From assembly GCA_017984755.1 (NCBI GenBank), contig JAGNYW010000033.1:1-32251 (forward strand): 32,251 bases of DNA. The letters are read 5' to 3'. The notes under the pieces are model-generated. The model worked only from the letters and a program-made list of their open reading frames with translations, searched no databases and was not told the origin of the DNA. Of the stretch, positions 1 to 32,251 are shown in pieces. The stretch comes from Methyloversatilis sp. Its GTDB lineage: Bacteria > Pseudomonadota > Gammaproteobacteria > Burkholderiales > Rhodocyclaceae. Every line of letters begins with the position of its first letter. Position 1 is the first letter of the stretch. The position numbers and the translations under genes were made by a program.

Positions 1-48
1 GCATTCGTAATGCGAAGGTCGCCAGTTCGATTCCGGCCAGCGGCACCA
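1..48 (+). tRNA. tRNA-Thr (anticodon CGT), 3' portion only
   Basis: The window opens inside the anticodon arm. The loop TTCGTAA places anticodon CGT at positions 6-8, which reads Thr codon ACG. The T-arm (loop TTCGATT) follows, then the acceptor strand, discriminator A and an encoded CCA at 46-48. The 5' half lies outside the window. The T-stem pairing shows one apparent A-C mismatch. A terminator starts 15 bases downstream. Confidence 0.88.
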
Positions 49-62
49 ATGGAATCAAGCAG

Positions 63-98
63 ACAGGCCAATCTCTAGGGGTTGGCCTGTTTGTTTTT
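63..98 (+). terminator. Rho-independent terminator after tRNA-Thr
   Basis: ACAGGCCAA (63-71) pairs perfectly with TTGGCCTGT (82-90) around a 10-base loop and is followed by a T-rich tract. It ends the tRNA-Thr transcript. Confidence 0.9.
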
Positions 99-290
99 CA
101 TCGCCCGGCAAGCACCGTGTGTTCGATGCTCCGATGCGGTGAGCGGACTGCGGGGTGCGCTGCGTGACGCAGCAAGGTCGCCATGTGCAAACCGTCTGAG
201 CTTGCTTTCGGTATGCCGGCAGCGCGCGTGGAGAGGCAGCGGATGAAAGCGGCATGGAGAGCCTGTGCGATCCCGGCTCGTGGCACCATG

Positions 291-327
291 AAAAAAAAAG
301 GGGTTGTGGCACGAGAGCCACAACCCC
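291..327 (-). terminator. Strong terminator downstream of the 194-aa gene
   Basis: GGGGTTGTGGC (300-310) and GCCACAACCCC (317-327) form a perfect 11-bp stem with a 6-base loop. On the minus strand the stem is followed by the complement of the A-run at 291-299, a 9-base U tract. On the plus strand it is followed by TTTTT (328-332), so it could act in both directions. Confidence 0.92.
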
Positions 328-359
328 TTTTTGTTTCAGGCCTGCAGATTTCGAATCGA

Positions 360-944
360 TCAGGCAGTCGCGCTGACGTTCTCCTCTTTCTGGATGCTGT
401 CGACTGCGATCGGTGCACTGTTGTTGCGTGCGGTCGCCGTGACATGGTGCATCGGGGCGATTTCGTGCCGGAACAGATAGGACAGCACTTTCGTCGAGCC
501 CCAGGTCTCCGGCAAGGCAATCAAGACCGAAGCTGCCGCCTTGCGATCCAGCGCGTTATGCACCAGCCATGCGCCGATCTGTTCGCGCAGCAGGAAGCGC
601 GTCTTGAGCGGGCTTGTCGCAAGCGTCATTCCAGGCGTCTCGGCGAGGCGGATCGCGAGTGACCGGGCCAGCGGTATCCAGTCTGTTTCCACGCGCTGAC
701 CATGGCAGGCAGCGAGGGACACGTGCTCGCGTTTGAGTACATCGCACAGCAGGGCTGCGAGTTCGCTCGCCGTCCAGTTCCGCATGCCCGCTTCGGGAAC
801 GGGAAGGCCGTTGCTGCCGACGTTCCTGTGAAGCGCAGCATTGGCCGAAAAACGCGGCCATGCCCTGTCGTGTGGTGTGGTGGGCACGATCGCATCGCGC
901 GGGTGGTGCGACGCCGACGTCCCGTTGTTCAAATTTGCACTCAT
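360..944 (-). CDS. Hypothetical protein, 194 aa, family not recognised
   Basis: I do not recognise this family. The start at 944 is supported by an AAAGGTG ribosome binding site about six bases upstream, and the reading frame ends 33 bases before a strong minus-strand terminator, so a monocistronic gene is likely. The first 50 residues look disordered (rich in Asn, Ser, Pro, His). From Met54 onward the protein looks globular and mostly helical, with no signal peptide, no membrane segment and no evident metal motif. A shorter start at Met54 (position 785) has no obvious ribosome binding site. An antisense frame (183-662, +) was dismissed because the terminator and RBS both support the minus strand. 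Confidence 0.7.
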   Translation of the reverse strand: MSANLNNGTSASHHPRDAIVPTTPHDRAWPRFSANAALHRNVGSNGLPVPEAGMRNWTASELAALLCDVLKREHVSLAACHGQRVETDWIPLARSLAIRLAETPGMTLATSPLKTRFLLREQIGAWLVHNALDRKAAASVLIALPETWGSTKVLSYLFRHEIAPMHHVTATARNNSAPIAVDSIQKEENVSATA

Positions 945-1203
945 GGCACACCTTTTGAATAGTTGGTTCGATGGTAATGCTGCGATGTGTCATTCTTGAG
1001 AACTTAGGTCACCCGGACTACGGGTATACCCTGATTATCCGAGTCTTCAGCCGAAACCTGACTCCGTTCCCGCTGTCGGATGAGTAGTTGCTCTGATACA
1101 ACCGCTGCAGGCGGGTTTTCAAGCATTCTGCTGTTTGCCGAGCGGCGTGATTCACGCGAACTCCGATTCATGCCTGTGTAGTTATCGACACGGAAGTTAA
1201 CAA
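945..1203. promoter_or_regulatory. Divergent upstream region of the 194-aa gene and pepN
   Basis: This 259-base non-coding stretch separates two divergently transcribed genes and must hold both promoters. No confident -35/-10 pair stood out. It is more AT-rich than its flanks around 955-1050. pepN has GGAAG about seven bases before its ATG. Confidence 0.5.
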
Positions 1204-3852
1204 ATGAAGAATTCTTTTCCCCGCGCCATTCACCTCAGAGACTACTCAGCCCCTGCATGGTGGATCGACGAGGTCGAACTCGATGTCTCGATCGCGGACG
1301 ACGGCATCGTGATCGTGCAAGCCGACATGATGGTGCGACGCAACGAAAGTATGATTCGAGGGCCATTACAACTTGATGGTGGCGCGCTGGAATTGATGGA
1401 TGTCAATCTGGACGGCGTTTCGGTTCCGGTGCCGGATGCCCTGCTTCAGGACGGCAAGCTGGTGATCGCTGACCTTCCGGATCGCTGCCGCCTCTCGACC
1501 AGGGTGCGCATCAGGCCGGATCTCAACACCACGCTATCCGGGTTCTTCCGCTCGAGGGATGGCTACTTCACACAGTGCGAAGCCGAAGGCTTTCGCCGCA
1601 TCACCTGGTTTCCCGACCGGCCGGACGTGATGGCGCGCTACACGGTGACGCTGCATGCCAGTCGCGAGCTGTTTCCGGATCTGCTCGCCAACGGCAATCT
1701 CGTCGAACGCGGTGACGAGGACGGAGGGCGGCACTGGGCGCGCTGGGTCGATCCCTTCCCCAAGCCGTGCTATCTGTTCGCCATGGTTGCGGCGAAGCTG
1801 GACCGGCTGGATGACCATTACACGACCGCGTCCGGTCGCGAGGTCGATCTGGCCATCTACGTCGAACCGGGAAAGCTTGATCAGTGCGACTTCGCGATGC
1901 ACGCGCTGAAGAAGTCGATGCGCTGGGACGAACAGCGCTTCGGCCTGGAACTCGATCTCGACCGCTACATGATCGTCGCCGTGGGCGACTTCAACATGGG
2001 TGCGATGGAGAACAAGGGCCTGAACATCTTCAACACGAAGTACGTGCTGGCCCGGCCCGACATCGCGACCGATGTCGATTACATGAACATCGATCGCGTC
2101 GTCGCGCACGAGTACTTCCACAACTGGACCGGCAACCGCGTGACCTGCCGCGACTGGTTCCAGCTGTCGCTGAAGGAAGGCCTCACCGTGTTCCGCGATC
2201 AGGAATACGGCTCCGACATCTATTCGCGTGCCGTACAGCGCATTCAGGAGGTGCGCGGCCTGCGCGCGGCGCAGTTTCCGGAGGATGCCGGACCGATGGC
2301 GCACCCGGTGCGCCCCGCCAGCTATGAGGAGATCAATAATTTCTACACCGCGACGGTGTACGAAAAGGGTGCCGAAGTCATCCGCATGATGCATACCCTG
2401 CTCGGCGAAGAGGGCTTCCAGCGCGGCATGAAGCTTTACTTCGAGCGCCACGACGGTCAGGCGGTCACTTGCGATGCGTTCGTGTCGGCGATGCAGGACG
2501 CCAGCGGCGTCGATCTGACGCAGTTCCGTCGCTGGTACGAGCAGGCGGGTACGCCGCGCGTCACGGCCGAATGCGCTTTCGACGCGGCCACGGGCGAATA
2601 CTGCATCACCTTGTCGCAGCACAACCCGCCCACCGCTTACGAGAAGCGGCTGGAGGAAGAAGGCATCCGGTTCGAGCGCGGTCCGCTGCACATTCCGGTG
2701 GCGGTCGGGCTGCTTGCTGCCGATGGCCGGGAAATCCTTCCGACGCAGGTCTTGTCGCTCACCGAAACGTCCGCAAGCTTCCGCTTCGACCTGTCGGCGC
2801 AGGCCTTGACTGTGCCGCCGCTGCCGTCGCTGCTGCGCAATTTCTCGGCGCCGGTGACGCTCGACTTCGACTGTTCCGATGAAGGTCTGGCGGTGCTGAT
2901 GGCACACGACAGCGACGAATTCAACCGCTGGGAAGCGGGGCAGCGGCTCGCGACACGGCTCATGCTGGCGGGTGTCGCGCAGTTCAGGGTGGGTGGCGAA
3001 GTTGCCGTGCCGCAGATGTTCATCGATGCCTTCGCCGCGTCACTCGCGTGCGCGGAATCCGATCCGGCCTTCGCCGCCGAGGCACTCGCGCTGCCTTCCG
3101 AGACCTGGCTGGGTGATCAGATGGAGGTGATCGACCCGGACGCGGTTCATCGGGTACGCCGGCAGTTCCGTCGCGTGCTGGCGCAGGCATTGCGGCAGCC
3201 GCTCGAAGCACTGCTGTCGGCAAACGTCGCGCACGGGCCGTATGCCCCCGAGCCGGTGGCCATGGGGCAGCGTGCGCTGCGCAATCTGGTGCTCGGCTAC
3301 CTGATGGAACTGGACGACCCGGCGCTCCAGTTGCGCGCGCTGTCGCAGTTCCGTGACTCCGACAACATGACCGACCAGTTCGCCGCGCTGTCACTGCTGG
3401 CGCACAGCGAGACGCCGCTGCGCGAAGTCGCGCTCGCCGAGTTCTATCAGCGGTGGAAGGACGAAGCGCTGGTGGTGGACAAGTGGCTCGCCGTGCAGGC
3501 GACGTCGCCGGCGGTCGGCACCACCGCCCGGGTACGCGAACTGATGGCGCACGAGGCCTTCGATCCGAAGAATCCGAACAAGGTGTATGCGCTGGTACGC
3601 ACCTTCTGCGCCGCCAACCCGCTGCACTTCCACGCGGCCGACGGTTCCGGCTACAGCTACGCCGCGGGCGTGATCCGGGAACTCGATCCGGTCAATCCGC
3701 AGGTGGCGTCGCGCATCGCGCGGGCCTTCGACCGCTGGCGCCGTTTCGATGCCGGACGGCAGGCGCACGCACGTGCCGCACTGGAACGCATCGCCGCGCA
3801 GCCCGGCCTGTCGCCGGATGTCGCTGAGGTGGTGGGTCGGGCTCTGGCCTGA
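1204..3852 (+). CDS. pepN: Aminopeptidase N (M1 zinc metallopeptidase)
   Basis: This cytosolic M1 aminopeptidase removes N-terminal residues from peptides during protein turnover. At 882 aa it has the usual length of bacterial PepN (about 870-890). The substrate N-terminus-binding motif GAMEN is at residues 266-270. The zinc motif HEYFH is at 302-306 (ligands H302 and H306, catalytic E303), and the third ligand E325 falls 18 residues after the second histidine, as in the family. The C-terminal half is the helical domain of the PepN subfamily. The start is preceded by GGAAG. The gene stands alone: it is divergent from the 194-aa gene and convergent with the LysR regulator. Confidence 0.97.
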   Translation: MKNSFPRAIHLRDYSAPAWWIDEVELDVSIADDGIVIVQADMMVRRNESMIRGPLQLDGGALELMDVNLDGVSVPVPDALLQDGKLVIADLPDRCRLSTRVRIRPDLNTTLSGFFRSRDGYFTQCEAEGFRRITWFPDRPDVMARYTVTLHASRELFPDLLANGNLVERGDEDGGRHWARWVDPFPKPCYLFAMVAAKLDRLDDHYTTASGREVDLAIYVEPGKLDQCDFAMHALKKSMRWDEQRFGLELDLDRYMIVAVGDFNMGAMENKGLNIFNTKYVLARPDIATDVDYMNIDRVVAHEYFHNWTGNRVTCRDWFQLSLKEGLTVFRDQEYGSDIYSRAVQRIQEVRGLRAAQFPEDAGPMAHPVRPASYEEINNFYTATVYEKGAEVIRMMHTLLGEEGFQRGMKLYFERHDGQAVTCDAFVSAMQDASGVDLTQFRRWYEQAGTPRVTAECAFDAATGEYCITLSQHNPPTAYEKRLEEEGIRFERGPLHIPVAVGLLAADGREILPTQVLSLTETSASFRFDLSAQALTVPPLPSLLRNFSAPVTLDFDCSDEGLAVLMAHDSDEFNRWEAGQRLATRLMLAGVAQFRVGGEVAVPQMFIDAFAASLACAESDPAFAAEALALPSETWLGDQMEVIDPDAVHRVRRQFRRVLAQALRQPLEALLSANVAHGPYAPEPVAMGQRALRNLVLGYLMELDDPALQLRALSQFRDSDNMTDQFAALSLLAHSETPLREVALAEFYQRWKDEALVVDKWLAVQATSPAVGTTARVRELMAHEAFDPKNPNKVYALVRTFCAANPLHFHAADGSGYSYAAGVIRELDPVNPQVASRIARAFDRWRRFDAGRQAHARAALERIAAQPGLSPDVAEVVGRALA

Positions 3853-3862
3853 CGGCAGACGA

Positions 3863-3923
3863 AAGATTCAAGCCGCAAGTTGCAAGGAACACCCGCCATG
3901 TTTTTACTTGCGCCTTGAATCTT
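3863..3923. repeat. Long inverted repeat between convergent pepN and lysR
   Basis: AAGATTCAAGCCGCAAG (3863-3879) pairs with CTTGCGCCTTGAATCTT (3907-3923) with one mismatch, around a 27-base loop. GGCAGA (3854-3859) and TCTGCC (3934-3939) extend the symmetry outward. A second copy of CTTGCGGCTTG follows the right arm, overlapping it by two bases (3922-3932), so the right side looks like a partly duplicated unit. It may act as a bidirectional transcription barrier, but it has no canonical U tract. Confidence 0.65.
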
Positions 3924-3940
3924 GCGGCTTGCATCTGCCT

Positions 3941-4819
3941 CTAATCAGTGGCGATCATTGCCTCGAAAGCCAGCGCGGCGGGGCTGAGCGGGCGGCGCGG
4001 CAGGCGCAGGCGGTACAGCTGACGTGTCAGCTGTACGCCTGGAAGGGTCAGGGTCGCGACCTTGCCGAGTGCGATCTGGTCGGCCGAGCTGACGCGCGGC
4101 ACCATCGACACGCCACCGCCGGCGGCGACGGTCTGGATGACGGCTTCCGTGCTGCCGGCCTCGATCAGACGGGCCGGGCGAATGCCCAGCTTGTCCAGCC
4201 ATCGATTCACTACCTCGCGTGTGCCGGAACCGGGCTCGCGCACCACCCAGGTCGCCTGCGACAGCTGTTCGACGGTGACTTGCGGATTCTGCGCAATCGG
4301 GCTGTCGGGCGGCGCGACGATGAGCAGCGGTTCGTCGCGCCAGGGACGTGACTCGATGCGCTCATCCTCGACCGGACCTTCGACCAGCGCGATATCGACT
4401 TCGCAGGCGAGCAGGCTTTCGGCGATGTTCTGCGTGTTGGTGCTGGTGAGGCTGAGCGAAATGCCCGGATGCGCCTGCGCGAAGTCAGCGATGTAGCCCG
4501 GCAGCCAGTAGGCGGCGACGGTCATGCTGGCGCCGATGCGCAGCCGGCCGCGCTCCAGATCGGAATAGGCCTGCAGGGCTTCGAGCGCGGCGCGCTCCAT
4601 GGCGAAAATCCCGCCTGCGTACTCGAACAGCACTTGACCGGCTTCCGTCAGCGACAGCACGCGCGCACCACGCTCTATCAGCACCACGTCGAGCTGGTCC
4701 TCCAGTTCGCGCAGCGCCTTCGACACCGCGGGCTGACTGACACCCAGGTGTTCAGCCGCACGGGAGAAGCTTGCATGTTCGCCGACCGTGTGAAAGATGC
4801 GCAGAAGGTGCAGATTCAT
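3941..4819 (-). CDS. LysR-family transcriptional regulator
   Basis: A 292-aa LysR-type regulator. Residues 1-60 form the winged helix-turn-helix, with the typical FSRAAEHLGVSQPAVSKALR pattern. From about residue 90 comes the periplasmic-binding-like effector domain. The frame is open up to 5038, but that extension would run through the panD terminator and into panD, and it lacks LysR character. The ATG at 4819 puts the HTH at the normal distance from the N-terminus. The overall look is of the CbbR/CysB-like half of the family. The effector and targets cannot be told, because no divergently transcribed partner gene is adjacent, which is unusual for LysR genes. Confidence 0.93.
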   Translation of the reverse strand: MNLHLLRIFHTVGEHASFSRAAEHLGVSQPAVSKALRELEDQLDVVLIERGARVLSLTEAGQVLFEYAGGIFAMERAALEALQAYSDLERGRLRIGASMTVAAYWLPGYIADFAQAHPGISLSLTSTNTQNIAESLLACEVDIALVEGPVEDERIESRPWRDEPLLIVAPPDSPIAQNPQVTVEQLSQATWVVREPGSGTREVVNRWLDKLGIRPARLIEAGSTEAVIQTVAAGGGVSMVPRVSSADQIALGKVATLTLPGVQLTRQLYRLRLPRRPLSPAALAFEAMIATD

Positions 4820-4865
4820 TGCCGGATCCGTCTCGGTGAAGCCGCCATGCAGCCATGCCGGCGCA

Positions 4866-4894
4866 AACAAAAAGGGCCCGCACGAAGCGGGCCC
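4866..4894 (-). terminator. Terminator of the pan gene cluster
   Basis: GGGCCCGC (4874-4881) and GCGGGCCC (4887-4894) form a perfect 8-bp stem with loop ACGAA. On the minus strand a U-rich run follows (complement of the A-rich 4866-4873). It lies just after the panD stop codon. Confidence 0.92.
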
Positions 4895-4913
4895 GGGTGT
4901 GCAGCGTGCCGGG

Positions 4914-5297
4914 TCAGCCGGCCATCTGCACCGGAATGTGACCGCGCTGATTGACGATGCGGTTCTTGCCATCGACGTATACCAGCCTGGGTTCGAAGCG
5001 CGCCAGTTCGATTTCCGTGTATTGCGCGAAACACGCAATGATCAGCAGATCGCCGGCCGCTGCCTTGCGCGCTGCAGCACCATTGACCGAAATGATGCCG
5101 GAACCGCGTTCCGCGCTGATGGCATAGGTGGAAAAACGTTCGCCATTGGTGACATTGTAGATGTCGATGGCCTGATATTCGTGGATGTCCGCGGCGTCGA
5201 GCAGGTTCTGATCGATCGCGCACGATCCTTCGTAGTGCAGTTCCGAGTGGGTCGTGGTGACACGGTGAAGCTTGGACTGAAGCATGGTGCGTTGCAT
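4914..5297 (-). CDS. panD: Aspartate 1-decarboxylase proenzyme
   Basis: PanD decarboxylates L-aspartate to beta-alanine, one of the two precursors joined by PanC. The 127-aa length matches the family. The self-cleavage site is intact: Gly24-Ser25 in YEGSCAID, where Ser25 becomes the pyruvoyl cofactor of the alpha chain. Lys9, Arg54 and Tyr58 (RFSTY), which line the active site, are also present. It is the last gene of the pan group, 107 bases after panC, and is followed at once by a terminator. Confidence 0.97.
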
Positions 5298-5404
5298 GAG
5301 GCGCTCCTTCGATATCGCGCTGTTTCGACCACACGCGCATGCACGAAGGCATGCGTGACAGTGCGCTACTGGAACACCACCGGCGTTGAGCGCATCGTGG
5401 CGAC

Positions 5405-6244
5405 CTACACTTCCAGGTTGTCGATCAGTCGTGTGCTGCCGAGCAGCGCAGCTGCGACGATCACCAAGCTGGATTCGTGAGCGGCCGGCGATTGTAAGTC
5501 GGCTTGTCGTCGCACTGCAACATATTGCGGAGACCAGCCACGGGCTTGAAGAAACGACACGGCGTCACGCTCGACCCGAGCGAAATCACGGTCTCCTGCA
5601 CGCAAGGCCGCGCGCGCGGTCGACAGGGCCTCGTAAAGCTCCACCGAGCGGGCCCGTTCGTCGGCCGACAGGTAGCCGTTGCGGGACGAAAGCGCGAGAC
5701 CGTCTCCTGCGCGCAGCGTTTCGCCCCCCACGATGGCGATGGGCATCGCCATCTGCTGCACCAGCTGGCGGATCACCATCAGCTGCTGGTAGTCCTTCTT
5801 GCCGAACAGCGCGACCTGCGGCTGCACGATGTTGAAAAGTTTGGCCACCACCGTCGCCACGCCGGTGAAGAAGCCGGGGCGGAAGGCGCCTTCCAGTATG
5901 TCGGCCAGCACTGGGTCGGGTACGACGCGCAGCGTCTGCGGCTGCGGGTAGAGCTCGCTTTCCGCCGGTGCGAACACGTGCGCCACGCCCGCTTCACGCA
6001 TGCGCGCGCAATCGGCCTCCATGGTGCGCGGATAGCGGTCGAAGTCTTCGTGCGGTGCAAATTGAAGGCGATTGACGAACACGCTCGCAACGACCACATC
6101 GGCGTGTGACCGCGCCTGCCGCATCAGCGAAGCGTGGCCCTCGTGCAGATTGCCCATGGTGGGTACAAAGGCAATGCGTGCGCCGCCTGCGCGTGCTGAA
6201 TCCAGCGCGGCGCGCAGGCCGGCAATGGTCGGATGGATCTGCAT
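5405..6244 (-). CDS. panC: Pantothenate synthetase (pantoate--beta-alanine ligase)
   Basis: PanC condenses pantoate with beta-alanine at the cost of ATP to give pantothenate, the coenzyme A precursor. The 279-aa protein has the nucleotidyltransferase HxGH-type motif H34-E-G-H37 in [10 protein letters not shown], the FGKKDYQQL segment and the LSSRNGYL loop typical of the family. AGGG precedes the start. It lies 18 bases after panB and is presumably cotranscribed with it. The 107 bases between panC and panD hold an imperfect hairpin around 5332-5356, which might separate panD expression. Confidence 0.97.
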
Positions 6245-6262
6245 GAACTGAACCCTGTTCGA

Positions 6263-7099
6263 TCAGTAGGCGTGCTCGGGGCCCGGAAAGCTGCGTTCCT
6301 TGACTGCGGCGATGTAGCGGCTCAGCGCGTCCTGCACGTCGTCCGAACCCGGCATGAAATTGCGCACGAAGCGCGGACGCCGGCCCGGGAAGAGACCGAG
6401 TACGTCATGCAGCACCAGCACCTGGCCGTTGCAGTCGAGGCCTGCACCGATGCCGATGGTGATGAAGCGGCGCGCTGCAGTGACTTCCGTGGCCAGACGC
6501 GCGGGCACCATTTCCATCACCAGCATCGAAGCACCCGCGTCGTCGAGCAGTGCTGCATCGACCTTCAGCTGTTCCGCCGATTCGGTGGTGACACCCTGGG
6601 CGCGGTAGCCGCCCAGCTGATGCACCGACTGCGGTGTCAGACCGAGGTGGGCGCACACCGGCACACCGCGCTCGACCAGAAAGCGCACCGTTTCCACCAT
6701 GTGCGTGCCGCCTTCGAGCTTCACCATCTGGGCACCCGCAGTGAGCAGCTTCACTGCGGAGCGCATGGCCTGCTCGCGGCTTTCCTGATAGCTGCCGAAA
6801 GGAAGGTCTGCGATCAGGAAGGCGCGGCCCTCGACATTGCGCAGGCCGCGGGCGACACAGGCCGTGTGGTAGGCCATGTCGTCGATGGTGACCGGCAGCG
6901 TGGTGTCGTGGCCCTGCAGCACATTGCCGAGCGAATCTCCGACCAGCAGCACGTCAGCGCCGACGGCATCGCATACGGCGGCGAAAGTCGAGTCGTAGCA
7001 GGTAAGCATGGCCACCGGTTCGCCGGCGGTGCGCATGCGCATCAGGGTGTTCAGCGTGACCGGGCGACGCGCCGGGTCAGTGTCGCGGACGTAGGTCAT
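6263..7099 (-). CDS. panB: 3-methyl-2-oxobutanoate hydroxymethyltransferase
   Basis: PanB transfers a hydroxymethyl group from methylene-tetrahydrofolate to ketoisovalerate, giving ketopantoate, the first committed step of pantothenate synthesis. The 278-aa protein shows the family landmarks: metal-binding D55 in LVGDSLGNV and D98 in IADLPFG, K127 in MVKLEGG, and the catalytic glutamate E196 in MEMVP. Its ATG overlaps the stop codon of the upstream kinase gene (ATGA), which indicates translational coupling. Confidence 0.97.
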
Positions 7100-7734
7100 G
7101 TGGCGTATCCGAAAAATTCGCGGAATGATCGCATCTGGGTCAGGCGTTCGACCAGCAGCGCAAAGTCGTCATCGTTGTCGACCGGATTCAGTTCTTCGGC
7201 ATTTACGATGAACAGCGGGCTCGCATCGTACTGATAGAAGAAGCGCGCGTAGCGCTCCACCACGCGGGCCAGATAGCTTTCGCTGATGCGTCGTTCCGCA
7301 TCGATGCCGCGCCTGCGCACGCGTTCGGCCAGCGTATCGGCATCTGCCTGGAGGTAGATCACCAGATCGGGCGCCGGTGCCTGCAGTTTCAGCGTGGTGA
7401 AGATCTGGCGGTAGAGCGCGTACTCGTCGTCGGTGAGATTCATCGACGCGAACAGCGGGTCCTTGTCGATCAGGAAGTCGGCCACCAGACGACCCGAAAA
7501 CAGGTCGTCCTGCGCGACTTCACGCAACTGCTCCATGCGCTGGAACAGGAAGAACAGCTGTGTCTGCAGCGCGTAGCGCTCCATGTTCTGATAGAAGCGC
7601 CCGAGAAACGGGTTCTCTTCCGGTTTTTCGAACAGGGTCGGCGCTTGCAGGTGGTCGGCGAGGCGGCGGGCGAGCGAGGTCTTGCCTACGCCGATCGGCC
7701 CCTCGACGACAATGTAGCGGGCTTTGTCCAGCAT
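7096..7734 (-). CDS. Deoxynucleoside kinase (deoxyadenosine/deoxyguanosine kinase family)
   Basis: A 212-aa P-loop kinase with Walker A GPIGVGKT at residues 12-19, the dNK-type lid region and an Arg/Glu-rich C-terminal half. The family phosphorylates purine deoxynucleosides for salvage. The frame stays open 29 codons upstream of 7734, but starting there would push the P-loop away from the N-terminus. The ATG at 7734 ([12 protein letters not shown]) is typical. It overlaps panB by four bases. In many betaproteobacteria this kinase sits between folK and panB. Here folK is absent and a small membrane protein gene precedes it. Confidence 0.9.
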
Positions 7735-7762
7735 CGTTGGGTGTTCCGGTCCGGCAGTCGAT

Positions 7763-8125
7763 TCAGCGGAAGATGAAATACACCGCGCCCAGCATACACA
7801 GCGCGGCCCACAGGTAGTCAAGCTTGAGCGGTTCGTTCATGTAGAACACGGCGAACGGCACGAACACGGACAGCGTGATCACTTCCTGCATGATCTTCAG
7901 CTGCCCGAGCGAAAACTGGGTGTGGCCGATGCGGTTGGCCGGTACCTGAAGCATGTACTCGAACAGCGCGATGCCCCATGAAAACATCGCGGCGTACCAC
8001 CAGGGCCGGTGATTCAGGTCCCGCAGGTGGGCGTACCAGGCGAAGGTCATGAAGACGTTCGATGCGACAAGCAGCCCCGCAGTCTGCATCCATACGGGCA
8101 ACTGCAGCGACAGCGGCGGAGACAT
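7763..8125 (-). CDS. DMT-type small membrane protein (DUF486-like)
   Basis: A 120-aa protein with four hydrophobic segments at about residues 12-31, 42-60, 80-95 and 104-119, and the DUF486-type stretch RIGHTQFSLGQLKIMQEV. DUF486 proteins resemble half-size drug/metabolite transporters. The substrate is unknown. The start at 8125 overlaps the pcnB stop by one base (TGATG), so translation is coupled. Met13 is a less likely alternative start. The deoxynucleoside kinase gene follows after 28 bases. Confidence 0.88.
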   Translation of the reverse strand: MSPPLSLQLPVWMQTAGLLVASNVFMTFAWYAHLRDLNHRPWWYAAMFSWGIALFEYMLQVPANRIGHTQFSLGQLKIMQEVITLSVFVPFAVFYMNEPLKLDYLWAALCMLGAVYFIFR

Positions 8126-9471
8126 CAGTCCTGCCCGGCCGATGCCGCGCCATCCGACGGCTTGCGCCGCACGCGCCGGCGCTTCTTCACCGCCTCTTCG
8201 GGCCGCAGCATGCTTTCGCGTGTCGGGCCATCGGCGTCGGCGAATGCCGTCCACCAGTCCGCCAGTTCCTGCGCCACTTCGCCTGACCCGGCGCGCAGAA
8301 GGAGAAAGTCGTAAGCGGCGCGGTAGCGCGGCAGCTCGAGCAGGCGATACGGGCGCTTGCCTGCGCGTGCTTCGAAGCGTGGCTGCAGCAGCCAGATGTC
8401 CTTGATGTCGGTGGCGATGCGGCGGGTGATTGCGAGTTTCTCGGCCTGCTGGTCGAGCACCACCGTCATCGATTCGAACATGGCAGGCATCGAAGACTCG
8501 CCGGCTGCCTTGCGCTTTTCCCAGTCGGCCAGCACTTCGTGCCACAGCAGCGTGGCGAAGAGGAAGCCGGGTGAGATCGACTTGCCTTCGCGCACCCGTT
8601 CGTCGGTGCGCTCCAGCGACAGCATGACGAAGCGCTCGCCCATCGGTTGTTCGAAGATCACGTCGAGCAGCGGAAGCAGGCCGTGGTGCAGGCCGTCTTC
8701 CCGCAGCTGCGTGACGCAGCGCACGGCGTGGCCGCTGGTCAGCAGCTTGAGCATTTCGTCGAACAGCCGCGCCGGCGGCACGTTTTCAAGCAGGCTGGCC
8801 ATCGACCGGATCGGGTCGCGCGCGTCGGGATCGATCACCAGTCCGAGCTTGGCCGCCAGACGCACGGCACGCAGCATGCGCACCGGGTCTTCGCGGTAGC
8901 GGCGCGGCGCATCGCCGATCATGCGCAGCGTCTTCTGCTTCAGGTCGGCCACGCCATGATGGAAATCGATGACGGTTTCGGTCGTCGGGTCGTAATACAG
9001 GGCGTTGACGGTGAAGTCGCGTCGGGCGGCGTCCTGTTCCATCGAACCGAACACGTTGTCGTGCAGGATGCGGCCGTGCTCGTCGGTCGCGGCATCGGAG
9101 TCGCCGCGGAAGGTCGTCACCTCGATCGTGTCGCGACCCATCATCACATGCACGATCTTGAAGCGCCGACCGATCATGCGCGCCCGGCGGAACACTGCGG
9201 TCACCTGTTCCGGCGTGGCACTTGTTGCGACGTCGAAGTCCTTCGGCGCGATGCCTGCAATCAGGTCGCGCACCGCGCCACCGACGACATAGGTCTGATA
9301 GCCCTCCGCCTGCAGCCCTTCGCACACCCTGCGCGCCGCGGGCAGCAAGGCGTCACGCGAGATGCCATGCTGCGCGATCGGGATGCTGACCGGCCCGCTC
9401 TGCCGCGTGGCGTTCGGTCGGGTGTTGTCTTCGGGGCGCCGGAACATCCGGCGCAGCAACTTTCGGATCAT
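8125..9471 (-). CDS. pcnB: Poly(A) polymerase I
   Basis: PcnB adds 3' poly(A) tails to RNA and so promotes decay. The 448-aa protein starts with a basic segment, followed by the class II nucleotidyltransferase head: GGAVRD at 64-69 and KDFDVATSA with metal-binding D78 and D80. The RRFKIVHV-type stretch separates PcnB from CCA-adding enzymes. A very basic C-terminal tail (KKRRRVRRK) is typical of the family. It heads the pcnB-DUF486-kinase-panBCD run. The start codon has only a weak ribosome binding site. Confidence 0.95.
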   Translation of the reverse strand: MIRKLLRRMFRRPEDNTRPNATRQSGPVSIPIAQHGISRDALLPAARRVCEGLQAEGYQTYVVGGAVRDLIAGIAPKDFDVATSATPEQVTAVFRRARMIGRRFKIVHVMMGRDTIEVTTFRGDSDAATDEHGRILHDNVFGSMEQDAARRDFTVNALYYDPTTETVIDFHHGVADLKQKTLRMIGDAPRRYREDPVRMLRAVRLAAKLGLVIDPDARDPIRSMASLLENVPPARLFDEMLKLLTSGHAVRCVTQLREDGLHHGLLPLLDVIFEQPMGERFVMLSLERTDERVREGKSISPGFLFATLLWHEVLADWEKRKAAGESSMPAMFESMTVVLDQQAEKLAITRRIATDIKDIWLLQPRFEARAGKRPYRLLELPRYRAAYDFLLLRAGSGEVAQELADWWTAFADADGPTRESMLRPEEAVKKRRRVRRKPSDGAASAGQD

Positions 9472-9844
9472 CAGTCGAGGGGCTTTCTGGCGTGACTCGG
9501 GAGAGGGCGCGCGAGCGCCGGAGGCGACATGCTAACGCAAGCTGGCTCGGGCAAGTCCGTTGTCGTGTGCCGAATGCGTCGCATCCTGACCGGACCGAGC
9601 TGTCAGTACCTGTGCTGTACGCTGACCGGGGGATGCCATCCCTTCCGGCGCTCGCCGGCCAGTCGACGTTCGATCGGCTACTGCGTCAAGGGCATCGCTG
9701 CCCCCGTGGGTTTGCTGGACGCGATCCGGTGTGAGGGCCGAGTGACCGGAATGCGCACCATGGCATCATGAGTCGCGGCAACCAGGCAGGGCGCTCCGGC
9801 ATGGCACGAGCGGTCTGGTGGTGCTCTCCTCAGGGAGGCCCGGG
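9472..9844. other. Intergenic region, no convincing gene
   Basis: 373 bases between pcnB and the RegA-like gene, both on the minus strand. It should hold the pcnB promoter and the end of the regBA transcript. Short open frames on both strands (for example 9529-9771, +) have no ribosome binding site and look like random translation of GC-rich DNA. No terminator with a U tract was found. Confidence 0.6.
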
Positions 9845-10378
9845 TCAGGCCTTCACCGGACGCTTCATCAATTTGCGCTGCAGCGTTCGGCGATGCATCT
9901 TCAGTGCGCGCGCCGTGGCGGAAATATTGCCGTCGTACTCGCGCAGCACACGCTGGATATGTTCCCATTCCAACCGGCCGACCGATAGCGTTTCCGCGTC
10001 GATCGGCTGGTCAGGTGAGGCGCCAGCCACGCTGTCGAACGCCATCAGAATGGCATCCATCTCCACTGGCTTCGCCAGGTACTGGCAGGCTCCCAGCTTG
10101 ATTGCATCGACTGCGGTGGCGATGCTTGCGTAGCCCGTCAGCACCACGATACGGAGGTCCGGCAGCACGTCGAGCAGCGGCTGCACCAGCGAAAGCCCGG
10201 ATGTGCCGTTCAGGTTGAGATCCAGCACGATGCGGGCCGGCCGCAGGCGTCTGGCGGATGCGATCGCCATGCCCGGATCGGTGCAACCTTCGGCCTCAAG
10301 TCCGCGCCGGCGCAGAGCGTTGACCAGCACGGCGTTGAAGGTTTCATCGTCATCGATGACCAGAATCAATTCAGACAT
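9845..10378 (-). CDS. RegA/RoxR-type redox response regulator
   Basis: A 177-aa response regulator. The receiver domain (1-115) has acidic pocket D9-D11, phosphoacceptor D53, T81 and K103. After a Pro-containing linker comes a short Fis-type helix-turn-helix (about 135-172, with NISATARALKMHRRTLQRKL), the architecture of RegA/PrrA/ActR/RoxR. These regulators switch respiratory and other redox-linked genes. It overlaps the sensor kinase gene by eight bases, so the pair is coupled. Confidence 0.93.
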   Translation of the reverse strand: MSELILVIDDDETFNAVLVNALRRRGLEAEGCTDPGMAIASARRLRPARIVLDLNLNGTSGLSLVQPLLDVLPDLRIVVLTGYASIATAVDAIKLGACQYLAKPVEMDAILMAFDSVAGASPDQPIDAETLSVGRLEWEHIQRVLREYDGNISATARALKMHRRTLQRKLMKRPVKA

Positions 10379-11678
10379 CGACGCCGATCCGTTCGAGCGG
10401 AAGGCGGATCGTCACGCGTGCTCCACCGGTCCACGGGTTATCCAGTTCGAGTCGTCCTCCCATGCGTTCCAGGCTGGCGGTGGCGAGCAGCAGCCCGATG
10501 CCGTTGCCCTGGGCTTCGCTGCCGAAGGTCTGGCGCCCGGCCTTGCGCAGCACGTCCTCGGTGAAGCCCGGGCCGTTGTCACGAATCTCGATGAGCACTT
10601 CTGCTGCATTCCAGTCGAGCGCCACTTCAACCGGCGCGCCGGCGCGCAGTGCGTTGTCGAGTACGCTGACCACGCTCTGGCCCAGCGTCGGCTCCACCAC
10701 GATGACCGGCGGCTCGTCCTTGCCGAAGCCAGACAGGATGAAGGTGGAGTCACAGTCACTCCGAAGGCTGCGCCACGCTGAATGCAGGCCTTCAAGCCAG
10801 GCATCGCAGCGCATCGATTCGGTCCCTTCGCTGCGCTGGTCGCCCGCCTTTTCCGTCAGGCGCGTGATGATGCGCTTGCAATAGGCTATCTGTTCGCGCA
10901 TCAGCTTCAGATCCGCGGCGGCCGCGGTGTCGGCTGACGCGTCGCGTTCCATTTCGCCGACCAGTATCGCCAGCGTGGCAAGCGGGGAACCCAGTTCGTG
11001 AGCGGCGCCTGCAGCGAGTGCTCCGAGTGCGAGCACTCGCTCCTCGCGGTAGGTTTTTTCGCGTGCGCGCGCAAGTTCGGCGTCCCGCCGCCGCAACGCA
11101 TCGGTCGTGCGCATGACGAACCACGCCAGCATGGCAGCAGACACTACAAAGGTGAGCCACATGCCGGACAGGTGCAGCGTCGTTGCGCGTTCCGCGTCAC
11201 CCGGTTCAAGCGGTACGAACTGCACCATCAAGAGGGAATAGAGCAGGATGGCCAGTGCAGCGATCGAAAGTACAGCGCTACGCGCAAGCAGCAATGCCGA
11301 AAGCACCACCGGCAGCAGGAGCATGAATACCAGCGGGTTGGTGGCGCCGCCACTGAAATAAAGCAGGGCGGCAAAGGCGAGCAGGTCGATGCAGAGCTGC
11401 AGCAGACAGGTGGCGGCGTCAGGCATGCTGGCCGTCCGGCGCAACTGCCAGTGCATGACGCCATTCCAGATACCCGTTGCGACGAGAATGACAAGCATCG
11501 GTTGCTGCGGCAGAGGTACCTCAAGCAGACCGGGGGCGATGGAAACCAGAAGCAGCAATGCGGCGATCGCCCACCAGCGCGCCCTGATCAGTCCGGGAAG
11601 CAGTCGATCGTGAGGCAGCGTGGCCGATCGGGCAACGGGCGAGACTGCGGGCGACCAGATGGTGTTGTGCGGATTCAT
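10371..11678 (-). CDS. RegB/RoxS-type redox sensor histidine kinase
   Basis: A 435-aa membrane kinase with about six N-terminal transmembrane segments (residues 35-190). FSGGATNPLVF at 108-118 corresponds to the RegB GGxxNPF quinone-sensing motif. The H-box is GAAHELGSPLAT with H227. Cys267 in REQIAYCKR occupies the place of the redox-active cysteine of RegB. N342 (DNALRAG), DNGPGF at 367-372 and GNGIGL at 391-396 build the ATP site. By family knowledge it senses the quinone pool and thiol state and phosphorylates the regulator encoded just downstream. Confidence 0.94.
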   Translation of the reverse strand: MNPHNTIWSPAVSPVARSATLPHDRLLPGLIRARWWAIAALLLLVSIAPGLLEVPLPQQPMLVILVATGIWNGVMHWQLRRTASMPDAATCLLQLCIDLLAFAALLYFSGGATNPLVFMLLLPVVLSALLLARSAVLSIAALAILLYSLLMVQFVPLEPGDAERATTLHLSGMWLTFVVSAAMLAWFVMRTTDALRRRDAELARAREKTYREERVLALGALAAGAAHELGSPLATLAILVGEMERDASADTAAAADLKLMREQIAYCKRIITRLTEKAGDQRSEGTESMRCDAWLEGLHSAWRSLRSDCDSTFILSGFGKDEPPVIVVEPTLGQSVVSVLDNALRAGAPVEVALDWNAAEVLIEIRDNGPGFTEDVLRKAGRQTFGSEAQGNGIGLLLATASLERMGGRLELDNPWTGGARVTIRLPLERIGVDV

Positions 11679-11811
11679 GCGTTCAGTCTATGGATTCGAT
11701 GGGCGCGATTCAATCGGCCCCGGGCGACAGCGCGAAGCAGGGCGTCCGCACTGCAGTTGCTTGATGCACACTCACGGCTCACGCCTTGCAACACACCTTC
11801 CGGCGCCGACC

Positions 11812-12300
11812 ATGAAACGCCCAGTATTCCTTCAGTTGCTTCCGCACGTGCTGATCGTGGCAGTGCTGGTCGCCGTCGTTGTGTCCGGCGCCCGGCTGGG
11901 GCGTGATGGCGACCCCGTGCTGCGTGCGCTTTCACCGCCGCCCTGCAGGCTGGATCGGGGGCCGTGCCGAGTGGCGCTGGATGCAGGCGCATGGCTCGAG
12001 TTGACGGTGGCTCCACGTCCGGTCCCGGCCGGGACGCCCTTCCATGCGGTGCTTGCGCTGCAAGGCGTCGATGCACGTCAGGTCAGCATCGAATTCGAAG
12101 GCACGGACATGAACATGGGCCTGTTCAGGCAGGCGCTGTCCCCGCTGCCAGCGGGTGGATTCGCTGCGAACGTGACACTGCCCGTATGCGCGACCGGTGC
12201 GATGCGCTGGCACGCCCGGCTGTCGGTGCGCACCAAGACCGAAACGCTGGTTGCGCCTTTCGATCTCACCACGGGCAGTCTGTCGCCAGTCCGGTCGTGA
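11812..12300 (+). CDS. Membrane-anchored periplasmic protein next to RegBA/RoxSR
   Basis: 162 aa with one N-terminal hydrophobic segment (residues 8-27), then a soluble part predicted to be mainly beta strand and facing the periplasm. It has C45 and C52 (PPCRLDRGPC), a DMNMG element (M100, M102), and LPVCATGAM (C126, M131), all possible soft-metal ligands. I recall similar small proteins next to roxSR or SCO1/SenC genes, but no function is established to my knowledge. The ATG at 11812 places the hydrophobic segment at the N-terminus. The frame is open further upstream without membrane character. It diverges from the sensor kinase and converges on the PEP-CTERM gene, 36 bases away. Confidence 0.8.
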   Translation: MKRPVFLQLLPHVLIVAVLVAVVVSGARLGRDGDPVLRALSPPPCRLDRGPCRVALDAGAWLELTVAPRPVPAGTPFHAVLALQGVDARQVSIEFEGTDMNMGLFRQALSPLPAGGFAANVTLPVCATGAMRWHARLSVRTKTETLVAPFDLTTGSLSPVRS

Positions 12301-12336
12301 CGCGGGTGCCATCTGCATGTCGCGTCAGGCACACGG

Positions 12337-13071
12337 TCAGCCCTTCATGCGACGGCGCGCAGCCACGCTGATCAGGCCCAGGCCGGAAAGAAGAAGCGCA
12401 TGGGTTTCGGGCTCTGGCACGGCTGCCACAGCGAGCGTCGCGCTCAGGCCGTAGGAGGGGCGAGTCGCGTCGAGCTGGGAAATGTAGTTGCCACCGCCGA
12501 TGAACACGCTGTAGTCGCCCGCTGCAAGCGAGAACGAGCCGGTGACGACACCGTTGAGGTCGGTATCTGCTGCGTAGCCGCGGAACAGGAAGTTGGTGAG
12601 AGGATCTCCGGCATCGTTGGTCATCGACCAGTCGTTCATCGCGCGGAAGGAGCCTTCCTTCGGTACCCCGCCCAATGATGCAAGATAGGCTTGCGTGGCC
12701 GATGAGTAGTCGTAGTCGGCGCCGAGCGGAGCCAGGTGAGCCAGGCCCTCGTAGATGGAGAAGGCCGGGATCAACCCGCCGACCGACGTTGCCGTTGCGC
12801 CGGCATTGGCGCTGACGCTCAAGGTGACCATGGTGTCCGTGGTCAGCGAGAAGCGGAAGGCTCGCACCCGGTGCGAATCACCGAAATCGGCGTCGAGGCC
12901 GTCCGCCCAGCCGAAGTTGCCGGAAACAGCCTGATTGGCGATCGTGACGCTACCGCCGCTGGCATCGAAGCTGCCGAAGTCGCGGCCACCGTAGCCGACG
13001 TGTGCTTCTGCGGCGAACGGAAGCGAAAGGGCGACCGCGCTCACGAGCGTGAGGGCCTGGGTCTTGAACAT
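12337..13071 (-). CDS. PEP-CTERM protein with predicted N-terminal histidine
   Basis: 244 aa. A signal peptide (1-23) ends in an AEA cleavage motif, so the mature chain should begin with H24 (HVGYGG). The body is a Gly/Ala/Ser-rich beta-type domain with only three further histidines (H67, H112, H224). The C-terminus has the exosortase sorting signal: VPEPE at 218-222, a hydrophobic helix and the basic end RRRMK. The start at 13071 is chosen for its AGGAGA ribosome binding site and the signal peptide. It lies 132 bases downstream of the TonB receptor gene on the same strand. No exosortase gene is in this window. Function is unknown; a surface copper-binding role is inferred from context. Confidence 0.88.
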   Translation of the reverse strand: MFKTQALTLVSAVALSLPFAAEAHVGYGGRDFGSFDASGGSVTIANQAVSGNFGWADGLDADFGDSHRVRAFRFSLTTDTMVTLSVSANAGATATSVGGLIPAFSIYEGLAHLAPLGADYDYSSATQAYLASLGGVPKEGSFRAMNDWSMTNDAGDPLTNFLFRGYAADTDLNGVVTGSFSLAAGDYSVFIGGGNYISQLDATRPSYGLSATLAVAAVPEPETHALLLSGLGLISVAARRRMKG

Positions 13072-13203
13072 GGCATGTCTCCTGAGTGTCTGAGCCACGA
13101 TGAGGCTCGGTGGCACGCATTGAAGCGAATTCGACGCATCGGGGGAATGTGGCAAATCGTCGCGCCGCATCCAAGGACTGGTGAGGCGCGATGCGCTTCT
13201 GTT

Positions 13204-15483
13204 TCAAAAACTCAGGTTGAGTGCAACATTGAGCGAGCGGGCCCTGCCTGGAACCACCATGCCCCACGGAATGCCGTTGGTGGTCATCGAATTGCCCTGG
13301 CCGAGATAAGCGCCGCCCAGTGGCATGAGGTAGAACTTGTCAAGCGCGTTCTCCAGCCCGAGATCGATACGGCCATTCTTCCAGGCGAAGCTGGAGCGAA
13401 GGTTCAGCAACGTATAGCCCGGGGTCTGCGCCTCGTTTCTGACCTGCGATACCTTGTCCTTGGCCGCAACCGACTGCAACTCGATCACGTTGGTCCAGTG
13501 CGAGAATCGATGTTCCAGGGCAAGCGTCGTGTTCACCGGCATGATGTGATAGAGGTCGTCGCCCGTGCTCAGGTTGCGGCCATCGACGTAGCTTGCGATG
13601 CCGCGCAGGTAGATCCTGCCGACGTCGGCGTGCTGCGCGATCAGTGACGAGCCGGACAGGTCGACGCCATGCAGCATCGCTCGCTGATTCGCGTACTGGA
13701 GCAACACATAGCGACTCGCAGTTGTGCTGTTGAGTACATTGCATTGCGCACTGAAGGAGCGCGGGCAGCGCTGCGCGTCGATGTAGTCCTCGACGTAGGT
13801 GATGTGGCCGGACACCGTGATGTACCAGTGTTCCTTGTCCGGATCATGCCACTGACCGGTCAGCGCCCCTTTATAGGCGATTTCGGGCTTCAGGTCCGGG
13901 TTTCCGATGTAGGCGTTGCCGTCGCCGACGAAGTTGTTCATCAGGGCGGCCATCGGATTGCTCGACCAGGGGTAGCGTTCGTACAGGCTGGGTGAGCGGG
14001 TCTTCCGGGCGATCCCGGCTTCGTAGCTTTGCACTGCATCGGGGGTGAAACGCATCAGCGCAGTCAGATCGATATGGGTGTCGTTCCTGCTGCGCTCGAG
14101 GTGGTTGAACCGAGTGGCGTCAATGGAGTAGAAATTGCTGTAGCCCTGTACATCGCCTGCATCCGAGTGCACATGGTCTCCGCGGATGCCGAACAGGCTG
14201 AGCCATTCCGGAGTCCAGCGCGCTTCCCACTCCGAGAAGACGCCGACACGGTCACGCCTGCCGTCCGCGACATTCCGGAAGTCGTTGCAGCACATTGCAC
14301 CGGCGGCGATGCCGATCGGCGGCCACCAGTCATCCAGGCGATAGCTCTGGAAGTCCGTCCCGACGCGCAGCACATGTTCGGCCGTCAGGGGAATATCGGC
14401 CTTAAGCAAGCCGCCGAGCGTGCTGGCATCCGACTTCATCGGCATGAACATGCCGAAGAAGCGGTCCTGGTTCATATCCATATGGTGTTTGACGGTCTGC
14501 CTGAAAAGTCTCGCTTCAAGCTCCCCCCATGATTGCTGTCCGAAGTAACGCAGATTGATTGTCCGGTTGACGTTCGAGGGCGTGTTCTCCGCAATGACAT
14601 AGTTCCCCGCATTGACCGGATCCGGTCGGCTGAAGATCATGTCCATGCGCTGGTTCGGGAAGCCCTGATAGTCCAGCTTCTGCTCGCTGAAACTGAGTTG
14701 CAGGAGGCTACTCGAGGACCATGCGAATCCCAGGCCGACTTCCCTGTTCTTCGATCCGCTGTATCCACTCGACGCGACCTCGCGATCGGCGATCGGACGT
14801 TGGCCGAGCAGTTGCCAGAAGCCGCTTTTCTTGAAGTCGCCGGCGGTGCGGTAATTGTCGGATTCCGCATTGGATTCCGTGTAGCGCAGACTCAGCCTCG
14901 AGCTTGCGATCGACACGTCGACGCTGTTGCCCCGTGCATTGCCGTTGCTGCGGAAGAAGGTGCCTACCCGGGCCTCGGTCAGTACCCCGGTTTCCGAAGG
15001 GGCGAACTTCGGCCGTGCGGATTTGATCTGGATCGCACCCCCGATGCTGTCACCGCCTTCACTGACCGGCGCAATGCCCGCGTACACCGCAATCCTCTCG
15101 ACCTTGCTCGGATCGATGAGCGACAGCGCAGGGTTCATGTGATTGGGGCAGGCGGACATCAGGTCCATGCCGTCCACGCTGATCTTCAGGCGGTCATCAG
15201 CCAGGCCACGAATGGAAGGCAGACTGGATATGCCGCCGGCACCGTAGGTCGAGATGCCGGGAATACCTTCCAGCAGTTGTGCCGTGTCGCTGCTTTTCGT
15301 CCTTTGCGCATTAAGCGCCGACGAGGACAGGGAAGTGGCACCGATCGGGCTTTCGTCGCGTCGGCCGCTGACGAGGACCGGCTCGAGGCGTGTCGGTTCC
15401 TGCGCGCTCGCAGGGAGAGCCGAGCATGAGGTCAATAGCAGGAGTACAAGACGGAACTGCGGGCGCGGGTGCACTGGAGTCAT
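13204..15483 (-). CDS. TonB-dependent outer membrane receptor, OprC/NosA copper type
   Basis: 759 aa: signal peptide (1-28, ending ASAQ), a TonB-box-like EPVLVSG (34-40), plug domain (about 50-165) with the SIRGLADDRLKISVDGMD signature, then a 22-strand barrel ending in Phe (LNVALNLSF). The plug carries C112-P-N-H-M116, a CxxxM motif, and the barrel carries H333-H-M335, an HxM motif. Together these match the copper site described for Pseudomonas OprC. Further Met/Cys ligands are M337, M345, M347, M349 and M397-C-C399. The ATG at 15483 has no clear Shine-Dalgarno and follows a hairpin (15502-15529). The frame is open upstream, but that part overlaps the preceding gene. Copper import is inferred from these motifs. 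Confidence 0.92.
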   Translation of the reverse strand: MTPVHPRPQFRLVLLLLTSCSALPASAQEPTRLEPVLVSGRRDESPIGATSLSSSALNAQRTKSSDTAQLLEGIPGISTYGAGGISSLPSIRGLADDRLKISVDGMDLMSACPNHMNPALSLIDPSKVERIAVYAGIAPVSEGGDSIGGAIQIKSARPKFAPSETGVLTEARVGTFFRSNGNARGNSVDVSIASSRLSLRYTESNAESDNYRTAGDFKKSGFWQLLGQRPIADREVASSGYSGSKNREVGLGFAWSSSSLLQLSFSEQKLDYQGFPNQRMDMIFSRPDPVNAGNYVIAENTPSNVNRTINLRYFGQQSWGELEARLFRQTVKHHMDMNQDRFFGMFMPMKSDASTLGGLLKADIPLTAEHVLRVGTDFQSYRLDDWWPPIGIAAGAMCCNDFRNVADGRRDRVGVFSEWEARWTPEWLSLFGIRGDHVHSDAGDVQGYSNFYSIDATRFNHLERSRNDTHIDLTALMRFTPDAVQSYEAGIARKTRSPSLYERYPWSSNPMAALMNNFVGDGNAYIGNPDLKPEIAYKGALTGQWHDPDKEHWYITVSGHITYVEDYIDAQRCPRSFSAQCNVLNSTTASRYVLLQYANQRAMLHGVDLSGSSLIAQHADVGRIYLRGIASYVDGRNLSTGDDLYHIMPVNTTLALEHRFSHWTNVIELQSVAAKDKVSQVRNEAQTPGYTLLNLRSSFAWKNGRIDLGLENALDKFYLMPLGGAYLGQGNSMTTNGIPWGMVVPGRARSLNVALNLSF

Positions 15484-15501
15484 GAGCGGAGAAATGCCGA
15501 A

Positions 15502-15529
15502 AGGCGGCGAGGTCAGTGCCTCGCCGCCT
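15502..15529 (-). other. Perfect hairpin between the PEP-CTERM and receptor genes
   Basis: AGGCGGCGAGG (15502-15512) pairs with CCTCGCCGCCT (15519-15529) around a 6-base loop. On the minus strand it begins 34 bases after the Met-rich PEP-CTERM stop codon and ends 18 bases before the receptor ATG. It is followed by a mixed sequence (TTCGGCATTTCTCCGCTC), not a pure U tract. It could be a partial terminator, attenuator or mRNA-stabilising 3' structure. Confidence 0.75.
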
Positions 15530-15563
15530 CCCGGATGGCAGGTGATGTCGGTCAGCGACCGGA

Positions 15564-16268
15564 TCAGGTCTTCCTGCGCTGACGCGCGATGGCGCCGACC
15601 AGACTCAGACCGGCCAGCATCAGGGCATAGCTTTCCGGTTCGGGAACCGCTGCCGTGATTGACTGCGAAACCGGGTATCCGCTCATCGTGCCCTCTGCGC
15701 CGTATCCGGGCACACTTGTTCCTGTCATGCACACTGCGCCCATCATTCCGCCGGGCGCGCAGTCGGCGTATGCAAGCTTGTTGATCTGTGCCTGTGTCGG
15801 TGCGGCGAGCGGATTGCCGGGAACGAAGATGAGGGCATAGGCGTTGCCGGGGTTGCTGGCAGGCGAGGGGAAACCGAAATAGACACCGCCAGCGGCCACG
15901 CCTGAAGCAGGCGACCAGCCATCACCGCCTGCGCCGGTGAAGAAAGTGTTGGTATTCGGATTCTTGAATGCGGCGGCAAAAGTGCCTCCAAGTGAAGCGT
16001 CGTACCAGGAGGCCAACTGATAGTCCAGCGTCAGCCAGCGCATCCCGCCGCCCATCATCCCCGTCATCGATTCACTCAGCATGCCCTTCAGATTCGTGAC
16101 CGAATGCGTGGCCGCATCGTAGTCAAAGCTTCCGATGAAGATCGTGTTGTTCGGCTGGGTATCCGGCTCGTACCAGGTGGTGACCACGTCATAGCTCGTT
16201 GCCGCCTGAGCGCAAGCCATGCCGGCGGACAGCGCAAGCGCGACGCCGAAGTTCAGAAAACGGTTCAT
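15564..16268 (-). CDS. Met-rich PEP-CTERM protein
   Basis: 234 aa. A signal peptide covers about residues 1-23 (ACAQAA). The mature protein begins with a beta-type domain containing GMLSESMTGMMGGGM at 62-76, five methionines in 15 residues, and later C170-APGGMM-GAV-C180-M181. Both look like possible Cu(I) ligand clusters. The C-terminus is a canonical sorting signal: VPEPES at 208-213, a hydrophobic helix and RQRRK. A strong GAGGAGG ribosome binding site supports the ATG at 16268. It is the first gene of the group that continues with the copper-type receptor and a second PEP-CTERM protein. Function is not established. Confidence 0.88.
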   Translation of the reverse strand: MNRFLNFGVALALSAGMACAQAATSYDVVTTWYEPDTQPNNTIFIGSFDYDAATHSVTNLKGMLSESMTGMMGGGMRWLTLDYQLASWYDASLGGTFAAAFKNPNTNTFFTGAGGDGWSPASGVAAGGVYFGFPSPASNPGNAYALIFVPGNPLAAPTQAQINKLAYADCAPGGMMGAVCMTGTSVPGYGAEGTMSGYPVSQSITAAVPEPESYALMLAGLSLVGAIARQRRKT

Positions 16269-16484
16269 TCAGGTCATCCTCCTCGATGCCGGCTCCGCAA
16301 GGGGACGCCGGCGAGTTTAGTAACTGCGGGCAGTTCGGGCGTGGCTCGCAGGACAAGCGCGCGGTCAGTCAGGTGGCCCTTGCTGCGCTGCTTCGAGGTG
16401 GATTTTGATGCATTGAAGCGCTCGGATTGCGCGGTGCGACACTATGCCGCAGCACCACCTGACCTGTGGTTGCGTCTCGTCGCA

Positions 16485-16512
16485 GCCGGGCGATTGAGGT
16501 TCGGCGCCCGGC
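16485..16512. repeat. Inverted repeat just past the receiver gene
   Basis: GCCGGGCG (16485-16492) pairs with CGCCCGGC (16505-16512) around a 12-base loop, directly after the stop codon of the minus-strand receiver gene. No U tract follows, so a terminator role is only possible. Confidence 0.4.
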
Positions 16513-16514
16513 GT

Positions 16515-16916
16515 TCAGCGCAAGGTGTCGAGCAGTTCGGCCACTCGGTCGAATTCACTCGACTTGTCGAGAAAGTGGTGTGCGCCGAGCGCCATGCTGC
16601 GGGCGCGCATGGCGGGCGTGTTGCTGTTGGTCAGAACGATGGCGAGCAGGTCCGGGTGGCGTGCATGCAGATGCTGCAGCACGCCGAAACCACTGCCTTC
16701 CCGCAGTTGCAGATCAACGACCGCGGCGTCGAATACTGTGCTGTCCAGTGCGGCAATCGCTGCAGCTTCGGTATCCACCTCGCCGGTCACGTTGATGTCC
16801 GCGTTGTCTTCGAGCAGGGCGACCAGATGCCTGCGGATGAGCGGCGAGTCTTCGATCAGCAATACCCGGAGGGGTCGCTGGCGGGGCGCTTCTGGGGAAG
16901 AGCTTGACCTGTCCAT
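16515..16916 (-). CDS. Stand-alone receiver-domain response regulator
   Basis: A 133-aa protein consisting of a single CheY-like receiver with no output domain. It shows the acidic pair E22-D23 (LLIEDS), phosphoacceptor D68 (VVDLQL), T96 and K118 (LDKSS). An ATG at 16916 is preferred over the GTG at 16964, because the extra residues are not part of the fold and neither has a strong ribosome binding site. It follows the NarL-type regulator on the same strand. It may be a second phosphorylation target, or a phosphate sink, for the divergent sensor kinase. That is inference from position. Confidence 0.87.
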   Translation of the reverse strand: MDRSSSSPEAPRQRPLRVLLIEDSPLIRRHLVALLEDNADINVTGEVDTEAAAIAALDSTVFDAAVVDLQLREGSGFGVLQHLHARHPDLLAIVLTNSNTPAMRARSMALGAHHFLDKSSEFDRVAELLDTLR

Positions 16917-17006
16917 GGCGTTGCCAGGTGTCACTTGTCGGCGAAGGGGATTCGAGTGTCGCACGGTAGCCGGGGCGCAGATGTAGGTTGCGGCCGACAG
17001 ACGTTC

Positions 17007-17645
17007 TTATTCGATCAGCCCATTCTTGAGGGCGTAGTAAGTCAGTTCTGCGTTGCTCTTCAGGGCCAGCTTGGTCAGCAGCCGGCTGCGGTAGGTGCTG
17101 ACGCTCTTCACGCTGATGAACAGCTCTTCGGCGATTTCGGTGACCGATTTTCCGGTCGCGAGCTTGTGCAGCACCTGGAACTCCCGTTCGGACAATTGCT
17201 GATGCGCAGGCGCGTCGCCATCGCCGCTGAGTCGTTGCGTGAGCAGATCCGCCACGGTGTCGCTGACGTAGCGCCGGCCGCGCAGCACGGTGCGGATGGC
17301 AGTCAGGATGTCGTCGACGTCGGCATCCTTGCGGATGTAGCCGTTGGCGCCGGCGCGCAGCACGTTCAGTGCGTACTGTTCTTCCGCATAGGCGCTGATG
17401 ATGAGCACCGGCAGTTCGGTGCGGTGCGTACGGAGCAGGCGCAGCGTGTCCATGCCGTCGCGGTCGGGCATCGAAATGTCGAGCAGCAGCACGTCGAAAT
17501 CCTGCTGCCGAAGCAGGGTCAGCGTTTCGGCGCTGGTTGCGGCTTCGGCACCGACTTCCAGATCAGGCTCGCCGTCGATCAGCTGGCGCAGGCCGTTGCG
17601 TACGATCTGGTGGTCATCGGCGAGCAGGACGCGTTTTTTTTGCAT
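17007..17645 (-). CDS. NarL/FixJ-family response regulator
   Basis: A 212-aa regulator with a receiver (1-120: D10-D11, phosphoacceptor D56, K106 in YIRKDAD) and a LuxR-type DNA-binding domain (about 147-205, LSEREFQVLHKLATGKS then a recognition helix in SVKSVSTYRSRL). AAGGA precedes the ATG. Codons 2-4 contain a run of eight A residues. The natural partner is the HisKA_3 kinase transcribed divergently from 17970; such kinases pair with NarL-type regulators. The DUF1328 gene lies 31 bases upstream and is probably cotranscribed. Confidence 0.94.
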   Translation of the reverse strand: MQKKRVLLADDHQIVRNGLRQLIDGEPDLEVGAEAATSAETLTLLRQQDFDVLLLDISMPDRDGMDTLRLLRTHRTELPVLIISAYAEEQYALNVLRAGANGYIRKDADVDDILTAIRTVLRGRRYVSDTVADLLTQRLSGDGDAPAHQQLSEREFQVLHKLATGKSVTEIAEELFISVKSVSTYRSRLLTKLALKSNAELTYYALKNGLIE

Positions 17646-17676
17646 GGTGGATTTCCTTCGAGGTACGCCACGCGCA

Positions 17677-17847
17677 TCATCTGCCCGGACGCTTCAGGCG
17701 GTCGAGCAGGAAGGATGCGACGTTCAGTGCCAGAAACACGAAAAACAGTATTTTGGCGATGGCCGCAGCGTTTGCTGCGATGTTTGCGAAGCCGAAGAAT
17801 GCGGCGATCAGGGCAACGATCAAAAAGATAAGGATGTAGCGAAGCAT
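17677..17847 (-). CDS. DUF1328 (YtjA-like) small membrane protein
   Basis: A 56-aa protein with two transmembrane helices (about 3-20 and 29-48) and a short basic tail (DRLKRPGR). Length and pattern, including AAFFGFANIAANAA, match the DUF1328/YtjA family of small inner membrane proteins of unknown function, often linked to stress genes. The start is fixed by a near-perfect Shine-Dalgarno (AAGGAGG) six bases before the ATG. The longer frame upstream is spurious. Confidence 0.92.
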   Translation of the reverse strand: MLRYILIFLIVALIAAFFGFANIAANAAAIAKILFFVFLALNVASFLLDRLKRPGR

Positions 17848-17969
17848 GACAGCCTCCTTCGATGACGGGTCGCGTTTTCCGGGTGATCCCGGTCTTTCTG
17901 CGCATGGCAACAGAATAGGTCGGGCCTTTTCGGCCGGCTGTCGTCGGCATCGCATGCCGGACGTCGGAC
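17848..17969. promoter_or_regulatory. Divergent promoter region of the signalling cluster
   Basis: This 122-base gap separates the DUF1328-regulator genes (-) from the sensor kinase (+). It must contain both promoters, but no clear -35/-10 elements were recognised. A shared site for the NarL-type regulator would be expected here. Confidence 0.5.
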
Positions 17970-19430
17970 ATGTCTGACGCCGGTCCGCGGGAACAGGCGT
18001 CAGACAATCGCCGGCCCGGTATCGCCGGCGGGCTGTCGCGCGCAGCGCGCAATGCAGGTTCGGCCACAGGCGGTGCCGAGCGGCTCACTGACAGCGTGCT
18101 CATGCGCCTTGCCCGGTTCCGCTGGGGGGCGCTGCTGGTGGTGCTGGTCGGCATCGCCTTCGCAGTCATTTCCGAAACCACCTTTCTGTCGATGCAGCGC
18201 GCGCGCGAGGAAATCGATGCGTCGCGGATTTCGCTGGCCGCGCTCGGCAACCTCGTCTATGACAACGCCCACGTTGCCCAGACCGAGGCACACTATATAG
18301 AAGAGCCTTCGGCCGAAAACCTCGAACTGCATGTGACGACCGCGCAGCGCCTGGTGGCTGCAGCCGATCAGGTCGCCGCCTGGGCCGCACGGCGGCAGGT
18401 TGACCCGGAGCGCATTGCGCCGGTGAAAGGCCTCGCCGCCGCCGAACGGGAGGAACTGAAGCGACTGAATGCGCTGCCGGCCAGGGCCAGCCCGGTCGAG
18501 GTGATGGATGCCTTCCTGCCCCAGGTGATCGAGCAGGACGCGCTGCGCGAGACGCTTGAACCCCTGCTGATGACCGAGCGGGCCTATCTCGAAGAGCAGA
18601 TGGCCCTGCTGGGCGAAGAGATCGAACGCCAGCGCGGCATCGCCATTTTCGTGGTGGCAATGGGGGTGCTGCTGCTCATCCTGCTGCTGCGTGCCTATGC
18701 CATGCGCAGCGAAATGGAGGTGGCGACGGCCGACCGCCTGCGCGAGGCACGCGACGAACTCGATGCGCTGGTGCGCACGCGCACCGCAGAACTTTCGGAA
18801 CTTGCGAGCCATCTGCAGACCGAGGCGGAGCGCCAGAAATCGGCGCTGGCGCGCGAACTGCACGACGAACTCGGCGCCATCCTGACGGCCAGCCGCATGG
18901 AAGCGTCGATGCTGCTCAGGCGCGCGCGCAAGCAGGACAGTCCGGACGTCGATGCGCTGGTTCGCGTGTGCGACATCCTCGAACAGGGCATACAGATCAA
19001 ACGTCGGGTGATCGAGGGGCTGGTGCCGACCGTACTCACGCATCTCGGGCTGGTGCCGGCGCTCGAATCACTGGTCGATGAAACCCGGGCATCGGCGCCG
19101 TTCGAGCTGGAGTTCGAGTCACCTGAATCGCTGACGCTCGATCGTGATCGGGCCATCGCGATCTACCGTGTGGCGCAGGAAGCGCTGACCAACATCAGGA
19201 AGCATGCGCACGCCAGCCGCGTCGTCATATGGCTCACCGAGGGGCCGGGCTACGTCGAGCTGAATATCCGGGACGATGGGGTCGGCATCGGCGACAACGC
19301 GCGCGGCAAGGCGGGGTCGCACGGACTGCTGGGCATGAAATACCGCGCCGACGCGCTGGGCGGTCGGTTCAGCATCGGCAATGCGCCGGAAGGCGGAACG
19401 CTGCTGCTGCTGCATCTGCCGTTGCCCTGA
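17970..19430 (+). CDS. HisKA_3 (NarX-type) sensor histidine kinase
   Basis: 486 aa. A 45-residue N-terminal extension is followed by a transmembrane helix (about 53-70), a helical extracytoplasmic domain (about 71-222), a second helix (223-241), a coiled-coil linker, and the HisKA_3 core with H298 in ARELHDELGAILTA. The HATPase shows N408 (QEALTNIRKHA) and DDGVGIG at 435-441, then GSHGLLGMKYRADALGG. The sensor domain resembles four-helix chemoreceptor-type sensors, and the ligand is unknown. The start has a weak ribosome binding site, and a start nearer the first helix is possible. It probably phosphorylates the NarL-type regulator and perhaps the stand-alone receiver encoded opposite. Confidence 0.93.
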   Translation: MSDAGPREQASDNRRPGIAGGLSRAARNAGSATGGAERLTDSVLMRLARFRWGALLVVLVGIAFAVISETTFLSMQRAREEIDASRISLAALGNLVYDNAHVAQTEAHYIEEPSAENLELHVTTAQRLVAAADQVAAWAARRQVDPERIAPVKGLAAAEREELKRLNALPARASPVEVMDAFLPQVIEQDALRETLEPLLMTERAYLEEQMALLGEEIERQRGIAIFVVAMGVLLLILLLRAYAMRSEMEVATADRLREARDELDALVRTRTAELSELASHLQTEAERQKSALARELHDELGAILTASRMEASMLLRRARKQDSPDVDALVRVCDILEQGIQIKRRVIEGLVPTVLTHLGLVPALESLVDETRASAPFELEFESPESLTLDRDRAIAIYRVAQEALTNIRKHAHASRVVIWLTEGPGYVELNIRDDGVGIGDNARGKAGSHGLLGMKYRADALGGRFSIGNAPEGGTLLLLHLPLP

Positions 19431-19454
19431 CGCCCGGGCGCCGGTCGGCCTGGG

Positions 19455-21684
<2,230 letters not shown>

Positions 21685-21792
21685 TCATGATCGGGGGCGG
21701 CACGCCGCACCGATATCCTGCCGATTTCTCGTCTGCGCGCAGTTGCCTTTGCGACGGCTTGTCCTGCGTTGTCCTGCTTTCTGCTGCGGCAG

Positions 21793-21822
21793 AAACAAAA
21801 AGCCCTGCCTCGAGGGCAGGGC
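21793..21822 (-). terminator. Terminator after rplU-rpmA
   Basis: GCCCTGCC (21802-21809) and GGCAGGGC (21815-21822) form an 8-bp stem. On the minus strand it is followed by TTTTTGTTT. It lies 22 bases past the rpmA stop codon and separates the ribosomal protein genes from obg. Confidence 0.9.
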
Positions 21823-21843
21823 CTTTGTCCCGGCAAACCTGGA

Positions 21844-22107
21844 TCAGGCTGCAGCCGGAACGATGGTGACCACGCGACGGCGGGTAGCGCCCTTCACGTT
21901 GAACTGCACCACACCATCCACCTTGGCGAACAGCGTGTGGTCCTTGCCCATGCCGACATTGTCGCCGGGATGGAATTCGGTGCCGCGCTGACGCACGATG
22001 ATGCTGCCTGCCGAAATCAGCTGACCGCCGTAGCTCTTGACGCCAAGACGCTTCGACTCCGAGTCGCGGCCGTTGCGCGTACTGCCGCCGCCTTTTTTAT
22101 GTGCCAT
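21844..22107 (-). CDS. rpmA: 50S ribosomal protein L27
   Basis: 87 aa. It begins [19 protein letters not shown], the conserved N-terminal tail that reaches the peptidyl transferase centre, and continues with the [20 protein letters not shown] signature of L27. Length is as expected. It lies 73 bases after rplU and is followed by a terminator. Confidence 0.98.
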
Positions 22108-22180
22108 TTGATGCTCTCCTGAAAACGCTCGGCTGCCCGGTCATCGCCGGACAACGCTCGACAGTGACAATCGAACCCGA

Positions 22181-22492
22181 TCAGCCGTTGATGGCTTCGA
22201 TCAGCAGCTCGGTGTAGTTCTGACGATGCCCCTGATGCTTCTGGAAGTGCTTCCGGCGACGCATCTTGAAAATCGTGACTTTCTTGTGGCGCCCTTGTGT
22301 GAGCACTGTTGCACGAACGCTGGCACCGGCAACGAGGGGCGCACCGATCTTGACCGATTCGCCCTCACCGACCATAAGAACCTGGTCGATGACGATTTCC
22401 GAGCCCACATCCGCAGGTATCTGTTCTACCTTGATTTTTTCGCCGCTGGCAACGCGATACTGCTTGCCACCGGTTTTTATGACCGCGTACAT
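22181..22492 (-). CDS. rplU: 50S ribosomal protein L21
   Basis: 103 aa, the standard L21 length, starting [14 protein letters not shown] and carrying the [16 protein letters not shown] signature. The ATG at 22492 is chosen over an upstream alternative at 22504 because it gives the conserved N-terminus. GGGG precedes it. It is the first gene of the rplU-rpmA transcript. Confidence 0.98.
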
Positions 22493-22525
22493 GTGAAACC
22501 CCAATAAGGTTTAAGGGAATCTACA

Positions 22526-22555
22526 AGTATATCCGAGCGAAGTGTTCAAAGTCAA
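22526..22555 (-). promoter_or_regulatory. Probable sigma-70 promoter of rplU-rpmA
   Basis: On the minus strand, TTGACT (22555-22550) and TATACT (22531-22526) are separated by 18 bases and each differs from consensus at one position. They lie 34-63 bases upstream of the rplU start codon, inside the divergent rplU/ispB gap. Confidence 0.65.
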
Positions 22556-22633
22556 AGGGCTCTGAACATCAATGGCTTGACTGACTTCTGTGCGCTGCTA
22601 CCATCCGCGTTTTTCCGCGTCAGGCCGTTTCCC

Positions 22634-23605
22634 TTGTCATCTCTGAACCGTTTCTACAGCCTGATCGCGGACGACATGAAGGAACTCGATGTCGTCATAC
22701 GGGAGCGGCTGCACTCGGAGGTCGTTCTGGTGCGTCAGGTCGCCGAGTACATCATCGGTGCCGGCGGCAAGCGGATGCGCCCTGCGCTCGTGCTGCTCTG
22801 TTCGGGCGCCTGCGGTTATTCCGGTCCGCATCGTACCGAACTCGCGGCCGTCGTCGAATTCATTCATACCGCGACGCTGCTGCACGACGACGTCGTTGAC
22901 GAGTCCGAACTTCGCCGCGGCGCGAAGACGGCGAACGCGCTGTTCGGCAACGCGGCGTCGGTGCTGGTCGGCGATTTCCTCTACTCGCGCGCGTTCCAGA
23001 TGATGGTCGGCGTGGGCAGCATGCGCGTGCAGGCCGTACTTGCCGAAGCGACGAACATCATTGCCGAAGGCGAAGTGCTGCAGCTGCTCAACTGCCACGA
23101 CGCCGATGTCGACGAACAGCGGTATCTGCAGGTCATCCGCTACAAGACCGCCAAGCTGTTCGAAGCGGCGAGCCGCCTCGGTGCGCTGCTTGCGGGCGCG
23201 AGCGAGGAGGTCGAAGAGCGCTTTGCACGCTTCGGCATGCATCTGGGCACGGCCTTCCAGCTGATCGACGACATCCTCGACTATTCCGGCGACGAACAGT
23301 CGATCGGCAAGAATCTCGGTGATGATCTGGCCGAAGGCAAGCCCACGCTCCCGCTGATCCATGTCATGAAGAACGGCACGCCGGAGCAGGTAGCCGCCGT
23401 CAGGCACGCCATCGAGCAGGGTGGGCGCGAAGACTGGGCGGCCGTGCTGAAGGCCGTGGTCGAGAGCGGTGCGATCGATGCGGCGCGTCTCCACGCCCGC
23501 AGGGAAGCCACTCTGGCGAGCGCTGCGCTGGACGGTCTTCCGCCCAACGAGTATCTGCAAAGTCTGCTCGATCTCGCAGTGTTTGCAGTCGAGCGAGAGT
23601 TCTAG
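22634..23605 (+). CDS. ispB: Octaprenyl diphosphate synthase (trans-polyprenyl synthase)
   Basis: IspB elongates farnesyl diphosphate to make the ubiquinone side chain. With the TTG start at 22634 it is 323 aa, the usual size. The first Asp-rich motif is D85-DVVD89 and the second D212-DILD216; GGKRMRP lies at 44-50. The start is uncertain: the frame has a further TTG at 22577 and an ATG at 22676, which would cut into the first helix, and no option has a strong ribosome binding site. I prefer 22634 because residues LNRFYSLIADDM fit the family N-terminus. It is divergent from rplU. Confidence 0.92.
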   Translation: MSSLNRFYSLIADDMKELDVVIRERLHSEVVLVRQVAEYIIGAGGKRMRPALVLLCSGACGYSGPHRTELAAVVEFIHTATLLHDDVVDESELRRGAKTANALFGNAASVLVGDFLYSRAFQMMVGVGSMRVQAVLAEATNIIAEGEVLQLLNCHDADVDEQRYLQVIRYKTAKLFEAASRLGALLAGASEEVEERFARFGMHLGTAFQLIDDILDYSGDEQSIGKNLGDDLAEGKPTLPLIHVMKNGTPEQVAAVRHAIEQGGREDWAAVLKAVVESGAIDAARLHARREATLASAALDGLPPNEYLQSLLDLAVFAVEREF

Positions 23606-23611
23606 CATAAT
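23583..23611 (+). promoter_or_regulatory. Probable promoter of tRNA-Pro
   Basis: TTGCAG (23583-23588), a 17-base spacer and CATAAT (23606-23611) are followed by a GC-rich discriminator (GCGCGCC), the pattern of stable-RNA promoters. The -35 lies within the end of ispB. The mature tRNA would start about 56 bases after the predicted transcription start. Confidence 0.5.
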
Positions 23612-23673
23612 GCGCGCCTCGCTGCTTCAGGGCGGCGAGAAAGCAGTGCTGCACAAGTGTCATCCGTGCAGAT

Positions 23674-23750
23674 CGGGGAATAGCTCAGCCTGGTAGAGCA
23701 CTGCGTTCGGGACGCAGGGGCCGGAGGTTCGAATCCTCTTTCCCCGACCA
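23674..23750 (+). tRNA. tRNA-Pro (anticodon CGG)
   Basis: 77 bases. Acceptor CGGGGAA pairs with TTCCCCG. The anticodon stem CTGCG/CGCAG encloses loop TTCGGGA with anticodon CGG at 23708-23710, which reads CCG. The T-loop is TTCGAAT and CCA is encoded at 23748-23750. Confidence 0.97.
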
Positions 23751-23760
23751 AAATCCCGCG

Positions 23761-23789
23761 AAAAAGCCACCCTCAGGGGTGGCTTTTTT
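23761..23789 (+). terminator. Rho-independent terminator after tRNA-Pro
   Basis: AAAAAGCCACCC (23761-23772) pairs with GGGTGGCTTTTT (23777-23788) around loop TCAG, with further T residues downstream. Confidence 0.93.
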
Positions 23790-23945
23790 GTTTTCCGGGG
23801 CGTGCATCCGCCGGGATGTCCTCCGGTGCTCGCATAAACTTCGCTTGCGCCGTAATCTAGCCGACGTGCATCCGGCGTCGCCGGCCTGCTTGGCCGACGC
23901 GTCTGTCGGCAACATTCCTTTCGGCACCTTCGTTTTCGGGCAACG

Positions 23946-24176
23946 ATGACTCGCATTCTTTTCTTTGCATTGCTGGCGGCGATCGCCTGGATCTGGATCA
24001 CCAGGAAAAAAGGCAAGCCAGACGCCGAACCGCGCTCGCCGGAAACGCCCGCGGTCGAGCACATCGTGCAGTGCGCCCACTGCGGGCTGCGCGTGCCTGA
24101 AGGTGAGTCGCTCCTCGTCGATGGCAAACACTATTGCAGCGAAGCACATCGGGATGCAGACGTCGCCGAACGCTGA
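23946..24176 (+). CDS. PP0621-like small membrane protein with zinc-binding motif
   Basis: 76 aa: one N-terminal transmembrane helix (about 4-19), a basic and Pro-rich linker, then a compact domain with CAHC near residue 43 and HYCSEAH near residue 62, suggesting a treble-clef-like zinc site. It resembles the PP0621 family, whose genes are often found beside pilS. Function is unknown. Its stop lies ten bases before the preferred pilS start. Confidence 0.85.
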
Positions 24177-24186
24177 AGCGTTGGCG

Positions 24187-25779
24187 ATGGAAGACGCGGC
24201 CGCCACGCTGCGGAGCACGCAGCTGCGTTACTTCAGCCTGTACCGGTTGCTGATGACGTCGGTGCTCGTCGGCTTCGTGCTGGTCTATCCCGACCAGATC
24301 ATCTTCGGCGACTACAACGAACGCCTGTTCTCGCGTACCGCGCTTGCCTACTGGGCCTTTGCGGTCATCGTCATGCTCGGTGCAGACCGCATCCTGCGCG
24401 GCATCCACGCGCGGCTGACGCTGGGCGTTCTGTTCGACATCATCTTTCTCACCGTTCTCACCTTTGCCAGCGGCGGCGCCAGCAGCGGTCTGCCCTTCAT
24501 GCACGTGGTGGTGCTCGCGTTTGCAGCGCTGGTCGGGCAGGGTCATCTGGCCGTTTTCTACGCGGCGATGGCCAGTCTTGCGATGCTGTTCGAGCAGTCG
24601 ATGCAGATCATCACGATGTCGGGCAGTGCCACCAGCTTCGTGCAGGTCGGCACCATCAGCATCGGCTTCTTCGCCACCGCGATCGTCGTGCGTCTGCTGG
24701 CAAGACGGGTCATCGCGAACGAGTCGCTCGCACGTCAGCGCGGGCTCGATCTGCTCGAGCAGATGCGTGTCAATGAGCGGGTGATCCGCGACATGGAGGA
24801 CGGCGTGCTCGTGGTAGAGCCCGACGGACGCGTCCGGCAGGCCAACCCGCAGGCGCACCGCCTGCTCGAGCCCGACATGCCGCGCCCGGTCACGCTGGCG
24901 GATTTTTCGCCCGCACTCGACGAGCAGCTGTTCCGCGAGCACGGTGCAGTCAGGGAACGCCTGATCGTGCTCGACCTGCCGTCGCGCCCGGCAGCGGTTC
25001 GCGTCCGCTGCGTGCCGGCCGGGGAGCAGGGGGGCTATCTGGTGTTCATCGAGGATCTCGCCCGCCTGCGCGAACAGGCGCGGCAGATCAAGCTCGCCGC
25101 ACTCGGCCGCCTCACCGCCAGCATGGCGCACGAAATACGCAACCCGCTGTCGGCGATCAGCCAGGCAGCCGAACTGCTGCAGGAAGAGCGGCGCGCGGAA
25201 ACACAGGCGCGCCTCACCCGCATCATCGGCGACAACAGCCAGCGCCTGGACCGGCTGGTCAGCGACGTGCTGGAGCTCGGGCGGCGTGATCGGGCCGAGC
25301 CGGAACTGCTCGATCTGCACGGCAGCCTGTGCACCTTCGTCGACGAACTCGCGATGCGCGATCCGACAGTGCGCAGCCGGGTGCGCATCGACGCGCCCGA
25401 GCCGGGGCTGATCTGGTTCGACCGCGGCCATCTGCATCAGGTGATCTGGAACCTGGTGGTCAATGCGCTGCGCTACGCCTCGCCGGGAGAAGAATCGGTG
25501 CGGCTCATCATCCGGGCGCGCGAAGACGCTACGTTGCTGGACATCATCGATGACGGCTCGGGCATCGACAGTATGGCGCGCGCGCACCTGTTCGAACCCT
25601 TCTTCACGACACACAGCAAGGGCACCGGCCTGGGGCTCTACATCGCGCGCGAACTGAGCGATGCCAACGGGGCGACGCTCGAGTTCGTGGATAATTCGGG
25701 CGGGGCGCATTTTCGCTTGCGCGGCATGAACAAGAGCTGGGACAGGGCATGGAACGGCGGCGAGCAGAACGTGACTTGA
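24187..25779 (+). CDS. pilS: PilS-type sensor histidine kinase
   Basis: 530 aa. Six hydrophobic segments (about residues 20-172) are followed by a PAS-like region (about 190-280), H-box H315 in [14 protein letters not shown]-box [11 protein letters not shown], and DDGSGID then [12 protein letters not shown]. This layout is that of PilS, which signals through PilR to control sigma-54-dependent type IV pilin transcription; by family knowledge it can sense membrane pilin levels. The ATG at 24187 is chosen because an upstream ATG (24154) overlaps the previous gene with no better ribosome binding site. It overlaps pilR by 31 bases. No pilin gene is in the window. Confidence 0.92.
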
Positions 25780-27098
25780 AGGTGCTGGTGGTCGACGACG
25801 AGGACGACCTGCGCGAACTGCTGGACATGTCGCTTGCGCGCATGGGCCTGCACGCCTCGCTTGCCGGCACCGTCGGGCAGGCACATGAATTCCTTGCGCA
25901 GGAACAATTCGCGCTGTGCCTCACCGACATGCGCCTGCCGGATGGCGAAGGCATGGATCTGGTGCGACACATCGCCGAACACCACCGCGATCTGCCGGTG
26001 GCCGTCATCACCGCGTACGGCAGCATGGACAACGCCGTTGCAGCGCTCAAGGCCGGCGCGTTCGATTACCTCGCCAAGCCGGTTTCGATCGAGCAGCTGC
26101 GTGCGCTGGTGCGCTCCGCACTCGAACTGCCGCGACGCAGCGCCGAGGCCTCGGTGCAAGGTACCGACGCACTCGTCGGTGATGCGCCTGCCATGACGCA
26201 GGTGCGCGAAATGATTGCCAAACTGGCGCGCAGCGGGGCGCCCGTGAATATTCAGGGCGAATCCGGCAGCGGCAAGGAGCGTGCGGCGCGGCTCATCCAC
26301 GAACTGGGCCCGCGCAGCAGCGGTCCGTTCATCGCAGTCAATTGCGGCGCCATTCCCGAAGCGCTGGTCGAGTCCGAATTCTTCGGCTACACCAAGGGGG
26401 CCTTCACCGGCGCCGACGCCGACCGCGAGGGTTATTTCCAGGCCGCCGGCGGCGGTACGCTGTTCCTCGACGAAGTGGGCGATCTGCCGCTGTCCATGCA
26501 GGTGAAGCTGCTGCGCGCCATCCAGGAGAAGTCGGTGCGGCGGGTGGGGGCGCGTACCGAAGAGGCCACCGACATCCGGCTGATCAGCGCCACGCACCGC
26601 AACCTGCGGCAGATGGTCGATGAAGGCCGCTTCAGGCAGGACCTTTTCTACCGGCTCAATGTGCTCGAACTGCGCATGCCCAGCCTGCGCGAGTGCCGCG
26701 AATCGATTCCGCAACTTGCACAGACATTGCTCGAACGCATCGCTGCCCCGGATGGCGCACGCCCCGTGCTGACCCCGGCTGCCATCGATTCGCTGTGTGC
26801 CTACCCTTTTCCCGGCAACGTCCGCGAGCTGGAGAACGTACTTGAGCGGGCCTACGCGCTGAGCTCTCGTTCCGAGATCGATGAAGCCGACCTCGGCCTG
26901 TTGCCCCGCGGTGAGGATGGCCCGCCCGAAGACACCGGCCAGCTGCCGTTGCAGGACTACCTCGACCGCATGGAGCGCTCGGCCATCGAAGATGCGCTGC
27001 GCAAGACGCGTTACAACCGCACCGCCGCCGCCCGCCTGCTCGGCGTGACCTTTCGCTCCCTGCGCTACCGCCTGCAGCGCCTGGGCATCAATGACTGA
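25749..27098 (+). CDS. pilR: PilR-type sigma-54-dependent response regulator
   Basis: 449 aa: receiver (1-120; D16-D17, phosphoacceptor D60, T88, K110), AAA+ activator domain (about 140-370; Walker A GESGSGKE 170-177, sigma-54 contact loop GAFTGA 217-222, Walker B GGTLFLDE 235-242) and a Fis-type HTH at the C-terminus (about 410-447, YNRTAAARLLGVTFRSLRYRL). It activates RpoN promoters, classically pilA. The start lies inside pilS, which implies translational coupling. Confidence 0.94.
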   Translation: MERRRAERDLKVLVVDDEDDLRELLDMSLARMGLHASLAGTVGQAHEFLAQEQFALCLTDMRLPDGEGMDLVRHIAEHHRDLPVAVITAYGSMDNAVAALKAGAFDYLAKPVSIEQLRALVRSALELPRRSAEASVQGTDALVGDAPAMTQVREMIAKLARSGAPVNIQGESGSGKERAARLIHELGPRSSGPFIAVNCGAIPEALVESEFFGYTKGAFTGADADREGYFQAAGGGTLFLDEVGDLPLSMQVKLLRAIQEKSVRRVGARTEEATDIRLISATHRNLRQMVDEGRFRQDLFYRLNVLELRMPSLRECRESIPQLAQTLLERIAAPDGARPVLTPAAIDSLCAYPFPGNVRELENVLERAYALSSRSEIDEADLGLLPRGEDGPPEDTGQLPLQDYLDRMERSAIEDALRKTRYNRTAAARLLGVTFRSLRYRLQRLGIND

Positions 27099-27136
27099 CG
27101 CGATGATCGTGCCACCGCGACCCGCGCGTGGACCGT

Positions 27137-27244
27137 GGGAGCGGTCATCTGGCGCCGGAAAGGTTTTGCGGGAGCGATCCACTGATCGCGAATCTGCCGG
27201 TTGCACCGTGACGTTGCCGTTCGAAGACCGCATCGCGAGCGATG
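27137..27244. repeat. REP-like hairpin cluster between pilR and ampD
   Basis: GGGAGCG occurs twice (27137-27143 and 27170-27176). The second copy leads into a perfect hairpin, GCGATC-CACT-GATCGC (27174-27189), followed by GAATC. The order GGGAGCG-stem-GCGAAT resembles dispersed extragenic palindromes of proteobacteria. A further palindrome, CATCGC-GA-GCGATG, is at 27231-27244. Whether these recur in the genome cannot be judged from one window. Confidence 0.45.
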
Positions 27245-27269
27245 GATCGCAGCCGCAGATGGGGCCTGC

Positions 27270-27833
27270 ATGATTCCAGCCACGCCTTCCGGCGAGCTGC
27301 TGATCGACACAGACGGCTGGTGCACTGCCGCACGGCGCGTCGAGTCGCCCAACTGCGATGAACGACCTGAAGGTGCGCCGGTGTCGCTGGTCGTGCTGCA
27401 CAGCATCAGCCTGCCGCCCGGCGACTTCGGCGGGCCGTGGATCGAGGATCTGTTTACCAACCATCTCGATCCCGTCGCCCATCCGTATTTCTTCGACATC
27501 GCGCCGCTCAGGGTGTCGGCGCATTTTCTGGTGCGGCGCAGCGGAGAACTGCTGCAGTTCGTGCCGACCGTCAGGCGCGCGTGGCACGCCGGTGTGTCGC
27601 GCTGGAAGGGCCGCGAACGCTGCAATGACTTTTCGATCGGCATCGAGATGGAGGGGTGCAATGTCCTTCCCTTCGAACCGGCCCAGTACGCGTGCGTCAG
27701 CGCGCTGCTGGATGCCATTCGGCGCCGCCACCCGGTTGCCGATGTCGTAGGCCATTCGGATGTGGCACCCGGCCGAAAGACCGATCCCGGGGCCTGCTTC
27801 GACTGGTCGCGGCTGGATGTGCGGCGCGTCTGA
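27270..27833 (+). CDS. ampD: 1,6-anhydro-N-acetylmuramyl-L-alanine amidase
   Basis: AmpD cuts the peptide from anhydro-muropeptides in the cytosol during peptidoglycan recycling, which lowers the AmpR-inducing signal. The 187-aa length fits, and the zinc ligands H44 (VVLHSIS), H162 (GHSDVAPGRK) and D172 (KTDPG) are in place, with E126 and K170 as the usual catalytic residues. The ATG at 27270 gives the standard N-terminus. The longer open frame from 27201 is not family-like. It lies 171 bases downstream of pilR. Confidence 0.95.
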   Translation: MIPATPSGELLIDTDGWCTAARRVESPNCDERPEGAPVSLVVLHSISLPPGDFGGPWIEDLFTNHLDPVAHPYFFDIAPLRVSAHFLVRRSGELLQFVPTVRRAWHAGVSRWKGRERCNDFSIGIEMEGCNVLPFEPAQYACVSALLDAIRRRHPVADVVGHSDVAPGRKTDPGACFDWSRLDVRRV

Positions 27834-27883
27834 AGCGCTTCGGCGGCGTTCCGGCAGTGGTCGGCGAGGCGGGAAAAAAGGGC

Positions 27884-27912
27884 TTGCGATGTACAGGCCC
27901 CATCACTACACT
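27884..27912 (+). promoter_or_regulatory. Possible nrdAB promoter
   Basis: TTGCGA (27884-27889) and TACACT (27907-27912) are spaced by 17 bases, each matching four of six consensus positions. The -10 lies inside the first NrdR-like box, as expected for a repressed promoter. Confidence 0.45.
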
Positions 27913-27918
27913 TAGTAG
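27903..27918 (+). promoter_or_regulatory. NrdR box 1 (candidate)
   Basis: TCACTACACTTAGTAG shares ACTA and TAGT with box 2 at the same internal spacing. It is exactly 31 bp, about three helical turns, upstream of box 2. NrdR is the ATP-cone repressor of bacterial nrd operons and binds paired boxes about 15-16 bp apart. Confidence 0.75.
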
Positions 27919-27933
27919 CTCCACGCAATCAAA

Positions 27934-27949
27934 CCACTACCTATAGTGG
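27934..27949 (+). promoter_or_regulatory. NrdR box 2 (candidate)
   Basis: CCACTACCTATAGTGG is a near-perfect palindrome (CCACTA/TAGTGG) of NrdR-box type, 15 bp from box 1 and 75 bases upstream of the nrdA ATG. Confidence 0.8.
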
Positions 27950-28024
27950 TCCGTGGGTCACCCACCCCGCCTCAAGATCCTTTGCCGCCGCACCTTTGCG
28001 ACGGTTCTCCAGGGAGATGCACGC

Positions 28025-30877
28025 ATGCAATTGACCGCCGAACACGCCAGCAACCGTTCACCGTCTGCCAGCCCCGACCAGATCCAGCTCGATGAATCGA
28101 TGGCATCCCATGTGTCGCATGCGGATTACAAGATCATCCGTCGCAACGGCGCCGTCGTGGCGTTCGAGCCGGCCAAGATCTCGATCGCGATGACCAAGGC
28201 CTTTCTGGCAGTGAACGGCGGGCAGGGCGCGGCGTCGGCGCGTGTGCGCGAGCAGGTTGCCGTGCTCACGGCGTCGGTCGTCAATGCACTTGTGCGCCGC
28301 CTGCCGCACGGCGGCACCTTCCATATCGAAGACATCCAGGATCAGGTCGAGCTGGCGCTGATGCGTTCAGCGGAGCATGACGTCGCCCGCGCCTACGTGC
28401 TCTATCGCGAGAAGCGTTCCGCCGAACGTGCGCAGAAGCAGCACGCCGTCGATGCGTCGGCCGAACAGCCGGTGCTGCATGTGGTCGACGGCGACCGCCG
28501 CATGCCGCTCGACCGCGACGGCCTGCGCACGCTGATCCAGGACAGTTGCGAAAATCTGGGTGACGTCGTGTCGGTGAGCACCATCTTCGATGCCACGCTG
28601 ACCAATCTGTACGACGGCGTGCCGGTCGATGAAGTGCGCAAGTCGGCCATCCTGGCCGCCCGCTCGCTGATCGAGAACGACCCGGCCTACGGCTACGTCA
28701 CCGCCCGCCTGCTGCTGCACACCATCCGCGCCGAAGTGCTGGGCGGGGAAACGTCGCAGGGCGAGATGGCCACCGCCTACGCCGAGTACTTCCCGCGCTA
28801 CATCAAGCTGGGCATCGAAGCCGAACTGCTCGACCCGAAGCTGGCGCAGTTCGATCTGGCCAGGCTGGGCGCCGCGCTCGATCACCGCAACGACCTGCGC
28901 TTCAACTACCTCGGCCTGCAGACGCTGTACGACCGCTACTTCCTGCACATCCGCGACCGCCGCATCGAACTGCCGCAGGTGTTCTTCATGCGCGTCGCCA
29001 TGGGCCTCGCGATGAACGAAATCAACCGCGAAGCGCGCGCCATCGAGTTCTACCAGCTGCTTGCCAGCTTCGACTTCATGAGTTCGACGCCGACGCTGTT
29101 CAACAGCGCCACGCTGCGCCCGCAGTTGTCCTCGTGCTACCTCACGACGGTGGCCGACGAGCTCGACGGCATCTTCGAGGCGATCAAGGAAAACGCGCTG
29201 CTGGCCAAGTTCGCCGGCGGTCTGGGCAACGACTGGACGCCGGTGCGCGCGCTGGGCTCGCACATCAAAGGCACCAACGGCAAGAGCCAGGGCGTCGTGC
29301 CCTTCCTCAAGGTGGTCAATGACACGGCTGTTGCGGTCAATCAGGGTGGCAAGCGCAAGGGTGCGGTGTGCGCCTACCTCGAGAGCTGGCACCTCGACAT
29401 CGAGGAATTCCTCGACCTGCGCAAGAACACGGGTGACGACCGCCGCCGCACGCACGACATGAACACCGCGAACTGGATTCCCGACCTCTTCATGCGCCGC
29501 GTGATGGAAAACGCCGAATGGACGCTGTTCTCGCCGTCCGACTGCCCCGACCTGCACGACCTGTACGGCCGCGCCTTCGAGGAAGCCTACGTGCGCTACG
29601 AAGAGAAGGCGGCGCGCGGCGAAATCCGTGTGTTCAAGAAGATGCCGGCGGTGGCGCTGTGGCGCAAGATGCTGTCGATGCTGTTCGAAACCGGGCACCC
29701 CTGGATCACCTTCAAGGACCCGTGCAACCTGCGCTCGCCGCAGCAGCATGTCGGCGTCGTGCATTCCAGCAACCTGTGCACCGAAATCACGCTCAACACG
29801 TCCGACACCGAAATCGCCGTGTGCAACCTCGGTTCGGTGAATCTGGTCGCCCACCTGAAGGACGACGGCCAGGGCAACAAGGTGCTCGACCACGAAAAGC
29901 TGCGCAAGACCGTGCGCACCGCGATGCGCATGCTCGACAACGTGATCGACATCAATTACTACTCGGTCGGCAAGGCGCGCAATTCCAACCTGAAGCACCG
30001 CCCGGTCGGCATGGGCCTCATGGGTTTCCAGGAAGCGCTGCACGAGCTGCGCACGCCTTACGCCTCCGACGACGCAGTCGAATTCGCCGACCGTTCGATG
30101 GAAGCGATCGCCTACTACGCCTACTGGGCCTCGACCGAACTGGCCGAGGAGCGCGGCCGCTACGCCAGCTACAAGGGCAGCCTGTGGGACCGCGGCATCC
30201 TGCCGCACGACTCGCTCGACATCCTGGCCGAGCAGCGCGGCGGCTACCTCGAAGTGGACCGCTCGGTCACGATGGACTGGGACGCACTGCGCAACCGCAT
30301 CGCGAACTACGGCATGCGCAACTCCAACTGCCTCGCCATCGCGCCGACCGCCACCATTTCGAACATCATCGGCGTCGATGCCAGCATCGAGCCGACCTAC
30401 CAGAATCTGTTCGTCAAGTCGAACCTGTCGGGCGAATTCACCGTGGTGAACGAGCACCTGGTGCGCGACCTGAAGAAGATGGGCCTGTGGGACGAAGTCA
30501 TGGTCGCCGACCTGAAGTACTTCGACGGCTCGCTGTCGCGCATCGACCGCATTCCGGCCGAGCTGCGCAACCTGTACGCCACCGCCTTCGAAGTCGAACC
30601 GAAGTGGCTGGTCGAAGCCGCATCGCGTCGTCAGAAGTGGATCGACCAGGCGCAGAGCCTGAACATCTACATGGCCGGCGCATCGGGCAAGAAGCTCGAC
30701 GAAACCTACAAGCTGGCCTGGCTGCGCGGCCTGAAGACCACCTATTACCTGCGCGCCATGGGCGCCACGCACGCCGAGAAGTCCACCGGCCGCGGTGGTG
30801 AGCTGAATGCGGTATCGAGCGAAGCCGAACCCAAGTTCTGCGCCATCGACGACCCGACCTGCGAAGCCTGCCAGTAA
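28025..30877 (+). CDS. nrdA: Class I ribonucleotide reductase, alpha subunit
   Basis: NrdA reduces ribonucleoside diphosphates to deoxyribonucleotides with the radical held by NrdB. 950 aa, longer than E. coli NrdA. An ATP-cone (about 35-128) gives allosteric activity control. The active site includes redox C371 (SSCYL), thiyl-radical C585 with E587 (NLCTEI), and C600 (VCNLGS). The C-terminal shuttle cysteines are C939, C946 and C949 (TCEAC). The ATG at 28025 has an AGGGAGA ribosome binding site; a GTG at 27953 would fall next to the operator and is rejected. nrdB follows after 47 bases. Two NrdR-like boxes lie upstream. Confidence 0.96.
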
Positions 30878-30924
30878 GAATCAAGCGCTTCCGCACACCC
30901 GCACAAAGCATCACGGAGACAACA

Positions 30925-32094
30925 ATGCTCAGTTTCGAAGACGACCTGCCGATCAGCCTCCCGCACCCCGGTCTGGGCCTGCGCACGGCCGAGCCGACGC
31001 CCATGCCCACGCCGATGGCGCGCGACCTGCCGCGCGGGATCGACATGCCGGAGCCCCCGGCTGCCAGCACCCGCATGCGCCGCATCCGCGCCGAAGACAA
31101 GCGCGTCATCAACGGCGGCACCGATGTGAACCAGCTCGTGCCGTTCAAGTACAAGTGGGCGTGGGACAAATACCTGTCCGGCTGCGCCAACCACTGGATG
31201 CCGCAGGAAGTGAACATGCAGCGCGACATCGAGCTGTGGAAGACGCCCAACGGCCTGACCGACGACGAGCGCCGCCTCATCAAGCGCAACCTCGGCTTCT
31301 TCGTCACCGCCGATTCGCTGGCCGCCAACAACATCGTGCTCGGCACCTACCGCCACATCACCGCACCCGAGTGCCGCCAGTATTTGTTGAGGCAGGCGTT
31401 CGAGGAAGCGATCCACACGCACGCCTACCAGTACATCGTCGAGTCGCTCGGCCTGGACGAAGGCGAAGTGTTCAACGCCTATCACGAAGTGCAGTCGATC
31501 CGCGACAAGGACGAATTCCTGATCCCGTTCATCGACGTGCTGACCAACCCGCACTTCAAGACCGGCACGCCCGAAACCGACCAGCAGCTGCTGAAAAGCC
31601 TGATCGTGTTCGCCTGCCTGATGGAAGGCCTGTTCTTCTACGTCGGCTTCGTGCAGATCCTCGCCCTCGGCCGCCAGAACAAGATGACCGGTGCCGCCGA
31701 GCAGTACCAGTACATCCTGCGCGACGAGTCCATGCACTGCAATTTCGGCATCGACCTGATCAACCAGATCAAGCTCGAAAACCCGCACCTCTGGACCGTC
31801 GAATTCCGCGAAGAGCTCAAAACCCTGTTCCGCAAGGCTGTCGAGCTCGAATACCGCTACGCCGAAGACACCATGCCGCGCGGCGTGCTCGGCCTGAATT
31901 CAGCCATGTTCAAGGAATACCTCCGCTTCATCGCGAACCGCCGTGCGCAGCAGATCGGGCTCGATGTGCTGTATCCGGGGGCGGAGAACCCGTTCCCGTG
32001 GATGAGTGAAATGATTGATCTGAAGAAGGAACGCAACTTCTTCGAGACGCGGGTGATTGAGTATCAGACGGGTGGGGCGTTGAGTTGGGATTGA
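30925..32094 (+). CDS. nrdB: Class I ribonucleotide reductase, beta subunit
   Basis: 389 aa. Ligands of the dimetal centre are all present by alignment of motifs with E. coli NrdB: D130 (TADSL), E161 and H164 (EEAIH), E234 (LMEGLFF), E268 and H271 (RDESMH). The radical-bearing tyrosine is Y168, four residues after H164, so a tyrosyl-radical enzyme is expected. The surrounding sequence resembles the chlamydial class Ic subunit, where that residue is Phe and the first ligand is Glu. The C-terminal tail (about 15 residues) should dock to NrdA. The first 65 residues, Pro/Met-rich, are probably disordered. An ACGGAGA ribosome binding site precedes the ATG. Confidence 0.96.
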
Positions 32095-32105
32095 TAGTGG
32101 AAAAT

Positions 32106-32131
32106 AAAAAGCCGGCGGATGCCGGCTTTTT
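32106..32131 (+). terminator. Rho-independent terminator of nrdAB
   Basis: AAAAAGCCGGC (32106-32116) pairs with GCCGGCTTTTT (32121-32131) around loop GGAT, 11 bases after the nrdB stop codon. Confidence 0.95.
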
Positions 32132-32203
32132 ATTAAGTGCTAGAAATTAGTTTGGGCTAGAAATTTAGAAATCGCGGGAACGCCACACTAGATCCTCGTT
32201 TGC

Positions 32204-32218
32204 CCCTATCCGTTAGGG
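32204..32218. repeat. Small hairpin at the window edge
   Basis: CCCTA (32204-32208) and TAGGG (32214-32218) form a 5-bp stem, followed by AAACACTGATTTAACCCCG, a type of sequence sometimes seen at ends of small repeats or transposons. The window ends too soon to identify it. Confidence 0.25.
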
Positions 32219-32251
32219 AAACACTGATTTAACCCCGTCCCCGTAGAATGC

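Follow-up and report, generated by a model that had tools for sequence, protein, structure and literature searches.

A candidate copper-acquisition locus in Methyloversatilis encodes an OprC-like receptor between two PEP-CTERM proteins

Azurin is a cupredoxin that is secreted through a type VI system in Pseudomonas aeruginosa. It has been proposed that this extracellular copper protein loads the OprC receptor, whose copper site consists of the motifs CxxxM and HxM, although in the available text of the OprC study its authors could not confirm the interaction (PMC8610252). In Anabaena, the PEP-CTERM exoprotein ZepA serves zinc uptake, and the accessible part of its description points to an OprC-like receptor, cites the azurin-OprC case and describes no linked receptor gene (PMC10957091). 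In methanotrophs, CorA and MopE catch copper at the cell surface, and accounts such as PMC3912023, in the portions available, assign no outer-membrane receptor to them. The locus described here resembles ZepA in that a PEP-CTERM protein, predicted to be exported, would supply an outer-membrane receptor, but its metal would be copper instead of zinc, and both of its PEP-CTERM proteins lack, on direct reading for this motif, H-X2-9-H-[FY]-H, for which reason their membership of ZepA was rejected. It shares with azurin and OprC an extracellular copper protein that would load an OprC-type receptor, with the difference that the candidate partners are gene neighbours. A sequence-only reading of this DNA had been aware of no described copper system of this kind, a statement that needs qualifying because ZepA (zinc, PEP-CTERM) and CorA/MopE (surface copper) are already published.

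The window, that is, the whole stretch of 32,251 nucleotides that was analysed, comes from a methylotrophic bacterium and holds the three genes on its minus strand. P0003 (15564-16268, 234 aa) is a Met-rich PEP-CTERM protein with the Met clusters MTGMMGGGM and DCAPGGMMGAVCMTG, the stretch PGGMMG and a VPEP tail; P0002 (13204-15483, 759 aa) is an OprC-like TonB-dependent receptor whose plug contains CPNHM and whose barrel contains HHMDM; and P0001 (12337-13071, 244 aa) is a second PEP-CTERM protein whose mature residue 1 is predicted to be His. These genes and their motifs agree with what the sequence-only reading had described. The Pfam model PF07589 scores above its cut-off in both P0001 and P0003, and the genome encodes exosortase (two genes, with 51 PEP-CTERM matches and 12 TonB plug domains), which places both proteins among predicted exosortase substrates. 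Beyond P0001 lie a plus-strand gene for a membrane-anchored protein with a DMNMG motif (P0004, 11812..12300) and, on the minus strand, a RegB/PrrB/ActS-like redox sensor kinase (10371..11678) and a RegA/PrrA/ActR-like response regulator (9845..10378), which are candidate regulators.

Taken together, the locus is probably a copper-acquisition unit: surface proteins processed by exosortase would bind copper and deliver it to an OprC-type importer. P0001 and P0003 would be exported, processed at the PEP-CTERM and retained on the outer surface or in the matrix. P0001, with its predicted His1, His44 (mature numbering) and nearby acidic residues, would capture copper, probably as Cu(II), the Met-rich P0003 may bind or relay Cu(I), and P0002 would use its CxxxM-HxM site to bring the metal into the periplasm, energised by TonB. 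The adjacent RegB/RegA-like pair may tie transcription to redox state or oxygen supply. Of the joint copper function claimed earlier, copper as the cargo is likely, with support from the OprC ligands and fold of the receptor, the CorA/MopE fold of P0001 and the copper-chaperone neighbours of relatives; metal binding by the PEP-CTERM pair and its hand-off to the receptor are steps that we infer. Such a gene set suggests a new bacterial way to collect scarce copper, and some exosortase-sorted proteins would gain a role beyond exopolysaccharide.

SCO1 and PCu(A)C are proteins that supply oxidases. Several relatives of the receptor have genes for SCO1, PCu(A)C or DUF2946 in their vicinity, the copper-type neighbours of relatives comprising SCO1, PCu(A)C, DUF1775, DUF2946 and a P-type ATPase with an HMA domain. 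In genome G027, a homologue of P0004 is encoded with a P0002-like receptor and with SCO1 and PCu(A)C. A small protein of Verrucomicrobia had been taken for DUF2946, but the one member scanned (L100) has no match in Pfam, and the protein was dropped as copper evidence. The neighbours of the receptor relatives bear on a different role, protective instead of nutritional, in which the PEP-CTERM proteins would keep copper off the cell and sampling or recycling of the metal would be all that the receptor does. Met- and His-bearing surface proteins could serve as a sponge, and DUF1775 and DUF2946 fit uptake and resistance alike; against this, some receptor relatives accompany SCO1 and PCu(A)C, no copper-efflux gene was recognised by eye in the ORF lists of the window, and CorA, OprC and NosA are described, in the sources as far as available, as copper-repressed. 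We regard such a defence as unlikely, and acquisition remains the preferred reading.

Both Plug and barrel domains score above their Pfam cut-offs in P0002, and its CPNHM and HHMDM correspond to the CxxxM-HxM site of OprC. All 14 receptors in the alignment (that of the window and 13 relatives, with one further relative, L069, left out) keep the copper-site motif with its four OprC ligands, and C112, M116, H333 and M335 are invariant across 13 aligned sequences with identities down to 37%. Forms of OprC account for six of the eight distinct PDB sequences that match P0002 at E up to 0.001 (best 1.4e-15), the other two being PhuR (8.5e-10) and 9gbc (3.7e-5). Of the 29 best PDB fold matches of the P0002 model, 28 are OprC chains, which places the receptor in the OprC fold, though on a model of moderate confidence (pLDDT only 66.6). 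Besides both motifs and the best fold match, P0002 shares with OprC and NosA, as presented in the accessible part of PMC8610252, several further invariant Met residues; it differs in its low identity (16-18% in structural alignments) and in its link to PEP-CTERM proteins. Because its score against the NCBIfam copper model TIGR01778 (116 bits) falls short of the equivalog cut-off of 472, P0002 is named OprC-like and not OprC.

A cargo other than copper, such as zinc, heme or a chelate, would be consistent with several observations. The NCBIfam heme-receptor model scores P0002 slightly higher than the copper model does (135 bits, both below cut-off), the plug Cys and Met are replaced by Ala and Thr in 5 of 11 receptors of family c3 (Nitrosospira, Nitrosovibrio), CxxxM is missing from 2 of 16 class-survey receptors, and ZepA is itself a PEP-CTERM protein for zinc uptake in the available text of PMC10957091. 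The heme-model score and the receptors that lack the plug residues also count against the acquisition reading. The copper ligands and the fold speak against filing P0002 as a heme receptor, which was rejected, and they weigh in the same way against other cargoes, as do the missing ZepA motif and the copper-chaperone genes near relatives. A non-copper cargo is slightly less probable still than copper defence.

The acquisition reading also draws on P0001. Its start resembles a signal peptide ending in AEA, followed by HVGYGGRDFG, and the predicted N-terminal His is conserved in the family, as judged with a profile from which residues 1-2 had been omitted. Among 55 loci, 53 yielded matches to this profile, 65 called proteins in all. 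The alignment reaches the N-terminus in 57 of these; H occupies the exact column in 48, and in the other 9 a small indel displaces A-H. Of the eight proteins left, seven have A-H in the sequence and one belongs to another family. His67 (GDSHR) is near-invariant. The AlphaFold2 model of mature P0001 (pLDDT 94.6, pTM 0.91) has as its top four matches among 350,542 PDB chains MopE (2vov, 4.7e-7) and three chains of CorA (4bz4, 8.7e-7 to 2.2e-6), with a TM of about 0.5 and a high rmsd; the matches that come next are other beta-sandwich domains, none better than E 4.8e-5. When the PDB was searched directly by sequence with the P0001 family, no copper protein emerged, and the best E values (0.42 and 0.027) belong to unrelated proteins. 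A bridge by sequence is provided by PEP-CTERM paralogues (A6), which match the P0001 family by profile (98.0%, 2.7e-13) as well as CorA (1.4e-8) and MopE (1.3e-4). The W-x-H of these paralogues, for which they had been picked, aligns onto the Kyn-x-His copper motif of CorA/MopE.

The copper site is a different matter. CorA binds through Kyn62, His64 and His114, and P0001 has a His counterpart for His64 only, the profile alignment placing Asp at the Trp position of CorA and Glu at or near His114. Because two of the three site residues are replaced, copper binding of the CorA type cannot be transferred to P0001, and because only one His of the Kyn(Trp)-x-His plus second His site is kept, P0001 is filed in the CorA/MopE fold superfamily and not as CorA. 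P0001 would carry a remodelled version of the CorA site. Compared with CorA/MopE as known from the available text of PMC3912023, P0001 shares the fold, the His64 counterpart and predicted export, and some of its relatives adjoin di-haem peroxidases (CCP_MauG) as CorA adjoins CorB; it differs in its PEP-CTERM tail, N-terminal His, acidic residues for Trp/Kyn and second His, and linked receptor gene.

Conservation of the neighbours, fixed beforehand as the point on which the proposal could fall, was found in relatives. Three other Methyloversatilis (G001, G004, G010) and a Thiobacillus MAG (L079) carry the same trio; an analogous one is present in G012 and in 11 further P0001-like loci, Nitrosospira and Nitrosovibrio among them. 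In 14 of 55 P0001-like loci, the same strand carries a P0002-type or c3-type receptor no more than 6 kb away, and each of the 14 has a second PEP-CTERM gene (3 P0003-like, 11 of family c2); tblastn located a receptor in L077 and L069 and found none near the P0001 relative in L081. A strong P0003 relative adjoins an OprC-like receptor in all eight genomes that have one (our own, G001, G004, G010, G405, G260, G130 and L079, the last found through P0001). Instead of VPEP, the P0003-like genes of the three gammaproteobacterial-class genomes that have them encode a VPxPA-type tail or none. In contrast, no P0003 homologue, P0001 homologue or VPEP tail was found at 27 fetched receptor-relative loci (16 of 19 class-survey genomes other than our own and 11 loci of 10 relatives; each class survey covered a sample of 369 genomes out of a larger group), so the receptor can do without PEP-CTERM partners. 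PEP-like tails flagged by a regular expression in L062, L167, L169, L171, L174 and L176 were spurious by eye, and a six-frame VPEP scan found none. Adjacency alone is weak evidence, because 3 of the 12 TonB receptors of the genome adjoin PEP-CTERM genes; the part that exceeds chance is conservation across genera. That ordinary PEP-CTERM matrix proteins merely happen to flank a copper receptor is very improbable, in spite of those 3 receptors, the 51 PEP-CTERM matches and the 27 partnerless loci, given the same families beside the receptor across genera in varying order (L079, G405, G260, G130), an upstream box shared at some loci and the CorA/MopE fold of P0001.

For the acquisition unit, the recurrent pairing in several genera of a CorA/MopE-fold protein with an OprC-type receptor makes copper delivery from protein to receptor directly testable. 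The ammonia monooxygenase of ammonia oxidisers is copper-dependent, and the locus offers a candidate copper-supply route for organisms such as Nitrosospira. With somewhat less than even confidence, it can further be proposed that P0001 represents a new class of copper site on the CorA/MopE fold, made of the predicted N-terminal His amine and imidazole, His44 and Asp/Glu in place of the kynurenine site, which would need no peroxidase and would load a dedicated adjacent OprC-type receptor, giving methylotrophs and ammonia oxidisers a common, complete route from surface to periplasm, redox-set via a RegA-like regulator.

As to that regulation, the kinase and response regulator have RegB and RegA as their best matches, at 235.8 and 155.5 bits, without reaching the curated equivalog cut-offs of 350 and 250 (NF033792, NF033791). 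Searches of the window found nothing above chance for the loose RegA consensus (43 against 42.7 expected), sigma-54 boxes (5 against 3.8), sigma-70 promoters (1 against 0.8) or terminators (0 against 2.9). A candidate RegA/PrrA-like box, compared with a GCG inverted repeat with a spacer and with the detailed RegR/PrrA consensus, stands upstream of P0003 (TGCGGCATAGTGTCGC, 16436..16451, minus) and between the receptor gene and P0001 (TGTGGCAAATCGTCGC, 13148..13163, plus). The available text of PMC4263372 describes the RegA/PrrA site as a degenerate GCG repeat without a strong ChIP-seq consensus. The form TGYGGCANNNNGTCGC, derived from aligned Methyloversatilis upstream regions, matches the window exactly at two places and no others, the two promoter gaps of the trio; because of this derivation, the copies in the window and in Methyloversatilis are no independent test. 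Genome-wide it is not enriched (8 copies against 13 for a reversed-pattern control), and five of the six copies outside the window fall inside called genes. The box is also found upstream of some relatives: the 93 upstream regions searched contain 17 sites, where about 0.5 would be expected; exact copies occur in only 6 of 53 P0001-like and 7 of 33 receptor upstream regions. Twelve of these 17 upstream copies lie outside the window and loci L057-L059, one of them in M. thermotolerans (L080).

Copper is the best-supported reading of the function of this locus, as the sequence-only reading had proposed, on the evidence of the OprC ligands and fold of its receptor, the fold that one of its proteins shares with CorA and MopE (surface copper proteins of methanotrophs), and the copper-linked genes near relatives of the receptor. 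The three genes concerned had been correctly described as adjacent and on the same strand: in transcription order, all on the minus strand, they encode a PEP-CTERM protein (P0003, 15564-16268), an OprC-like TonB-dependent receptor (P0002, 13204-15483) and a second PEP-CTERM protein (P0001, 12337-13071), with gaps of 80 bases between P0003 and P0002 and 132 bases between P0002 and P0001. The window is contig 69 in a 3.27-Mb assembly. A response-regulator gene (16515-16964, minus strand) lies upstream of the trio, and downstream are P0004 (11812-12300, plus strand) and a minus-strand pair resembling the redox sensor kinase RegB and the response regulator RegA. The product of P0004 is small and membrane-anchored and carries a conserved M-x-M-G motif; it matched nothing in NCBIfam and had no significant match in Pfam. 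Its homologues occur with SCO1/PCu(A)C at L063 and, at L181, in the vicinity of PCu(A)C and a receptor relative. The stretch 16515-19430, adjoining the trio, encodes a response regulator that consists of a receiver only, a regulator of the NarL type and a sensor kinase that is divergent; several Methyloversatilis genomes have homologues in the corresponding position.

P0002 has plug and barrel domains, and six of its eight distinct matches among PDB sequences are forms of OprC (best E 1.4e-15), the remaining two being PhuR (8.5e-10) and 9gbc (3.7e-5). The copper ligands of OprC are Cys143, Met147, His323 and Met325 (PMC8610252). The copper-site motifs claimed for the receptor, C-x-x-x-M and H-x-M, are indeed kept in all 14 aligned sequences (P0002 and 13 relatives), and the four ligands are invariant in a 13-row alignment, as are M280, M347, M349, M397, M511, M515 and M648. 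The AlphaFold2 model of P0002 is moderate only (pLDDT 66.6, pTM 0.74); a fold search with it returned OprC chains as 28 of the 29 best matches. Against an OprC identity, however, P0002 falls far under the TIGR01778 cut-off and a heme-receptor model scores it slightly above the copper model.

The P0001 family was gathered by a nine-row profile search of genome contigs, which gave 54 loci labelled Methyloversatilis, Thiobacillus, Nitrosomonas, Nitrosospira, Nitrosovibrio, other Proteobacteria, a Methylomicrobium and Verrucomicrobia, some of the last as Akkermansia. The sole invariant His residues of the nine-row set are His24, predicted residue 1 of the mature protein, and His67 (mature 44). Among 53 family rows selected for the A-H motif, His44 is present in 52 and Trp32 in all; with a profile lacking residues 1-2, His occupies the exact N-terminal column in 48 of the 57 N-terminally aligned members, with A-H close by in the remaining nine. 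No Pfam family describes the mature domain, and NCBIfam gave a weak match only, to FxDxF PEP-CTERM, in 9 of 51 members. Modelled from 51 sequences (pLDDT 94.6, pTM 0.91), mature P0001 had MopE and three CorA chains as its top four matches in a PDB fold search. At Verrucomicrobia loci L099, L103-L105, L119 and L121, the proteins that begin with the N-terminal-His domain are about 1100-1600 aa long; they adjoin di-haem proteins and the conserved c1 protein, which has a predicted mature start HHG and no Pfam match. Three P0001-like genes stand in tandem in a gammaproteobacterial MAG and in Methylomicrobium sp. wino1 (L124, L126), adjoined by a membrane protein, c35, also found near a Nitrosovibrio locus (L127).

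In several genomes a P0001 relative lies near large di-haem proteins, of which four (L073, L078, L084, L090) and one from L125 matched Pfam CCP_MauG, and near a second kind of PEP-CTERM protein. Ten proteins of this second kind, picked for W-x-H (six from Proteobacteria, four from Verrucomicrobia), formed alignment A6, whose profile found CorA at 1.4e-8 and MopE at 1.3e-4. Its W-x-H aligns on Kyn62-x-His64 of CorA, both of them copper ligands of that protein (PMC3912023). Compared with the P0001 family (98.0%, E 2.7e-13), the profile places its His on His44, its Trp by Asp42 and its second-His region by the invariant Glu116. Because of this alignment P0001 is assigned to the CorA/MopE fold superfamily, with two of the three CorA site residues lost; unlike CorA, it has gained a predicted N-terminal His, and we infer that it may bind copper. 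W-x-H homologues of CorA/MopE with PEP-CTERM-like tails lie near di-haem peroxidases at L078, L084, L090, L092 and L073 (in a Methyloversatilis-like genome, in Nitrosomonas and in one other genome), which places a CorA-CorB-like pairing outside methanotrophs.

The neighbourhood on which a joint role had been proposed is conserved in relatives, the trio being found in G001, G004 and G010; a Thiobacillus MAG (L079) has it reordered as P0001, P0003, receptor, with a second P0003-like stretch upstream. In 11 further loci of the 54, and in G012 (L076), P0001-like genes occur with a c2-family PEP-CTERM protein, which in Methyloversatilis carries an HHxxMPGMGD stretch, and a c3-family receptor. C-x-x-x-M and H-x-M are both present in six of the 11 c3 receptors, those from Methyloversatilis and from a betaproteobacterial MAG of that genus, and five (Nitrosospira, Nitrosovibrio) keep H-x-M alone. 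In the receptors of L087, L089, L091, L127 and L130, from the latter two genera, the plug Cys/Met sites are Ala/Thr and H-x-M-D is kept. A receptor lies within 6 kb in 14 of 55 P0001-like loci, always with a second PEP-CTERM gene, and none was found within 6 kb in the other 41, several on short contigs. The 27 fetched receptor-relative loci (11 in 10 relatives, 16 from a class survey) held no P0001 or P0003 homologue and, by six-frame scan, no VPEP tail. P0003 is present in four of 61 genomes searched, all four Methyloversatilis, and matches 5 of 369 class-survey genomes at 1e-6: its own, three strongly (G405, G260, G130) and G337 by the C-terminus only. An OprC-like receptor adjoins the P0003 relative in the three strong matches and likewise in the Thiobacillus MAG. 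Closer copies keep cores including S-x-SMTG and YADC-x-PGGMMG-x-x-CM, and the second copies in the three strong matches are more divergent; tails there are VPxPA-type, absent in one G405 copy. Two other TonB receptors of the own genome, without CxxxM, adjoin PEP-CTERM gene pairs (L183 on C20, L184 on C31), and the pairing of receptor and PEP-CTERM protein may be a wider theme.

Receptor relatives lie near SCO1, PCu(A)C and a P0004 homologue in G027, near DUF2946 with PCu(A)C about 4 kb off in G032, near PCu(A)C, itself beside RegBA-like genes, in G019, near a P-type ATPase with an HMA domain in G030, and near PCu(A)C in G232. In G001 and G008, DUF1775 and DUF2946, which we take to be copper-linked, occur with another receptor near the trio or its analogue. 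Metal binding by P0001 and P0003 and transfer to the receptor are putative steps. In the literature searched, the sole match joining PEP-CTERM and OprC was the paper on the zinc exoprotein ZepA (PMC10957091). In the same literature, which covered few subscription papers and partial texts, no paper on PEP-CTERM and copper was seen to describe the trio, and none joined PEP-CTERM with MopE.

When the upstream regions of four Methyloversatilis were aligned, an invariant block was seen to precede P0003, and one resembling it, inverted, to precede P0001. Two exact matches to the box TGYGGCANNNNGTCGC occur in the window, one in each of these upstream gaps. The box lies upstream of 6 of 53 P0001-like genes, 7 of 33 receptor genes and 4 of 7 P0003-like ones, a total of 17 sites against about 0.5 expected on the basis of the remaining sequence of these loci, the related genomes not being independent. 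Genome-wide there are eight copies, fewer than for a reversed-pattern control (13), and five of the six outside the window are inside genes. Control of the trio by RegA is a suggestion. RegB/RegA-like genes adjoin the trio in the window and receptor relatives in G019 and G295, the pair of the latter having 49% and 34% identity to that of the window.
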